The translations under genes were made by a program, and so were the position numbers. A stretch of 64,000 bases of DNA from Nitrosospira multiformis (GTDB lineage: Bacteria; Pseudomonadota; Gammaproteobacteria; Burkholderiales; Nitrosomonadaceae), in assembly GCF_900103165.1 (NCBI RefSeq), contig NZ_FNKY01000001.1:2976001-3040000 (forward strand), given 5' to 3'. Positions 1 to 64,000 of the stretch are shown piece after piece. The notes beneath the pieces were generated by a model that worked only from the letters and a program-made list of their open reading frames with translations, did no database searches and had not been told where the DNA came from. Within the stretch, counting starts at the first letter, position 1, and each line of letters starts with the position of its first letter.

Positions 1-1232
1 AACACCAACTCCTGCGCAAGTGCCGCCTGGAAGAATTTTCCGGAAAAATCAGGATCACGGGTTTCCACTTCGAATGCCCAGATCATTCCGCAATTACGGA
101 AATTATTGACCTTGGGATGGGATGCGATCGGCTGTGCCGCATGATTGAGATAGCTTGCTTTAACACGGTTGGCTTCAATGATGTTGTCCTGCTCGAAAAT
201 ATCCAGTGTAGCCAGTGCGGCACGACAGGCGAGCGCATTGCCTGCATGGGTATGGGAATGCAGGAAGCCGCGTTTGGTTTCATCGTGATAAAAAGCTTGA
301 TAAATCCTGTCGGTGGTCATCACCACGGATAACGGCAGATAGCCGCCGCTCAAGCCTTTTGCCAGGCATAAAAAGTCCGGGACGATATTCGCTTGCTCGC
401 AGGCGAACATCGTCCCGGTCCTGCCAAAGCCGACGGCGATTTCGTCAGCAATGAGATGTACCTGGTACTTGTCACATATCTGTCTTGCAAGCTTAAGATA
501 ATCGGAATGATACATGCCCATGCCCACCGCTCCCTGCACGAGCGGCTCGACAATAAGTGCTGCGGTTTCGGTATGATGCTGCGAGAGATGCGCTTCGAGC
601 GCAGCCGCAGCACGACGCGCATAATCACGGGCAGATTCTCCCGCAGTTGCATAGCGCCAATCCGGGGTAAGAACATGCGCGCTGTGGCGCAATAGCGGAG
701 CGTAGGTATCCCTGAACAGCGCTACATCGGTTACCGACAGCGTGCCTAGTGTTTCACCGTGATAGTCGTTTTGCAGGCTGACAAAACTATTCTTTTCCGG
801 GTGACCGCTGTTGTGCCAGTAATGAAAACTCATTTTCAATGCAATTTCTATCGCCGATGCGCCATCACTGCTGTAAAAGCAATGGCCGAGATTGCCCGGC
901 ACGAGTTTGCTCAAGCGCTCTGATAGCTCTATCACCGGTTCATGCGTGAAACCCGCCAGCATGACATGTTCCAGTTTATCGAGTTGATCATGGATGGCGG
1001 CATTGATGCGCGGATTGATGTGACCAAACAGATTGACCCACCAGGAACCAATGGCATCGAGGTAGCGTTCACCTTCGAAGCCGTAAAGCCACACGCCTTC
1101 GCCTCGGGCGATGGGAACGAGCGGCAGCATTTCGTGCTGCTTCATCTGGGTGCAGGGGTGCCAGATTGCTTTTCGGCTGCGCTCCTGAAAGGAGACTAAT
1201 GACGGTAGAATTTCAGAATCGATGCCAGACAT
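1..1232 (-). CDS. bioA: Adenosylmethionine-8-amino-7-oxononanoate aminotransferase, C-terminus cut by window edge
   Basis: Class III PLP-dependent aminotransferase of biotin synthesis; it converts KAPA to DAPA using S-adenosylmethionine as amino donor, in the cytoplasm. I read about 410 codons in one open frame from an ATG at 1232 down to base 1. Seen: the BioA-typical WHPCTQM near residues 24-30, the WWVNLFGH segment, the SDGASAIE stretch of the cofactor pocket, IADEIAVGFGRTG, and CLAKGLSGGYLPLS, whose Lys (about residue 292) should hold PLP. The family is about 420-450 residues, so only a short tail is missing. The ribosome site before the ATG is weak. No other bio gene lies in the window. 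Confidence 0.93.
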   Translation of the reverse strand, partial: MSGIDSEILPSLVSFQERSRKAIWHPCTQMKQHEMLPLVPIARGEGVWLYGFEGERYLDAIGSWWVNLFGHINPRINAAIHDQLDKLEHVMLAGFTHEPVIELSERLSKLVPGNLGHCFYSSDGASAIEIALKMSFHYWHNSGHPEKNSFVSLQNDYHGETLGTLSVTDVALFRDTYAPLLRHSAHVLTPDWRYATAGESARDYARRAAAALEAHLSQHHTETAALIVEPLVQGAVGMGMYHSDYLKLARQICDKYQVHLIADEIAVGFGRTGTMFACEQANIVPDFLCLAKGLSGGYLPLSVVMTTDRIYQAFYHDETKRGFLHSHTHAGNALACRAALATLDIFEQDNIIEANRVKASYLNHAAQPIASHPKVNNFRNCGMIWAFEVETRDPDFSGKFFQAALAQELV

Positions 1233-1401
1233 AGGATATTTACCAGTGGCTATAGGAATTTAACGTAATTGAGCGTTTGAGAGCTTGTCTCAGATCACTC
1301 ACAAACTCTTGCGTCAGTGAATAATTATTGAACCTGGAAGCTAATGAGAAGGCTGTAAATCAGGAAGAACCCAAGAATTCTTGATTATATTTCTGATCAC
1401 A

Positions 1402-2100
1402 TTAACTTTGCCCTGGGGATTTTTTTCGCGCCACGACAACACCATCACGCGTCGGGTTGATAAAAGCGTCAAATTCAGGATCATTAAAAATAAGCCGGTT
1501 GTGCTCAAGAATTGCTTCAGTCCAGCCGGGTACAATATCAACATATTTTTCCACCGCCACACGTCCATGCCAAAGCACATTATCAGCGATGTAAAGACCG
1601 CCCGGACGAATGCGGTCTTTAGCCATTTGCCAGACCTCGGGATAATCCCCCTTGTCGACGTCGTTGTAACAGATATCGAATAACCCTTCGGTCTGTGTAA
1701 ATATCTCCTGCGCGAGTCCGGCGCGAAAATCAACTCTATCCGACAAACCTGCGGAACCGAGATATTGCTCTGCTTTCTCCTTGTTCAGAGGATCTCCATC
1801 AGTACAAATTACCTGCCCATCCGCACCCACCGCTTTTGCAAACCAATAGGCGGAATAACCGTAGCCGCTGCCAAACTCGAATATACGTTTAGCGTTGGCT
1901 GTCTTCGCCAATGTTTCAAGAAACACCCCTACTAAACGGCCGACGATGGGGAAATTATTTTCCTTCGCTACCGCTTCCATTTCTGTCAGCACCGAATGAT
2001 CCGTTTGGCCTACGAGGCTGCGCATATAATCTTCGATTGCCGGATTGACCGGAATCAATACGGTGGGATTCACAATAGTGGGTGATTGCATGGTAGCCAT
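1402..2100 (-). CDS. Class I SAM-dependent O-methyltransferase (caffeoyl-CoA OMT-like)
   Basis: A 232-residue cytosolic methyltransferase of the O-methyltransferase family 3 / caffeoyl-CoA OMT type. Seen: the SAM-binding segment IFEFGSGYGYSAYWFA (about 73-88), an acidic motif ICTDGDP after the next strand, and FDICYNDVDKGDYPEVW, which resembles the metal and catalytic region of this family (usually D.DK..Y). It ends with a conserved N-P-T-R-DGVVVARK tail. The ATG at 2100 has GGAGAG eight bases upstream. The substrate cannot be told from sequence; bacterial members act on catechol-like molecules or unknown acceptors. It stands alone between bioA and the divergent rnk. Confidence 0.85.
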   Translation of the reverse strand: MATMQSPTIVNPTVLIPVNPAIEDYMRSLVGQTDHSVLTEMEAVAKENNFPIVGRLVGVFLETLAKTANAKRIFEFGSGYGYSAYWFAKAVGADGQVICTDGDPLNKEKAEQYLGSAGLSDRVDFRAGLAQEIFTQTEGLFDICYNDVDKGDYPEVWQMAKDRIRPGGLYIADNVLWHGRVAVEKYVDIVPGWTEAILEHNRLIFNDPEFDAFINPTRDGVVVARKKSPGQS

Positions 2101-2508
2101 AATCTTCTCTCCAAAAAAAACAAAGCCAGGCTGAATATTTCGTTGTGCCCAACTGTACGCCCATCACGATGATGGGTCAAACACAAGCCGTGTACCCCCA
2201 ACATGCGTATCTTGGCATGAGTATCGAATTAATACCCTGGTGATGCCATGGTAATATTGACGCTGTTTGGTGTAAAATTACCTTTCTTTCGCTTCGATCG
2301 GGTTAGCTACACTTCTAACCACGGGCTATACTGATCGAAACTGCCTAGCCGGGTGCCGAGCGCCTTAATGGGTGCAACGCCGGTTGAACGAATCAGCAGG
2401 AAATTCAATGCACTACACGGCTCCGGCCTTCGCACGTCAGAGCGCTCGCCTATGATGTCGTTCCCCGGAAACTATCTGAATTTAATTAAATTTGAAACGA
2501 GGGTAAAA
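2101..2508. other. Intergenic region between divergent O-methyltransferase and rnk
   Basis: About 400 bases without a convincing gene. An open frame continues upstream of rnk from 2353, but its codons do not resemble the Rnk family and it has no ribosome site, so I treat it as leader. A TTGACG (2257-2262) could be a -35, but no well-spaced -10 follows it. Confidence 0.5.
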
Positions 2509-2922
2509 ATGAGTAATGGACCGCAAATTGTACTGACGTCTCAAGATCTGGACCGGCTTGAAGCTTTGCTTGAATCGCTTCCGGAAAATGCGTTTCCCGG
2601 CAGGGCGGCACTGCGAGCCGAGCTGGACCGTGCCGAAATTGTCGAGTCCGAGCAGATACCACCATCGGTGGTCACCATGAATTCAACCGTCCGCTTCAGC
2701 ATCGATTCTTCGGGTGAAGATTTTTGCCTGACCCTGGTTTATCCAAAAGATGTAGACGGCACCGGAGACAAAATCTCCATTCTCGCCCCCGTGGGCAGCG
2801 CTCTCCTCGGTCTATCCACCGGGGATGAAATAGAGTGGCCTCGCCCGGGCGGAGGCACGATAAAGGTACGGATCGTGGAAATCGTCTCCCAGCCGGAGCG
2901 TGAAGGAAAATTTTACCGTTAG
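2509..2922 (+). CDS. rnk: Regulator of nucleoside diphosphate kinase (Rnk/GreA C-terminal fold)
   Basis: A 137-residue protein with a short helical N-terminus (LTSQDLDRLEALLESLP) and a GreA/GreB-like C-terminal FKBP-fold domain (SILAPVGSALLGLSTGDEIEWPRPGG). E. coli Rnk, which binds RNA polymerase through the secondary channel region and influences nucleoside diphosphate kinase levels, has almost the same length. I chose the ATG at 2509 because GAGGG lies six bases upstream and the protein then matches the family length. Downstream at 2938-2954 is a short GCGCC/GGCGC inverted repeat without a T-run, which is a poor terminator. Confidence 0.85.
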   Translation: MSNGPQIVLTSQDLDRLEALLESLPENAFPGRAALRAELDRAEIVESEQIPPSVVTMNSTVRFSIDSSGEDFCLTLVYPKDVDGTGDKISILAPVGSALLGLSTGDEIEWPRPGGGTIKVRIVEIVSQPEREGKFYR

Positions 2923-3138
2923 AAATATTTCCACTGAGCGCCAGATATCGGCGCCTCTGAAAAGAAAACGAAACAATAATGAGTGAAACAGACTTCAATG
3001 AAGCGCTAGTGGGTGAATCTGGCTATACACAATGGCAGATATAATCGGCGTGATTGGACAATGCCCACTGTTCAAAAGTGGGCATGATTCTGCTATAGTT
3101 GCGGGCATTTTTCACCCGGATCCACAGGAACCTCCGCC

Positions 3139-4818
3139 ATGAATCTACTCCGTCCCCTGATTTCCCAAGGAATAAGCGCTGCCAAACCCAGGACATTTCC
3201 GGCACGCAACCCCGGATCACTTTTGAAATGGTGCCTGGGTGCGGGAACGTTGGGACTGGCGTGCCATGTTTTCGCGGCGGATCCCGCTCCCGCCGCCAAC
3301 GCCGCCGGAACGCCAGCGGCTCCGGCTGCGGCACCCGCAACTCCCACGGCAGGCGCCCCATTCGATTGGTCAAAAGCGCCTCCCGTCACCGCGCCGCCGC
3401 GCCCCGGTATGTTTTCCATCCCGCCAACCGGCCCGGGATACTATTCACTCTGGGATGTGGTCACCGGCAATGAGCGTCAAGCCCCGCCGGTTGCGCCCAA
3501 CGCACCCTATGCCCTCATGACCACCCCCGCCTTCGAGATCGATTACCGCTATATGGAGAAGCCGGGGTATGAAAAGGATCTGTTCGATCCCCTTAAGCGC
3601 ATCCACATGGGGGAGGATTTCCTGCTGTCTTTCGGCGGCAGCTTCTGGTACCGCTACATGCGTGAATCCGATGCCCGCTTGACCAACACCAGCGATAATT
3701 ACCACATGATGCGCAGCCGCTTCCACGCCGACTTCTGGTATCAGGACAAGGTCCGGATCTTCGCCGAGTTTCTGGATGCCCGCACCTTCGGTCAGGCCTT
3801 GACACCCGCCGCCACCGATGTCAATCACACGGATATGCTGAATCTGTTTGCGGATATCAAGCTGGCGAATGTCAAGGAGGGTCCCGTTTATCTGCGCGTC
3901 GGCCGCCAGGAATTGCTCTACGGGTCGCAGCGATTGATTTCCACCCTGGACTGGGTGAATACGCGGCGCACCTTCCAGGGCGCCAAGGCCTTCTGGCGCA
4001 CGCCTACTTTTGATCTGGACGCTTTCTGGGTGCGGCCGATGATTACGCAACAGAGCCACTTCGATAATTGGGATACGAAGCAGGAGTTCTTCGGTTTATG
4101 GGGCACCTACAAGCCCATGAAAGGCCAGCTGGTCGATATGTATTTCCTGAGCCTGGATGATAATCGCAACCGGGCGATCGGCAGCAACGGCCTCATGGGC
4201 AATTCGAACACGCATACGCTTGGCGGGCGCCTGGCCGGCGACTACAATCAGTTCCTCTATGAGTTGGAGGGCATGTACCAGTTCGGCCAGTACTCGAATC
4301 AGGATATCTCGGCCTTCGCGGTCGCCTCCGGCGCCGGCTATCATTTCAAGGGGGCGCCCATGAATCCCCAGTTCTGGCTGCGCTATGACTTTGCCTCCGG
4401 CGACAAGAATCCCAATGACGGCGCGCGCAATACCTTCAACCAGCTCTTCCCTTTCGGGAACTATTATCTGGGCTGGATCGACCGCGTGGGCCGCCAGAAT
4501 ATCCATGATTTCAATGCCCAGATCAATCTGCATCCCCAGCCCTGGGCCACCTTTACCGCCCAGTACCACCGCTTCTATCTGGCCAACAAGCAGGACTTTC
4601 TGTACAACGCCGCCGGCGCCGCCACCCTGCGCGATGTCACCGGCCAGGCGGGCGGTTACGTCGGCGATGAAATCGACTTCCGTTTCAATATCCACGTCAA
4701 CCGCCAACAGGATATCCTGGTCGGCTATTCGAAACTCTTTGCCGGCAATTTCCTCAAAGCCACCGCTCCGGGTGTCTCCCCCGATCTCTTCTATGTCCAA
4801 TACAATATGCGGTTCTGA
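3139..4818 (+). CDS. Alginate-export-type outer-membrane porin
   Basis: A 559-residue protein of the alginate export (AlgE-like, PF13372) family, predicted to form an outer-membrane beta-barrel. Seen: a long signal peptide with hydrophobic core LGAGTLGLACHVFA and an A-x-A cleavage site, then an Ala/Pro-rich linker (about 48-80). The body is rich in alternating aromatic strands (FGGSFWYRYMRESD, FHADFWYQDKVRIFAEFLDART, YLRVGRQELLYGSQRLISTLDWVNTRRTF). It ends in a terminal Phe (YVQYNMRF), the usual outer-membrane insertion signature. No alginate-synthesis genes are nearby, so the substrate is open; relatives without alginate operons are often annotated as general sugar or aromatic porins. Confidence 0.85.
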   Translation: MNLLRPLISQGISAAKPRTFPARNPGSLLKWCLGAGTLGLACHVFAADPAPAANAAGTPAAPAAAPATPTAGAPFDWSKAPPVTAPPRPGMFSIPPTGPGYYSLWDVVTGNERQAPPVAPNAPYALMTTPAFEIDYRYMEKPGYEKDLFDPLKRIHMGEDFLLSFGGSFWYRYMRESDARLTNTSDNYHMMRSRFHADFWYQDKVRIFAEFLDARTFGQALTPAATDVNHTDMLNLFADIKLANVKEGPVYLRVGRQELLYGSQRLISTLDWVNTRRTFQGAKAFWRTPTFDLDAFWVRPMITQQSHFDNWDTKQEFFGLWGTYKPMKGQLVDMYFLSLDDNRNRAIGSNGLMGNSNTHTLGGRLAGDYNQFLYELEGMYQFGQYSNQDISAFAVASGAGYHFKGAPMNPQFWLRYDFASGDKNPNDGARNTFNQLFPFGNYYLGWIDRVGRQNIHDFNAQINLHPQPWATFTAQYHRFYLANKQDFLYNAAGAATLRDVTGQAGGYVGDEIDFRFNIHVNRQQDILVGYSKLFAGNFLKATAPGVSPDLFYVQYNMRF

Positions 4819-4889
4819 CAGGCATCAGGAATCGATGGGTGAGGAAAATAAGGTTTTCGTGTGAGATTTCTGATCCGGCCTTACCCTGA

Positions 4890-5417
4890 TCAATCCCCGG
4901 CAAACTCGCATAACGCGAATACCTTGAAACCTTGGATCTCCAGACGAGACCTGCCGCCAACATCGGGCAGGTCGATGACGAAACAGCATTCCACCACTTC
5001 TCCGCCCATTTCCTGTATCAACGCAGCGGCGGCCTCTGCCGTACCACCGGTAGCGATAAGATCATCGATCAGTAACACGCGATCACCTCTCTGAATCGCA
5101 TCCAAATGAATCTCGATACGATCGCTGCCGTATTCCAGTTGATAATCGCGTCCGCGTGTCTCGGCAGGCAACTTACCTTTTTTGCGTATCGGCACAAAGC
5201 CCAAACCAAGCTCGTAAGCAACCGGCGCGCCGATGATGAAACCACGTGATTCGATACCCGCAACCTTATCAATTTTTAATGTTTTATAGCGGTTACTGAT
5301 TTCCTGAATAGTGGTGCGTAACCCCACCGGATCCTTGAGCAGTGTGGTGATATCCCGAAACATGATGCCCTCATGAGGATAATGCGCGATGGTGCGAATA
5401 CGTGATTTAATTTGCAT
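4890..5417 (-). CDS. apt: Adenine phosphoribosyltransferase
   Basis: Purine salvage enzyme (adenine + PRPP to AMP + PPi), cytosolic homodimer. The 175-residue length matches the family. Seen: the N-terminal FRDITTLLKDP typical of Apt, the IESRGFIIGAPVAYELGLGFVPIRK substrate segment, the KLPAETRGRDYQLEYGSD loop, and the PRPP-binding motif VLLIDDLIATGGTA at residues 114-127. An AGGA lies seven bases before the ATG at 5417. It converges with the porin gene and diverges from tRNA-Ser. Confidence 0.97.
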   Translation of the reverse strand: MQIKSRIRTIAHYPHEGIMFRDITTLLKDPVGLRTTIQEISNRYKTLKIDKVAGIESRGFIIGAPVAYELGLGFVPIRKKGKLPAETRGRDYQLEYGSDRIEIHLDAIQRGDRVLLIDDLIATGGTAEAAAALIQEMGGEVVECCFVIDLPDVGGRSRLEIQGFKVFALCEFAGD

Positions 5418-5586
5418 GAGAAGATCCTGTTTCTGGTTTCAATTCCTGGAACTGTCGAATACTCAGTCATTAGCGATGCGAATGATAGGGGATTTTCCAC
5501 AATAGTGCCGGAAAAGTTGCTGGAAACGCCGTTCTGGTTTATTCTTTGCGCCCCTGCCGGGGTTCCGGCGGGAAATTGCATCAGCG

Positions 5587-5678
5587 GGAGAGATGGCCGA
5601 GTGGTTTAAGGTACACGCCTGGAAAGCGTGCGTACGGCTTCAACCGTACCGAGGGTTCGAATCCCTCTCTCTCCGCCA
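5587..5678 (+). tRNA. tRNA-Ser, anticodon GGA
   Basis: Full class II tRNA fold read by eye. Acceptor GGAGAGA (5587-5593) pairs with TCTCTCC (5668-5674), the discriminator is G, and CCA (5676-5678) is encoded. The D-arm starts TGGCCGAGTGG, the anticodon loop is CTGGAAA with anticodon GGA, there is a long variable arm, and the T-arm is GAGGG-TTCGAAT-CCCTC. It reads UCC/UCU serine codons. Its 3' end sits a few bases from a truncated EAL remnant on the other strand. Confidence 0.97.
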
Positions 5679-5685
5679 CATATGC

Positions 5686-5930
5686 AAATAAACTCGAAAT
5701 GGATTTCCACGCCATACTTTGCAAGCACGATTGGTGTAGAACCCATTCTTAGATCGGCACGATCAATCCGTTCTTTTCAGCCAGTGAAGTAAACCTGGTC
5801 GGAGAATCAATCCTAGTTGCTGATGCTGTCACCGCAGCGACACTTCTATACTCATCAGCTTACCGCCGGGCATGTCAACGATCGATGGAAATGCAGTAGC
5901 GCCTCATTGCGCTCCACTGCATGGCGCAAA
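5686..5930 (-). pseudogene. Decayed EAL (c-di-GMP phosphodiesterase) domain remnant
   Basis: Reading downstream of the PAS-GGDEF gene in other frames recovers the start of an EAL domain: LRHAVERNEALLHFH, then after a frame change IVDMPGGKLMSIEVSLR followed by TGA where the family has W. After another shift comes SPTRFTSLAEKNGLIVPI, a TAA stop, and EWVLHQSC. These match the canonical series (Q-P-IVD...LRW...F-IPLAEE-GLI-PIG-WVL). The EAL signature segment itself and the rest of the domain are gone, and homology stops next to tRNA-Ser. The ancestral gene was therefore a PAS-GGDEF-EAL protein that has lost its phosphodiesterase half. Confidence 0.8.
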
Positions 5931-6878
5931 TTTCTCTTGCAGAGTGAGCCGGTCTGTTGCCCGTCTGTCCATTTCTGGCGCAAAGAACTGGTAGTTATTG
6001 CGCCCATTCTCCTTGGCATGGTACATGGCGATATCACTGTTTTTCAGCAACGTTTCCACGTCTTCTCCATCGGATGGGAACAGGGCAATACCCACGCTAC
6101 CGCCGATATGTAGTTCCCTGCTATCGATCAGAAAAGGCTGGATCAATCCGTCCAGTATCTTCTGCGCCACCACCTCCGCATCCTGAGCACCGCCTATATT
6201 CGGTAACAGCACAATGAATTCGTCCCCACCCCGGCGCGCGACCGTGTCTTCACCACGTACGATGGCGCTAAGCCTTGCTGCAACGTCCTGCAGCAGCAGA
6301 TCACCCATATCATGCCCCAGGGAATCATTGATGGTCTTGAAATAATCCAAGTCAATAAACAGTACCGCTGCTTGTTTCTCGCTGCGGCGGTCATGGGCGA
6401 TCGCTTGCATGATGCGGTCCCGCAATAAATTCCTATTAGGTAAACCAGTCAACCCATCATGAGTCGCCATCTCAATAATGCGCTTCTCCGATTGCTTACG
6501 CTCGGTGATATCGATGGTCATGCAAATCAAATACAGTGGCTTTCCAGATGCGTCATAAATAGGCTTCTTGAAGGTATGACCAAGGCGATTTTGCCCAAGC
6601 GCGACATTCCAGATTGTTTCTTCAAAATCAATTTGGCTACCCACCATAAATACTTCTTGATCCTTGGCGAGAAATTGTTTCATCTGCTCAGGCGGAAAGA
6701 CCTGACTAGCATCCGTTCCACGCAGGTCTGAGAAATTGATGCCCCATTGTGCTTCGCAAGCTTTGTTCATCGCCAAGAACTTACTTTCGGCATCCTTTAT
6801 AAAAATAGCGATAGGCAAGATATCTATTAATACCTGAATTTTTTGTGCGTCATCAAAGAACTGGAAATGTGGGATCAT
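5904..6878 (-). CDS. PAS-GGDEF diguanylate cyclase (truncated former GGDEF-EAL protein)
   Basis: A 324-residue open frame. The N-terminal PAS domain (about 12-135; IAIFIKDAESKFLAMNKACE and the PAC-like GKPLYLICMTIDITERK) is followed by a GGDEF domain (THDGLTGLPNRNLLRDR; DYFKTINDSLGHDMGD; RRGGDEFIVLLP). The GGDEF signature is intact, and an RxxD inhibitory site (RGED) lies five residues before it, so c-di-GMP synthesis with product feedback is plausible. No membrane segment is seen. The protein ends ATDRLTLQEKFAPCSGAQ, where a frameshift replaces the expected linker into EAL (see the remnant downstream). Whether the shortened protein is made and active is unknown. Confidence 0.85.
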   Translation of the reverse strand: MIPHFQFFDDAQKIQVLIDILPIAIFIKDAESKFLAMNKACEAQWGINFSDLRGTDASQVFPPEQMKQFLAKDQEVFMVGSQIDFEETIWNVALGQNRLGHTFKKPIYDASGKPLYLICMTIDITERKQSEKRIIEMATHDGLTGLPNRNLLRDRIMQAIAHDRRSEKQAAVLFIDLDYFKTINDSLGHDMGDLLLQDVAARLSAIVRGEDTVARRGGDEFIVLLPNIGGAQDAEVVAQKILDGLIQPFLIDSRELHIGGSVGIALFPSDGEDVETLLKNSDIAMYHAKENGRNNYQFFAPEMDRRATDRLTLQEKFAPCSGAQ

Positions 6879-7081
6879 TCTTTATCTATTGTGGCGATTA
6901 TCGTCGTAGCTGGAATCGTTATATCAGGATCCATAAAAATTCGGTTGCTAAGCAGGGTGATTACCTAAAGTCAAGCATGGATCTTTTTGATCAGTGGTTG
7001 GAACTTATTTTTTACGTATGAATAAAGCCCGCACTTTTATTATGATGGAATCCTTAGGCTACAACTTCTTTACAGCGTACG

Positions 7082-7480
7082 CTACATCGCGGTCCCCGTT
7101 GCCGCCCACGTCCCCGACAGGCACTCAGTCAACAGGGTCTGGACCGAATCGCCCCGGGTTTCATAGAGGCTGTTTAGTTTAAGTTAGATGTCTACCGCGG
7201 TCTTCTCGGCCAGTTGCCGATAATAGTTTACCTCAGCTTCAGCCGATGGAATATAACCGATAGGTTCGTGTGGTGGTTAAACGGGGATACCCATTCCAGG
7301 CAAATACGTCGATGACAAAGGCCACATACGCCAACCCTGCCACGTTGATACATACGTGAAATCTGAAATCCATAGCTGGTTTGGGTGATCGGTTTGAATC
7401 GTAGGTGTCGCGACTTTATCTGACAGGTTACCCGATTTGACTGATACGGTTGTCAGATCAGATTTCATTGAATTCAATTA
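7082..7480 (-). pseudogene. IS3-family transposase (OrfB-type) 3' remnant
   Basis: Pieces of an IS3-type DDE integrase are readable across frame breaks: PNQLWISDFTYVSTWQG, then in another frame LAYVAFVIDVFAWNGYP, then EPIGYIPSAEAEVNYYRQLAEK. A stop follows, then LKLNSLYETRGDSVQTLL and TGTAM ending at the TAG at 7084-7082. The order is that of the catalytic core and C-terminus of IS3 OrfB. Nothing of the N-terminus, OrfA or clean terminal repeats is visible, so the element is dead. Confidence 0.75.
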
Positions 7481-7527
7481 TTGAATTTTATTAAAAATAT
7501 ATTCTTATCCAGTGTTACCGCTTCTCT

Positions 7528-8031
7528 TTAATTGAGGTTCTTGTCGTAATGAATTCCAATTGTTCTTTTTAAGCTGAATCCGGCATTGAAGCACTCAGGC
7601 ACTACCCCCGTAAATGTATCAAATCCTGAATTGATTTTTCCTTTCAGGCTCACCGTTATATACCCTTCCGGTTTTTCAACCCATGCACCGTTACCCAGAA
7701 TTAGGGAGCCGTCGGAATAATAAGAACCGGTAACTACGAAACGTCCTGTAGCCGTCTTAGGATTTGATGACGTTGGATAGAACAAAAAATTACCCTCTAC
7801 CGTGCCATTTTTTTTGCCGGCAAGTGTCAAGGTAACGCCAGTTGGCCCCTGAAAACATTCATAGTTTCCGATCCACTTGCCGGAAACGCGCTTCGCATTT
7901 GCTACCATCGTTGGGGGATCTATTGATGGTTCGCTCACACCCGCCGTAAGAAACATAATCATTCCCAGCATTGGCTTCACGTAACTACCCAACTCACCCT
8001 GCAGTATATCTACGCGCATTTTGGTAATCAT
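7528..8031 (-). CDS. Hypothetical secreted protein, beta-rich
   Basis: A 167-residue protein I cannot name. The N-terminus contains a hydrophobic stretch (VKPMLGMIMFLTAGVSEPS) that may be a signal peptide if translation starts at a later Met. The remainder has a regular beta-strand pattern: KWIGNYECFQGPTGVTLTLAG, GTVEGNFLFYP, GRFVVTGSY, LILGNGAWVEKPEGYITVSLKG, TFTGVVPECFNAGFSLKR. Two Cys could form a disulfide. The pattern recalls a small domain found at the ends of some bacterial caspase-like or periplasmic proteins, but that is an impression only. It lies between an IS3 remnant and a Fur-box promoter read the other way. Confidence 0.6.
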   Translation of the reverse strand: MITKMRVDILQGELGSYVKPMLGMIMFLTAGVSEPSIDPPTMVANAKRVSGKWIGNYECFQGPTGVTLTLAGKKNGTVEGNFLFYPTSSNPKTATGRFVVTGSYYSDGSLILGNGAWVEKPEGYITVSLKGKINSGFDTFTGVVPECFNAGFSLKRTIGIHYDKNLN

Positions 8032-8169
8032 GTTGATGGAAATATCATGATTATGTCACGTGTTCCGCATTCCGCGAGAACCAGGTAAAAAATGGTTAAC
8101 TGAGCCATAAGCGTGGCTTGATCTTGTAGTGATCCATGAGAGGCATAAGGAAATATTTTCTATTTGGTA

Positions 8170-8216
8170 TTGCAATTATTTATATATTAATTATACTGAG
8201 AATAGTTCTCATTATC
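8170..8216 (+). promoter_or_regulatory. Promoter with a probable Fur box upstream of the DUF2325 gene
   Basis: The 19-mer at 8198-8216 (GAGAATAGTTCTCATTATC) matches the classical Fur consensus at 14 of 19 positions by my count, with a perfect CATTATC half. It directly follows a TATACT (8192-8197) that sits 16 bases after TTGCAA (8170-8175), a good sigma-70 pair. The box would cover the transcription start, the usual place for iron-dependent repression. Confidence 0.6.
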
Positions 8217-8257
8217 ATATATACATCGCGCATGACTACGAATAGATTGGGAATACC

Positions 8258-8965
8258 ATGTCTGATTATCCGCTACAAAGATCAACTTTAGATCGACCTC
8301 GGCGGCATGGCTCACTCCATAACCGCTTACAACAAATGCTGAAAGAAAAATTCGACCATGTGATTAGATGGTTTTTTAAGGATCGTAAAAATATGCGTCT
8401 CATAAAACAAACAGGATCATCGACGAATAATCACCCGGCAGACGGGAAGGACGCACACTTACAGCCGAAATCGACGAGCAAGCAACAAGGGTTAACGAAT
8501 CGCATCGCCCTCGTAGAGAATCAACGAGTCAATCGTCAAATTCATGTTACAGACACTGAGCAGTGGATACCGCTGATCAAAGCAAGAGCCTCCGCTGTTC
8601 CGCCACAACATGTCTCGGGTAACGAGCAAGAACCCGATTGCGGGCGTTCCAGTCTCGCCGGGCTTTGTATCTTGTGCGTGGGAGGACGTGCCGCCTTATA
8701 TCCTGCGTACCGTCATCTCGTCGAGACCTCGGGTGGATGCTTTTTAATATACCGGGGCGACCTCCAGGAAAAAATAAGTTATCTCCCTACGTTGCTTACC
8801 CGCGCCGATGCGGTAATCTGTCCAGTGGATTGCGTAAACCATGCCATTTATTTTGCGGTTAAACGTTACTGCATGCGTTTTGGCAAACCCTGTGCGATGC
8901 TGGACCGGTCTGGCTTACCCACGTTCCGCAGGGGTATGGAGATACTGGCTGCTGCAACGCTTTAA
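8258..8965 (+). CDS. DUF2325 domain protein, likely iron-regulated
   Basis: A 235-residue soluble protein. The first ~130 residues are basic and polar with no recognisable domain. The C-terminal ~100 residues form a DUF2325 domain (GLCILCVGGRAALYPAYRHLVETSGGCFLIYRGDL; ADAVICPVDCVNHAIYFAVKRYC; LDRSGLPTFRRGMEIL). The domain has a Rossmann-like alternation with conserved Gly-Gly and several Cys. Its biochemical role is not established. The Fur-box promoter just upstream suggests expression when iron is scarce. It does not appear to share an operon; the next gene is convergent. Confidence 0.8.
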   Translation: MSDYPLQRSTLDRPRRHGSLHNRLQQMLKEKFDHVIRWFFKDRKNMRLIKQTGSSTNNHPADGKDAHLQPKSTSKQQGLTNRIALVENQRVNRQIHVTDTEQWIPLIKARASAVPPQHVSGNEQEPDCGRSSLAGLCILCVGGRAALYPAYRHLVETSGGCFLIYRGDLQEKISYLPTLLTRADAVICPVDCVNHAIYFAVKRYCMRFGKPCAMLDRSGLPTFRRGMEILAAATL

Positions 8966-9002
8966 CCGCATGCCTCTATTCAAGACTGGAACCGGTTCAG
9001 CA

Positions 9003-9794
9003 TTACTTCGATCCAAATACATCTGCCAGGAAACTTTTGGTTTCATCCCATGAGGCCTTGTCTGCAGCGGCATCATATGCGAGCGGCAGGTTGAATTTGC
9101 GCCCATATTCATCTGCGGCTGGGTCGGTGAAGCTATGCTTGACACCAATAAAAGTCACTGCCTTGTAATTGACACCAGCTCTGTCCATTTCCTGCTTGAA
9201 CGCTACCACCTGCTCAGCCGGAATCATGGGATCATCGGTGCCGGTAAAGGAAATAATTTGCGCTTTCACCTTGCCCGGTTGCGCCGGCATTTCCGTTGCC
9301 AATCCGCCGTGAAAACTCGCCACACCTTTCAAATCCTCACCCAGGCGAGCCATTTGGAGTGCCATGCTGCCACCGAAGCAATAACCCAGCGCGGCAATAT
9401 TTTCGGCGTCCACATTCTTCTGGTGCCTTAGTAACTTCATTGCCGATTCAAAGCGCACTTTTGCCAAGGGCAAATTCTTAGCCAACTCGGCCGAAAATCT
9501 TGCAGCCTCATCCGGATGGTGAGCCTGCTTACCATCACCGTACATATCCAGTGCCAGTGCGACATACCCCATCTCCGCCAGCATCATCGCGCGTTTGCGC
9601 GCATAGTCGTTGTGACCCCACCATTCATGAACCACCAATATACCAGGCCGCCTGCCCTTGATTGCGTCGTCATAGGCAATGTAGCCTTTCAGAATGGTAC
9701 CGTCGGCGGTATAGGTTACCTCCTTGCCTTGCACGGTGGCTTGCACGAGCGAACTGCCGAATAACAACGTAGCAAATAGCAGAATATTCTTCAT
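9003..9794 (-). CDS. Dienelactone hydrolase family protein, exported
   Basis: Alpha/beta hydrolase of the dienelactone hydrolase family, about 263 residues from the ATG at 9794. That start has AAAGG upstream and gives a clean signal peptide (MKNILLFATLLFGSSLVQA). Seen: GILVVHEWWGHNDYARKRA near the N-terminus, the nucleophile elbow GYCFGGSMA with Cys, the acid region TGTDDPMIP, and the His in VKHSFTDPAAD, giving the Cys-Asp-His triad. The true substrate of such periplasmic members is usually unknown. An in-frame extension to 9860 has no ribosome site and is rejected. Confidence 0.88.
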   Translation of the reverse strand: MKNILLFATLLFGSSLVQATVQGKEVTYTADGTILKGYIAYDDAIKGRRPGILVVHEWWGHNDYARKRAMMLAEMGYVALALDMYGDGKQAHHPDEAARFSAELAKNLPLAKVRFESAMKLLRHQKNVDAENIAALGYCFGGSMALQMARLGEDLKGVASFHGGLATEMPAQPGKVKAQIISFTGTDDPMIPAEQVVAFKQEMDRAGVNYKAVTFIGVKHSFTDPAADEYGRKFNLPLAYDAAADKASWDETKSFLADVFGSK

Positions 9795-10005
9795 CGTAAC
9801 CTTTGATTGCATAGTTGGATAAATCCATCTCAAAGAATTTAAACACTGTGGGTCGTCCACTAGAATGAACGGCTACGAAGCTTATGCCTTATCGTCACCG
9901 GGAAAATATACCGGGATCCCTGCATATTCCCCCGACTCCCAGCCCCCTGCGAATCCTTATTATTAAAGGACTATCGCCGATATCTCCGATATCTCGTTTT
10001 CCCAC

Positions 10006-10021
10006 CTGTAAGATTTTACAG
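10006..10021. promoter_or_regulatory. Short palindrome CTGTAA-GATT-TTACAG
   Basis: Perfect six-base arms in the intergenic region before the chemosensory operon. A second one, ATCTAT-C-ATAGAT, lies at 10297-10309. Either could be an operator; no known consensus is recognised. Confidence 0.3.
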
Positions 10022-10109
10022 CTATTTAAAGTTTCCGTTTTGTAGTCTCATCACTTCTATTATCAACCAGCGCTAACGACGGAAGTATGGGTTCCCCGCA
10101 TAGCGTAAA

Positions 10110-10218
10110 AATGGATCGCCAGCCAATGGTGGCGATCCATTAATCCGGATATGCAGGTCTTAATATCCGGATAAGTCGGGGAGCGGCTCGCGATACGGGT
10201 ATTGAGCATGAGCCGCTC
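10110..10218. repeat. Three consecutive strong inverted repeats (structured intergenic DNA/RNA)
   Basis: Three perfect hairpins lie end to end. Arms: 10110-10120 with 10131-10141 (AATGGATCGCC/GGCGATCCATT), 10143-10152 with 10163-10172 (ATCCGGATAT/ATATCCGGAT), and 10181-10189 with 10210-10218 (GAGCGGCTC/GAGCCGCTC). A short run of T follows at about 10234. They occupy the middle of a 614-base gap between the divergent hydrolase and cheW genes. They could be a structured RNA, a leader for the chemosensory operon, or stacked terminators. Confidence 0.6.
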
Positions 10219-10408
10219 ACCCTTCTCACCCGATTTTTAATACTGAGCGATCTCGAGAACATCTGTTTCACCATGGGGTGGCAATAAAAAAGCGGCATCT
10301 ATCATAGATAAACAAAAGTCATATTTCTTGCGTGCACTCGATAAACGGGGCACGCGGCACTCTTCGGCCATAAATGGCTGGTAAAGCGGTTATACCTTAT
10401 CCTTTTTC

Positions 10409-10873
10409 ATGCGGGCAAGAATGTTCAATCAATATATTGTTTTCATTCTGGATGGTCAGCGCTATGCACTGCATCTGTCTGCGGTGGACAGAGTGGTGCG
10501 TATGGTCCATGTCACTCCGCTGTCAAGTGCACCGGACATCGTGCTCGGCGTAGTCAATATACAAGGCCAAATCGTCCCTGTCATTAATGTCCGGCAGCGT
10601 TTCAAGTTGCCAAAACGAGAAGTCACCCTGAACGACCTGCTTATTTTTGCACATACAAAACGGCGCCCCGTAGCGCTGGTAGTAGATGCGGTTACGGGAA
10701 TTCTCGAATGCTCCGAGGAAAGCCGGCTCTCGGCGGAAAGTGTTTTTCCGGAACTCGAGTATCTCGAAGGTATCATCAAATTTAAAGATGGGCTGATCCT
10801 GATCCACAATCTGGATAAATTTCTTTCTCTGGAAGAAGAAAACACTTTGGATCTGGCACTGGATACCGCCTGA
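10409..10873 (+). CDS. CheW-type coupling protein, WspB-like
   Basis: A 154-residue CheW domain protein and the first gene of the chemosensory operon. Seen: FILDGQRYALHLSAVDRVVRMV, LGVVNIQGQIVPVINVRQRF and LVVDAVTGILE, the standard CheW series. It should couple the operon's receptor to its CheA at the inner membrane. A second Met at 10421 is also possible (MFNQYIVFIL); neither start has a strong ribosome site. CheR follows after eight bases, so translation is probably coupled. Two CheWs with a TPR-type CheR match the Wsp (alternative cellular function) class of chemosensory systems. Confidence 0.9.
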   Translation: MRARMFNQYIVFILDGQRYALHLSAVDRVVRMVHVTPLSSAPDIVLGVVNIQGQIVPVINVRQRFKLPKREVTLNDLLIFAHTKRRPVALVVDAVTGILECSEESRLSAESVFPELEYLEGIIKFKDGLILIHNLDKFLSLEEENTLDLALDTA

Positions 10874-10881
10874 GGCCAAAT

Positions 10882-12372
10882 ATGCAATTCACGGTTCCCC
10901 ATCCACTGTTGTCCCAGCTAAGCGAATTGCTTTCTACGCAGATGGGCTTGTATTACCCGGAAAAACGTCTGACTGATCTCGAGCGCGGAATTATTGCCGC
11001 CACGCCCGCGCTTGGAGTGGGAAGCCCGGAAGCATGCGTCCGACAGCTTCTATCCGCAACGCTGACGCGTAAACAGGTCGAGATACTCGCTTCCCATCTG
11101 ACTGTTGGCGAGACCTATTTCTTCCGCGAGAAGAAAAGTTTCACCGTACTGGAGGACCATATATTTCCAGAATTGATGCGCACGTGCGCACATGCGAACC
11201 GGCAATTGCGTATCTGGAGCGCGGGTTGCTGCACAGGCGAGGAGCCCTATTCGATCGCAATGCTGCTTGATCGGCTGATCGGGCATTCCGAAAAATGGAA
11301 TGCGACCATCCTGGCTACCGACATTAACCCGGTGTTTCTGCAAAAGGCTGCCGAAGGGCTTTATAGCGAGTGGTCATTTCGCGAAACGCCGGTCTGGATC
11401 AAGGAGCGATATTTCAAACAAAGAAAAAAAGGGCAATTCGAAATATTGCCGCACATTCGTAAACGGGTGACTTTTTCCTATCTTAATCTTGCCGAAGACG
11501 CCTATCCTTCGCTTACCAATGATACCCATGCGATGGACGTGATCTTTTGCCGCAATGTGCTGATGTACTTCAGTCCGGAATGGGTACAGAAAATTGGACA
11601 AAACTTCCACCGGTCACTTGTCAATGGCGGATGGCTCATCGTAAGTCCCGTGGAAAGCTCAAGCAGCCTGTTCTCTCAGTTCAAGGCCACTCCATTCCCC
11701 CAAGCGATTCTCTATCAAAAGACCAAAAAACAGGAATCGCAGACAAGCGTGGCGGAGTACTCAGCCACGATGCCCGACTCGTCACCCAGTGCATCATGCA
11801 TGCCAGCGCCAGCGTTGACGCAAGTTTCCTTTTTTCAGGATGAGAAAATATCCTTTTCGCTGAAACATGTCTCGACGGAGGCATTGTCAGTGGTAACAAG
11901 TGCGTCCGTTCAACCCCAAAACGTGCAGCATACCGGAATCGATCCAGAGCACCATGGCCTTGATGCGCTCTGTCGCACAGCCCGTTCCCATGCCAATCTG
12001 GGGGAGCTCACCGAGGCCATTAAATGGTGTGAAAAAGCAATCGCTGCCAACAAACTCAATCCGGCAGCTCATTATCTCCTGGCAACAATACATCAGGAAC
12101 TGGGGCAAGGCGAAATTGCAGCACAGTCGCTGATGCGCACACTTTATCTTGATCCAAACTTTGTGCTCGCCCACTTCGCGTTGGGCAACCTGTGTCTGTC
12201 GCAAGGCCGGCATCGCGAGGCGGAAAGGCATTTCGACAATGCATTGGCGCTATTGCATGCACACCCCCACGATGAACTTCCTCTGGAAGCGGGCGGACTG
12301 ACCGCTGGACGGCTTACCGAAATTATTACATCCGTGCGCACCAGCCTCTCGCGCTCGACCCCGGAAATTTGA
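10882..12372 (+). CDS. CheR methyltransferase with C-terminal TPR repeats, WspC-like
   Basis: A 496-residue SAM-dependent protein-glutamate methyltransferase for the operon's receptor. Seen: the CheR N-terminal helical domain (about 1-75), LTVGETYFFRE, the SAM site RIWSAGCCTGEEPYSIAMLL, ILATDINPVFLQKA and VIFCRNVLMYFSPE. After a variable linker (about 275-345), the tail carries TPR-like units (ARSHANLGELTEAIKWCEKAI, AAHYLLATIHQELGQGEIAAQSL, AHFALGNLCLSQGRHREAERHF). The TPR-bearing CheR is the Wsp/Frz type, where the repeats mediate partner contacts rather than a pentapeptide tether. Confidence 0.93.
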   Translation: MQFTVPHPLLSQLSELLSTQMGLYYPEKRLTDLERGIIAATPALGVGSPEACVRQLLSATLTRKQVEILASHLTVGETYFFREKKSFTVLEDHIFPELMRTCAHANRQLRIWSAGCCTGEEPYSIAMLLDRLIGHSEKWNATILATDINPVFLQKAAEGLYSEWSFRETPVWIKERYFKQRKKGQFEILPHIRKRVTFSYLNLAEDAYPSLTNDTHAMDVIFCRNVLMYFSPEWVQKIGQNFHRSLVNGGWLIVSPVESSSSLFSQFKATPFPQAILYQKTKKQESQTSVAEYSATMPDSSPSASCMPAPALTQVSFFQDEKISFSLKHVSTEALSVVTSASVQPQNVQHTGIDPEHHGLDALCRTARSHANLGELTEAIKWCEKAIAANKLNPAAHYLLATIHQELGQGEIAAQSLMRTLYLDPNFVLAHFALGNLCLSQGRHREAERHFDNALALLHAHPHDELPLEAGGLTAGRLTEIITSVRTSLSRSTPEI

Positions 12373-12406
12373 AAAAAAGAAAATCAAACGAAAAACCAAG
12401 GCATCC

Positions 12407-13030
12407 ATGTCGCAAGAAAAGAGAAAACCGGCGCCCGTCAACTTCCGCGAGATCGAGCAGCGCCTGGCGACCGCGCGCACCACTATCGAACGTATCTGGG
12501 CGCCAACTACCGAAGAGACACAGCGAATCCTGCGGGCAAGAGCGCTGGCGCTGGCGCAGGAATCCACGCTGGACGAGACCCTCGATGAAGACATTGAGGT
12601 CATGGAATTCACGCTTGCCTATGAACAATATGCGATTGAAACACGCTACGTCCGTCAGGTTGCTGCTCTGGAGAACCTGACACCACTGCCTTGCACGCCG
12701 GCTTTTTTGCTCGGTATCGTCAACTTGCGCGGCGCGATACTCCCGGTCATTGATCTCAGGAAGCTTTTCGAATTGCCGGAAAGAGGCCTGACCGACCTCC
12801 ACAGGATTATCGTACTGCAATCCGGAAAAATACTTTTCGGCATCCTGGCTGACACCGTCACCAGCGTACGCCGTATTTTATTGGCCGACCTCCAGCCGTC
12901 CCTGCCCACCCTTACGGGCGTCCGCAGAACCTACCTGGCGGGGATAACGCCTGAGCGGCTGGTAGTGCTTGATGCGGAAAAACTTCTGATGGATGAAAGT
13001 ATTAACGTGCAGGACCAAGTAGCCGAGTAG
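12407..13030 (+). CDS. Second CheW-type coupling protein, WspD-like
   Basis: A 207-residue protein with an N-terminal helical extension (about 1-60, including EQRLATARTTIERIWAPTTEE) before a full CheW domain (MEFTLAYEQYAIETRYVRQVAALEN; LLGIVNLRGAILPVIDLRKLFELP; GILADTVTSVRRI; YLAGITPERLVVLDAEKLL). The extension is characteristic of WspD-like couplers. It starts 34 bases after cheR and is followed by a 104-base gap before the receptor gene; that gap holds a small palindrome, TCTCGA-TT-TCGAGA (13086-13099). Confidence 0.9.
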   Translation: MSQEKRKPAPVNFREIEQRLATARTTIERIWAPTTEETQRILRARALALAQESTLDETLDEDIEVMEFTLAYEQYAIETRYVRQVAALENLTPLPCTPAFLLGIVNLRGAILPVIDLRKLFELPERGLTDLHRIIVLQSGKILFGILADTVTSVRRILLADLQPSLPTLTGVRRTYLAGITPERLVVLDAEKLLMDESINVQDQVAE

Positions 13031-13134
13031 AGAGAGGGATAAATGAAAAGTACATACGCAAAAAATGTAAGCATGCGCGGTAGTTTCTCGATTTCGAGAT
13101 ACACGGCAAGACGGTGTTTTTAAGGGATCAAACC

Positions 13135-14625
13135 ATGACCATCAGCAAGAAAATCATCGGCGGGTATGCAATCGTACTGGCAATGCTCGCGCTCGTAACA
13201 GGGGTTTCCTTTAATGCGCTCAATCAGACACAGGCCACATACGACCGCTTCTTGAACGTGGACGAACGATTGCTGGAAGGTGCCAACGAGCTTCGGACCG
13301 TTGCATTTGCTCAGCAAACCTATGTACGAGGTACTTTACTTTTCCCGGAACTCCGGAAGCTGAATCGGACTCTTCTGCAAGCCAACGATCGCCTATTCAA
13401 GCAAACCCTGGCAAAAATGCGTCTGCTAATGAGCACTACAGAAGGACATGAACAAGGACTCGAATTTATCAAGGAATTTGAATCTTTCCAGGAGAAACTC
13501 GAGCAAGCTGAGCATGAAACCGTCCGCCTTGCACTGGAGGATAAAATGGAGGAGGCCACCGCCTATGCTATCAATCATTTTCGTCCTCTTAGCTTCGCGC
13601 TCATCGATAAAGCCGCGGAATTCCATGGCCGGAAATCCAAGATGCTGGATAAAGCAAGAGTTCGTCTTACAGAGGAAGTCAGGCTCCTTACGTGGATACT
13701 GGCGGCCGTCTCGCTGTTTGCCTTTCTCGCCGGCTTGGCAAGCGGAGTCCATCTCAGCCGCACCATCACTCGTGAACTGCGGGAAAGCATCGTTCAATTA
13801 TCGGCGTCTTCAGCCGAAATTCTTGCCACTACCACGCAAGTGGCCTCGGGAGCAGCCGAGACTGCGGCCGCCGTAAGCGAAACTACTGCTACCGTCGAAG
13901 AGGTCAAACAAACCGCGCAGCTTGCAAATCAAAAGGCAAGATATGTTTCCGATAGCGCGCAAAAAGCTTCGAACGTTTCCCAGGCCGGCCGCAAATCGGT
14001 GGAGGAAGCTATTCATGGGATGCGCCGCATCCAGGAACAAATGGAATCCATCGCCGAGAGCATCGTGCAATTATCTGAGCAGAGCCACGCCATCGGCGAG
14101 ATCATTGCAACCGTCAATGACCTGGCAGAGCAATCGAATCTGCTTGCGGTAAACGCTGCCATTGAGGCAACCCGGGCCGGAGAACAAGGCAAGAGCTTCG
14201 GCGTAGTGGCGCAGGAGATCAGAAGCCTCGCCGAACAATCCAGGCAGGCGACCGGTCAGGTGCGCACGATTCTGGGCGACATTCAGAAAGCAACGAACGT
14301 TGCGGTACTCGCTACCGAGCAGGGCAACAAAGCGGTAGAGGCTGGCGTAAAACAGTCCACCGAAACCGACGAAGCCATCCGCATGTTATCGGCAAGTATC
14401 AATGAGGCGGCACAGGCAGCCACCCAGATCGCCGCTTCCAGTCAGCAGCAAATGGTTGGCATGGATCAGGTAGTGCTGGCTATGAATAACATCAAGCAGG
14501 CGAGCGAGCAGAACGTAGCAGGCACCCGGCAGGCGGAACTCGCGGCGCAGAGCCTGTATGAGATGGGCGGGAGACTAGGCGCTTTGGTAGGGAGTGAGCC
14601 CGTCCCGATAGCGAGAGCAAAATAA
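13135..14625 (+). CDS. Methyl-accepting chemotaxis-type receptor, WspA-like
   Basis: Membrane receptor of 496 residues from the ATG at 13135, preferred over the GTG at 13114 because AAGGG lies eight bases before it. Seen: TM1 (about 11-30, YAIVLAMLALVTGVSF), a helical periplasmic domain of four-helix-bundle type (about 31-180), and TM2 (LLTWILAAVSLFAFLAGLASGV). A long coiled-coil signalling domain follows with the kinase-contact hairpin (TVNDLAEQSNLLAVNAAIEATRAGEQGKSFGVVAQEIRSLAEQS). No HAMP domain is obvious after TM2, and there is no C-terminal CheR-binding pentapeptide, fitting the TPR-type CheR. The ligand is unknown; Wsp receptors respond to surface contact in Pseudomonas. Confidence 0.92.
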   Translation: MTISKKIIGGYAIVLAMLALVTGVSFNALNQTQATYDRFLNVDERLLEGANELRTVAFAQQTYVRGTLLFPELRKLNRTLLQANDRLFKQTLAKMRLLMSTTEGHEQGLEFIKEFESFQEKLEQAEHETVRLALEDKMEEATAYAINHFRPLSFALIDKAAEFHGRKSKMLDKARVRLTEEVRLLTWILAAVSLFAFLAGLASGVHLSRTITRELRESIVQLSASSAEILATTTQVASGAAETAAAVSETTATVEEVKQTAQLANQKARYVSDSAQKASNVSQAGRKSVEEAIHGMRRIQEQMESIAESIVQLSEQSHAIGEIIATVNDLAEQSNLLAVNAAIEATRAGEQGKSFGVVAQEIRSLAEQSRQATGQVRTILGDIQKATNVAVLATEQGNKAVEAGVKQSTETDEAIRMLSASINEAAQAATQIAASSQQQMVGMDQVVLAMNNIKQASEQNVAGTRQAELAAQSLYEMGGRLGALVGSEPVPIARAK

Positions 14626-14630
14626 AATTT

Positions 14631-16985
14631 ATGATAAGCAAAAATGATGAGCTTTTGAGAAAGCTCCTTGCAACGTTTCAAGTTGAGGCGGATGCTCATC
14701 TCCAGGCAATGTCGTCTGGACTGCTCGCATTGAAAAAAATACCGGTGGGCCAGCAATTGGCTGATATTGTCGAAAGGATCTTCCGGGACGCGCACAGCTT
14801 GAAAGGTGCCGCCCGGGCAGTCAACCTCACGCAGATCGAAGCGGTCTGCCAATCGCTGGAAAACGTCTTCTCCGCGTTGAAAGACAAGCATCTTCCTGTC
14901 TCATCGCCGCTGATCGACCTGTTACTCCAGACCACCGATGCGCTGAGTGGGCTTCTTACTGGGGCTAATAGTGTAGCCGGAGCACAAAAACCTCGGGTGG
15001 CGACACTGATTCGACAGCTCGACGACGCATTCAGGGAGCCATTGTCCGAGTTCGCCAACCCCGCCCTGGCGCCGCAGATGGCTCCGCCCGACCAACCCAC
15101 CACCCTGCCCCCCGATGTACCCGCCGAACCGGATAAGAGTATGCAGATGCTGACCTCCACTCCCGGCCTGGCATCAACGACAGTCAGAGTCTCCGCCACC
15201 AAACTCGATGCCGTAATGCGTCAGGTTGAGGAATTGCTGCTGCCGCGTCTGGCGGTGAATCAACGCACCAAGGAGCTCACCGAGGCCGCCGCGATGCTTG
15301 CGGCATGGAAAAGACAGCGGCTGCATATTCAGCCGGCATTACGGCTTGTTGATCGTGAATTTGCGCGCAATATCAAGGATGGCAGCGCCTCCCGAAGGAA
15401 GCTTGAGCTTCCCCGGTTGCTCAAATATCTGGATGCCGAGCAACTCCACATGAAAATGCTTGAGGATCGCCTGGCAAGCCTGCAACGGGCAGCCGAGCAG
15501 GATCAGCGCGTATTGGCCGGCATGACCGACAGCCTGCGGCACGATGTCAAGGAGATGCAGTTACTGCCGTTCTCCTCGTTGCTGGATATTCTCCCTCGAT
15601 TATGCCGCGAGTTGGCCCGCGAGCAAGGCAAGAACGTAGATCTGGTGATTCAGGGCAGCGAAATAGAGATTGATCGGCATATTCTGGAGGAGATGAAAGA
15701 TCCACTTATTCACCTTGTGCGTAATTGCATTGATCACGGCATCGAGCAACCGGCGGCGCGCTTGGTCAAGGGCAAGCCGTCACACGGAACCATCACCCTG
15801 GCATGCTCGCAGAAAGACGGTGGCATGGCCGAGGTACTGGTGGCCGACGATGGTGCGGGCATCAATATCCCCCTGATAAAAGCCGCAGCGCATAAGCTCG
15901 GTATTGTTTCTGCCGAAGAGGCGAAACAGCTCGGTGAACGGGAATCGATGGCACTCGTTTTTCAATCCGGTGTAACCACCAGCCCCATTATTACTGATAT
16001 CTCCGGGCGCGGACTCGGGCTTCCAATTGTAAGTGAAAAAGTCGAACGCTTGGGTGGCACCATTCTGGTCAAGTCAAGCCCTGACGAGGGAACCGCCTTT
16101 CACCTGCTCCTGCCGCTAACGCTGGCAAATTTCCGTGGCGTCCTCATTCATGCCGGCAGGCAGCTTTTCGTCATTCCGTCGACGAGTGTTGAACGGGTGG
16201 TTCGGATCGCCAACAAGGAAATCCAGACGGTGGAGAACCGTGAAACAATCCTGGTGGATGAGCAACCGGTTTCTCTGGTCTGGTTAAGCGATGTGCTGGA
16301 ATTGCCACGTCATGTCATAGCGGCTGAACCCGCAGGCGGTATGAGCGCATCAGCTGTGATTCTTGGCTCGGGCCTTGCCCGCATCGCATTTTTGGTGGAA
16401 GAGATTCTTGGTGAACAGGAGGTGCTTGTCAAAACACTCGTCCGGCCATTGACGCGAGTACGCAATGTCGCGGGGGCGACGGTGCTGGGAACCGGGCGGG
16501 TAGTACCTGTGCTAAATGTAGCTGATTTACTGAAATCGGCTACGAAGCGCCCTGCCCGGATGCTCACCTCTGCGCACCAGTTATCGGCTGAAAAGCATGA
16601 AAATTCTAGAAAACTATCCATCCTTGTGGTGGAGGACTCCATCACCTCGCGGACATTGCTCAAAAATATCCTGGAATCATCGGGATATCGTGTGAGTACC
16701 GCCGTGGATGGGGTTGACGGCTACACCACGCTCAAAACGGGGGCGTTCGATCTGGTCGTCTCCGATGTTGAAATGCCGCGTATGGACGGTTTTGGTCTCA
16801 CCGCCAAAATACGTACCGACAAGCAATTTACAGGATTACCGGTAGTACTGGTGACAGCACTGGAATCCCGAGATCACCGCGAGCGCGGGATTGATGCGGG
16901 TGCCAATGCTTACATCGTGAAGAGCAGCTTCGATCAGAGTAATCTACTGGAGATCGTCCAGCGCCTTATCGGGACCCCGTCATGA
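14631..16985 (+). CDS. Hybrid chemotaxis histidine kinase CheA-REC, WspE-like
   Basis: A 784-residue hybrid kinase. Domain order: HPt (about 1-110; phospho-His55 in RDAHSLKGAARAV), linker, dimerisation region (about 185-300), HATPase (N-box HLVRNCIDHGIEQP; G-boxes VADDGAGI and ISGRGLGLPIVSEKVE), CheW-like domain (about 500-635; FRGVLIHAGRQLFVIP), and a C-terminal REC (about 660-784; VVEDSITSRTLL, phospho-Asp in VVSDVEMPRMDGF, Lys in YIVKSSF). It has no P2/CheY-binding domain that I can recognise. It starts five bases after the receptor gene. The CheA-REC fusion is the Wsp arrangement; the gap to cheB is filled by a repeat element. Confidence 0.94.
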   Translation: MISKNDELLRKLLATFQVEADAHLQAMSSGLLALKKIPVGQQLADIVERIFRDAHSLKGAARAVNLTQIEAVCQSLENVFSALKDKHLPVSSPLIDLLLQTTDALSGLLTGANSVAGAQKPRVATLIRQLDDAFREPLSEFANPALAPQMAPPDQPTTLPPDVPAEPDKSMQMLTSTPGLASTTVRVSATKLDAVMRQVEELLLPRLAVNQRTKELTEAAAMLAAWKRQRLHIQPALRLVDREFARNIKDGSASRRKLELPRLLKYLDAEQLHMKMLEDRLASLQRAAEQDQRVLAGMTDSLRHDVKEMQLLPFSSLLDILPRLCRELAREQGKNVDLVIQGSEIEIDRHILEEMKDPLIHLVRNCIDHGIEQPAARLVKGKPSHGTITLACSQKDGGMAEVLVADDGAGINIPLIKAAAHKLGIVSAEEAKQLGERESMALVFQSGVTTSPIITDISGRGLGLPIVSEKVERLGGTILVKSSPDEGTAFHLLLPLTLANFRGVLIHAGRQLFVIPSTSVERVVRIANKEIQTVENRETILVDEQPVSLVWLSDVLELPRHVIAAEPAGGMSASAVILGSGLARIAFLVEEILGEQEVLVKTLVRPLTRVRNVAGATVLGTGRVVPVLNVADLLKSATKRPARMLTSAHQLSAEKHENSRKLSILVVEDSITSRTLLKNILESSGYRVSTAVDGVDGYTTLKTGAFDLVVSDVEMPRMDGFGLTAKIRTDKQFTGLPVVLVTALESRDHRERGIDAGANAYIVKSSFDQSNLLEIVQRLIGTPS

Positions 16986-16998
16986 GCTCCTTCCCACG

Positions 16999-17097
16999 AT
17001 CCTGAAACCGGACAGATGACCGACACCATAACCTGCAAAGACTTTTCGTATCACTTAATGCTCACCTTTCTGGTGGGTTCACTACGGATTTAGGATG
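16999..17097 (+). repeat. Repeat family A, short copy A4, between cheA and cheB
   Basis: Left end ATCCTGAAACCGGACAGATG resembles the left end of the 240-bp copy at 49299 (ATCCTAAATCCGGTAGTTG), and the right end ACTACGGATTTAGGAT matches its right end. The middle keeps the block CTCACCTTTCTGGTGGGTTC seen in the long copies as CTCA-CTTCTGGGTGAG. About 140 bases of the long form are absent. The copy fills almost the whole intergenic space, and its last bases overlap the ATG of cheB (17095). Confidence 0.65.
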
Positions 17098-18180
17098 ATC
17101 AACGTTCTGGTAGTGGAAGATTCCCCCGTCGTACGTGAATTCCTTATTCACATTCTCAGCTCGGACCCTGATATTACGGTTATTGCAACGGCACATGATG
17201 GCGAGGAAGCGCTCGATCTTGTGCGGCGCTATCGTCCTGACGTAATCACCATGGACATTCACATGCCGAAACTGAACGGACTGGAAGCCACACGCCTCAT
17301 CATGGAAACGAATCCGACGCCCATTGTCATCGTCAGCGGCAGCGAGAATATCCATGAGGTCGCGACGACATTCGACGCGATGGATGCCGGCGCCTTGGCG
17401 GTGCTGCGCCGCCCGGCTGGTATTGGCCATGTGGATCATCAGGCCATGGCCCGGAATATGGTACAGACAATAAAGCTGATGTCGGAAGTCAAAGTGGTGC
17501 GGCGTTGGTCGCATATGCGAACTGTGGTACCTACTTTACAGCCGGCTAACCTGGGCTTGATCCGTGAATCGGCTCAAATCAGGGTTGTTGCCCTGGGAGC
17601 CTCGACCGGCGGCCCATCTGCGATCGAAACTATTCTGGCAGCGCTTCCGAGGAATTTTCCCGTACCCATCCTCATCGTCCAGCACATGGCACCAGGCTTC
17701 GTAGGGGGATTCGTCCGGTGGCTGGCAAACTCATCCAGGCTGCCGGTTCATGTTGCCACTCATGGCGCGCTCCTGCTACCCGGCCATGTCCACATCGCGC
17801 CCGATGAATATCAAATGAAGGTGGAACGCGGAGGCAGAATTGCCTTGACGCAGGACGAACTGGAAAATGGTTTAAGGCCTTCGGTTTCCTATCTTTTCCG
17901 AGCGGTCGCCGAAGTCTACGGCTGCGATGCCATCGCCGGACTGCTGACAGGAATGGGTCGTGATGGCGCCAACGAGTTGCGGCTGCTGAAGGAATCGGGT
18001 GCGGTTACTTTCGTCCAGGACCGGGATAGTTCTGTCGTAAACGGCATGCCGGGCGAGGCTGTCAAGCTGGACGCAGCAATGCTCGTACTGCCGCTGGAGA
18101 AAATCGCCGCGGCACTAACGAATCTAGTGAACCATCAAGGAAAACATTTGAGCGTGATCGATGACATCAAGAAAATTTAA
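17095..18180 (+). CDS. CheB-type protein-glutamate methylesterase, WspF-like
   Basis: A 361-residue REC-methylesterase fusion that removes receptor methyl groups. REC (about 1-120): VLVVEDSPVVREFL and phospho-Asp54 in VITMDIHMPKLNGLEA. The usual switch Lys is replaced by Arg (LAVLRRPAG), so signalling through the REC may be altered. Catalytic domain (about 165-350): Ser170 in LGASTGGPSAIE, His in LIVQHMAPGF, and Asp in LTGMGRDGANELR. The ATG at 17095 has no spaced ribosome site because the repeat A4 runs into it. The next gene overlaps its last 20 bases. Confidence 0.93.
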   Translation: MINVLVVEDSPVVREFLIHILSSDPDITVIATAHDGEEALDLVRRYRPDVITMDIHMPKLNGLEATRLIMETNPTPIVIVSGSENIHEVATTFDAMDAGALAVLRRPAGIGHVDHQAMARNMVQTIKLMSEVKVVRRWSHMRTVVPTLQPANLGLIRESAQIRVVALGASTGGPSAIETILAALPRNFPVPILIVQHMAPGFVGGFVRWLANSSRLPVHVATHGALLLPGHVHIAPDEYQMKVERGGRIALTQDELENGLRPSVSYLFRAVAEVYGCDAIAGLLTGMGRDGANELRLLKESGAVTFVQDRDSSVVNGMPGEAVKLDAAMLVLPLEKIAAALTNLVNHQGKHLSVIDDIKKI

Positions 18181-21124
18181 CACCAGTAACGTCGAGATCC
18201 TCCTCGCGGAAGATAGCCCAACCCAGGCGGAAAAACTACGATATCTGCTGGAGGAGCACGGCTATAGGGTCATGGCCGTGCCCAACGGCAAAGAGGCCCT
18301 CGCGGCGGCTCGGCGGCAAAAGCCGACGTTGATTATCAGTGATGTGATGATGCCCGAGATGGATGGGTTTATGCTATGCGGCGAAATCAAGCGCGATGAA
18401 CAGCTGAAGGACATCCCCATGATCCTTCTCACTTCGCTCTCGGATATCCGGGACATCATGAAGGGACTGGAATGCGGCGCCGACAATTTCATCCGCAAGC
18501 CGTACGAAGATCAATATCTGCTCGCCCGCATCGACTATCTGTTGATAAACCATGAGCTGCGCAAGAACCAGAAGATGCAGATGGGAATGGAGATTTATCT
18601 GGGTGGACAAAAACATTTCATCACTGCCGAACGCCAGCAGATCGTCGATCTACTGATTTCGATCTATGAGGATGCGGTCCACATCAACAAGGAACTCCAT
18701 GAACGGCAACTTGAGCTGGCACACTCGAATCATTTACTTACCGGACTTTACCGGATCGCGGAAGGCCTGAACCAGGCGGTAAGCCAGCACGAGGTATGTG
18801 AGAAAGCGCTTGAATACGCGATGGAACTGCCCGGGATCGAAGCGGGATGGCTTTACCTTTGCGATGATAATGGCTTCCGGGTGGCGGCTGCGCGCAACAT
18901 TCCGGCCTCATTGCTGGTTGCAGAGACGATGGAAGATGTGTGTGAATGTCAACGCCTTTTTCTTACTGAAGGTCTGGGCCATGCGATAAATATTGTCCAA
19001 TGCACACGGCTTATACCGCTTGGAAACGACACGCCAAGCTTTCACCATGCCAGCGTACCGTTACGGATCAATAATCAGAGCCGCGGTATCATGAATCTGA
19101 TCGGGATGAAACAAGATCTGTTCACGGACAATGAGCTGGAAACGTTGTACGGAGTGGGGCACCAGGTAAGTATTGCGCTGGAACGCGCCCGGTTGCATGA
19201 GCACATGGAACAACTAGTGGAGGAGCGCACGACAGCGCTCACTGCGGAAATCTCCCGGCGTAAGGAATATGAGGCCAGAATTGTCCGGCTCAACCGGATT
19301 TACAGCGTATTGAGCGGCATCAATACCACTATCGTGCGCGTCCGGGGAAGACAAGAACTTTTCGACAAGGCATGCCGTATCGCAGTGGATCACGGCCAGT
19401 TTGTGTTTACCTGGATCGGAATATTTCACGCCGATACACAAAATATCACACCCATGGCAAAGGCCGGTCGCGACGACGGCTATCTGTCACAGATCAACCT
19501 GGCTAATGTTATTGATTCTCCCGGAAATTCCTGGTTGATTGCAGAGGCGATCAAATGGGTCAAACCGGCTATTTGCAATGATCTTACCCTTATCACCCAC
19601 GAGAGCACACGTGCCTGGCATGCCCCAGCGCTAGACCGGGGCTATCATTCCAAGGTGGTGCTGCCACTCATCGTGGATAGCCATCTAGCCGGTATATTCG
19701 TACTCTATGCACCGGAAACAGGATTTTTCGACGAGGAGGAAATGACCTTGTTGACCGAAATGGCGGGCGATATTTCATTTGCCATGGATCACTTGAAAAA
19801 AGAGGAGCGTATCAACTATCTTGCGTTTTTCGATGCCGTAACCGATCTACCGAACCGTGCGTTGTTTGTGGACCGGGTCGATCAGCGAATCAGCACCATA
19901 CATCACGATCACGAGATACTTTCGGTAATTATTCTCGACCTCGAACGGTTCAGCAGTATTAATGAGTCCCTTGGCCATCAGGCCGGAGACAGTCTCCTGC
20001 GTCAACTGGGAAAACGACTGAAGCAGCTACTTTATGAAACAGATATTCTGGCCCATCTTTCGGCGGATTACTTTGCCATCGCCATAAAGCACGGAGAAGA
20101 CAGCACAGGCATTGCCCATGTTCTGGAGAAAGTTCTGTTCGGGATCCAGGATCAACCTTTCTTGATTGGCGGACAGGAGCTGCGCGTTTCCGCCAGGGCG
20201 GGGACATCGTCTTATCCTGCCGATGGCCGGAATACGGATACCCTTTTACGCAACGCTGAAACAGCGCTGAAAAAGGCCAAATTGTCTTACGACAAGCACC
20301 TCTTCTACGCTCCGGAATTCAATGCCCGGGTCACAGAAAAGCTGAAACTTGAAACCAAGTTGCGCCGGGCAATCGAGGAGGAACAGCTCGTACTGCACTA
20401 TCAGCCGAAAATTGATTTGGAAAGCGGACAAATCAGCGGGCTTGAGGCATTGATGCGCTGGAAGGACCCCGACAACGGCCTTGTCCCACCGTTAAGCTTT
20501 ATTCCCCTGCTCGAAGAAACAAGAATGATACTCGAGGCGGGACGGTGGGCATTGGACAAAGCAATATCGGATTCTAAGAGATGGCAGGCCATGGGGCTCA
20601 ATCCACCCAAGGTTGCCGTCAATGTCTCGCCAATTCAACTACGGCAGAAAGATTTTGTCAGCATGGTAGCCAGTGTGATAAACGGCGCCAAGAACGTAAC
20701 AATCGGGCTGGAACTTGAGATAACCGAGAGTGTAATCATGCAGGACATAGAAGCCAATATCCAAAAGCTCAGGATCATTCGCGATATGGATATCGAGGTC
20801 GCGATAGACGATTTCGGTACCGGCTATTCCTCGCTTAGTTATATTGCCAAATTGCCCGTCAACGTATTGAAGATTGACCGCGCTTTCATTATCAACATGA
20901 CCAGCAACCCCGACGATCTGAACATCGTCTCTGCCATCATTTCTCTGGCTCATTCCCTGGACCTGCGGGTAATCGCGGAGGGTGTGGAAACCAACGAGCA
21001 GGCGCAGCTTTTACGGGAGCTCAAATGCAACGAGATTCAAGGATATTTGTTCAGCCCTGGCGTTCCTGCAGAAAAAGTCGAAGAATTTCTACGCCAGAAA
21101 AAACTGCTCCCCAAGTTGATATAG
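18161..21124 (+). CDS. Response regulator with REC-GAF-GAF-degenerate GGDEF-EAL: predicted c-di-GMP phosphodiesterase output
   Basis: A 987-residue output protein in the place of WspR. REC (about 10-130): Asp61 in IISDVMMPEMDGF and Lys in FIRKPYED. First GAF about 190-350, coiled linker (EEERTTALTAEISRRKEYEA), second GAF about 375-550. The GGDEF domain (about 560-710) keeps its fold motifs (DAVTDLPNRALF; SINESLGHQAGD), but the signature is SADYF at 634-638, so synthesis should be lost. The EAL domain (about 725-985) is complete: GLEALMRW (E762), NVSPIQLR, LELEITESV, AIDDFGTGYSS, VLKIDRAF, IAEGVET and QGYLFSPGVP. I infer phosphorylation-controlled c-di-GMP hydrolysis. It overlaps cheB by 20 bases, indicating translational coupling. 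Confidence 0.93.
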   Translation: MTSRKFNTSNVEILLAEDSPTQAEKLRYLLEEHGYRVMAVPNGKEALAAARRQKPTLIISDVMMPEMDGFMLCGEIKRDEQLKDIPMILLTSLSDIRDIMKGLECGADNFIRKPYEDQYLLARIDYLLINHELRKNQKMQMGMEIYLGGQKHFITAERQQIVDLLISIYEDAVHINKELHERQLELAHSNHLLTGLYRIAEGLNQAVSQHEVCEKALEYAMELPGIEAGWLYLCDDNGFRVAAARNIPASLLVAETMEDVCECQRLFLTEGLGHAINIVQCTRLIPLGNDTPSFHHASVPLRINNQSRGIMNLIGMKQDLFTDNELETLYGVGHQVSIALERARLHEHMEQLVEERTTALTAEISRRKEYEARIVRLNRIYSVLSGINTTIVRVRGRQELFDKACRIAVDHGQFVFTWIGIFHADTQNITPMAKAGRDDGYLSQINLANVIDSPGNSWLIAEAIKWVKPAICNDLTLITHESTRAWHAPALDRGYHSKVVLPLIVDSHLAGIFVLYAPETGFFDEEEMTLLTEMAGDISFAMDHLKKEERINYLAFFDAVTDLPNRALFVDRVDQRISTIHHDHEILSVIILDLERFSSINESLGHQAGDSLLRQLGKRLKQLLYETDILAHLSADYFAIAIKHGEDSTGIAHVLEKVLFGIQDQPFLIGGQELRVSARAGTSSYPADGRNTDTLLRNAETALKKAKLSYDKHLFYAPEFNARVTEKLKLETKLRRAIEEEQLVLHYQPKIDLESGQISGLEALMRWKDPDNGLVPPLSFIPLLEETRMILEAGRWALDKAISDSKRWQAMGLNPPKVAVNVSPIQLRQKDFVSMVASVINGAKNVTIGLELEITESVIMQDIEANIQKLRIIRDMDIEVAIDDFGTGYSSLSYIAKLPVNVLKIDRAFIINMTSNPDDLNIVSAIISLAHSLDLRVIAEGVETNEQAQLLRELKCNEIQGYLFSPGVPAEKVEEFLRQKKLLPKLI

Positions 21125-21192
21125 ATCATCAGATATAGCACCAACGCCTTATCAAGCTGCCAGCCACTCTTAAAACTCCAGGCTGCTGGGCG

Positions 21193-21300
21193 ATGGTGTT
21201 GGAAGATAACGAAGATGACGCTTTGCTTGCGGAAATTGAAGCGCTGATCAGGCGCCATGGCGCCGATGCGTTAGCGGAAGAATTTTTACGTTACGAGTAG
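21193..21300 (+). CDS. Possible small acidic protein, 35 residues
   Basis: A short open frame, MVLEDNEDDALLAEIEALI then RRHGADALAEEFLRYE, with strong helical amphipathic character and good codon usage. The frame remains open about 45 bases further upstream (KLPATLKTPGCWA) without a standard start codon, so it may be the tail of a broken gene. I recognise no family. It lies between the EAL gene and the convergent ADP-ribosylglycohydrolase. Confidence 0.3.
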   Translation: MVLEDNEDDALLAEIEALIRRHGADALAEEFLRYE

Positions 21301-21328
21301 CCAGGGTGCGCCTCGCGGTGCGAGATGC

Positions 21329-22600
21329 TCAAATGGCATTTCCTCGCAGAGCAATATCCGTAAACGCGTCGATCTCGGCTTTCAATTCCTTTTGATCTAT
21401 CAAGCCCTCCACCAGATGGTTCGGCAAATCATCGTTGGACGCACCGGCAATCAGTCCCATAATCATGCCTCTATGCACATTGTCTCCGCCGGCATTGGCA
21501 TTCGCCAGAAGAGACGCCTCGACACCCAGGTTATGTTTCATGACGAGATACAGGAGCAGCGGAAGCCCGTGTTCCGGGTAGCAGGCGGTTGCAAAGAGAC
21601 GACGGATCACTTCGGGCTCGGTGTGCTGGCTGGCTAACTGGATTACTTCATAAGGCGCGGCATTAAGTCTCACATGAAGTTGCCACATCTCATCTTTCGG
21701 GATATTGCCGGGACCGCCATGCTCACGATAAGCGGCGAAGAGTTCCTCGCCGCTTACTTGAGGTGTTCGTATGTCTCTGGCATATGAAGATATTGCCTCG
21801 ACCGGGTCGGCGCCTCTCACCAGCGAATTCAGAAGAGGAACCAGTATCCCCAGCGCACTGGCCGCGTTTTCCGATCTATGGGTGAGACACTGATGCTCTA
21901 TGGCGAATCCGAGCCCCTGATAAGTACCGTCGACCAGCATGGCGAGAACCAGGGGACGTATGACCCCGCCATGCGAGCCGATGGACCATACATTGCGTTG
22001 CAGTTCGGCGCAGACATGGAGCGGCAGGCCTCGGGAATAGTTCTCGAACCAGCGTCGAAGATAGATCTCCGTATAAGGGTCCCTGTTTTCGCCGGGCGTG
22101 GTGAGATGCTTCACGAACTCTTCAATAAAATCTCCTGGCTCATAGCGGCCAACACGTATCACGGACCGCATGAGCACGCGAACCAGATGGGCACCAAGCG
22201 TATTCTCTCCCGCGGCCAATCCGTGATGGTAATGGAAACGATCCTCCAGCCGGGGAACCCGATTGCCGTGCTCGCTCTCCCGTTCCAGAGATCTGATTGC
22301 CAGATCACTATAACTGGTGTCATAGAAACGGGCATGTGCATGAAGAATGTCATAGCGACGGCCCAAGCGATTTGCGGTATCGACATCTGGATGATAGGTC
22401 ATTCCCATCATGAAGCTTTCAGGGTGAGGATGGGGCGGCGCCTCGTATCCACGAATACCACCGTCAAATTGCTGCCGGATATTTTTCAGGCTGTAAAACC
22501 AGTGGGCCGGCATTGCCAGCGCGTCGCCTATAAATAACCCCCATAGTGCGTTACGCATGCGCCTCGCGCGACTTTCAACCGTACTTGCAGGATGATTCAT
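21329..22600 (-). CDS. ADP-ribosylglycohydrolase family protein
   Basis: About 423 residues from the ATG at 22600, which has AAGGA ten bases upstream; an in-frame extension to 22675 lacks support. Seen: an N-terminal ALWGLFIGDALAMPAHWFY, as in the metal-binding GxxxGDALG region, and a C-terminal NANAGGDNVHRGMIMGLIAGASND, matching the GGDTDT-type metal site of the family (here GGDNVHR, so the second Asp and Thr differ). Members remove ADP-ribose from proteins or hydrolyse related N-glycosides with two Mg ions. The substituted residues mean the activity should not be assumed. It is followed on the same strand by HPF and UspA genes further upstream. Confidence 0.8.
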   Translation of the reverse strand: MNHPASTVESRARRMRNALWGLFIGDALAMPAHWFYSLKNIRQQFDGGIRGYEAPPHPHPESFMMGMTYHPDVDTANRLGRRYDILHAHARFYDTSYSDLAIRSLERESEHGNRVPRLEDRFHYHHGLAAGENTLGAHLVRVLMRSVIRVGRYEPGDFIEEFVKHLTTPGENRDPYTEIYLRRWFENYSRGLPLHVCAELQRNVWSIGSHGGVIRPLVLAMLVDGTYQGLGFAIEHQCLTHRSENAASALGILVPLLNSLVRGADPVEAISSYARDIRTPQVSGEELFAAYREHGGPGNIPKDEMWQLHVRLNAAPYEVIQLASQHTEPEVIRRLFATACYPEHGLPLLLYLVMKHNLGVEASLLANANAGGDNVHRGMIMGLIAGASNDDLPNHLVEGLIDQKELKAEIDAFTDIALRGNAI

Positions 22601-22671
22601 GAGATTCAGATCCTTAAAATTAACACCATCAGGTGAAGCGTGCTGAGTAGTGCTCCAGCATACCGGGCATG

Positions 22672-23238
22672 TCATTCTTCATCTGCCTCTCCTTTCGCGA
22701 CGTGATGTTTGCCGGTGCTCACGCGTTTTGCCTGAAAACCCTCGCTGCCAATATCCTCCAGGAACTTTACTTCGCTGCCTTTCTCCAGTTTGTCAAAGTT
22801 ATTTTCAGCGAGATTATCCCGGTGAAAATATAACTCTTCCCCGTCGGGCGTCTCGATGAAACCGTATCCTTCCTCCGCAATCAGGCGCACTACCTTGCCG
22901 CGTATGACTGGCGCGTGCGCCTTGATATCGCCGCGCTGGCGGCGCCCGTAGTCTTCGAGCTGGCGCTTTGCGGCATCGAAGGCATCGCGCAGCGCAACAT
23001 ACACATCCTCATCCGCCTCACGGTTGACCACCAGCTCTTTGCCCGGCACGGTGATGTCGAGACGCACGTTGAACATGCGTCCCTGATGTTTATGTTTGTG
23101 TGGAACCTCGACTACCACCCGGCATCCCATGATATTCGGATAAAACGTCTCGAGTTTTTCCGCTTTTTGCCGGATGTGACTTTCCAGTGCTTCAGAATGG
23201 GGCACATCGCGCGCAGTGATTTGCAGCAGGGCTTTCAT
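22672..23238 (-). CDS. Ribosome hibernation factor-like protein fused to a cold-shock domain
   Basis: A 188-residue protein from the ATG at 23238, which has GGGAGG before it; the in-frame extension to 23322 is rejected. Residues 1 to ~105 form an HPF/RaiA (sigma-54 modulation) domain (LLQITARDVPHSEALESHIRQKAEKLE; VNREADEDVYVALRDAFDAAKRQLEDY). Residues ~118-175 form a cold-shock-type RNA-binding domain (GKVVRLIAEEGYGFIETPDGEELYFHRDN). It probably binds ribosomes in stationary phase or stress, with the second domain contacting RNA. The domain pair is known in proteobacteria but less common than HPF alone. UspA lies upstream on the same strand. Confidence 0.88.
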   Translation of the reverse strand: MKALLQITARDVPHSEALESHIRQKAEKLETFYPNIMGCRVVVEVPHKHKHQGRMFNVRLDITVPGKELVVNREADEDVYVALRDAFDAAKRQLEDYGRRQRGDIKAHAPVIRGKVVRLIAEEGYGFIETPDGEELYFHRDNLAENNFDKLEKGSEVKFLEDIGSEGFQAKRVSTGKHHVAKGEADEE

Positions 23239-23353
23239 GAGTGTTCCTCCCAATGATTCATATTGCGCCATCCATTGGGGTGAACTGGACGGCATGGTTT
23301 CATCATAGACTATGCTTGACACTCATGTTGACCCAAGTCGCCCCGGCAAGCTG

Positions 23354-23794
23354 CTAGGCGCCACGAATCAGTAGCACGGGTATATGTGCCGTACGAACCA
23401 CTCCTTCGGCAACGCTGCCGAACAGAACGCGGCTGAAACCGGAACGGCCGTGGGTACCGATTACGATCAGGTCGGCCGGCCAGCGCTCAGCCTCTTCCAC
23501 TATTATGCTGGCGATGCGCTTGCCATGTGCTTCAAGCAGATTTATTTCCGCGCCCATGCCTGTCAGCTGCACCACCATTTGTGCGTGTGCCAGCGTCTTT
23601 TTGCCACTGTTCCTTACGGTTTCCTGCATTTCAGCGTAGTTGATGTAACTATCGCTATCCAGCAAGCGGATATCCTCGACGACATGCACCAACTCGAGCT
23701 GCGCGCTTTGCTGCCGGGCGAGCCGGATGGCTTCCTGCAACGCGCGGTCGGAGGTTGCACTGCCGTCAACAGGTACCAGGATATGTTGATACAT
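23354..23794 (-). CDS. Universal stress protein, UspA family
   Basis: A 146-residue single Usp domain. Seen: MYQHILVPVDGSATSDRALQEAIRLA at the start, and the ATP-binding G-2x-G-9x-G-S motif in VIGTHGRSGFSRVLFGSVAEGVVRTAHIPVLLIRG. An AGGAGG seven bases before the ATG is a very strong ribosome site. It is encoded just upstream of the HPF-CSD gene on the same strand, about 115 bases apart, so the two may be expressed together under stress. Confidence 0.92.
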   Translation of the reverse strand: MYQHILVPVDGSATSDRALQEAIRLARQQSAQLELVHVVEDIRLLDSDSYINYAEMQETVRNSGKKTLAHAQMVVQLTGMGAEINLLEAHGKRIASIIVEEAERWPADLIVIGTHGRSGFSRVLFGSVAEGVVRTAHIPVLLIRGA

Positions 23795-24224
23795 GATACC
23801 TCCTGACAGGAATTATCCCTTAACACACACTTTTGGCCGGAGGAAAACAACCCGGCGTGCGGGCCCTGCTTATTCCGTCCCTCGCATCGAGCGGGAGCGA
23901 ATAATCAGAATGCCCTGTTGCAGTTCATGGCATGGCCCGCGCCATGACTTGACGAAGCGAACGCCTGATTTCCTCTGGCACCCGCAAGAATATATGAGCC
24001 CGGTACTTCCATCTTGATCTAAAGCCATGGTTCATTATAGTCACTTCAGGAGAACTCGCTGAAGGGTCCCAAATCAAGCATAAATCAGGCAGGAATTCCT
24101 ATTCCCGGCACCGCTACATAATTCTCTGGATATACTAAACTTTGATCTTGGAAGCAAATAGGCGCACTCCGTATCCGCCCAGCCAGCATGCTGCATAAAT
24201 AAAGATCGACCGGGAAAAGTAAGC
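23795..24224. other. Intergenic region between divergent uspA and polX
   Basis: About 430 bases with no supported gene. A GGCATGGCCCGCGCCATG inverted repeat (near 23931-23948) is the only notable structure. Promoters for both flanking genes must lie here, but I could not pick a convincing pair. Confidence 0.4.
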
Positions 24225-25946
24225 ATGCCACGCCATAATGCCGATATCGCCGCGATCTTCGAGGAGATTGCCAATCTGCTTGAGATCCAGGGAGCCAATC
24301 CGTTCCGTATACGTGCTTACCGTAATGCGGCCCGCACCATAGGCGAGCTTTCTACGGAAGCATACGTGCTGGTGGAAAAGAATGAGGACTTGACGCGCTT
24401 CCCAGGCATTGGTCACGACCTTTCCGCCAAAATACAGGAGATTATCACTACGGGTCACTGTAGCTTACTGGATCGTCTGCACACGGAACTTCCTCCCGCC
24501 GTTACTGAACTTCTGAAAGTCCCGGGCCTTGGTCCCAAGCGGGTAAGGCATCTCTATCACGATCTGGATGTGCAGACCGTCGAGCAACTCTACTGCGCCG
24601 CGCGTGACGGCCGCATTCGTGCTCTGCCCGGTTTCGGTGAAAAGACCGAACTGAGTATCCTCCAGGCGGTGGAAACACATGCCGATCAGGTACGTCCCAA
24701 GCTGGCTGTAGCGGCACAATATGCCGAAGCGCTACGATCGCACCTGGCGGGAGTGCCTGGCGTAATACGAGTCACTGTCGCGGGTAGTTTCAGGCGTATG
24801 CGCGAGACGGTTGGCGACCTTGATTTCATTGTTGCGGCAACACCGGCTAGCGCTGTCATGCAGCATTTCATTGCCTATGACGAGGTTGCCGAAACGTTAG
24901 CGGTGGGTACCACACGTGCCAGCGTTATCCTCAAATGCGGTATTCAGGTCGATCTGCGCATAGTGGCCGAGGACAGTTACGGCGCCGCCCTGCTCTACTT
25001 CACTGGCTCCAAGGCACATAATATCGCCGTCAGGCAAATCGCCCAGAAACGCGGACTAAAAATCAACGAATATGGCGTATACCGGGGAAAAACCCGTATC
25101 GCGGGTGAAAGCGAGGAGTCGGTCTATCATGCTGCCGGCCTGTCTTATATTCCGCCGGAGCTGCGTGAAAACCGGGGCGAAATTGCGATGGCGCGTGTTG
25201 GATCTCTGCCACGACTGGTGGAGCTCGGCGATCTGCGGGGCGACCTGCATGTCCACACCAAATTTACTAACGGTCACAATACGCTGCGCGAAATGGCGCT
25301 TGCCGGCCAGTCACTTGGTCTGGAGTATATTGCCATCACAGACCATTCGCGCAGTCTTACCGTCGTGCGCGGTCTCGACCCGCAACGGCTGGCGCGCCAG
25401 TGTATGGAAATCGAAGCACTTAACGAAGAACTGAAAGGTATTACTTTACTCAAGGGGATAGAGGTGGATATCCTGGAAGATGGCAGCCTCGACCTGCCGG
25501 ATCACGCTCTTGCGCAACTCGACCTGGTTGTGGGAGCGATACATAGCAAATTCGAGCTTTCGCGAGCCAGACAAACGGAACGCGTCTTGCGTGCCATGGC
25601 GCATCCTCACTTCACCATGCTTGCACATCCCACCGGGCGGATTATCCAGGAACGCGCGCCCTGCGACATCGATATGCCGCGCATTATCCGTGAAGCCGGG
25701 CGCCGAGGTTGTTTCCTTGAACTCAACTCCCAACCCGGCCGTCTTGACCTGCTCGACATCTATTGCCAGATGGCCAAGGAAGAGGGAGTACTCGTCAGTA
25801 TCAATTCCGGCGCGCACAGTACTTTTGAGTTCGACAACCTGCGCTTCGGCATTGGGCAAGCACGCCGTGGCTGGCTGGAAAAGCAGGATGTACTCAATAC
25901 CCGCCCCCTCAGCGAGCTTCGTGCACTCATCAATCGGACAATGTAG
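24225..25946 (+). CDS. polX: DNA polymerase/3'-5' exonuclease PolX
   Basis: A 573-residue bacterial family X polymerase with a PHP domain, acting in base excision and gap repair. Seen: the N-terminal 8-kDa-like HhH domain (AAIFEEIANLLEIQGANPFRIRAYRNAA; LTRFPGIGHDLSAKIQEII; LLKVPGLGPKRVRHLYHDL), and the palm with TVAGSFRRMRETVGDLDFIVAA holding two metal-binding Asp. The C-terminal PHP domain starts near residue 337 (GDLHVHTKFTNG; AITDHSRSL; GIEVDILEDGSLDLPD; AHPTGRI; INSGAHS). Length and order match Bacillus and Deinococcus PolX. Confidence 0.95.
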   Translation: MPRHNADIAAIFEEIANLLEIQGANPFRIRAYRNAARTIGELSTEAYVLVEKNEDLTRFPGIGHDLSAKIQEIITTGHCSLLDRLHTELPPAVTELLKVPGLGPKRVRHLYHDLDVQTVEQLYCAARDGRIRALPGFGEKTELSILQAVETHADQVRPKLAVAAQYAEALRSHLAGVPGVIRVTVAGSFRRMRETVGDLDFIVAATPASAVMQHFIAYDEVAETLAVGTTRASVILKCGIQVDLRIVAEDSYGAALLYFTGSKAHNIAVRQIAQKRGLKINEYGVYRGKTRIAGESEESVYHAAGLSYIPPELRENRGEIAMARVGSLPRLVELGDLRGDLHVHTKFTNGHNTLREMALAGQSLGLEYIAITDHSRSLTVVRGLDPQRLARQCMEIEALNEELKGITLLKGIEVDILEDGSLDLPDHALAQLDLVVGAIHSKFELSRARQTERVLRAMAHPHFTMLAHPTGRIIQERAPCDIDMPRIIREAGRRGCFLELNSQPGRLDLLDIYCQMAKEEGVLVSINSGAHSTFEFDNLRFGIGQARRGWLEKQDVLNTRPLSELRALINRTM

Positions 25947-26079
25947 ACAACAACGGCCTGCACTTTATCTGCTACCTATCTGCAAAGATTTGTTCAGGAT
26001 GAAAAATTGAAAAAATGCCTATGCCGCCTATACTTCAAATAGGTTTCAACCGATTTGGCGCAACTAGCGGGGGATTGCC

Positions 26080-26718
26080 ATGGTTTTTGCAAACCGGATT
26101 GCAGCAGCCGAACAACTTGCTGCGGCTCTTTCCGAATACCGGAACAAACATCCGCTGGTGCTGGCGATTCCAAGAGGCGCAGTGCCAATGGCAAAGGTCA
26201 TTGCCGGCAAGCTGAATGGTGAACTGGATGTGGTATTGGTACGTAAACTGCGCGCACCCGGCAATCCGGAATTCGCGATTGGTTCGGTCGATGAAAGCGG
26301 TTGGGTGTATCTTGCCGATTATGCCTCGCAAGTGGGGGCGGACAAGGAATACATCAGGAATGAAGTTTCCACCCAACTGGAAACGATACGGCAGCGCCGA
26401 TCTCAATACACTCCCGTGTGGCAACCGGTTGATCCCGCCGCACGCATCGTTATCGTAATCGACGATGGGCTGGCTACCGGTTCGACCATGCTTGCGGCAC
26501 TGCATGCGCTCAAGGCGAAACAACCCGCTGAGTTGGTGTGCGCAGTACCGGTGGCACCTCCCGATACGCTGAAAAAGGTGTGCGGCAATGCCGATCGCGT
26601 AATATGTCTCTCGACTCCCATCAACTTTGGGGCTGTCGCACAATTTTACATGGATTTTCCTCAAGTGACGGACGAAGAGGTTATCGCCATCCTCGCTTCT
26701 TCCGGTCACGCCCAATGA
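26080..26718 (+). CDS. Phosphoribosyltransferase family protein
   Basis: A 212-residue type I PRTase-fold protein. Seen: PLVLAIPRGAVPMAKVIAGKLNGELDVVLVRKLRAPGNPEFAIGSVDE and the PRPP-binding motif VIVIDDGLATGSTMLAALHAL. Stand-alone members of this group are often found beside stress proteins (Usp, erythromycin esterase-like, dienelactone hydrolase). Their base substrate is generally unknown, so no specific salvage role is claimed. It follows polX by about 130 bases on the same strand and may be independent. Confidence 0.85.
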   Translation: MVFANRIAAAEQLAAALSEYRNKHPLVLAIPRGAVPMAKVIAGKLNGELDVVLVRKLRAPGNPEFAIGSVDESGWVYLADYASQVGADKEYIRNEVSTQLETIRQRRSQYTPVWQPVDPAARIVIVIDDGLATGSTMLAALHALKAKQPAELVCAVPVAPPDTLKKVCGNADRVICLSTPINFGAVAQFYMDFPQVTDEEVIAILASSGHAQ

Positions 26719-26826
26719 CGTGATTTCAAGTCTGGCGGACTGCCGGGCTAAAGGAATCGAAGCAAAAAAGTGACTGGGTAAGGACAGATTTTGAAGTCAT
26801 GATCAGGCCGCTACGGCGCTGACGCT

Positions 26827-27066
26827 ATCCTAAATCCGGTAATTGGACGAGATGAAGTGTGCGGTTTTTGGGGTGCAGGGCAAGGCGTAACGACGCGGAA
26901 TGGTCGTTCCATTCCAAGAAGTTGCAACGCAGCCATGTGCCGCAAAAACTGTGCAATTCACCCCGTAGCGGGCTCACCCAGAAGGTGAGAGTCAAATAAT
27001 ACGAAATATTGTTATCAATCATAATACTGCTCTATTAAATGAGCGGTCAACTACCGGATTTAGGTT
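26827..27066 (-). repeat. Repeat family A, full-length copy A1 (240 bp, inverted relative to A2)
   Basis: Imperfect 19-base terminal inverted repeats (left ATCCTAAATCCGGTAATTG, right reading outward AACCTAAATCCGGTAGTTG). It is the same length as the copy at 49299-49538 and homologous to it along its whole length in reverse orientation. An open frame of 65 codons (27022-26828) starts at the same offset from the element end as in the other copy. It lies in the gap between the phosphoribosyltransferase and ABC genes. Confidence 0.75.
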
Positions 27067-27316
27067 GATAAATCCTCCTCATGGGGCTCTAATAATATTC
27101 TGACCCGCAAGTGTCCTATCCCCGCGTTCCAGCTACCCGACGATAACGGCTAAGGGGTTACCCGTTACAATAGCCTCTTTGCTTGGGGTAATTTAAGTGC
27201 AATCTCGCCTTGCTGCCAGAGCCTTCCTCCCACTGCACGTGCTGGAACGGGTGATCGTTGAGGAATACGGTTTCTTCGCGCCATGTTGCGTACCGGTTCT
27301 TTAGCCTAAATCAACC

Positions 27317-28012
27317 ATGCTGGAACTGCGTCATATTGGCAAAGCGTATGCAAACGGACAGCGGGTGCTGACCGATTTATCCTATACCCTCAGTGCCGGC
27401 GAGTATGTAGCGATAATGGGCGAATCCGGAGTCGGCAAATCAACGCTGTTGAATCTGATTGCCGGTTTGGATACCCCGGACACGGGTGAAATACTGATCA
27501 ACGGCATTGCCATGTCGTCACTGGATGACGATGCGGCAACCCGGCTGCGGCGCAAAGCGTTTGGGTTCGTCTTTCAGGCATTTCATATCCTGCCGCATCT
27601 GACGCTGGGTCAGAATATTGCTCTGCCCTTATTGCTGAATGGCGTCTCCGGTGAACGTACTGAAGAACGAACCGGGCAAATGCTGGATGCGGTCGGCTTG
27701 CACGGCAGGGGACAGCATTTTCCGCGCCAGCTATCCGGGGGCGAGATGCAGCGAGTCGCTATCGCCCGTGCACTGGTACATCGCCCTAAACTGATCCTGG
27801 CCGATGAACCGACCGGCAATCTTGACCCGGACACCGCGCATGACATACTCATGCTAATGCGCGCTGAAATCAAGGCAAATGGGGCATCCGGCATCATCGT
27901 TACCCATTCGCATGCGGCCGCGGCAACGGCGGACCAGGTGCTGGTGCTCACAAAAGAAGGGCTCCACCCGGCGGATTCAGCGCATTCGACAGATTCGCAC
28001 CAAAGCCGATGA
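27317..28012 (+). CDS. ABC transporter ATP-binding protein (LolD/MacB type)
   Basis: A 231-residue ATPase of the LolD/FtsE-like class. Seen: Walker A GESGVGKST (about 35-43), Q-loop FGFVFQAFHILPHLT, signature LSGGEMQRVAIARAL, Walker B LILADEPTGNLD, and H-loop IIVTHSH. It overlaps the permease gene by four bases (ATGA), so the two are translationally coupled. Together with the AttH-like gene downstream it forms a common three-gene proteobacterial operon thought to move or extract a lipid-like substrate from the inner membrane. Confidence 0.93.
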   Translation: MLELRHIGKAYANGQRVLTDLSYTLSAGEYVAIMGESGVGKSTLLNLIAGLDTPDTGEILINGIAMSSLDDDAATRLRRKAFGFVFQAFHILPHLTLGQNIALPLLLNGVSGERTEERTGQMLDAVGLHGRGQHFPRQLSGGEMQRVAIARALVHRPKLILADEPTGNLDPDTAHDILMLMRAEIKANGASGIIVTHSHAAAATADQVLVLTKEGLHPADSAHSTDSHQSR

Positions 28013-30570
28013 CAAAGTGGACAAATGGGGGCACGCTGTCGCGCTGGTTGTTGCTGGGCGAATGGAAGGCTCATCTGACGCAGGCCGCCATCGCTATCAC
28101 TGCAATTGCACTTGGGGTAGCGCTCGGGTTTGCAATTCATCTGATCAATTCGGCTGCCTTCAACGAATTCTCCGCTGCCGCCAAAAGTCTTTCCGGCCAA
28201 TCCGATCTGCAAGTGCGCGGTACCCAGGCGACCTTCGCCGAATCACTTTACCCGGCGCTGGCGGAGCATAACGGTGTCGAGCTTGCCAACCCGGTTTTGG
28301 AGCTCGATGTCGCCGTCCCCGGTAATCCGGAAAAACGGAAAAACACCACCTTGAAAATTCTCGGACTGGATATTTTTCGTGCCGCGGATATCGCGCCGGA
28401 CTTGATCGGTATCCCGGCTGAAGACAGCCTATTCGATATTCTCGCGGATGATGCCATTTTCCTTTCCCCTGCCGCAATGGAATGGCTGGGGGTAAAGCGG
28501 GGCGATCCCTTATCGTTACGCGTGGGAACACAAACCATCACGCTGCGCGTCGCGGGCGGCCTGGTGCGAACCCGTGCGGGACAACGTATTGGAGTCATGG
28601 ATATTGGCGCGGCGCAGTGGCGCTTCCAACGCATCGGTCAATTGTCGCGCATTGAATTGAAATTGATGCCAGGCATCGATCACGAAGCATTCAAAACCAC
28701 GCTGGCACGGAAGTTGGGCGAACAATATGTTGTCACGGAAACCGCAGACCAGGAAGCGCGTGTTGCCAATATGTCGCGCGCCTATCGCGTCAACCTGAAT
28801 ATGCTGGCACTGGTGGCATTGTTTACGGGTGCATTTCTGGTTTTCTCCACGCAGGTGTTGTCGGTCGTTCGGCGGCGTCACCAGTTTGCGTTGCTGCGGG
28901 TGCTCGGACTAACGCGCAAACAACTGTTGGGGCAGATCTTATTGGAGGGAGCAACCCTTGGCACCATTGGCTCGCTGTTCGGGCTTGCCACAGGCTACGC
29001 CATAGCGGCGGCGGCGCTGAATATTTTCGGAGGAGACCTGGGAGGAGGATTTTTTCCGGGGGTACAACCGAGTCTGCATTTTGATCCCGTTGCGGCCGCA
29101 ATTTTTTTCATGCTGGGATTGGGCGTCACCTTGTTGGGCAGCGCAGCCCCCGCCTGGGAAGCGGCAAACGCGCGCCCGGCACCCGCACTCAAGTCCGGGA
29201 GCGAAGACGCCGCGCTGTCGAAACTGGCCACACCCTGGCCCGCCCTCACTTGTCTTGCATTGGGGGGCTTGCTTACGCAGCTGCCGCCGATTTTTAATTT
29301 ACCGGTCTTTGGCTATCTCGCAGTGGCCTTGTTGCTGATTGGCGGCATTGCGCTCATGCCGCGCCTTTCAGCGTTGATCTTCTCCGCCGTATTTTCCGTG
29401 GTAACCCGGCGCACATCCGATGCAGTACCGGTACTGGCGCTGGCACGACTGGCCAATGCACCCAATCAGGCAGCTGTCGCCTTGGGGGGCGTGCTGGCCA
29501 GCTTTAGCTTGGTGGCTGCGATGGCAATCATGGTCACCAGCTTTCGGGTATCGGTTGATGATTGGCTCAAGCATATTCTACCGGCTGATTTATACGTTCA
29601 GACGGCGACAAGCGGCGATACGCGTGGCCTTACGCCGGACGAGATAAAGACTCTCTCTGCGACGCCCGGCATCTCCCGCGCGGACTTTTTTCGCTCATCG
29701 CACCTGACGCTCGATCCGAGCCGGCCCAACGTTATACTGATTGCCCGTCCCATTGACATGACCGATCCCGCCAACACCTTGCCCATGACCGGTGAAGTTA
29801 TCGCGCCTGCCCTGCTCCCGAAGGATGCGATACCCATCTGGGTATCGGAAGCGATGGTCGATCTATACGGTTATACACTCGGCAAGCGAGTCACCTTGCC
29901 GATAGGAATGTCCCCGCAAAACTTCGTGGTCGCCGGCGTGTGGCGCGACTATGGGCGGCAATTCGGCGCAATTCAGTTACAGCTGACCGATTACCAGGCC
30001 CTGTCTGGCGACCAGAAAATAAACGATGCCGCGCTTTGGCTACAGGCGGGTGTAACGCCTGAGCAGGTGATGGCATCGTTGAAACGCTTGCCATTCGGCG
30101 GCGCGCTGGAATTTTCGGCACGCGGCCAGATCCGCGCGCTCAGCCTCAATATTTTTGACCGCAGCTTCGCGGTCACGTACTTGCTGGAAGCGGTCGCGAT
30201 TATTATAGGGCTGCTCGGTGTGGCGGCAAGCTTCTCCGCACAAACATTGGCGCGCACCAAAGAATTTGGCATATTGCGTCATATCGGCGTGACGCGCCGC
30301 CAGATTCTCAGTATGCTGGCAGCGGAGGGCGGCCTGCTGACTGCACTTGGCATTGCGCTCGGATTTGTACTCGGCTGGTGCATCAGCCTGATTCTCATCT
30401 TCATCGTGAATCCGCAGTCTTTCCATTGGACCATGCAGTTGAGTCTGCCTTGGGGTGGGCTGATGACCGTAGCTCTGGTATTGCTGCTGTCGGCATCATT
30501 GACTGCGCTGGCAGCCGGGCGTCATGCCGTCTCGGGTAACGCGATACGCGCAGTACGGGAGGATTGGTAA
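28009..30570 (+). CDS. ABC transporter permease with two FtsX domains
   Basis: An 853-residue inner-membrane permease. Seen: an N-terminal TM helix (AAIAITAIALGVALGFAIHLI), a large periplasmic domain, and a first FtsX block of three helices (about 260-380; LNMLALVALFTGAFLVFSTQVLSVVRRR). Two more helices follow (about 405-450), then a second periplasmic domain and a C-terminal FtsX block (FAVTYLLEAVAIIIGLLGVAASF; GILRHIGVTRRQILSMLAAEGGLLTALGIALGFVLG). This duplicated FtsX layout is typical of the partner of AttH-type lipocalins. The stop TAA shares its last A with the next ATG. Confidence 0.92.
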   Translation: MTKWTNGGTLSRWLLLGEWKAHLTQAAIAITAIALGVALGFAIHLINSAAFNEFSAAAKSLSGQSDLQVRGTQATFAESLYPALAEHNGVELANPVLELDVAVPGNPEKRKNTTLKILGLDIFRAADIAPDLIGIPAEDSLFDILADDAIFLSPAAMEWLGVKRGDPLSLRVGTQTITLRVAGGLVRTRAGQRIGVMDIGAAQWRFQRIGQLSRIELKLMPGIDHEAFKTTLARKLGEQYVVTETADQEARVANMSRAYRVNLNMLALVALFTGAFLVFSTQVLSVVRRRHQFALLRVLGLTRKQLLGQILLEGATLGTIGSLFGLATGYAIAAAALNIFGGDLGGGFFPGVQPSLHFDPVAAAIFFMLGLGVTLLGSAAPAWEAANARPAPALKSGSEDAALSKLATPWPALTCLALGGLLTQLPPIFNLPVFGYLAVALLLIGGIALMPRLSALIFSAVFSVVTRRTSDAVPVLALARLANAPNQAAVALGGVLASFSLVAAMAIMVTSFRVSVDDWLKHILPADLYVQTATSGDTRGLTPDEIKTLSATPGISRADFFRSSHLTLDPSRPNVILIARPIDMTDPANTLPMTGEVIAPALLPKDAIPIWVSEAMVDLYGYTLGKRVTLPIGMSPQNFVVAGVWRDYGRQFGAIQLQLTDYQALSGDQKINDAALWLQAGVTPEQVMASLKRLPFGGALEFSARGQIRALSLNIFDRSFAVTYLLEAVAIIIGLLGVAASFSAQTLARTKEFGILRHIGVTRRQILSMLAAEGGLLTALGIALGFVLGWCISLILIFIVNPQSFHWTMQLSLPWGGLMTVALVLLLSASLTALAAGRHAVSGNAIRAVREDW

Positions 30571-31766
30571 TGTACTTTTTTAGATGCGATCCCATCCATA
30601 TGGGGGGTTCTCGCAAAAGCGGTCACCCGATCATGCTCCTCGCGAGAATGATGATTCTCTCGCTGCATCTGGTTGCTGCTTGCGCTACCGCGCAATCACC
30701 TCCTGGTTTGCCTTCCGGGTCACCTCCTCAATCACCTCCACAATCATCTCAATTGCCCCCCCGGTTTTCCCAGGTGGTTCCTGGCGTAACACTTACCTTT
30801 CCCCAAGACTTCGGCGCGCATCCCAGCTTTCGCACCGAGTGGTGGTATGTGACCGGCTGGCTGGAAACTCCCGATAAAAAACCGCTCGGCTTCCAGATCA
30901 CCTTTTTCCGCGCGGCGACCGAGATCGATCGCGCCAATCCCAGCCGCTTTGCGCCCAAGCAGCTTATCATTGCGCATGTGGCGCTATCCGACCCAGCCAT
31001 CGGAAAGCTGTTGCACGATCAGAAAAGCGCGCGCGAGGGCTTCGGCCTCGCCTATGCCAAAGAAGGCGATACGGACGTAAGACTGGACGATTGGCGCATG
31101 GTGCGCGAGGAAAACGGCCGCTACGAGACCACCGTCGAAGCGCGCGACTTTACGTTGCGCTTGTCACTGACCCCCTCCCAGCCGCCGATGAAGCAAGACA
31201 AAAACGGTTTTTCACGCAAAGGGCCTCGGCCGGAACAAGCCAGCTATTACTACAGCGAACCGCATTTACAGGTCTCCGGGACGATTACCCGCCACGGCAA
31301 GCCTGTCCCCGTGAGCGGCACCGCCTGGCTCGACCACGAATGGTCCACCGCGTATCTCGACCCGGATGCCGATGGATGGGATTGGGTCGGCGCCAGTCTC
31401 GACGATGGCTCCGCACTGATGGCGTTTCGAATTCGGGGGAAAGACGGAAGCAAGGTATGGGCGTACGCGGGACTGCGCGATGCATCCGGCCGCATCACGC
31501 TATACGAGCCGGAGCAGGTGCACTTTCATCCGCAGCGCACCTGGCACTCGCCGCGCACTGATGCTGCCTATCCCGTGGCAATGCGGATTCAAACCGGTTC
31601 AACTGAATGGCTGCTCACACCGTTGCAAGATGACCAGGAACTCGATTCGCGGCAATCAACCGGGGCGGTCTACTGGGAAGGCGCAGTCACGATTACCCGT
31701 GACGGCAAACCCGCCGGCCGCGGTTATTTTGAAATGACCGGCTATGTAAAACCGTTAAAGCTATGA
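30570..31766 (+). CDS. AttH-like / carotenoid 1,2-hydratase family secreted lipocalin-type protein
   Basis: About 398 residues, starting at the ATG that overlaps the permease stop (TAATG). A later Met at 30633 (MLLARMMILSLHLVAACATA) would give a cleaner signal peptide, possibly with a lipobox-like AACA. A Pro/Ser/Gln-rich linker follows. The body carries the family signatures FPQDFGAHPSFRTEWWYVTGWLE, GFQITFFR and GTAWLDHEWSTAYL, with DGWDWVGASLDDGSALMAFRIR. The fold is a double lipocalin like NE1406/AttH. The role is presumed to be binding or processing the substrate of the co-transcribed ABC transporter; no carotenoid genes are near. Confidence 0.88.
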   Translation: MYFFRCDPIHMGGSRKSGHPIMLLARMMILSLHLVAACATAQSPPGLPSGSPPQSPPQSSQLPPRFSQVVPGVTLTFPQDFGAHPSFRTEWWYVTGWLETPDKKPLGFQITFFRAATEIDRANPSRFAPKQLIIAHVALSDPAIGKLLHDQKSAREGFGLAYAKEGDTDVRLDDWRMVREENGRYETTVEARDFTLRLSLTPSQPPMKQDKNGFSRKGPRPEQASYYYSEPHLQVSGTITRHGKPVPVSGTAWLDHEWSTAYLDPDADGWDWVGASLDDGSALMAFRIRGKDGSKVWAYAGLRDASGRITLYEPEQVHFHPQRTWHSPRTDAAYPVAMRIQTGSTEWLLTPLQDDQELDSRQSTGAVYWEGAVTITRDGKPAGRGYFEMTGYVKPLKL

Positions 31767-31843
31767 GAACAATAAAAACAATCGCTTGAACGGATGCTCA
31801 CCGTTCGATATGAGCGGCAGTCATTGGCGAGCCGGTGACTGGG

Positions 31844-32365
31844 TTAGCCCCCAACGAACCCAAAATTGATTGCGGTATCGCCAGTCTGAATACAACGTTG
31901 ATAGTAGGAAAGTATGTCTTTAGTAAGGGCATCAACGTTCGGATTTCTCAACAAGACAGGAAGCTCGGTGGCCGAGAAGACTTTTTCGCCTTTTGCAACA
32001 TTAGAGCCAATGCAAAAGGATACCGTTCCGACAGCGTTGGCGGCGAAAATGCCCGAAAGGGCGCGCCATGCGATGAAGCCGTTTTCCTTCCATGGCATAT
32101 AGCCGTCAAGTGCCTTAGCCCAAGCTAGCAGCGTGGGATACGTTTGGCTAGGTGTCTGAATTCGTGCGAGAACGTCTGGAAGAAGGTGCTTCGAGGCAAC
32201 GTCGCGATTTGTATGCTTGAGTTGCTCCAGTTCTTGCCACATGGGCTTGATGAAGATCCCCGCATAAAGCAGAGTTGTATTCGGTGGCGCTGCGATCCTT
32301 GATCGCATACCGGGATTCTTCTGCAAGTAGCTTAGAAAATCCTTGGTTTGGGGTAGCAGCGTCAT
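31844..32365 (-). CDS. Hypothetical protein, 173 residues
   Basis: No family recognised. The protein is a compact, mostly helical sequence (LLPQTKDFLSYLQKNPGMRSRI; LLYAGIFIKPMWQELEQLK; LLPDVLARIQTPSQTYPTLLAWAKALDG; ITELPVLLRNPNVDALTKDILSYY-like tail) without a signal peptide or membrane helix. The central NGFIAWRALSGIFAANAVGTVSFCIGSNV stretch is moderately hydrophobic. It starts the accessory patch that contains the IS630 element and two broken genes. Codon usage looks like a real gene. No partner gene is evident. Confidence 0.6.
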   Translation of the reverse strand: MTLLPQTKDFLSYLQKNPGMRSRIAAPPNTTLLYAGIFIKPMWQELEQLKHTNRDVASKHLLPDVLARIQTPSQTYPTLLAWAKALDGYMPWKENGFIAWRALSGIFAANAVGTVSFCIGSNVAKGEKVFSATELPVLLRNPNVDALTKDILSYYQRCIQTGDTAINFGFVGG

Positions 32366-32674
32366 GGATGCTCCTCAGGAAGCTAACTTTATTATCGGTG
32401 GCCAGTTCGGTGTCCCACCCTCGAGCGCTTTGCCATTTCTTGGGTCTGATGGCTATACCGTTGTCTCTCCTAAACCCGCATAGATGCTCAATTAACTGCA
32501 TAAGCATGCACCGTTTTTAATATAGCATATAGATGAAAAATGTTTTTGTAAGCCGCATCGCCCCTGCCGCATACGCGCGAATGGCGACTTTGGAAAAAAA
32601 AGCTGATCGTCTCCTTTTGGCACGTTTCTGCCTGTGGCGAAAGTCGCAAGCCGACACATAAGAGACAATATTGC
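32366..32674. other. Gap between hypothetical gene and the IS-split gene
   Basis: About 310 bases. An open frame (32507 down to 32148, minus) covers part of it and overlaps the hypothetical gene in another frame. It has no ribosome site and I do not call it. Nothing else recognised. Confidence 0.4.
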
Positions 32675-33692
32675 CTATCCTCGGCCGCGTAACTTCTCCG
32701 ATAGCACTAACCATTCATCAAAGTTGTTCTTTTCTGGAAATCTGAGGTCAGGAACTTCAAAGAAAGCCAATCGACGCATTCCTATCGGGCTAACGCCAGA
32801 AGCAGATTCAAACAATTCAAATATACATCCCCACAGATTTTTGATAACGTCAGAATCTGGGATAACTCCTTCATGCACTAAATTATTTCGTTGCTTACGT
32901 GCTGACGACAATGCTGCGAAACAGTTCTCAGATAGAAATTTGGTTTGCCATAGCAATTCATGTTTAACCGCCGTTGACCACGTGCGGTTATCTTGTTTGA
33001 GCGAGTCGAGTCTGTTTTTCATTTCGACTGGGTGAAAATCTGGTGTGCTCAGGAAGCGGTTTTTCCATAAGAAGAATGTAAGTTGCTCAACAACAACCCA
33101 AAGGCTGCTTAAAGCATCACTCCGATTCTGGTACACCATGGCGGTGTATCCATGCAGTAAAAAAAATGGCGACAAGTTATTTATCGCATTAATCACATTA
33201 ATACCCTCACGGTATGCATTCCTCAGTTCGGATACACGTATGATCCGCGGATTCATTAAAGGCGCAAGACGCTCAACTATAGATGCCCACTTAGAACGTA
33301 GTCGAGTATGTAATGTGAGATTGTAAACAAAAATATTTGTTTTGCTCTGCAAACTCCCATCAAGCAGTTCTCTTGGACCTATTACTTCAGCATGTATTCC
33401 TCCAAGTAAAATCGCACAAAAAATTCGATTAATATTGTCGAGAGCAATATCCGAAGAATGATAATCAGCGCTTCTAGGGATTGCGATTGCCCCGTCGTAA
33501 CTGATTAGTGCATTAATATTGTTGGCGTTGGTCAGCAGTAATGTTGCAACGGATTCGGACAACTTATCGCCATCATAAGAATTCGAATTTATCTGCTCAA
33601 TCGAAATTTCCAATTTATCTTCTGCATCGGGAAGGACAACAGTATAGGGATTTAGAAACGCCACCCATGCCGGATTGTATGAAGGCACGCTA
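32675..33692 (-). pseudogene. C-terminal part of a HEPN/ApeA-like gene split by IS630
   Basis: About 339 codons without their own start; the native sequence begins [21 protein letters not shown] right at the insertion point. The C-terminal third resembles ApeA/HEPN-type proteins: SDALSSLWVVVEQLTFF, then about 55 residues later SSARKQRNNLVHEG, which contains an R-N-x3-H (RNNLVH) motif as in HEPN ribonucleases. Removing the IS plus one TA copy joins this in frame to the N-terminal piece at 34859-35058 and gives a protein of about 405 residues. HEPN proteins often act in toxin-antitoxin or antiphage functions, but here that is inference from a short motif. The insertion should inactivate the gene. 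Confidence 0.7.
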
Positions 33693-34775
33693 GTGTCCTG
33701 AGTTAGAAGTTCGCAGACAAAAGCGTTCGATGCTGGCAATGATGTCATCGGCGGATTTGGTCCAGACAAAGGGTTTTGGACCGGCGTTATTGAGTTTGAG
33801 GTAATGGCGAATGGCATCCTCCAATTGACGGGTCGAACGATGGGTTCCACGGCGAATTTGTTTTTCGGTCAGAGTGGCGAACCAGCGCTCGACCTGGTTG
33901 AGCCACGAGGCGGAGGTCGGCGTGAAATGTACATGGAAACGCGGATGACGGGCGAACCAGTTGCGGATGGCGGGTGTCTTGTGCGTTCCATAGTTATCCA
34001 TCACCAGATGAATGTCCAGGTCACTCGGAACCGATGCCTCGATCATACGTAAGAATTTCAGGAACTCGCTGCTGCGATGCCGCCGGTGCAACTGTCCGAT
34101 GACCTCGCCGGTAGCAATATCGAGCGCGGCAAACAAGGTAGTTGTGCCATGGCGCTGGTAGTCGTGCGTGCGCCGTTCTGCGATGCCGGGGGCCAGCGGC
34201 AGGATAGGCTGGGTCCGGTCCAGCGCCTGTATCTGGCTCTTCTCATCGACGCACAGCACCATGGCCTTGACCGGCGGATCGATATACAGTCCAACGATGT
34301 CACGAGTCTTTTCGACAAACAGGGGGTCGGTGGAGAGCTTGAAGGTTTCTTGTCGATGCGGTTGCAAGCCGAAGGCACGCCAGATACGGCTGATCGCCGT
34401 TTGCGACAGCTTGGCTTCGCGCGCCATGGTGCGCGTGCTCCAGTGCGTGGCATTCGACGGTTGCTCTTCCAGGGTCTTGGCGATCACGGCATCGACACGC
34501 GCATCATCAATCGTGCGCGGCGCTCCCGAGCGGGGGGCGTCCAGCAAACCATCCAATCGCATTTGCACAAAGCGTCCGCGCCATTTCGACACCGTCTGCC
34601 GCGTCACCGCAAGCTTGAGCGCAACTTCCTGATTCTCCGCCCCACCGGCACATTCCAGAACAATGCGCGAACGCAAGGCCAGCGCTTGCGCCGTTTTGCG
34701 CCGCCGTGCCCAGGCATGCAATTGTTCTTGTTCAGCTTCGTTCAACACCAGCTTCGCTCTCGGTCTGCCTGCCAT
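33690..34775 (-). CDS. IS630-family transposase
   Basis: 361 residues from the ATG at 34775 ([19 protein letters not shown]); a longer frame to 34835 is possible. The N-terminal half is a helix-turn-helix region ([63 protein letters not shown]). The C-terminal half is a DDE domain: first Asp in [18 protein letters not shown], second in [15 protein letters not shown], and Glu in [21 protein letters not shown]. All three are present, so it may be active. Its TAG stop is completed by the TA target duplication and one host base, a consequence of the insertion site. Confidence 0.93.
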
Positions 34776-34856
34776 CTCGTCCTCGCTGTCTCGAACCCAA
34801 TATCTGGGAGACAGCCAGCACACAAAATAATTCAACGAATTTCTAACTCACTACAC
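33693..34856. mobile_element. IS630-family insertion sequence, 1164 bp, flanked by TA
   Basis: The left end GTGTCCTGAGTTAGAA (33693-33708) and right end TTCTAACTCACTACAC (34841-34856) are imperfect inverted repeats. TA lies outside each end (33691-33692 and 34857-34858), as expected for IS630/Tc1-mariner elements that duplicate TA. It encodes one intact transposase on the minus strand. The flanking gene is rejoined in frame when the element and one TA are removed, which fixes the boundaries precisely. Confidence 0.92.
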
Positions 34857-34858
34857 TA

Positions 34859-35058
34859 GATATTGGTGGCTTATAGCCTCTTGGCACCTCGGTGTTGTTA
34901 ACCCAACTTCGATTGACCCAGACATGGAGCTCGCTTGGTCGTGGAATTACCGTTTCGGATAACGTTGTGGGAATATTTCTATTGTCGAGCTTAAATGGGT
35001 CAATCCCATCATCAAATGCATAAAGCTGTCCGGTTTCAGTATCTTGGTAAGTTTTCAT
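34859..35058 (-). pseudogene. N-terminal part of the IS630-split HEPN-like gene
   Basis: Starts at the ATG at 35058 with a strong AAGGAG site. It reads MKTYQDTETGQLYAFDDGID and continues to GYKPPIS, where the IS begins. The first twenty residues resemble the 'DTETG-YAFDD' start of several uncharacterised, sometimes phage-tail-related proteins. In the uninterrupted gene the next residues would be SVPSYNP (see 32675-33692). Alone it would make a fragment of about 70 residues ending in four IS-encoded residues. Confidence 0.75.
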
Positions 35059-35155
35059 GAACTCCTTAAAAAACTAATGGCTGGTTTTGGCACGGAACTG
35101 CCTATCACGATAGGCTCTTCAACGTTGAATTCAGCATCTACCGCTGGCTACTGAA

Positions 35156-35722
35156 TCACGCGTGGAGGCTGCCTCTCTTCAATGCTTGAATGGCCTCTCT
35201 CTCATTTCTTACAACGATATTGGCTGGGCAGAAAAAATATCTGGAAAGCGCCCGTTGCGCATAATGCTGCGATATATCTTCGAGTTCCTCCCATTTCGAT
35301 ACCTGTACCCGTACCCAGGTCTTGTCGTCACGGCCAATGGCGTAGAGCCTTTTTTCGGTGACCTGAAATTTCAATATCAATATTTCGGCTCTTGCATTCT
35401 CTCTCGCACCGTCGGTCGCACACCGCATACCCTCGTAGCTTATGTTCATCGCTCCCGCGGATGATTTGATTACCAGAGTGTAGCGCACTATGTAATCGTC
35501 TCCCACCACGATGGAAGGCCCATCAATGAAATGAAGATTGTCGCTGGCAGGGCCGGCGTCAAATGGCAGCGGGTTCTCCGCTTTGGGGTAGGCGGGCAAT
35601 TATATCCGCAGTTCAGCCCAGGTTTTGCCGCCATCAAATTCACTATCGAATCCCTTCAATGCCTTCTGGGGAGTGCACGCTGCGAGCGGCAGAAAGCATA
35701 GCCACAACAGAATTTTTTTCAT
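35156..35722 (-). pseudogene. CNP1-like family lipoprotein gene with an in-frame nonsense codon
   Basis: The full frame runs from the ATG at 35722. A lipoprotein signal (MKKILLWLCFLPLAAC, lipobox LAAC) is followed by KGFDSEFDGGKTWAELRI, then TAA at 35602-35600, then in the same frame LPAYPKAENPLPFDAGPAS and on to the natural end. The downstream part has the CNP1-like (PF08750) pattern: IVVGDDYIVRYTLVIKSSAGAMNISYEGMRC, RLYAIGRDDKTWVRV, SRYFFCPANIV. A single base change (probably CAA to TAA, giving 'Q-LPAYPK') explains the stop. The gene is otherwise well preserved, so the change is recent, or a sequencing error. Confidence 0.8.
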
Positions 35723-35961
35723 GAAGAAAAATCAGCGGTATCGGATTAACTTAGAGTTCATGTGTCAATGCTCAGCATTGACACAGATTGTGGAGCACGC
35801 AACTCATGGAGTTTGTGCCATAGATCAGTTGATCAGTTTGCGCGGATCGTGGCGGTTATGGCGGCGATTCTCGGGTGCACAGTCTGAGTTACACCGGTAT
35901 CACAAAACAATGCCGAGGAGCGTACACAAAAGTGTGTACTGCACACCTTAAGATATTGATC

Positions 35962-36738
35962 TTACGATATGTTTCTGCTCTTTTTAATCAGATCATAAGC
36001 AGTCTGTACCTCCTGAGTTTGTGCGGTAGCTACAGCAATCATATCTTCCGGCATCCCTTGGCCCATTAATTTGTCGGGGTGATACTGGCTCATCAGTTTC
36101 CGATAGGCACGTTTGATTTCCTGATCGCTACTCTCTTTACTGACACCTAACGCCTTGTAAGCATCATCCAGAGCGGTGGCGGAAGTTGCCTGCCCGCCCG
36201 CAAAGTGTGACTGGCCTAGAACCATCTCCAGTAATTGCTTGAACGCTGACTGGTCATAACCCAGATGAAAAGCGAAATCCTTTAACAAACCCTCTTCAGC
36301 CGCATCCAACCGCCCATCTGACAATGCCATGACAATGAGATAAATCAGCAGCATCTGCTTCAGGCTGTTCGTATGCCCGCAAACCGCCATAAATTCGTCC
36401 AGCTTCGGCTTGACATCAAAATCTGCGGCCGTTCCTTGCTTGAACAGGGCGATTGCCAGTTGCCGATGTTCGGAAGACATTCCCAGCTTCCGCATGAAAT
36501 CTTCCACATGATTAATCTCACCCTGGGAAACATGGCCATCCGCTTTGGCGAGCTTCCCCATCAAGATGAAAACAGTTTCAATGAAAACTGTCTGGCGCTG
36601 AGCGTTAGTCAGCGGGTTAATGGCACCCGCACCATAAGCCCGGTAACGATCGATGATACTTCCGGCGATATACCCGGCAAATGCGCCGAAAATACCCAGG
36701 AAGTAATAACCTAATAAAAGTCCAATTATTTTAAACAA
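35962..36738 (-). CDS. djlA: Co-chaperone DjlA (TerB-like plus J domain)
   Basis: A 258-residue membrane-anchored DnaJ-like protein. Seen: an N-terminal TM segment with small residues (IIGLLLGYYFLGIFGAFAGYIAGSII), and a TerB-like helical domain (about 45-175; VFILMGKLAKADGHVSQGEI; LSDGRLDAAEEGLLKDFAFHLG). The C-terminal J domain (about 188-258) has the HPD motif in YRKLMSQYHPDKLMGQG. It should stimulate DnaK ATPase at the inner membrane; in enterobacteria it influences envelope stress signalling. It stands alone with its own gap on both sides. Confidence 0.93.
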   Translation of the reverse strand: MFKIIGLLLGYYFLGIFGAFAGYIAGSIIDRYRAYGAGAINPLTNAQRQTVFIETVFILMGKLAKADGHVSQGEINHVEDFMRKLGMSSEHRQLAIALFKQGTAADFDVKPKLDEFMAVCGHTNSLKQMLLIYLIVMALSDGRLDAAEEGLLKDFAFHLGYDQSAFKQLLEMVLGQSHFAGGQATSATALDDAYKALGVSKESSDQEIKRAYRKLMSQYHPDKLMGQGMPEDMIAVATAQTQEVQTAYDLIKKSRNIS

Positions 36739-36981
36739 GGGAATTCCTGCGAATAATGTGGAAAATAGTCCTGAGTTAGGTAATTATTACTGAAATCGGA
36801 ATTCTGACATACTTGGTTGACATACTGAGTGGATAAATTCATCGTGACGCGCGGATAACCTGATCGGCTGCCAGCACCCGCGAGCAAACCATATGATATT
36901 TACCATTATCCCCCTGCCAAATCACAAATGTATAAATAAAGTGCGGCGGATCCTTCAATGCACGCGACAGAGGAGAGACTG

Positions 36982-37704
36982 ATGATTGAATTGCATTCGA
37001 GCCCCACGCCCAATGGGCAAAAGATAATGATTATGCTTGAGGAGACTGGAATCGAATGGCGGCATATCGACGTCAATATCGGGACTGGCGACCAGTTTAA
37101 ACCTGAACACCTCAAGCTCAGCCCTAATAATAAGATTCCCGCCATTGTGGACACGGATGGGCCAGGAGGTATGCCATACACAATGATGGAATCCGGCGCC
37201 ATTCTCCTTTATCTGGCGGAGAAAACTGGAAAATTTATGCCAAAGGATGCACGCAAACGCTATGACATGCTGCAGTGGCTGTTTTTCCAGGTGGCGCACG
37301 TCGGCCCCATGTTCGGCCAGGCCAATCACTTCAATAGCCAGGCCAGAAATAATCAGTATGCCAAGGATCGCTATAACAACGAGTCGCTGCGCCTGTACCG
37401 CGTGCTGGATAACCGGCTGGGAGAATGCCCATGGCTCGCTTGCGACGAATACACCATTGCCGACATCGCCACCTATCCATGGTGTAAAAGGCATAGGGAT
37501 CGCGGCATCGACAACACCGCTTTCCCTAATTTCATGCGCTGGTTTGCGGCGATGGAAGCGCGTCCGGCTGTACAACGCAATAATGACATTGCGGCCGAAA
37601 TCCGTGAACGCATGAGCAGAGCGGCGGAGGGTCAACCAACTATCAACATCTACGATACCAAAGATAATGCCGAGCGCCTGGCTCGGGCCACGTCGGTGCG
37701 CTAA
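36982..37704 (+). CDS. Glutathione S-transferase, YghU/YfcG-like
   Basis: 240 residues from the ATG at 36982, which has AGGAGAG upstream; an extension to 36958 is not needed. The N-terminal thioredoxin-like domain (IELHSSPTPNGQKIMIMLEETGIEW; NNKIPAIVDTDGPGG; MMESGAILLYLAEKTGKF) carries the Ser/Asn-type glutathione site with ESGAI. The C-terminal helical domain includes NRLGECPWLACDEYTIADIATYPW. Nu-class relatives reduce disulfides and organic peroxides; a detoxification role is inferred. It is a monocistronic gene divergent from djlA. Confidence 0.9.
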   Translation: MIELHSSPTPNGQKIMIMLEETGIEWRHIDVNIGTGDQFKPEHLKLSPNNKIPAIVDTDGPGGMPYTMMESGAILLYLAEKTGKFMPKDARKRYDMLQWLFFQVAHVGPMFGQANHFNSQARNNQYAKDRYNNESLRLYRVLDNRLGECPWLACDEYTIADIATYPWCKRHRDRGIDNTAFPNFMRWFAAMEARPAVQRNNDIAAEIRERMSRAAEGQPTINIYDTKDNAERLARATSVR

Positions 37705-38054
37705 CGTGACGATATGCGCAATCGCAGCCGGGGCGAGTTCGTTTACACGCGAAAATTACCAAAAGCGTAGTCATGCTAATCACATATTACGCCACGATAT
37801 TGCATTTTTCTCATGCCATATAAATAAATATCCGGCATCCTATCGATTGACAGCTGCCATATCAAACACAATAGAACAACTGCGAGCGTTATAGAAGTAA
37901 AATCGCTCCCGCAACTCCTCACTCGTTCGAGAATGAATACAGCGGACGGAAACCGGGCATGCATCGGTCTTTCATTTTGGCAACAAAGATCTTATGCGTA
38001 GCGCCTCCATAGGTTAAACTTGAACATCAATCTTACTTATGCTGACACCTACCT
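37705..38054. other. Intergenic region between GST and ettA genes
   Basis: About 350 bases, AT-rich in the middle. No gene, repeat copy or clear terminator recognised. Confidence 0.4.
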
Positions 38055-39719
<1,665 letters not shown>

Positions 39720-39921
39720 TAATGCCAATTGGCATTACTTCCTGGATACCGGTGGAATTTGCCGGGCGGCATCATGACAATCGGCGATCGGCTTCAGGCT
39801 CCGGCAATGCAGTCCGGTCAGCGGAAGATTGCTCGTTTCTGTACTTCTGTTTCTAAAGCAGAATTTATCAGCTTGTCGAGAATTTGTTCTTACTGGCAGA
39901 ATAGAGAAACCCTTAATCACG

Positions 39922-40413
39922 ATGAGTAGCCGCGCTCCCTGGGGTCATTTCACCGCCCTCGCGATCTGGATCATTATCTCCGGTGTGATATATCTATACT
40001 TTGATGCCCATCAGAAACCGACGGTTGCGGTAGCCAGCGCGCAGTTGGCTGGTGGAGAAGTCGTGATCCCGAGATCACACGATGGACATTATTATGTGCG
40101 AGGCGCAATCAACGGCCGCCCTGTGGATTTTATGGTAGATACGGGGGCCAGTACGGTGTCTATTAGTCATGAGATCGCACGGAACACCCATTTGCCCAGA
40201 GGTACGCCGGCTAATTTTGTGACCGCGAACGGTGCGGTCATGGGTGAAATTGTTTCAGGGCAAACGATTGAAGCGGGAGGCATCGTCGTGGAAGGTCTCA
40301 GTGTAGGGGTTGGTATCCAGGGCGATATCGCGCTGCTTGGACAAAACTTTTTGCGCAGGATAGACGTGCTTCAGTCGGATGATAAAATGGTGCTGCGGGT
40401 CAGGACCAGATAG
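39922..40413 (+). CDS. Membrane-anchored retropepsin-like aspartic protease (clan AA, TIGR02281 type)
   Basis: 163 residues from the Met at 39922, chosen because it places a single TM anchor at the start (FTALAIWIIISGVIYLYF). The protease domain follows (VVIPRSHDGHYYVRGAINGRPVDFMVDTGASTVSISHEIA, with the catalytic DTGAS; AVMGEIVSGQTIEAGGIVVEGLSVGV; ALLGQNFLRRIDV). One Asp per chain means a dimer would be needed, as in retropepsins. It probably faces the periplasm. The target is unknown. It follows ettA by about 200 bases. Confidence 0.85.
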   Translation: MSSRAPWGHFTALAIWIIISGVIYLYFDAHQKPTVAVASAQLAGGEVVIPRSHDGHYYVRGAINGRPVDFMVDTGASTVSISHEIARNTHLPRGTPANFVTANGAVMGEIVSGQTIEAGGIVVEGLSVGVGIQGDIALLGQNFLRRIDVLQSDDKMVLRVRTR

Positions 40414-40619
40414 TCTCGCCGATACCAAGCCCGAGCCTGTGCTAGGTCCACTGATAGGTCCGGCAAGATTCTTCTGAAACTTCCCTCATCTTGAAAGCAT
40501 TTTGTTTCCATACCTGGTTAGCATCGGCTACCATGTAGGCACCGATTACGCTTCCCTGATACGCTTATGCACATAAATGCACTGAAAATTTCCAACCCTG
40601 CTTTTTTAGAAAGGCATTC

Positions 40620-41534
40620 ATGAAATCGATTTGTTATACCTGCCTACTCGTCTTGATCTTCACCGGATCTGCGGAAGCACGCTCGTTCGCCTCCACGTTA
40701 CCAAGCGAACGCGAGGCTGGTATCTTGAATGCGAAGATGCCAACGGAGATAGCAAAGTTGCAGGCATCAGAAAAAATCGATGCAAGCAATGGGATGGCAC
40801 TTGAGGAAGCACTTGAGATAGGCGATACCTCTTTCCAGAGGGTCGAATCACAGCGGGTGGCCCAACTCGACAAGGGAACTAAACGGCATGATAGCGAACG
40901 GCTACCGGCTGGAGACAAGAAGCAGGCTGAAGAGAATAAAGCGTGCACTGATTGCCCCGAATTAATATCCATTCCAGGTTATAAGTTTGCTATCGGCAAA
41001 TTCGCGGTAACGTTTGAGGAGTGGGACGCCTGCGTGGCGGATGGTGGCTGTGGCGGATACCAGCCTCCGGATAATGGCTGGGGGCGCGGCAATAGGCCGG
41101 TGATCAACGTAAACTGGAACGATGCGCAAACCTATATTCAATGGCTGTCGGACAAATCCGGCAAAGCCTACCGCCTGCCGAGCGCCGAGGAATGGGAAAT
41201 CGCCGCGCGCGCCGGCACCACCACCGAATATTATTGGGGTGATGATGTCGGACGTAATCATGCGAATTGCGATGGCTGCGGGAGCGAATGGGACAATCGA
41301 AGGACTGCGCCTGTAGGCAGCTTCAAGCCGAATGCCTTCGGCCTATACGATATGATGGGAAATGTATGGCAATGGACCGACACCTGCTGGCAAGGCAATT
41401 GCGCAAAACGCCTGTTTTTTGGCGGCTCGTGGAATCACAGACCGCAGGATATGCGTGCGACGACGCGCAACTGGTTTGACACGACGAAGCGTATGCGTTA
41501 CCTGGGATTTCGTCTCGCCATGACAACTCCCTGA
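40620..41534 (+). CDS. Exported SUMF1/formylglycine-generating-enzyme-like protein
   Basis: 304 residues with a signal peptide (MKSICYTCLLVLIFTGSAEA) and a variable charged region to about residue 115. The FGE-sulfatase (PF03781) domain follows: ISIPGYKFAIGKFAVTFEEWDACV, PVINVNWNDAQTYIQWLSDKSGKAYRLPSAEEWEIAARAGTTTEYYWGDD, PNAFGLYDMMGNVWQWTDTCW, LFFGGSWNHRPQDMRATTRNWF, YLGFRLAM. No sulfatase gene is near, so it is more likely one of the many non-catalytic or otherwise active members (C-type-lectin-like fold) than a true sulfatase activator. A strong terminator lies downstream. Confidence 0.85.
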   Translation: MKSICYTCLLVLIFTGSAEARSFASTLPSEREAGILNAKMPTEIAKLQASEKIDASNGMALEEALEIGDTSFQRVESQRVAQLDKGTKRHDSERLPAGDKKQAEENKACTDCPELISIPGYKFAIGKFAVTFEEWDACVADGGCGGYQPPDNGWGRGNRPVINVNWNDAQTYIQWLSDKSGKAYRLPSAEEWEIAARAGTTTEYYWGDDVGRNHANCDGCGSEWDNRRTAPVGSFKPNAFGLYDMMGNVWQWTDTCWQGNCAKRLFFGGSWNHRPQDMRATTRNWFDTTKRMRYLGFRLAMTTP

Positions 41535-41710
41535 AATAACTCTCCCTTCCTCATCTGATCCTCATACCAGAGATATCTTCCCATTTGAACGTGTAACATA
41601 ACTCGGACTCTTATTTTCGTTAGGTATGACAGGATGATTTTTCGGGAAAGATCGGTCGAACTGGTGCTTAGTTAGTGCTCGTTGCACAAAAGATAAGTTT
41701 ACGATACACC

Positions 41711-41747
41711 CGAAGGAAAATGGCCCCATGAGGGCCATTTTCCTTCG
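41711..41747. terminator. Bidirectional terminator between SUMF1-like and PEP-CTERM genes
   Basis: A 16-base perfect stem, CGAAGGAAAATGGCCC (41711-41726) with its complement at 41732-41747, closed by a five-base loop. The A- and T-rich tracts lie inside the stem (GGAAAA/TTTTCC). Its position between convergent genes fits termination from both sides. Confidence 0.7.
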
Positions 41748-41912
41748 CTCAATCCAGTCAGAGTATTGTGGCCTTAGATTTGCGTCGTACTACGGCCCCC
41801 ATGAAAATTGACCTAAGTAGTTCTCATCCAGAAACGGCCTGATATTTTGCTGATCGAGTGTTTTCAACATTAAATTCCGGGCCGGTTTAGTGACACATTA
41901 TGCTGTCTCTCC

Positions 41913-43178
41913 TTAATGCCATCCGATGAACTCCGTTTCACGGCTCCGCCCTGCGCGTGCTCTCCTTGCAAAGGGCAGGAACAAAATGAGTCCTAACGCG
42001 CTCAGGGCAAAGGTGGAAGGCTCCGGAACCGTGGCTGAGACCTGGGCAGCCAAATCACTCGTAAGACTTACATCATAAAGATGACTCGGATCGAGTAATC
42101 CTACCGGAATCTGGTAAGGTATCTCAATGGAGTTCAACACTCCGCTAGACAGACTCACGCTCGTTGGCGTAACGACCCAAGGCAAATTCGTGAATAGGCC
42201 TGACGTATTGAAGACGCCATTATTGAGAGAAATCATGGAATCGACCAGCGTTGAATCGGTGATCCAAGAACTGAGGAAGTCCAGCGAAATGGATGCGGAG
42301 GAAACCCCGTCTTGGGGTACGTTAAGAGAGATACCATTCGAACCAAATGACCACTCGCCATTAACTGCTCCCTCGAAGTTGGAAGAGAAAAGATTCTCCG
42401 TAATCGATGTGCCTAGAGTGAGGTCGGTCAGGATGACAGAGAGAGGGTCGGTCAGTTTCCCTGTGCCAGTATCTGCCCCGAAGCCAACCGTGCCTTTGAA
42501 TTGGTCGGCATTGATGACCACTGTGGCCGCTCCAGGTTGGCTGACCTCAACACTCGTGACTGTTCCCGTGGAAATTGTCATTGTAGAGTTAGCTTTAGCG
42601 TGGGCATTCTGGTTCCCATGAGCCGCTGTCGGAGGAACTGTATCGGCTTCGACTACGATATGCATGCTGCCGGTCACCTTGCCAGGCCCCCCAACAGCAC
42701 CAACCGGGGCTCCCGCCATAAAAGTCACGTCCGCTTTTGCACTGGGTTCTGCGCCGACTGGACCGCCGGCCAGACCAGTCGTTTTCGGGGCGGCAGGCAG
42801 TCCCGCTCCTATTTTCCAGTTCGGAGAATCAAGACCGGTAGGACTCTTGGAAGACAATAAAGCATTGACATGGTTATCCTGGGCGACTGCGGTGAGATCC
42901 CAAGTATAACGACCAAATACATTAGCAGCTGGGGCAGGCACGACTGGGATATTCCAAATGATGGTCTTGGTCGCATCAATTTTCTTATCAGCGTTAGATA
43001 TGCTTGGCCATGCACTTAAAAAAGCCAGAATAAACAATGAAACGGTATACGAAGAATACTTTAGCGCCAATTCGTATTTGTGAGCAGAAGACACATTGCG
43101 GTCGACCATCCAGATCGCCCTGAATATCAGGATCGTACCGAGAAATATCAGGAGCGCAAGAAGCAATTGGGCTGTCAT
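41913..43178 (-). CDS. PEP-CTERM sorting-signal protein
   Basis: 421 residues ending in a PEP-CTERM signal: VPEPSTFALSALGLILFLPF followed by RRARAGR, i.e. motif, hydrophobic helix and basic cluster. Exosortase should cleave here and release the protein to the cell surface or matrix. The N-terminus has two hydrophobic segments (LLLALLIFLGTILIFRAIW and YTVSLFILAFLSAWPSISNA). A start at the Met at 43109 would leave only the second as a signal peptide and may be the real one. The middle is low in charge, rich in Ala/Gly/Pro/Thr and beta-prone, with no enzyme motif. No exosortase gene is in the window. Confidence 0.85.
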   Translation of the reverse strand: MTAQLLLALLIFLGTILIFRAIWMVDRNVSSAHKYELALKYSSYTVSLFILAFLSAWPSISNADKKIDATKTIIWNIPVVPAPAANVFGRYTWDLTAVAQDNHVNALLSSKSPTGLDSPNWKIGAGLPAAPKTTGLAGGPVGAEPSAKADVTFMAGAPVGAVGGPGKVTGSMHIVVEADTVPPTAAHGNQNAHAKANSTMTISTGTVTSVEVSQPGAATVVINADQFKGTVGFGADTGTGKLTDPLSVILTDLTLGTSITENLFSSNFEGAVNGEWSFGSNGISLNVPQDGVSSASISLDFLSSWITDSTLVDSMISLNNGVFNTSGLFTNLPWVVTPTSVSLSSGVLNSIEIPYQIPVGLLDPSHLYDVSLTSDLAAQVSATVPEPSTFALSALGLILFLPFARRARAGRSRETEFIGWH

Positions 43179-43320
43179 GGTAGAGTCTCCGTACTGGTAA
43201 ATTTAAAACAATCAGGCCTGCAACTTACTGAACCAGCTTCCGGCGAAGTTAGCTTTGCGTCCATAACCTACCGCATGATTCAGCGACGGAACATTTCTTT
43301 ACTGCAATTTAATATAGTTC

Positions 43321-43680
43321 ATGAGCAAGGAAATGCAAGAAAGTGCATCGCGCGAAGCGTCAGGAAAGCTGGCAAGAGATAGATGGTGCAAGTTCTTTAC
43401 GAAGAAGAAATGGCGAACACTCTGGCCCCGAGTCATGCGTAGTACGCCGCGAGGCTATGGTGAAGCGTTGACAGAGGAAACGACAGGCCAGCCATTGAGC
43501 CGCGAAATAAGCAAGTTGGGGATGCTGACGCTGTGTGTAAAAGCGGAAGACCACAAAGCATGACGACAATCGCAAGGCGTGCTTTGATCCCTCGCGGTCG
43601 CAAACCCTAAGTATGTCAGGAAATCTCTTGCACGGAAGCTGGGAACCTAGAGGTTACCGAAAAGGAGACCGTAATATGAT
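43321..43680 (+). pseudogene. Possible 5' remnant of a group II intron reverse-transcriptase ORF
   Basis: The stretch PRGYGEALTEETTGQPLSREI (frame starting 43321) and, in another frame, SMSGNLLHGSWEPRG resemble the N-terminal leader region of some bacterial group II intron-encoded proteins. That resemblance is from memory of the family and is not strong. No reverse-transcriptase core (YADD) is present, and the frame is broken at 43563. It could equally be another mobile-element leader. Confidence 0.35.
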
Positions 43681-43689
43681 AAAAATACC

Positions 43690-44070
43690 CGGCGCGAATA
43701 TCTCGAAACGATTCGTAAACATTATCGCAAAGCCTACGAGAAGGGTAAGAAACCGATCCTGGACGATTTTGCGCCAATTGTGCCTATCATCGCAAATCTT
43801 CATTCAACTCTTGAGCAGGCGCCCGCGGGTGTGGCTCAAAACCAGGTGCCAAGCCGGTCTATGATCCCGCAGCATTGCTGGTGCCGCTCAAGCGTATCTG
43901 GTTCGCCACTGATCAGATGTGCTCGAAGAAGCTCAAGGCCGCTATTCTACTTTGGCTGTCTCACTACGAGCGCAGTATAGCGCCCTCTCAGAATTGGTCA
44001 GAACGCGCAATTGCTCGCTGTCAGCACATGCAATCACGTTTCAAGAGAAAAGAAGAATACCCATACCTCA
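43690..44070 (+). pseudogene. Remnant of an integrase-type (DDE) transposase N-terminus
   Basis: Two frames together give REYLETIRKHYRKAYEKGKKPILDDFAPIV and, further on, KPGAKPVYDPAALLVPLKRIWFATDQMCSKKLKAAILLWLSHYE. This order (EYL-xIR-RY, K--ILDEF, K-G-PVYD, IW---DQMC-K-L, LPLWLPHYE) is the usual N-terminus of a common integrase-catalytic transposase group (ISNCY/IS481-like). It is frameshifted between the pieces and lacks the catalytic domain. It ends against the 3' end of murA. Confidence 0.65.
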
Positions 44071-44071
44071 C

Positions 44072-45702
<1,631 letters not shown>

Positions 45703-45866
45703 GTCCGAATATTTCATAAATTCATATGATGATTGCGCAGGATTTTGTTTTTTAGGGGGATTTTGTGAAAGAGTGGTGTAGTGATGCATACACCCGACTG
45801 AATGAAATCTCCATACGAAACAAGAGACCCGCGAGGACACGTGTTAATTTATGAAACATTCAGGTT
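45703..45866 (+). repeat. Repeat family B, degraded copy B1
   Basis: About 164 bases, nearly identical over its centre to the copy at 60004-60170 (shared blocks GCAGGATTTTGTTTTTTAGG, GATTTTGTGAAAGAGTGG and CGCCCGACTGAAT-like CACCCGACTGAAT). The ends are an imperfect inverted repeat (CCGAATATTTCATAAATTC against TAATTTATGAAACATTCAGG). It ends 46 bases before the ridA start, so it may carry or interrupt that promoter. Confidence 0.75.
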
Positions 45867-45912
45867 GGCACAGCACCATCAAGCCGGCATTCCATCACTT
45901 AAAGGAGATCAA

Positions 45913-46302
45913 ATGAAAAAACAAACGATTCAAACTGGCGATGCACCCCAGGCCATCGGCACCTACTCTCAGGCGATACGCGTCGACGGAGGGAATACCG
46001 TCTATCTTTCCGGCCAGATCGGGCTGGATCCATTTACCATGCAGATGGTGGTAGGGGTCGAGGGACAAATTCAGCAGGTTTTTTTGAATCTGAAAGCAGT
46101 AGCGACGGCGAGTGGCGGCAATCTGAGTGATATTGTTAAACTGAATGTTTATCTGACGGATCTTGCCAATTTTGAGAGAGTGAACGAGATCATGGCGAGC
46201 TACTTCAACTCGCCCTATCCAGCGCGAGCGGCGATAGGTGTGGCAGCGCTTCCGCGCGGGGCATTAGTGGAGATGGACGCGGTAATGGTATTGCAGGAGT
46301 GA
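45913..46302 (+). CDS. ridA: Reactive intermediate deaminase RidA
   Basis: 129 residues from the ATG at 45913, which has AAAGGAG upstream; an in-frame extension to 45802 runs back into repeat B1 and is rejected. The YjgF/YER057c/UK114 signatures are present: [27 protein letters not shown], the substrate-binding Arg in [24 protein letters not shown]. It hydrolyses 2-aminoacrylate and related enamines to keto acids and ammonia. recG begins inside its stop codon region (GTGA overlap). Confidence 0.94.
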
Positions 46303-48407
46303 AGAATAGCACCCGCGACGATTCCACGCCGGGTGCTGTCACTGGTTTTGCAAGCAGGGTAATACAAGAAAAACTTGCCAGACTTGGCATCACCGATGAA
46401 TTCGATCTGGTGCTGCATTTGCCGCTACGCTACGAGGACGAAACACATCTTTATCCCATTAACGACCTGCCCGAAAACAAGACGGCACAGGTTGAAGGCG
46501 TCATTATCCACAGTGAAGTCATGTATCGCCCAAGGCGTCAACTGGTATGCCAGGTGGAAGACGGGAGCGGCATACTTTTCATGCGCTTCCTCAATTTTTA
46601 TGGCAGCCAGGTAAAAGCCTACTCCACCGGCACGCGGGTACGCTTGCTGGGGGAAGCGCGCCCAGGTTTTTTCGGTGTCGAAATGGTTCATCCCAAATGC
46701 CGCATCGTGCGCGAAGGTGAGCCATTGGCCGACGCGCTAACACCCGTCTACCCGGCCACCGCAGGACTCTCCTCGGAACCAATACGCAAACTGATCCGGC
46801 GGACGCTGCAACGATGGGTAGAGAATGGCGATCAACAAAGCTATCTTTCGGAAACCCTGCCCGACACGGTTTTACGGCACTACCGATTGCAAGGCTTCAG
46901 GGATAGCGTCATTTTTCTGCATCAACCGTTACCGGACGCGTCAGCCACTTTATTGCAGGAACGCACCCATCCGGCCTGGCGGCGAATCAAGTTCGATGAG
47001 TTGCTGGCGCAACAACTCTCCATGCGTTTGCATTATCGTCAGCGCCGCAGTCATAGTGCCCCGGTTCTGCTCAACAAAAGCAAACTGACCACCGCGCTGC
47101 TGGAGTCGCTCCCTTTCGAACTCACCCGCGGCCAGAAAAAAGCATTTGCCGAAATCAGCCGCGATCTTGCTGTATGCCACCCAATGCAGCGGTTACTGCA
47201 GGGTGATGTGGGTTGCGGCAAAACCGTTGTCGCCGCATTGGCTATGCTGCAGGCAATTGAAAATGATTGTCAGGCGGCATTGATGGCTCCAACCGAGATC
47301 CTGGCTGAGCAGCATTATCAGAAGCTTTCAGGATGGCTAGGTCCGCTGCTTGCCCACTTGGGGGTTACGATTGCCCGGTTATCCGGCAGTCAGAAAAAGA
47401 AACAGCGGGAGGCCGCGCTCGCTGATATTGCTGAAGGTCGTGCCATGCTTGCCGTTGGTACGCATGCGTTGTTCCAGGAGCAGGTAGAATTCGGCAGGCT
47501 TGGACTTGCCATTATCGATGAACAACACCGCTTCGGCGTGCATCAGCGGCTGGCGTTGAGGATGAAAGGTGCTAAAGCGGAATCAGTACCGCACCAATTG
47601 ATGATGAGCGCAACCCCCATTCCGCGCACGCTTTCAATGAGCTACTATGCCGATCTGGATGTATCGGTGATTGATGGGCTGCCTCCTGGCAGAACCGAAG
47701 TGATGACTAAACTGGTCGCGGATACCCGCCGCGATGAAGTGACCGCACGTATCCGGGAAGCTTGCCATGCCGGAAAACAGGCCTACTGGGTTTGTCCGCT
47801 GATCGAGGAATCCGAAGCTTTACAACTTAAGACAGCGCTGGAAACTCATGAAACATTGAGCCTGACTTTTCAGGATTTGAAAATTGGCCTGGTGCACGGC
47901 CGGCTCTCAGCCCAGGAAAAATCGGCGGTGATGGAATCATTCAAGCAAGGTGAAATCCAACTGCTGGTTGCGACGACGGTAATCGAGGTAGGTGTAGACG
48001 TACCCAATGCTTCATTGATGGTAATTGAGCACGCGGAACGCATGGGGTTATCGCAATTGCACCAGTTAAGAGGCCGTGTGGGCCGGGGCGCTGAAGCCAG
48101 CATATGCATACTGCTGTATCAGAAGCCTTTGTCCGCAACCGCTCAGGAGCGGCTCAAAATTATCTTCGAACATAACGACGGCTTTGAGATTGCGCGCCAG
48201 GATTTGCGGCTCCGCGGTCCGGGTGAATTTCTGGGTGCGCGCCAGAGCGGTGTACCTATGCTACGCTTTGCCGATCCGGAATATGACGGGGATTTGCTCG
48301 ATAACGCCCGCATCGTCGCCGAGGATTTGCTCCGTGACCACCCGGAAGCCGCGAAACGCCACCTTCATCGCTGGCTGGGACGTAAAAGCGAGTACCTGCG
48401 AGTCTAG
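46299..48407 (+). CDS. recG: ATP-dependent DNA helicase RecG
   Basis: A 702-residue helicase that remodels stalled forks and R-loops. It begins with GTG at 46299, overlapping the ridA stop by four bases with GCAGGA upstream. Seen: the N-terminal wedge/OB domain ([38 protein letters not shown]), Walker [17 protein letters not shown], the DEQH box [19 protein letters not shown], motif [21 protein letters not shown], motif [21 protein letters not shown] and [14 protein letters not shown] near the end. The usual length is about 690. Its TAG lies at the left end of a family A repeat. Confidence 0.96.
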
Positions 48408-48517
48408 CAGACCGCTTAAATTCACTTTAGTATTTTGATTCATAAAAACTTTCTTTGTCATTTGATCTCCACATTTTTAGTGGACCCACTACAGGGCAGC
48501 TGCCGGATTTAGAATGA
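48403..48517 (+). repeat. Repeat family A, short copy A3, between recG and an ABC ATPase
   Basis: It aligns with the left half of the 240-bp copy at 49299 (GACCGCT..., TGATTCATAAA, ATTTGA, CCACTACAGGGC against CCGCTACAGGGC). It then jumps to the right end, CTGCCGGATTTAGAATGATT. About 115 bases, an internal-deletion form. It fills the whole gap: its left edge touches the recG stop and its right edge contains the ATG (48514) of the next gene. Confidence 0.65.
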
Positions 48518-49299
48518 TTCTACAAACTCGGAATCTAACCCTGCAATATCCCGGCAAGTTACTATGCTGCAATTTAAGCCTGACTATTAAACCGGGTGAA
48601 TGCTGGGCTATACTCGGCCAGAATGGCTGCGGCAAGACCACGTTGATACACGCGCTAGGCGGCTTGCGTCGCGTCGACAGCGGAAATGAGTCTTCCGTTA
48701 TGATAGCGGGGAAGCCCCCACAAACGTGGTCCCGGCGCGAACTCGCCCGTAATCTCGGCATCATGTTGCAGGAAGAGCCCGGTGAGTTCTGGGGCAACGT
48801 GTACGAATACGTATTACTGGGGCGCTATCCCCATATCAAAAATATGTTTGGCTGGGACGCCATTGACCAGGACATGACGCTTAAAGCCATTGAGCGCATG
48901 GAATTGACCAGCCTTGCCCACCGGCCGCTCGTCACGCTTTCCGGTGGCGAGCGCCAGCGGGCACGTATCGCTTTATTGCTCGCACAGACACCGGTATATT
49001 ATTTGCTGGATGAACCGCTGCAACATCTGGATCTGCGCCACCAGCTTCTCGCCATGACGCTGTTTAACGAACTCGCCAGGCAAGGTAGCGCGCTGGTGAT
49101 GGTGCTGCACGATATTAGCTGGGCGAGCCGTTTTTGTGATCATGTTTTGATGCTGTTTGATAATGGCCACGTTATTAGTGGAAGTACGGAAGAAACCCTC
49201 AACCAGTCCAATCTTGAGGCGCTTTACCAATGCAATATTAAGGAAGTCGTCGTGAACCATGGGCGCCATTTCGTACCTGAAACGATGCCGGGTGTATAA
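48514..49299 (+). CDS. Orphan ABC transporter ATP-binding protein (FecE/BtuD type)
   Basis: 261 residues of the iron-siderophore/cobalamin/haem importer ATPase type. Seen: Walker A GQNGCGKTT, Q-loop MLQEEPGEFWGNVYEYVLLGRYPH, signature LSGGERQRARIALLL, Walker B YYLLDEPLQHLD (with Q where many have N or S), and H-loop VMVLHDISWA. No permease or binding protein is adjacent. It is bounded on both sides by directly oriented family A repeats, the left one overlapping its start and the right one beginning at its TAA. No ribosome site with normal spacing precedes the ATG. Confidence 0.88.
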   Translation: MILQTRNLTLQYPGKLLCCNLSLTIKPGECWAILGQNGCGKTTLIHALGGLRRVDSGNESSVMIAGKPPQTWSRRELARNLGIMLQEEPGEFWGNVYEYVLLGRYPHIKNMFGWDAIDQDMTLKAIERMELTSLAHRPLVTLSGGERQRARIALLLAQTPVYYLLDEPLQHLDLRHQLLAMTLFNELARQGSALVMVLHDISWASRFCDHVLMLFDNGHVISGSTEETLNQSNLEALYQCNIKEVVVNHGRHFVPETMPGV

Positions 49300-49538
49300 T
49301 CCTAAATCCGGTAGTTGACCGCTCATTCATGATTTTAGCTCTATGATTCATAAAGATTTCCTGTGTTATTTGAGGCTCATCTTCTGGGTGAGTCCGCTAC
49401 AGGGCGGATCGCACGGTTTTTATGGTGCATGGCGGCGTTGCAACGCCTTGAAATGGAATAACCATTTCGCGTTGTTGCGCCTTGCCACGCACCCCAAAAA
49501 CCGCACACTCCACCCTGTTCAACTACCGGATTTAGGAT
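49299..49538 (+). repeat. Repeat family A, full-length copy A2 (240 bp)
   Basis: Perfect 19-base terminal inverted repeats: ATCCTAAATCCGGTAGTTG (49299-49317) and CAACTACCGGATTTAGGAT (49520-49538). It has the same length as copy A1. A 65-codon open frame begins at 49343, 44 bases from the end, and runs through the right terminal repeat (ending VQLPDLG). The element starts at the last base of the ABC gene's stop codon and ends 31 bases before pcnB. Confidence 0.8.
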
Positions 49539-49569
49539 AATCCGCTCTTGATGCTTCTCAAACTTCGTA

Positions 49570-50970
49570 ATGATCCGTAAATTTCTCCACCGCGTTTTCG
49601 GCCACAAGCCATCTACTTCCGTTTCCGTTTCCCGCCCTCCCGCTGGTGTACACGTCATCTCGCGTAAGCAGCATGGCATTACACGCGACCACATCAATCC
49701 CTGTGCGCTAAAAGTTACCTCGGGCTTACAAGAAGCCGGGTACTCCGCTTTCGTCGTCGGTGGCGCGGCACGTGACTTGCTGCTGGGACTGGACCCGAAA
49801 GATTTTGATATTGCCACGAATGCCACGCCTGAGGAAGTGCGTGCTATTTTTCGCCGCTCCCGCATTATCGGCCGCCGTTTCCGCCTGGTGCACGTAATGT
49901 GCGGTGCCGAGACGGTGGAAGTTTCGACTTTCCGCGGCGACACGCTTGCCGGCGAGAACGATGGGGCCACCGCCAACGCGCATGCTGACGAGCATGGACG
50001 CCTTTTGCGGGACAATGTATTCGGCAGCCAGGAAGAGGACGCGAAACGGCGCGATTTTACTGTCAACGCATTGTTCTTTGATCCCGTCCATGAAGAGATC
50101 TGGGATTACCTGAACGGCTATGAAGACATCAAGGCGAAGCGCTTGCGTATCATCGGTGACCCTTTGCGGCGGTATCGGGAAGACCCGGTACGAATGCTGC
50201 GGGCCGTCCGGCTCGCAGCCAAGCTGGATATGCAGATAGACGCGGACACCGCCGCGCCTATCGGCGACCTTGCACCGCTATTGCAGAACGTGCCGCCATC
50301 GCGGCTATTCGACGAAATGCTAAAGCTGCTGCTGTCCGGTCACGCCTTGGCCTGTGTGATCGATTTACGCACACGCGGCTTACACCACGGTTTGCTGCCG
50401 ATGCTGGACGTCATACTGGAACAACCACTGGGTGAGCGTTTCATCACGCTCGCGCTCAAGAACACCGACGAACGCGTGCGGCATGAAAAACCGGTATCTC
50501 CCGGCTTCCTGTTTGCGGCTCTGTTGTGGCACGAAGTGCTTGCGGCATGGAATAACCGTCAAACCGCGGGAGAAAAAATGATTCCTGCTCTGCATCAAGC
50601 CATGGATGATGTACTGGCAGTGCAAAATAAAAAACTCGCGATTCCGCACCGCTACGATGCCATCATGAAGGAAATCTGGGCTATGCAGCCACGTTTTACC
50701 GGCAGATCGGGCCGCAGGCCATTTCGTTTACTGGAGCACCCTCGCTTCCGGGCCGCATATGATTTCATGCTGCTCCGTTGCGAAAGCGGCGAGATAGACA
50801 TGGAGCTGGGCGAGTGGTGGGAGGCGTTTCAACGCGCCGGCTCCGGCGAACGCGAAGCCATGCTACTCAAGGACGAAACGCAAAAGAAACGGAAAAGAAG
50901 TCGCAGCCGCCGCAAATCCGCATCCAGCGATGCGGAAAACGGCGGTACGGTTGCAGATACGGTGCAATAA
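49570..50970 (+). CDS. pcnB: Poly(A) polymerase I
   Basis: A 466-residue nucleotidyltransferase that adds poly(A) tails to RNA 3' ends and promotes decay. Seen: FVVGGAARDLLLGLDPKDFDIATNATPEEVRAIFRRSRIIGRRFRLVHV, with the G-G-x-x-R-D and D-x-D metal motifs; RRDFTVNALFFDP; and GDPLRRYREDPVRMLRAVRLAAKLD. The PcnB-type long C-terminus ends in a Lys/Arg-rich tail (KKRKRSRSRRKSASSD), which distinguishes it from a CCA-adding enzyme. It is the first gene of a pcnB-folK-kinase operon. Confidence 0.95.
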   Translation: MIRKFLHRVFGHKPSTSVSVSRPPAGVHVISRKQHGITRDHINPCALKVTSGLQEAGYSAFVVGGAARDLLLGLDPKDFDIATNATPEEVRAIFRRSRIIGRRFRLVHVMCGAETVEVSTFRGDTLAGENDGATANAHADEHGRLLRDNVFGSQEEDAKRRDFTVNALFFDPVHEEIWDYLNGYEDIKAKRLRIIGDPLRRYREDPVRMLRAVRLAAKLDMQIDADTAAPIGDLAPLLQNVPPSRLFDEMLKLLLSGHALACVIDLRTRGLHHGLLPMLDVILEQPLGERFITLALKNTDERVRHEKPVSPGFLFAALLWHEVLAAWNNRQTAGEKMIPALHQAMDDVLAVQNKKLAIPHRYDAIMKEIWAMQPRFTGRSGRRPFRLLEHPRFRAAYDFMLLRCESGEIDMELGEWWEAFQRAGSGEREAMLLKDETQKKRKRSRSRRKSASSDAENGGTVADTVQ

Positions 50971-50974
50971 ATTA

Positions 50975-51484
50975 ATGTCATTTGCCATATCGCAGCGGGT
51001 CCACCAAGCTTTTATTGCACTGGGCAGCAATCTGGATGACCCGGCATCCCATGTACGACAGGCCTTTGATGAATTGGCGCGTCTTCCTTCATGCCGCCTG
51101 CTGACGCACTCCGCACTTTATCGCACCGCACCGGTGGGGCGGCTTGATCAGCCAGATTTCATCAATGCGGTGGCGAAAATTGAAACCACCCTCACCCCGC
51201 ACAGCCTGCTTAAAGCACTACTTGAAGTCGAGTATTCCCACGGGCGCGTGCGCGAATATCCCAATGCTCCGCGAACGCTTGATCTGGATATATTGATGTA
51301 TGATGATCTGCAATGCGACGAGCCCGGTCTGATCCTACCGCATCCACGTATGCATCAACGGGCATTCGTGTTGCAGCCGCTTCTGGAAGTTGCGCCGGAT
51401 TGCCTTATTCCGGGGCGTGGCGCTGTTATTGAATTGCTGGCCGACTGCAGAGGTCAGCAAGTGAAACAAGAACAAAACAAATGA
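50975..51484 (+). CDS. folK: 6-hydroxymethyl-dihydropterin pyrophosphokinase
   Basis: 169 residues from the ATG at 50975, four bases after pcnB; an earlier in-frame start inside pcnB is rejected because the family starts close to AFIALGSNLDDP. It transfers pyrophosphate from ATP in folate synthesis. Seen: IALGSNLDDPASHVRQAFDEL, YRTAPVGRLDQPDFINAV, REYPNAPRTLDLDILMYDD (the HPPK signature) and LPHPRMHQRAFVLQPLLEV. Its stop overlaps the start of the next gene (ATGA). A pcnB-folK pair followed by a kinase and panBC is a common proteobacterial arrangement. Confidence 0.95.
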   Translation: MSFAISQRVHQAFIALGSNLDDPASHVRQAFDELARLPSCRLLTHSALYRTAPVGRLDQPDFINAVAKIETTLTPHSLLKALLEVEYSHGRVREYPNAPRTLDLDILMYDDLQCDEPGLILPHPRMHQRAFVLQPLLEVAPDCLIPGRGAVIELLADCRGQQVKQEQNK

Positions 51485-52122
51485 AACTGGAAAAATATCG
51501 CTACATCGTAGTCGAGGGTCCGATAGGCGTAGGTAAAACCAGTCTGGCGCAGCGCATGGCAAATCACCTGAACGGCGCACTGCTGTTGGAAAAGCCGGGC
51601 GAAAATCCATTTCTTGAGAAATTTTACGGCGATATTTCCCGCTATGCTCTGCCGACGCAATTATTTTTCCTGTTCCAGCGAGCGAGTCAATTGCAGAGTT
51701 TTGCGCAAATGGATATGTTTACCCAGGTAACGGTAAGCGACTTTCTGCTCGACAAGGATCAACTGTTTGCCAGGCTCACGCTAAGCGATGCCGAGTATGA
51801 GCTGTACCAGCAAATTTATCGTCACTTGCAGCCGCAGGCATCACCGCCAGACCTGGTGATTTATTTACAGGCTTCTCCCGCCACGCTGATTGAACGAGTG
51901 AAGCGGCGCGGCAATATGTTCGAGAAGAACATTTCTCAGGAATATCTTTGGCGGCTGGCTGAAAGTTATACTCGCTTCTTTCATCAATACGAGGATGCAC
52001 CAGTCATGATGATCAACAGCGAAAATCTCAATTTTGTCGATAGCCAGGAGGATTTCTATCTGTTGTTGCAACAACTGGAGCAGATGCGCAGCCCCCGGGA
52101 ATATTTCAATCGTGGAATCTAG
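51481..52122 (+). CDS. Deoxynucleoside kinase (deoxyadenosine/deoxyguanosine kinase family)
   Basis: 213 residues, P-loop kinase. Seen: YIVVEGPIGVGKTSLAQRMA (Walker A), LPTQLFFLFQRASQL, DFLLDKDQLFARLTLSDAEYELYQQIY (with the E/DRS-like region here SDFLLDKD), and the lid Arg segment ERVKRRGNMFEKNIS. It phosphorylates deoxynucleosides, or is an uncharacterised partner of the folate and pantothenate genes with which it usually clusters. Its TAG stop contributes the TA flanking the family C element just downstream. Confidence 0.87.
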   Translation: MKLEKYRYIVVEGPIGVGKTSLAQRMANHLNGALLLEKPGENPFLEKFYGDISRYALPTQLFFLFQRASQLQSFAQMDMFTQVTVSDFLLDKDQLFARLTLSDAEYELYQQIYRHLQPQASPPDLVIYLQASPATLIERVKRRGNMFEKNISQEYLWRLAESYTRFFHQYEDAPVMMINSENLNFVDSQEDFYLLLQQLEQMRSPREYFNRGI

Positions 52123-52312
52123 TATAGTACGTCAGAAATATTGTTACTTAAAAATGGCTAGATTGTCGCCATGCTGCGTTGCTCGTCGTTGCATATGAAT
52201 AACTATGCGCCTCCTCACGCCTTCCCTGACGCCAATCTAGCCATTTTTAACATCCCGTTCCTGGTTTATTAACTTGAATCTATCAGGTAACAATACTTCT
52301 GACGCACTACAC
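52122..52312. repeat. Family C miniature element related to IS630 (191 bp)
   Basis: Ends GTATAGTACGTCAGAA (left) and TTCTGACGCACTACAC (right) are inverted repeats, extended inward to GTTAC/GTAAC with three mismatches over 26 bases. They closely resemble the IS630 ends at 33693 and 34856, and TA flanks both sides (52120-52121 and 52313-52314). A second nested inverted repeat, AAAAATGGCTAGATTG with its complement, lies inside. There is no coding capacity: a MITE that the IS630 transposase could mobilise in trans. Confidence 0.75.
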
Positions 52313-52325
52313 TAGGAGTTCAGTT

Positions 52326-53117
52326 ATGCGTACTACACAAGGTGCTTTACAAAAAATGCGTGACGATGGAGAGAAAATTGCCATCCTCACCTGTTACGAT
52401 GCAAGCTTTGCGGTACTGCTGGAAAATGCCGGTGTCGATATTCTGCTGGTGGGTGACTCGCTGGGCAATGTTCTCCAGGGTGAAGAAACGACTCTCCCCG
52501 TCACTCTGGATGACATGATCTATCACACACGTTGTGTGGCACGCGGATCAAGCAAAGCGTTCATCATGGCCGACATGCCGTTCGGTACATCTCAAGTGGC
52601 TCCGGAAGATACTTTTGAGAATGCCGCCGAGCTCATGGCTGCAGGCGCCAATATGGTCAAGATCGAGGGCGGCAGCGTCATGGCGGAAACGGTGGAATTC
52701 CTGACCCGGCGCGGTATCCCGGTTTGCGCTCATATCGGTTTGACACCCCAATCGGTCAATCAACTGGGCGGCTACACGGTACAAGGTAAAACCGACCACC
52801 AGGCAAAGCAATTGCTGGAAGACGCGGTTGCCCTGGAAAAGGCAGGAGCGGGTATGTTGCTGATGGAGGTTGTTCCCGCCGCGCTCGCCAAAAAAGTTAC
52901 CAAGAAACTGTCCATCCCCACTATCGGCATTGGCGCCGGCATAGATTGCTCGGCGCAGGTACTGGTACTTTATGACATGCTGGGTATCTATTCCGGCAAG
53001 AAAGCCCGGTTTATGAGGAATTTCATGATCGGCGCAACCAGCATTGAGGAGGCGGTGGCAAATTACGTCAGGTCAGTCAAAACTGGAGAGTTTCCAGCGC
53101 CTGAGCATGCATTCTGA
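52326..53117 (+). CDS. panB: 3-methyl-2-oxobutanoate hydroxymethyltransferase
   Basis: A 263-residue TIM-barrel enzyme making ketopantoate from ketoisovalerate and methylene-THF. Seen: [45 protein letters not shown] (metal-binding Asp), [58 protein letters not shown] and [24 protein letters not shown]. An AGGAG immediately follows the family C element, eight bases before the ATG, so the promoter must lie in or before that element. It pairs with panC. Confidence 0.96.
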
Positions 53118-53131
53118 GTTGTGGATAGAGA

Positions 53132-53962
53132 GTGGAAATTATCACCGAGATCTCATCCTTGCGCAGCCGCCTCAAGCATGAACCTCCGATTGCTTTTGTT
53201 CCCACCATGGGCGGTTTGCACGAAGGCCATTTATCGCTGATTCGGATCGCGCAACAAAAAGCAGACTGTGTGGTGGCGAGTATTTTTGTTAATCGCCTGC
53301 AATTTGCACCGGCAGAGGACTTTGATCAGTATCCACGTGCTTTGGCAGATGACTGTGAGTTATTGAAGAATCAAGGCGTTGATGTATTATTTGCGCCCGA
53401 TGAGAAGAGCCTTTACCCTGTGCGGCAGGAATTCATGCTGGAACCTCCGCCAGTAGCGAATATGCTGGAAGGCGAGTTTCGTCCCGGATTCTTCCGTGGG
53501 GTAGCGACGGTCGTACTGAAGCTTTTCAATATCGTGCAACCCCACGTGGCGATTTTCGGAAAAAAAGACTACCAGCAACTGCATATCATGCGTGAACTCA
53601 TACGGCAATTCAATTTACCTCTGGAAATTATTGGGGGCGAAACCGTGCGTGCATCGGACAACCTGGCGTTGAGCTCGCGTAATCGCTATCTGTCAAACGA
53701 TGAACGAGCCGAGGCGGTGCGGCTTTATCGGGTTTTATCGCAAATCAAACGGGAAATAGAGCACGGCAACAGAAATTTTCATGCATTGCAGCAAAGCGCA
53801 AAAGATGACCTCGACGCTCATGGCTGGAAGACGGACTATATCGTGGTGCGGCAGCGCGATACACTGATTCCGGCACGAGAGGATGATGGCGATATGGTGG
53901 TGCTTGGCGCTGCGCGGCTAGGTCAGACCCGGTTGATAGATAACCTGGAAGTGTCCGTGTGA
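53132..53962 (+). CDS. panC: Pantothenate synthetase
   Basis: 276 residues from a GTG start 14 bases after panB. It condenses pantoate and beta-alanine with ATP. Seen: [19 protein letters not shown] (HIGH-like), [20 protein letters not shown] (the usual VNPLQF has Arg for Pro here), [35 protein letters not shown], and LSSRNRYLS (KMSKS-like). With panB it provides the pantothenate branch; no panD or panE is seen in the window. Confidence 0.95.
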
Positions 53963-54071
53963 ATCTGAACGGAGTAATGGGGTAACGATGCTATACGTCA
54001 CTGCTGTATTCTCAAGTTTACTTTATGGGCTTGAAATGGAACCTGAATCCTTATCCACAGCAAGATCATTT

Positions 54072-54668
54072 CTATTTCGGGCAGTTTGCGATACACCGCT
54101 CCTCCACGATTTTCCTCCCGCCGCAACTTAAAAAACAAGCGTCCTGAACTGATTGACATCCGCATTCAACCTCGCATTGTTCGTAGCGCAGACGATCAAA
54201 CTCTCTGTTACGATCCGGCGTGATTGGCGGTGCGGGCTGATAATAGAAAGGATAGGAATATCCCAAGCCATAATAGGGTCCTCCCCATCCCCACGGTGAT
54301 CCGCTCCATCCCCAGGGTGATCCACCCCAGCCGCCCCCCCACCCTAATCCGGCGCGACCCCACCCCAAAAAGCGTGAATTCATCCGCTGCCGGTAGCTAC
54401 TGAGCTCATTTTCATAGCGCTGTACCGCTTTGTTGTATCGCTCGTCCGCAAGCGGTTCGATACGCTTCAGACACGATTGATAAACGGATGTACAGCGTTG
54501 CTGGCATGCCTCCAGTTTCTGCGTACATTTTTCCAGGCATATTCCACTTGCGGGGTCGGTGGGCGGTTCATAGCGATGCATGATCTGATAACGGGGAGCG
54601 AACATGACGCACCCGGAAAGGCCGCTTATCAAAATGGCAAGAACAATGGCGCGCGGAATTGAAATCAT
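54072..54668 (-). CDS. Cys-rich lipoprotein with a Trp/Gly/Pro repeat segment
   Basis: 198 residues. The signal AIVLAILISGLSGC ends in a lipobox (LSGC), so it should be a lipoprotein. Region 1 (about 40-75) has paired Cys (CLEKCTQKLEACQQRC, SVYQSCLKRI). A helical stretch follows, then a repeat region (about 108-140) of GWGGSPWGW-type units and aromatic PYYGLGYSYPFYYQP. The C-terminus is again Cys-rich (YEQCEVECGCQSVQDACFLSCGG, CIANCPK). About twelve Cys suggest disulfides or metal binding. I do not recognise a named family. Confidence 0.7.
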   Translation of the reverse strand: MISIPRAIVLAILISGLSGCVMFAPRYQIMHRYEPPTDPASGICLEKCTQKLEACQQRCTSVYQSCLKRIEPLADERYNKAVQRYENELSSYRQRMNSRFLGWGRAGLGWGGGWGGSPWGWSGSPWGWGGPYYGLGYSYPFYYQPAPPITPDRNREFDRLRYEQCEVECGCQSVQDACFLSCGGRKIVEERCIANCPK

Positions 54669-55310
54669 GCTTATTTTTTCTATTAAACGTGTAGCTTCCG
54701 TTTCTTGATAACGTGCCGGGTTATGTAAAAGTTTACCAAAATAGCGCGTTAGCGTAGTTAATGGTCTGAATGCAGATTTGTCATTTAAGCGTGTTGAAAA
54801 GTAGCGTTCAATGAGTTCTTGGACTGGCTTACCGCATTACAGCGCTTGGCCAGCTGCTTCTCGAGTTAAGGCCTGGTGCCTGGAATATCATACAACCTAT
54901 TGATATCACTTTTAATTTTATCCGTCTCCATTTGGAGACACAAGCTATTGATTTATTATCAATAACTTATGCCACTTCATCGATTTCGCGTTGCCGGGCA
55001 GCAACAGTATCAGCCGGTTCTCTTCCATCTTATATAGTAATCCATTGTTTTATATAAATAATTAAATCTGGCATGATAAATGCTTTATTTGTTAAATAGC
55101 GAGTTACTGAATATGTGGCTCATAACATTCAATCCATGGAGGCAGTCAACGGGATAAATAGAAACATCGAACCAAAGACCGATTGTAATAGCACCGATCC
55201 GGCGCAGTTGATTGACTGTCCGGATTGATCTTGAAATCTGTCTTAAATAGCGTCATGGTCGAAGGATTGACTTTGGCAAAACAGCAATAACATATGGAGG
55301 TACTTTCATT
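54669..55310. other. Long AT-rich upstream region of the Crp-family gene with two palindromes
   Basis: About 640 bases, no gene called. It contains GTCTCC-ATTT-GGAGAC (54924-54939) and TATTGAT-TTATT-ATCAATA (54946-54964) almost side by side. The second resembles an FNR/Crp-type TTGAT...ATCAA site but has a five-base rather than four-base spacer. Either may be an operator for the regulator gene about 350 bases downstream. Confidence 0.4.
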
Positions 55311-56087
55311 ATGTTTCCACTGCAAAGTCCGAAGCAAAACCAAATTCTTGCGGCCCTGCCTGCGGAAGATTATGCGAGACTTCTGCCATATCTTGAGTCC
55401 ACATTCATGTCGTTGGGGCAAGTGATCTATGAACCCGGCGCTTCGATTAATCATTTGTATTTCCCGACCACCAGCATTTTTGCGCCGGTATACGGCGTGG
55501 AAAATGGGACTTCGGTGCGGCTTGCGATCATTGGCAACGAGGGACTTGCCGGTATTTCGGCTCTCTTGGGTGGTGGCGGCATGCCCGGCGGAGTTGTGGT
55601 ACAAAGCGCGGGCAACGCCTATCGAGTCAAGACGAACATACTAAAAAAGGAATTCGATTCACGCGGCAAATTTCAACGGCTGGTGCTGCATTACACCCAG
55701 GCGCTGATTACTCAAACCGCGCAGAACGCGGTGTGCAACCGGCACCATAATATAGAACAACAGCTAGGCCGTTTCCTGTTGATGAGCCTGGATCGATTAT
55801 CGGGCAACGAGTTGCAAATGACGCATGAACAGATAGCGATCATGTTGGGCGTGCGCAGGGAGAGTGTGACTCAGGCCGCGCTTAAACTGCAGACGATCGG
55901 AGCGATTCGATATAGCCGCGGTCATATCACCGTCCTGGATCGCGAGGAGCTGGAAGATTCCGTATGCGAATGTTATGCGGTGGTAAACAATGAATACGAG
56001 CGCCTGTTACCCCATCGCTCGCTTTCCGATCCCGCTCCTGCAACGGCTAAACGCTGCGTCAGCAGAGAACTCTGGACTGTAAACTGA
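55311..56087 (+). CDS. Crp/Fnr-family transcriptional regulator
   Basis: 258 residues, start supported by GGAGG. An N-terminal cyclic-nucleotide-binding-like domain (about 15-130; LESTFMSLGQVIYEPGASINHLYFPTTSIFAPVYGVENGTSVRLAIIGNEGLAGISALLGG) is followed by a long helix and a winged-helix DNA-binding domain (about 165-235; MTHEQIAIMLGVRRESVTQAALKLQTIGAIRYSRGHITVLDREEL). It lacks the N-terminal Cys cluster of FNR and the canonical cAMP-pocket RxS, so the ligand is unknown. It is a single gene with a long leader region. Confidence 0.88.
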   Translation: MFPLQSPKQNQILAALPAEDYARLLPYLESTFMSLGQVIYEPGASINHLYFPTTSIFAPVYGVENGTSVRLAIIGNEGLAGISALLGGGGMPGGVVVQSAGNAYRVKTNILKKEFDSRGKFQRLVLHYTQALITQTAQNAVCNRHHNIEQQLGRFLLMSLDRLSGNELQMTHEQIAIMLGVRRESVTQAALKLQTIGAIRYSRGHITVLDREELEDSVCECYAVVNNEYERLLPHRSLSDPAPATAKRCVSRELWTVN

Positions 56088-56191
56088 GGAGAGCCCCGGA
56101 CTATTCAGCGAAAACCAATTCGCCCTCCCCCTGATCTTGGTTTGAGCTGTGTAGTCCGGCTTGTTGCATAAAGATGAAACCATTCTCCGTT

Positions 56192-59020
56192 TCAGGCCCT
56201 CATGAGTTCCCTGAGAACATAAGGTAATATGCCGCCGTGCCTATAATAGTCTACCTCAATGGCGGTATCAATTCTGCTCAACAAATCGATCTCGCGGCGC
56301 GAACCATCATTGCCGTGAATCACCAATGTCACGCTCTGCTGCGGGCGAATATCATCCAGGCCTAGAAGATCGAATTGTTCATCGCCTTTGATGCTCAATG
56401 ATTGAGCACTGGCATTTTCCTTGAATTGCAATGGCAATACACCCATGCCAACGAGATTGCTGCGGTGTATCCGCTCAAAGCTGCGGGCGATTACTGCCTT
56501 GACGCCGAGTAACTGGGTTCCTTTCGCGGCCCAATCACGGCTCGAACCAGCGCCGTACTCCTCTCCTCCAAATACCACCGTCGGTACGCCATCCGAAATA
56601 TATTCCATGGCAGCATCATAAATACTCATTTGACGGCCATCCGGCTGATGCAGGGTGATGCCCCCTTCGCTACCGGGTATCATCAGATTTTTAATGCGTA
56701 TGTTGGCAAAAGTGCCGCGCATCATCACATCATGATTGCCGCGGCGCGCCCCGTAGCTGTTGAAGTCGGACTTCGAAACGCCGCTCGCAAGCAAGTATTG
56801 GCCTGCGGGGGAGGTATCCTTAATGGAACCAGCGGGACTGATATGATCGGTGGTTACGGAATCACCGAATATGCCCAGCACGCGCGCGTTGCGTATTCCG
56901 CCGGGTCGTTCCGGCTGCATGGAAAAATTCTGGAAGAACGGCGGTTCGGCAATATAGGTGGATTTCGGCCAGTCATACACTTGCCCCGAAACCGATGATA
57001 TATTGTTCCACAACGGATGATTTTTGGTGAGATTGCTGTAGAGTCGGCGAAACGTTTCCGCGTTGGCGGCGAATTTCATCAACCCATGAATTTCGCCCTC
57101 GCTCGGCCAGACATCACCGAGCCAGACAGGTTTATTATCCTCGCCAAAACCCAGCGGTTCAGTCATCAAATCCTTGAGCATGGTACCCGCGATCGCGTAT
57201 GCCACCACCAGCGGTGGAGAAGCGAGAAAGTTGGCGCGGATGTTGGGGTGAATTCTTGCCTCAAAGTTGCGATTACCCGAGAGTACCGCGGCACACACCA
57301 GATTATTGGTCACCACAGCTTCTTCGATAGGCTCCGACAATGGCCCCGAATTGCCAATACAGGTTGTGCAGCCATAGCCCGCCAGACTAAAGCCGAGTTT
57401 CTCGAGATAAGGCAGCAGACCGGCGGCGGTGAGATATTCCGTCACCACGCGTGATCCTGGGGCAAGCGATGTCTTGATATGCGGCTTCACTGTCAGCCCC
57501 TTCTCTACCGCCTTCTTTGCCAGCAGGCCGGCAGCGATCAGCACGCTGGGGTTCGAAGTGTTCGTGCACGATGTGATGGCCGCGATCAGAATATCGCCGT
57601 GACCAAGATTAAACGGGGCTTCCGGTATACATAATGGCGCTTCTTCTATTGCCAGTATCGGACGATTGTCGACCATCTCCGTAATATTCATTTCGGTGCC
57701 CGGTCGCACCGCATGCCGGCTTGAGCCGCCAGTGATGGCCTCCATGTCGTTATGGCGGTCATCGCAGCCGCGCACTGGATAACTTTGACTCAGATCCGTT
57801 GCCTTTCTGCCATAACCGCCTTCCATAACGGGTTTGGCGAAGAGCTCAGTGAACCTGGATTTGATGTTGCCGATCTCGATACGATCCTGGGGGCGTCTCG
57901 GCCCGGCCAGTGAGGGCGCGACTGTGCCCAGATCGAGCTCCAGTTCACGCGTGTAATCGATGTCGCCCTTGCGGGGGATACCATACATCCCCTGAGCTTT
58001 GAAGTAGGATTGAAGCATGGTGACTTCCTCTTCGCTACGCCCTGTACCCCTGAAATACTCGATGGTGGCATCATCCACCGGAAAGAAACCCATGGTGGCG
58101 CCATATTCAGGCGCCATATTGGCGATCGTGGCGCGATCGGGTACCCGCAGCGATGCGGTACCTTCACCAAAAAATTCCACAAACTTTCCCACCACATTGG
58201 CTTTGCGCAACATCTCGGTAACCGTGAGCACCAGATCGGTGGCGGTCACGCCGCCACGCAACTGGCCGGTCAGATTCACACCCACCACGTCCGGCGTAAG
58301 AAAGTAAACCGGTTGCCCAAGCATTCCGGCCTCCGCTTCGATGCCGCCGACACCCCAGCCGACCACACCGATACCATTGATCATGGTGGTATGCGAATCG
58401 GTACCAACCAGTGTATCGGGATACACCACACCGTCTTTCTGGTGCACTCCGCGGGCGAGATATTCCAGATTCACCTGGTGCACAATACCGATTCCGGGGG
58501 GCACTACCTTGAATGTATCAAATGCCTGCATACCCCATTTTATGAACTGGTAGCGCTCATTATTGCGATGGAATTCAATTTCCATATTGAGATTGAGTGC
58601 CTGTTTATTGCCGTAGTAATCGACCTGGACCGAGTGGTCGACCACCAGATCTACCGGCACCAGCGGTTCAACGAGCTTGGGATCCCTGCCCATCTTTTTT
58701 GCTACGCCGCGCATCGCCGCCAGATCTACAAGGAGTGGCACACCGGTGAAATCCTGCAATACGATCCGGGATACAACAAAAGGAATCTCATCCGTCCGTG
58801 CGGCGCCGGGCTGCCAGCTTGCCAATTGCTTTACATGAGCTTCGGTGATTTTCCTGCCGTCGCAATTGCGCAAGACCGACTCCAGCACGATGCGAATGGA
58901 AACCGGCAACCGCGAAATCTTGCCCACACCCGACGCTTCCAGGGCGGGGAGAGAATAGAATTTTGCTTTCTTGCCCGCAGCGAGAGGAAACGCTTTTCGC
59001 GTATTGAACAAATTATGCAT
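56192..59020 (-). CDS. acnA: Aconitate hydratase A
   Basis: A 942-residue [4Fe-4S] enzyme of the TCA cycle. Seen: [66 protein letters not shown], the cluster Cys in [18 protein letters not shown] and [18 protein letters not shown], and the C-terminal swivelling domain ([73 protein letters not shown]). It is somewhat longer than E. coli AcnA (891). Since prpD lies 4 kb away, AcnD (2-methylcitrate pathway) was considered, but the sequence and length read as AcnA. Confidence 0.93.
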
Positions 59021-59220
59021 TATGGTGATACTCCTTCAAAATAGTGCTCCGGATCGCGAAAAACTAAAAAACATAAAGACATGGGACGATCATTGCTTTG
59101 AATCGGACCAAGGTCTCTTGAAAAAATTCCTGGCGCTCCTTCAGACTGCTTCTCAATGAACCCGAGTCTGGCAAAGCGGCATCCGTATTATTTTTACATT
59201 TTGTTTTCCAATTTTAAATT

Positions 59221-59979
59221 TTAATCGGGCCGATATTCTGAAATATCAGCTTCGATTATGCTTTCTGAAAAATGCCGGTAGGCGCCCCCGACCCGCTTGG
59301 CCATTGAGTCGGGGAAAAGATGGAAATCCCCTGCCTTCAATGCGGTGACGATCCCCTCGCCAACGAGCGAGGCCGGCTCGGCAATCCCGCCCAGGCCAGC
59401 GGCATCACTCATATCGGTCGCGATAAGACCAGGATGTACGCTCAGAACCGCAGTACCCTGCTGATCCAGCAATTCACGCAGCGCCTGCGTAATGGAGTAG
59501 GCAGCCGCTTTGGAAGCGGAATGCGTCGCGAAGTTGGCAGAGCACTTCAACGACGCAATCGAGTTGAGTTGCACCAACGCCCCGCCTCCATTTATCCTGA
59601 GAACAGGGGCGAAGGCCTGCGCCATCCGGATAAGGCCCAATACATTGATCTCCATTCCCCGCTCAAATGAATCGATCGCATCGCTATCCATCGGAGTTGA
59701 AGCGATAAAAACACCTGCATTATTGACCACCACCTGGACGTCTTGCGCCGTCTCCACGGCGGCTATGATAGTCTCCGGTTTGGTTAGATCCAGTTGAACT
59801 GGGACCACCCTGCCGCCATAGCACTCAACGATTGGGATAGCGGAGTTCAAATTGCGAACCGCAGCGTAAATTTTCGCTGCGCCATTGCTCAAAAAGGCAT
59901 CCACTATCGCCTTGCCGATTCCGCGATTTGCGCCGGTGACAAGGGCTATCTTACCTTTGATGTCGTAATGTCTCTTCAT
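59221..59979 (-). CDS. Short-chain dehydrogenase/reductase-like protein lacking the catalytic Tyr
   Basis: 252 residues with the SDR fold: ALVTGANRGIGKAIVDAFL (nucleotide motif), VVPVQLDLT, VVVNNAGVF, the catalytic-region Ser140 in LNSIAS, and a C-terminal VLSVHPGLIATDM. The YxxxK motif reads HSASK: codon 153 is CAT (59523-59521) where the family has Tyr, with Lys157 kept. Everything around it (FAT-HSASKAAAYSITQALR) is ordinary, so this looks like a point change. Activity as an oxidoreductase is doubtful. It has no evident operon partner; repeat B2 lies just upstream of its start. Confidence 0.88.
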   Translation of the reverse strand: MKRHYDIKGKIALVTGANRGIGKAIVDAFLSNGAAKIYAAVRNLNSAIPIVECYGGRVVPVQLDLTKPETIIAAVETAQDVQVVVNNAGVFIASTPMDSDAIDSFERGMEINVLGLIRMAQAFAPVLRINGGGALVQLNSIASLKCSANFATHSASKAAAYSITQALRELLDQQGTAVLSVHPGLIATDMSDAAGLGGIAEPASLVGEGIVTALKAGDFHLFPDSMAKRVGGAYRHFSESIIEADISEYRPD

Positions 59980-60003
59980 CTTTATTCTTTAATGCGGATT
60001 GGT

Positions 60004-60170
60004 TTAACCCGGATGTTTCATAAATTCGCTTGATGATCGCGCAGGATTTTGTTTTTTAGGGAGATTTTGTGAAAGAGTGGCGTAGTTATTCATACGCCCG
60101 ACTGAATAAAATTTCCATACGAAACAAAAGACCAGCGAGGACGCGTGAATTTATGAAACATCCGGGTTAA
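60004..60170. repeat. Repeat family B, well-preserved copy B2 (167 bp, 24-bp perfect terminal inverted repeats)
   Basis: Arms at 60004-60027 and 60147-60170 are exact complements, beginning TTAACCCGGATGTTTCATAA. The outer TTAA is part of the palindrome and could be the target duplication. The centre matches B1 at 45703-45866. No coding capacity. It lies about 25 bases upstream of the SDR gene start, where a promoter would be expected. Confidence 0.8.
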
Positions 60171-60302
60171 GTGTTTTAATTGATTAAGTATATCTGTTTA
60201 GTCATATCCCGCTTCAACTCGACGGGGAACCGCTTTATTTGTCTGAAGCGAATTCTCGCTGCAAATGATATGCCCATAACCCGCTATCAGCTTGATACTT
60301 AT

Positions 60303-60443
60303 GCAGGATGGGTAAGCATGGCATAATCCATCAAAACCCCACACAAAGCGATACACCAAACCATGACCGGATATCGGCCGGACTGCGGTTTGGTAAGATG
60401 CGAAAGCACAATGATGGGTTACGCTTCGCTCCACCCATCCTAC
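60303..60443. repeat. Repeat family D: imperfect inverted repeat of the GGATGGGT...ACCCATCC type
   Basis: Left arm GCAGGATGGGTAAGCATGGC (60303 on) and right arm ending GCTTCGCTCCACCCATCCTA (to 60443) are imperfect complements of about 31 bases. Sequences of the form AGGATGGGTGGAGCGAAGCG are widespread intergenic repeats in proteobacteria. Only one copy is in this window. The rest of the 60171-60737 gap shows nothing else. Confidence 0.5.
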
Positions 60444-60737
60444 TAAAAACGTGTAGAGACATATCAAGTTATGGCTTCTAAAAGCGCCGCACACGTTAAA
60501 GTATCATCGTAGCATTCACAGGAATCCACTTCCATTCTTATCTGCTCCCGGGTAACGAGGATGTTGCCGGCATTACTAAACAACGCGTAAATCCAAAAAA
60601 TCATATAATATGAAATAGGAATGCATGCTGACGCGCAACGTGACCATTCTGCGCAAATGCGCCTTGTCACCGCTATTCCAGGCTTGCGCGTTCATAGTGC
60701 GGATATCCGATGGATTACCTTATAGCGAGCATTGTTT

Positions 60738-61466
60738 ATGGTGTCCCCAACGCTGGCTCTGTTGCATGGTTTTCTTGGTTTCTCGCGTCGCGGACCGATC
60801 GAGTGTTTTCGCGGCGTCGAGCACGCGTTGCGCCGGATACATATTACTCCTCTCATGCCGGAAGTACCGCCTGCCGGCACCATAGTCGAACGCGCGGAGG
60901 CGCTTGCCCGGCAACTCTTTCACAGTGATGTACCAGCTTTTGCATTGGTGGCGCACAGCATGGGAGGATTGGATGCCCGGCATCTGATTACCTATCTTGA
61001 CCCCGATCGGCGTGTAAAAAGTCTGCTTACCGTTGCCACGCCGCATCGTGGTACACCGCTGGCCACATGGGTGCTCGAATCGCGAGGACTGATTCCGGCC
61101 TGGATTCGGCATATCGGCTGCCCCGGTTTGAGCGAACTGACTCCCGAGGCTCGTTCAATTGCGCCGATCGCGGATCGCTCTGACGTCATCTACTCGTCCT
61201 ATGCAGGTCAGCGTCCGCTTGATGAACAGCCATTCTGGCTACGATACTTTGGACGTGTAATTCCGGAAGCCAATGATGGTATGGTGCCGGTTGAATCCGC
61301 ACGATGGGGAAAATTCCGCGGCATCCTGCGTACGGATCACGTCGAATTGCTCGGGTGGAGCCTCGGCCTGCCGAGTAGCCGGACCGCCCGGCCTTTCGAC
61401 CATTTTGATTTCTGGACCCGGGCCGCCGTCGAGGCCATGTCTGCGGCAGAAAGCAAACCAAGCTGA
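60738..61466 (+). CDS. Triacylglycerol lipase-like alpha/beta hydrolase
   Basis: 242 residues from the ATG at 60738. Seen: LALLHGFLGF (oxyanion HG), the nucleophile elbow VAHSMGGLDARHLI, VATPHRGTPLATWV, the acid in NDGMVPVESARWG and the His in LRTDHVELLGW. This is the family I lipase/LipA-type layout, with no signal peptide, so it is cytoplasmic or membrane-associated. Six bases separate it from the membrane-protein gene, so the two form an operon. The substrate could be a phospholipid or polyester; nothing in the sequence decides. Confidence 0.85.
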   Translation: MVSPTLALLHGFLGFSRRGPIECFRGVEHALRRIHITPLMPEVPPAGTIVERAEALARQLFHSDVPAFALVAHSMGGLDARHLITYLDPDRRVKSLLTVATPHRGTPLATWVLESRGLIPAWIRHIGCPGLSELTPEARSIAPIADRSDVIYSSYAGQRPLDEQPFWLRYFGRVIPEANDGMVPVESARWGKFRGILRTDHVELLGWSLGLPSSRTARPFDHFDFWTRAAVEAMSAAESKPS

Positions 61467-61472
61467 AGGAGG

Positions 61473-62879
61473 ATGATGGATCAAAGCGAGGGTAACAAAT
61501 GGGACATGCCGTGGTACGACTGGCTGGTATTTCTGGTGCCGACATTTCTTATTGTGGGTCTTGGGCTGGAATCCGCTCTGGGGCCTAAAGACGTTGAGTA
61601 CCGCGATTTCCGGGCCGTTGCGCACTGGTTTGATCCGGTATTTTTTCAATATAACCTGATCATGGCGCTGTTGGCCGTCCTGGTCGTGCCGTCTCTCGCC
61701 TTAACCTATATACAGAACATGACCAACCGGAAGGAGCGGCAGTTGCAGCGCGAGGTTCCAGCTGCACGCCGTGGCGAGATCCGTAGAAGGATGGGACACC
61801 GTGCTTCCTTCAGCACCTATCGGGGCAGTGTCTGGTTGACTACAACCGTCGTGCTGCTCGGCATTTGCATCCTGCTACTGTTCAAACCTGTATCCTCAGC
61901 GGACGGAGGGGTGGATTTCAGTCTTGGTGCAAATATGTTAACCATGGGACCTTTCACCGAATTATTCGGGAAAAATCCGGAGGCGTATTATTCCCATCTC
62001 GTCCGCAATCTGACCGCTTTCCAGTACGGTTTCCTGGGTGCCTATATTTATTTCATCGGCTCGGTTACGCGCGCATACTTCACGCTGGATCTGACCTCTC
62101 ATACTTTCGTCGATGGCGCCATCCGCATGATCGTTGCAAGCATACTGGCGCTGGTTCTTTCCTTCGTCTTCAACTTCACTTTTCCTGAAGACTCCCCGCC
62201 CGCTGCGGCGCGAGTTGCCACATCCACCAGTGATGCCGCTAAACCCTCATCCACGGCTGAAACCCCACCTGCCAATGAAGATTCGAAGGACGGTGCCGAT
62301 GAGACAGGCTCAACTATACCCGCGAGCCTTAGCCTGCTACCCGTTTTGAGTTTCTTCTTCGGCTTTTATCCGAAACGGGCCGCACTGGCAATCGAACGCG
62401 TTGTACTCAAAGTGATGAGGAACATCCCTGGTGACAATTACCGTGCGTTGCCGCTTTCCATGCTTGCCGGGATGAGTTACGCCCATGAATTGCGACTGGA
62501 ACGGGAGGGTTACGACAACATTGAAAATTTGTGTAACGCCGACGCTGTGGATTTGGCGGTACGTACCTGCTTCACCTACAATCAATTAAGGCAATGGATA
62601 GATCAGGCCTGGCTTGTGGCGCACCTGCGGGAGGATTATCCGGAATTTGTACGGCGTACGGGTATTACAAGCAGTGACGAATTGCATCATTTTCTGTCTA
62701 CCTGCCAATCCGCACAGGTCGATGGGGTGGAACAACTTGTAGCGGGTTTATCAATAGACCCCGCGGCAACTCCGTCGTGGAAGGTAAAACTGACAGCTCT
62801 TAAAATATTGCTTGATATAGATACTGCTCCACCACGAAATACTGCTGATTCGGACACGAAAGAGCACGGATTGGACTGA
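61473..62879 (+). CDS. Multi-spanning membrane protein of unknown function, partner of the lipase gene
   Basis: 468 residues with AGGAGG just before the start. About five TM helices: WYDWLVFLVPTFLIVGLGL, NLIMALLAVLVVPSLALTYI, VWLTTTVVLLGICILLLF, LTAFQYGFLGAYIYFIGSV and MIVASILALVLSFVFNFTF. A Pro/Thr/Asp-rich linker (about 245-275) and a further hydrophobic segment (LSLLPVLSFFFGFYP) follow. The C-terminal soluble domain (about 330-440; LRLEREGYDNIENLCNADAVDLAVRTCFTYNQLRQWIDQAWL) looks like a helix-hairpin-helix or SAM-like helical fold. I recognise no named family. It may anchor or control the lipase. Confidence 0.75.
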   Translation: MMDQSEGNKWDMPWYDWLVFLVPTFLIVGLGLESALGPKDVEYRDFRAVAHWFDPVFFQYNLIMALLAVLVVPSLALTYIQNMTNRKERQLQREVPAARRGEIRRRMGHRASFSTYRGSVWLTTTVVLLGICILLLFKPVSSADGGVDFSLGANMLTMGPFTELFGKNPEAYYSHLVRNLTAFQYGFLGAYIYFIGSVTRAYFTLDLTSHTFVDGAIRMIVASILALVLSFVFNFTFPEDSPPAAARVATSTSDAAKPSSTAETPPANEDSKDGADETGSTIPASLSLLPVLSFFFGFYPKRAALAIERVVLKVMRNIPGDNYRALPLSMLAGMSYAHELRLEREGYDNIENLCNADAVDLAVRTCFTYNQLRQWIDQAWLVAHLREDYPEFVRRTGITSSDELHHFLSTCQSAQVDGVEQLVAGLSIDPAATPSWKVKLTALKILLDIDTAPPRNTADSDTKEHGLD

Positions 62880-62926
62880 GGCCTACGTCGATTGACGGAT
62901 ACCCGCCCGGAAACAAAACGTCTGGT

Positions 62927-64000
62927 TTAAATAACAAGCATATCAACAAACTCGTTGACGGGCGTTGCTTCGAGTTTCACCTGATCAAGGCAGAGATCCG
63001 TGATCGACTTTTGTTGACTGGCGGGAAAGCGGCGCGCAAGATTGATTCTGAATTTTTCTTCCAGTAGCGGAATACCTTCGCCACGGCGAAGCTTGTGGCC
63101 GATGGGGTATTCCACCACCACCTCATCCAGCTTGCCACCATTCCTGAATTCCACCGTGATACCGTTAGCGATAGAACGTTTCTCGGGATCGTGATAATCC
63201 CAGGTGAATTGCGGGTCCTCGACACAAATGATTTTAGCGCGCAGCTCGTCGATGCGTGGGTTGGCTGCGACAGCATCCTCATAATCGGCGGCGGTAAGCC
63301 GCCCGAATATCAGCGATACCGCAACAATATACTGTATGCAATGATCGCGGTCGGCAGGGTTGTTGAGTGGCCCTTTCTTGTCAATAATGCGAATTGCCGC
63401 CTCGTGAGTACGGATGGTGATCTTCCCGATCTCATCGATCCGTTCTTTTATGAAGGGATGCAGCTGCATCGCGCATTCCGCCGCCGTCTGAGAATGGAAT
63501 TCAGCAGGGAATGAAATCTTGAACAGTATGTTTTCCATCACGTATGACCCCCACTGTTCAATCGGCCGCTGAAACCGGAATGGCTGCCCCTTGAACAGTA
63601 CATCGTAAAACCCCCAGGTCTTGGCGGTGAGCGCAGAGGGGTAGCCCATTTCGCCTTTAAGCGTAAGCAATGCCAGCCAGACCGCACGGCTGGTGGCGTC
63701 CCCCGCCGCCCAGGATTTGCGCGACCCGGTATTGGGCGCATGGCGATAGGTACGCAGCGATTGCCCATCCACCCACGCCTGCGAAAGCGCATCGATAATC
63801 TGATCGCGGCTGCCACCAAGCAAATGCATCACAACTGCCACAGAGGCGACTTTCACCAGCACAACATGATCCAGCCCCACCTTATTGAAGCTGTTTCCAA
63901 GCGCGAGGCAACCCTGAATTTCATGCGCCTTGATCATGGCGGTCAGCACGTCGCGCATCGTGAACGGTTTTTTCCCCGCAGCCACTGCATTGCGTGCGCA
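62927..64000 (-). CDS. prpD: 2-methylcitrate dehydratase, N-terminus cut by window edge
   Basis: About 357 codons of a MmgE/PrpD-family enzyme, open to the right edge (the frame continues upstream of the Met at 63985 as [17 protein letters not shown]). It dehydrates 2-methylcitrate in propionate breakdown. Seen: [89 protein letters not shown] and [31 protein letters not shown]. The match to bacterial PrpD (about 480-490 residues) is very close, so roughly the first quarter is missing. The rest of the prp operon would lie to the right. Confidence 0.94.

Follow-up and report, generated by a model that had tools for sequence, protein, structure and literature searches.

Here we report a seven-gene operon of Nitrosospira multiformis that likely encodes an ACF chemosensory array with a c-di-GMP phosphodiesterase as its output, as predicted from the sequence of a 64,000-nucleotide stretch of the genome (hereafter the window). 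Chemosensory control of c-di-GMP is best studied in the Wsp system, which acts via a cyclase. The operon comprises seven open reading frames, all on the forward strand and separated by 8, 34, 83, 5, 109 and -20 bases in that order, such that the output gene shares its first 20 bases with the end of cheB. Its parts, including the linker within the output protein, are as follows.

10409..10873, +: CheW1 coupling protein, 154 aa (Pfam CheW, 1.3e-27)
10882..12372, +: CheR methyltransferase with C-terminal TPR repeats, 496 aa (Pfam CheR, 3.8e-50, and TPR families)
12407..13030, +: CheW2 coupling protein with an N-terminal extension, 207 aa (Pfam CheW, 3.4e-29, at 64-196)
13114..14625, +: MCP receptor, 503 aa, listed from GTG (Pfam MCPsignal, alignment, genome search)
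14631..16985, +: CheA hybrid kinase with Hpt (H55), HATPase, CheW and C-terminal REC (D712) (Pfam, residue positions, invariant alignment columns)
17095..18180, +: CheB with REC (D54) and methylesterase (S170, H197, D290) (Pfam, 4.0e-58; residues by motif, their roles presumed)
18161..21124, +: output protein, 987 aa, with REC, linker, GAF, GAF, degenerate GGDEF (SADYF) and intact EAL (Pfam, alignments, model, Foldseek)
18542..18739, +: linker of the output, residues 128-193, a beta-hairpin followed by the start of a long helix (alignments, model)

The sequence-only reading had equated the gene set (CheW, CheR-TPR, CheW, MCP, CheA-REC and CheB) with the Wsp core in composition, and this was borne out by Pfam. 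Its description of the last gene product, REC-GAF-GAF-GGDEF-EAL in architecture and 987 residues long, likewise agrees with Pfam and the alignments, both in the SADYF at 634-638 and in the full set of EAL motifs. The same gene order and motifs are seen across the 18 operon-bearing Nitrosospira genomes, and the arrangement is thus not a chance observation. CheR-TPR and a multidomain response regulator in one cluster, both identified here by Pfam, are the features by which ACF pathways have been recognized (PMC3447774).

The output protein keeps its EAL residues and has lost the cyclase motif

In the output protein, Pfam recognizes REC (residues 13-124), two GAF domains, GGDEF (555-709) and EAL (733-966); the GAF domains may provide the further inputs proposed for them earlier. 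We assigned EAL and GGDEF residue roles on the assumption that the positions of RocR and PleD apply. All of the corresponding EAL residues are present (E762, N821, E853, E856, D883, D884, K904, E940, E943 and Q960). Across 24 aligned outputs, taken from all 18 Nitrosospira genomes with the operon and from all 6 close betaproteobacterial relatives with the same output type, these catalytic positions were invariant in 10 of 10 cases, as opposed to 89 of 234 positions over the whole domain (hypergeometric p 4.6e-5). The A-site of the GGDEF domain was degenerate in every one of the 24, with the GG(D/E)EF active site absent, and the I-site of the window's output reads YETD (625-628), without the arginine of RxxD. 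D593, N601 and D610, presumably the metal and guanine contacts by PleD positions, were nevertheless invariant (24/24) in a domain with only 27 of 155 invariant columns. REC residues E17, D18, D61, T91 and K113 were also invariant (24/24).

Phosphodiesterases came first in the NCBIfam ranking of the output, far above the LapD family, with all matches under the equivalog cut-offs. The AlphaFold model (mean pLDDT 79.8) has a pTM of 0.36, and we therefore used single domains alone; its EAL domain matched the EAL structures of MorA, MucR and PdeA in Foldseek at target TM values of 0.90-0.95. The best reading of the 987-residue protein is a predicted c-di-GMP phosphodiesterase, with kept EAL positions and a cyclase motif degenerate in 24 of 24 outputs, and in this respect the earlier proposal stands.

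The receptor lacks a recognizable HAMP domain

The MCP contains the sole MCP signalling domain found in a search of the window's genome, and its periplasmic domain is 4HB-like (4HB_MCP_1 at 26.2 bits, just under the cut-off of 27). In none of the 18 operon-bearing Nitrosospira genomes did the receptor give a Pfam match to HAMP; when it is aligned with HAMP-bearing relatives and WspA-like receptors, TM2 runs straight into the signalling domain. The latter aligns without gaps to WspA-like receptors and shows paired 14-residue insertions relative to one canonical receptor; it may belong to the long, 40-heptad class.

A conserved REC-linker precedes varying effectors

From a scan of contigs for related operons we took the best 80 of the loci listed, and the output was readable in 40 of these (L051 included). 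Left out were 27 loci without a REC gene behind CheB or without CheB, 7 with a gap above 300 bases, 4 cut by contig ends, 1 with a short REC and 1 without a complete CheA; L082 and L086 stayed among those left out. The linker follows REC in 37 of the 40 readable outputs of these named operons, the three without it being two kinase outputs and one unclear, and none of five WspR-type outputs has it. In comparison clusters L054 and L055 no REC gene was found behind cheB. The linker is common to the window's output and to the kinase and cyclase outputs of related operons. Effectors behind REC were kinases (n = 19), GGDEF+EAL (n = 15), GGDEF (n = 2) or unclear (n = 4), where a kinase was called by a custom HATPase profile grown from CheA seeds, with a full Pfam check in L063 and L072 only, and where a second, non-adjacent GGDEF-EAL gene of L068 (GGDQF) lies outside the count. 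As a control, drawn from REC genes near related operons and not from bacterial REC proteins at large, we considered 47 other REC frames longer than 250 aa: 6 carry the linker, and by coordinates these come either next after cheB or after one intervening gene.

The relatives with kinase outputs (L063, L065, L068, L069, L072, L074 and others) share a REC-linker, and some also GAF, 51-58% identical to the window's, but their effector is a histidine kinase. Operons of Pseudomonas and Hahella (L094, L097 and L099-L102) have broadly the gene order of the window, except that L101 is without a recognized MCP, L094 is without a recognized second CheW and L097 has two MCPs. Their outputs (1192-1211 aa) keep the EAL motifs and have a REC-linker-GAF input 40-44% identical to that of the window; they differ in an extra C-terminal REC, in PAS domains (checked in L094 only) and in an intact GGDEF motif (SGDEF in L097), and are potentially bifunctional.

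No other chemosensory system was found in most Nitrosospira genomes

In 17 of 23 Nitrosospira genomes the operon is the only chemosensory system found, with exactly three CheW domains and one MCP. With a sole chemosensory pathway, control of swimming or attachment in these 17 would run via c-di-GMP and not via CheY and the motor. Our tests for a motor-directed pathway were uninformative. The LSxEEVDALL-like FliM N-terminus, which we take to be the CheY-binding segment, is present in 20 of 22 FliM frames, these 20 being the ones in which it was read (G005 and G017 were left out); it is kept even in two genomes without any CheW, so that this test does not favour a CheY-free motor and we set it aside as evidence for one. 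None of the 23 genomes has a CheY-model match above the curated cut-off, which says little since CheY-like genes beside canonical Che clusters fail it too. CheZ was missing from all 23 as well, genomes with canonical Che genes included, and neither model serves as a test.

Counting the output in each case, the window's genome has 20 matches to GGDEF, of which two are partial, and 15 to EAL, of which two share a frame; its single PilZ match shares a frame with a YcgR-type PilZN. PilZN was found in 11 of 23 Nitrosospira genomes and in just 9 of the 17 array-only ones; a YcgR target is therefore not uniform, and we rejected it as a genus-wide target. An intact GGDEF protein is encoded in the window at 5904-6878, on the strand opposite to the operon. 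Of the named Nitrosospira loci, L056 and L057 extend 5.8 kb upstream; neither has a GGDEF frame there, and on these two we rejected a conserved partner cyclase adjoining the operon.

Alternative explanations

The sequence-only reading had also taken the operon for a Wsp system in which WspR was swapped for a phosphodiesterase, inverting the sign of a conserved pathway. This we hold to be very unlikely and have rejected on gene order, trees and linker, although the Wsp systems of Pseudomonas and betaproteobacteria do share with the window the core composition, a CheA with C-terminal REC, a c-di-GMP-acting output and a receptor signalling domain of the same length class, down to the gap-free alignment with WspA-like receptors. 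The window reads CheW-CheR-CheW-MCP-CheA-CheB, whereas the Wsp references L053, L140 and L141 read MCP-CheW-CheR-CheW-CheA-CheB, and the window's receptor is without HAMP. In a tree of CheA, CheB, CheR and MCP, seven Wsp-type references form a clade (support 100, stem 1.94) and the window sits apart from them in a 14-row betaproteobacterial clade (support 100). A joint clade was mildly disfavoured with the four proteins (p-AU 0.042) but not rejected with CheA alone (p-AU 0.157), where the tree also has separate clades; we made the trees by a quick method, picked canonical CheA rows by hand and defined the window clade from the tree ahead of the AU tests. The output, REC-linker-GAF-GAF-GGDEF(degenerate)-EAL, is neither WspR (REC-GGDEF) nor WspH, one of which is present in all 794 clusters of Kessler et al. 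2021, selected partly by that output (PMC8552884). Kinase outputs of relatives also carry this REC-linker, which was found in none of five WspR-type outputs, and the lineages nearest to the window carry kinase as well as GGDEF-EAL outputs, which also speaks against an altered Wsp.

It is unlikely, too, that the output is no enzyme in vivo and instead a receptor of c-di-GMP and GTP that signals by contact, as LapD and FimX do. Tandem degenerate GGDEF-EAL receptors exist, the GGDEF motif here is degenerate, and searches with the output matched structures of LapD and FimX by sequence and of LapD by fold. LapD and FimX, however, have lost the EAL catalytic residues, which are invariant here at all ten positions in 24 sequences, and LapD comes far below MorA, PA0575 and DosP in the sequence ranking, as does the LapD family below phosphodiesterase families. 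We also give little credence to an array that mainly drives the flagellar switch via an unlinked CheY, with the phosphodiesterase as a side branch or phosphate sink. FliM occurs in 16 of the 17 array-only genomes, its readable N-termini resemble a CheY-binding segment, and the window's genome has 31 CheY-model matches, most of them beyond those listed, but the best match is the REC of CheA itself, none of the 7 of 31 matches listed lies in a CheY-sized frame, and the output gene stands directly behind cheB in the operons surveyed.

Proposed mechanism and significance

In an ACF array with a phosphodiesterase output, the reading that we favour, the HAMP-less four-helix-bundle receptor, two CheW and CheA would build the array, and CheR-TPR and CheB would set receptor methylation, making for a complete, adapting pathway. 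Phosphate would pass from H55 of CheA to the REC of CheB and to D61 of the output REC, and the EAL domain would hydrolyse c-di-GMP. REC, the beta-hairpin/helix linker and the two GAF domains may act as switches in series on one helical spine. CheA kinase activity would most likely raise phosphodiesterase activity, a direction that we prefer to the reverse with no great assurance. Receptor stimulation might then lower c-di-GMP, as the sequence-only reading proposed, or raise it, depending on how ligand acts on CheA and how phosphorylation acts on the EAL domain. By analogy with Caulobacter PdeA, where a degenerate GGDEF tunes the EAL domain via GTP, the dead GGDEF domain has probably retained the ability to bind GTP and to modulate EAL. 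PdeA resembles the output in that its degenerate GGDEF adjoins an active EAL domain, the structure of which matches our model, but it has a PAS input and is not known to belong to a chemosensory operon.

A review divides c-di-GMP-modulating chemosensory systems into two classes, ACF and TFP, and gives the WspR cyclase as an ACF example (PMC8846402). The ACF pathways described in 2012 are similar to the window in having CheR-TPR in the cluster and a response regulator fused to effectors, and Munoz-Martinez et al. 2012 counted one EAL and two GGDEF+EAL response regulator outputs in CheR-TPR clusters (PMC3447774). REC-EAL and REC-GGDEF-EAL outputs have thus been known since 2012, and the system reported here is a new variant in the Nitrosospira lineage. 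In its available text, PMC3447774 describes neither the lineage and its sole-array situation nor the common linker and the consistently degenerate cyclase motif, and its main text does not mention Nitrosospira. The titles and abstract openings of the literature on Nitrosospira chemotaxis and c-di-GMP did not reveal the system, nor did those of open-licence full texts reveal a chemosensory phosphodiesterase output.

Nitrosospira rank among the major ammonia oxidisers of soil, and both attachment and dispersal are important to them. We tentatively suggest, as a possibility and not as the expected outcome, that most Nitrosospira have given up motor-directed chemotaxis in favour of a single-receptor array that senses the environment and whose only means of steering flagellated cells is to lower c-di-GMP, through chemokinesis or detachment. 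The array would also be one member of a lineage that spans phyla, with a conserved REC-linker adaptor that was built for docking its CheA and had its effector repeatedly swapped among kinase, cyclase and phosphodiesterase. The array raises the question of how a cell with flagella makes use of a lone receptor when no motor-directed Che genes are found in its genome. The combination of a conserved adaptor and a varying effector raises another, namely how the specificity of CheA holds while outputs change.

A chemosensory operon with a predicted phosphodiesterase output

Open reading frames, Pfam searches and motif reading confirmed as exact both the operon coordinates and the SADYF and EAL motifs reported in the sequence-only reading.

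10409-21124, + strand: seven genes encoding CheW, CheR-TPR, CheW, MCP, CheA-REC, CheB and the output
Output protein, 987 residues (Pfam): REC 13-124, then GAF, GAF, GGDEF 555-709 and EAL 733-966

In the output, SADYF occupies the cyclase signature position (634-638), the I-site reads YETD and the EAL motifs are complete. The EAL part of the predicted model superposes on the EAL domains of MorA, MucR and PdeA (target TM 0.90-0.95, rmsd 1.6-2.0); the placement of domains relative to each other is unreliable (pTM 0.36). The protein is likely a phosphodiesterase. An intact-GGDEF protein is encoded on the opposite strand 3.5 kb upstream of the operon (5904-6878, - strand); in two named Nitrosospira loci the 5.8 kb of sequence preceding the operon contained no GGDEF gene.

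CheA at 60% identity or more was present in 18 of 23 Nitrosospira genomes (the window's, 3.5 Mb in size, included), and all 18 share the gene set, the gene order and the REC-GAF-GAF-GGDEF-EAL output. The genus assignment follows from stretches of two other genomes in this group that are identical in every base to records of Nitrosospira sp. Nsp11 and N. multiformis Nl12. The only cheB among them read as two overlapping frames is that of L037. Beyond the genus, the same output type occurs in six close betaproteobacterial loci (L050, L058, L060, L061, L062 and L064), while L063 and L065, of the same clade, carry kinase outputs instead. Across these 24 outputs (18 Nitrosospira and 6 relatives) all ten EAL and all five REC catalytic positions are invariant, and GG[DE]EF was found in none. 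At position 637, where cyclases carry their catalytic Glu, the outputs have Y, H, R, S, N or A, and the I-site arginine position is R in a single output (L037). Despite the lost cyclase motif, D593, N601 and D610, presumably metal and guanine contacts, are invariant, a pattern that would fit a nucleotide-binding regulatory role for the degenerate GGDEF domain.

The checked EAL residues were kept throughout a wider set of 33 GGDEF+EAL outputs encoded directly behind cheB in different genomes (the same 24, L077 and 8 from a Pseudomonas-type clade). Their GGDEF motif is degenerate in 25, GGDDF in 1 and intact in 7 (GGDEF six times and SGDEF once, the latter classed as active under the rule in PMC9239204). 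GGDEF proteins are also inserted between cheA and cheB in L058 (12393-15361) and L062 (2867-4198); a 539 aa inserted L058 protein has an intact GGDEF, and judged by its motifs the L058 operon appears to carry genes for a cyclase as well as a phosphodiesterase.

No HAMP match was found in any of the 18 Nitrosospira receptors (window 13114-14625 and 17 homologues), all of which match 4HB_MCP_1. HAMP was found in the receptors of L050, L054 and the Wsp-type L053, and, unlike in such relatives, TM2 of the window receptor is joined straight to the signalling helices in the alignment. Two adjacent receptors in L058 (6089 and 7762) have near-identical signalling domains, one with a HAMP segment and one lacking it.

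A shared REC-linker with varying effectors

A readable output lay directly behind cheB in 40 of the best 80 named loci. Its effector was a kinase in 19, GGDEF+EAL in 15 (including the Nitrosospira strains Nsp11 and Nl12), GGDEF in 2 and unclear in 4. A 66-residue linker following REC (output residues 128-193), modelled as a beta-hairpin followed by the first part of a long helix and without a Pfam hit even at E 10, was present in 37 of these 40 outputs and in none of five WspR-type outputs. Since the REC-GAF part of the window output is moreover 51-58% identical to that of the kinase outputs of L063, L065, L068 and L074, sequence comparison indicates that the REC-linker stays while the effector changes.

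A REC-EAL gene adjoins the kinase output in the same direction in L065 (7362) and L132 (5663), as if kinase and phosphodiesterase formed a relay. L054, on a Niveispirillum cyanobacteriorum plasmid, has the window's gene order and a 55% identical CheB, with no REC output found behind cheB. In L055 (Sinorhizobium meliloti pSymA), a chemosensory cluster ordered CheR-CheW-MCP-CheA-CheB has a GGDEF-EAL gene and genes for a tad pilus in its vicinity. Operons close to the betaproteobacterial ones were also found on MAG contigs labelled Klebsiella pneumoniae (L064) and ANME-2 archaeon (L067), which are possibly mis-binned.

Relation to Wsp

The operon had been read as a Wsp system of reversed sign, which is mostly the wrong frame. 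The Wsp references, comprising L053, L137, L139, L140 and L141 (MCP-first order, REC-GGDEF output; in L137, L139 and L141 the profile did not pick up the first CheW, which is annotated in L141) and Burkholderia clusters L138 and L142, formed a separate clade at 100 in quick searches of both CheA (92 rows, stem 1.44) and four proteins (51 rows, stem 1.94). Forcing them together with the window clade cost 54 log units in the four-protein tree (p-AU 0.042); with CheA alone the cost was 29 log units and the joint clade was not rejected (p-AU 0.157). The L053 output matched solved structures 3bre (2.6e-133), 3i5a (3.4e-132) and 3i5b, titled WspR (1.4e-50). Kessler et al. 2021 (PMC8552884) give WspR or WspH as the output in every one of their Wsp clusters.

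The sole array of most Nitrosospira genomes

Exactly three CheW domains (two CheW and one in CheA) and one MCP, all from the operon, were found in 17 of the 23 genomes. G004 combines a window-type operon with a canonical chemosensory system, three genomes have the canonical system only and two gave no CheW match. FliM was detected in 22 of 23 genomes (16 of the 17 array-only ones), flagellin in 14 of 16 searched, the window's included, and PilZN (YcgR brake type) in 11 of 23 (9 of 17 array-only, again with the window's). Neither CheZ nor a CheY match over the model's cut-off was found in any of the 23; these tests do not discriminate, because genomes with canonical Che fail both too. G012 and G013, with no CheW or MCP match, have flagellin and a FliM whose N-terminus is CheY-binding-like.

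Munoz-Martinez et al. 2012 (PMC3447774) described CheR-TPR clusters in which REC is joined to EAL (one case) or to both GGDEF and EAL (two cases), so this kind of output was already known. As far as our searches show, what is added here is the description of the lineage, its linker, the cyclase motif lost throughout the 24 outputs and the finding of a single array in most Nitrosospira genomes.
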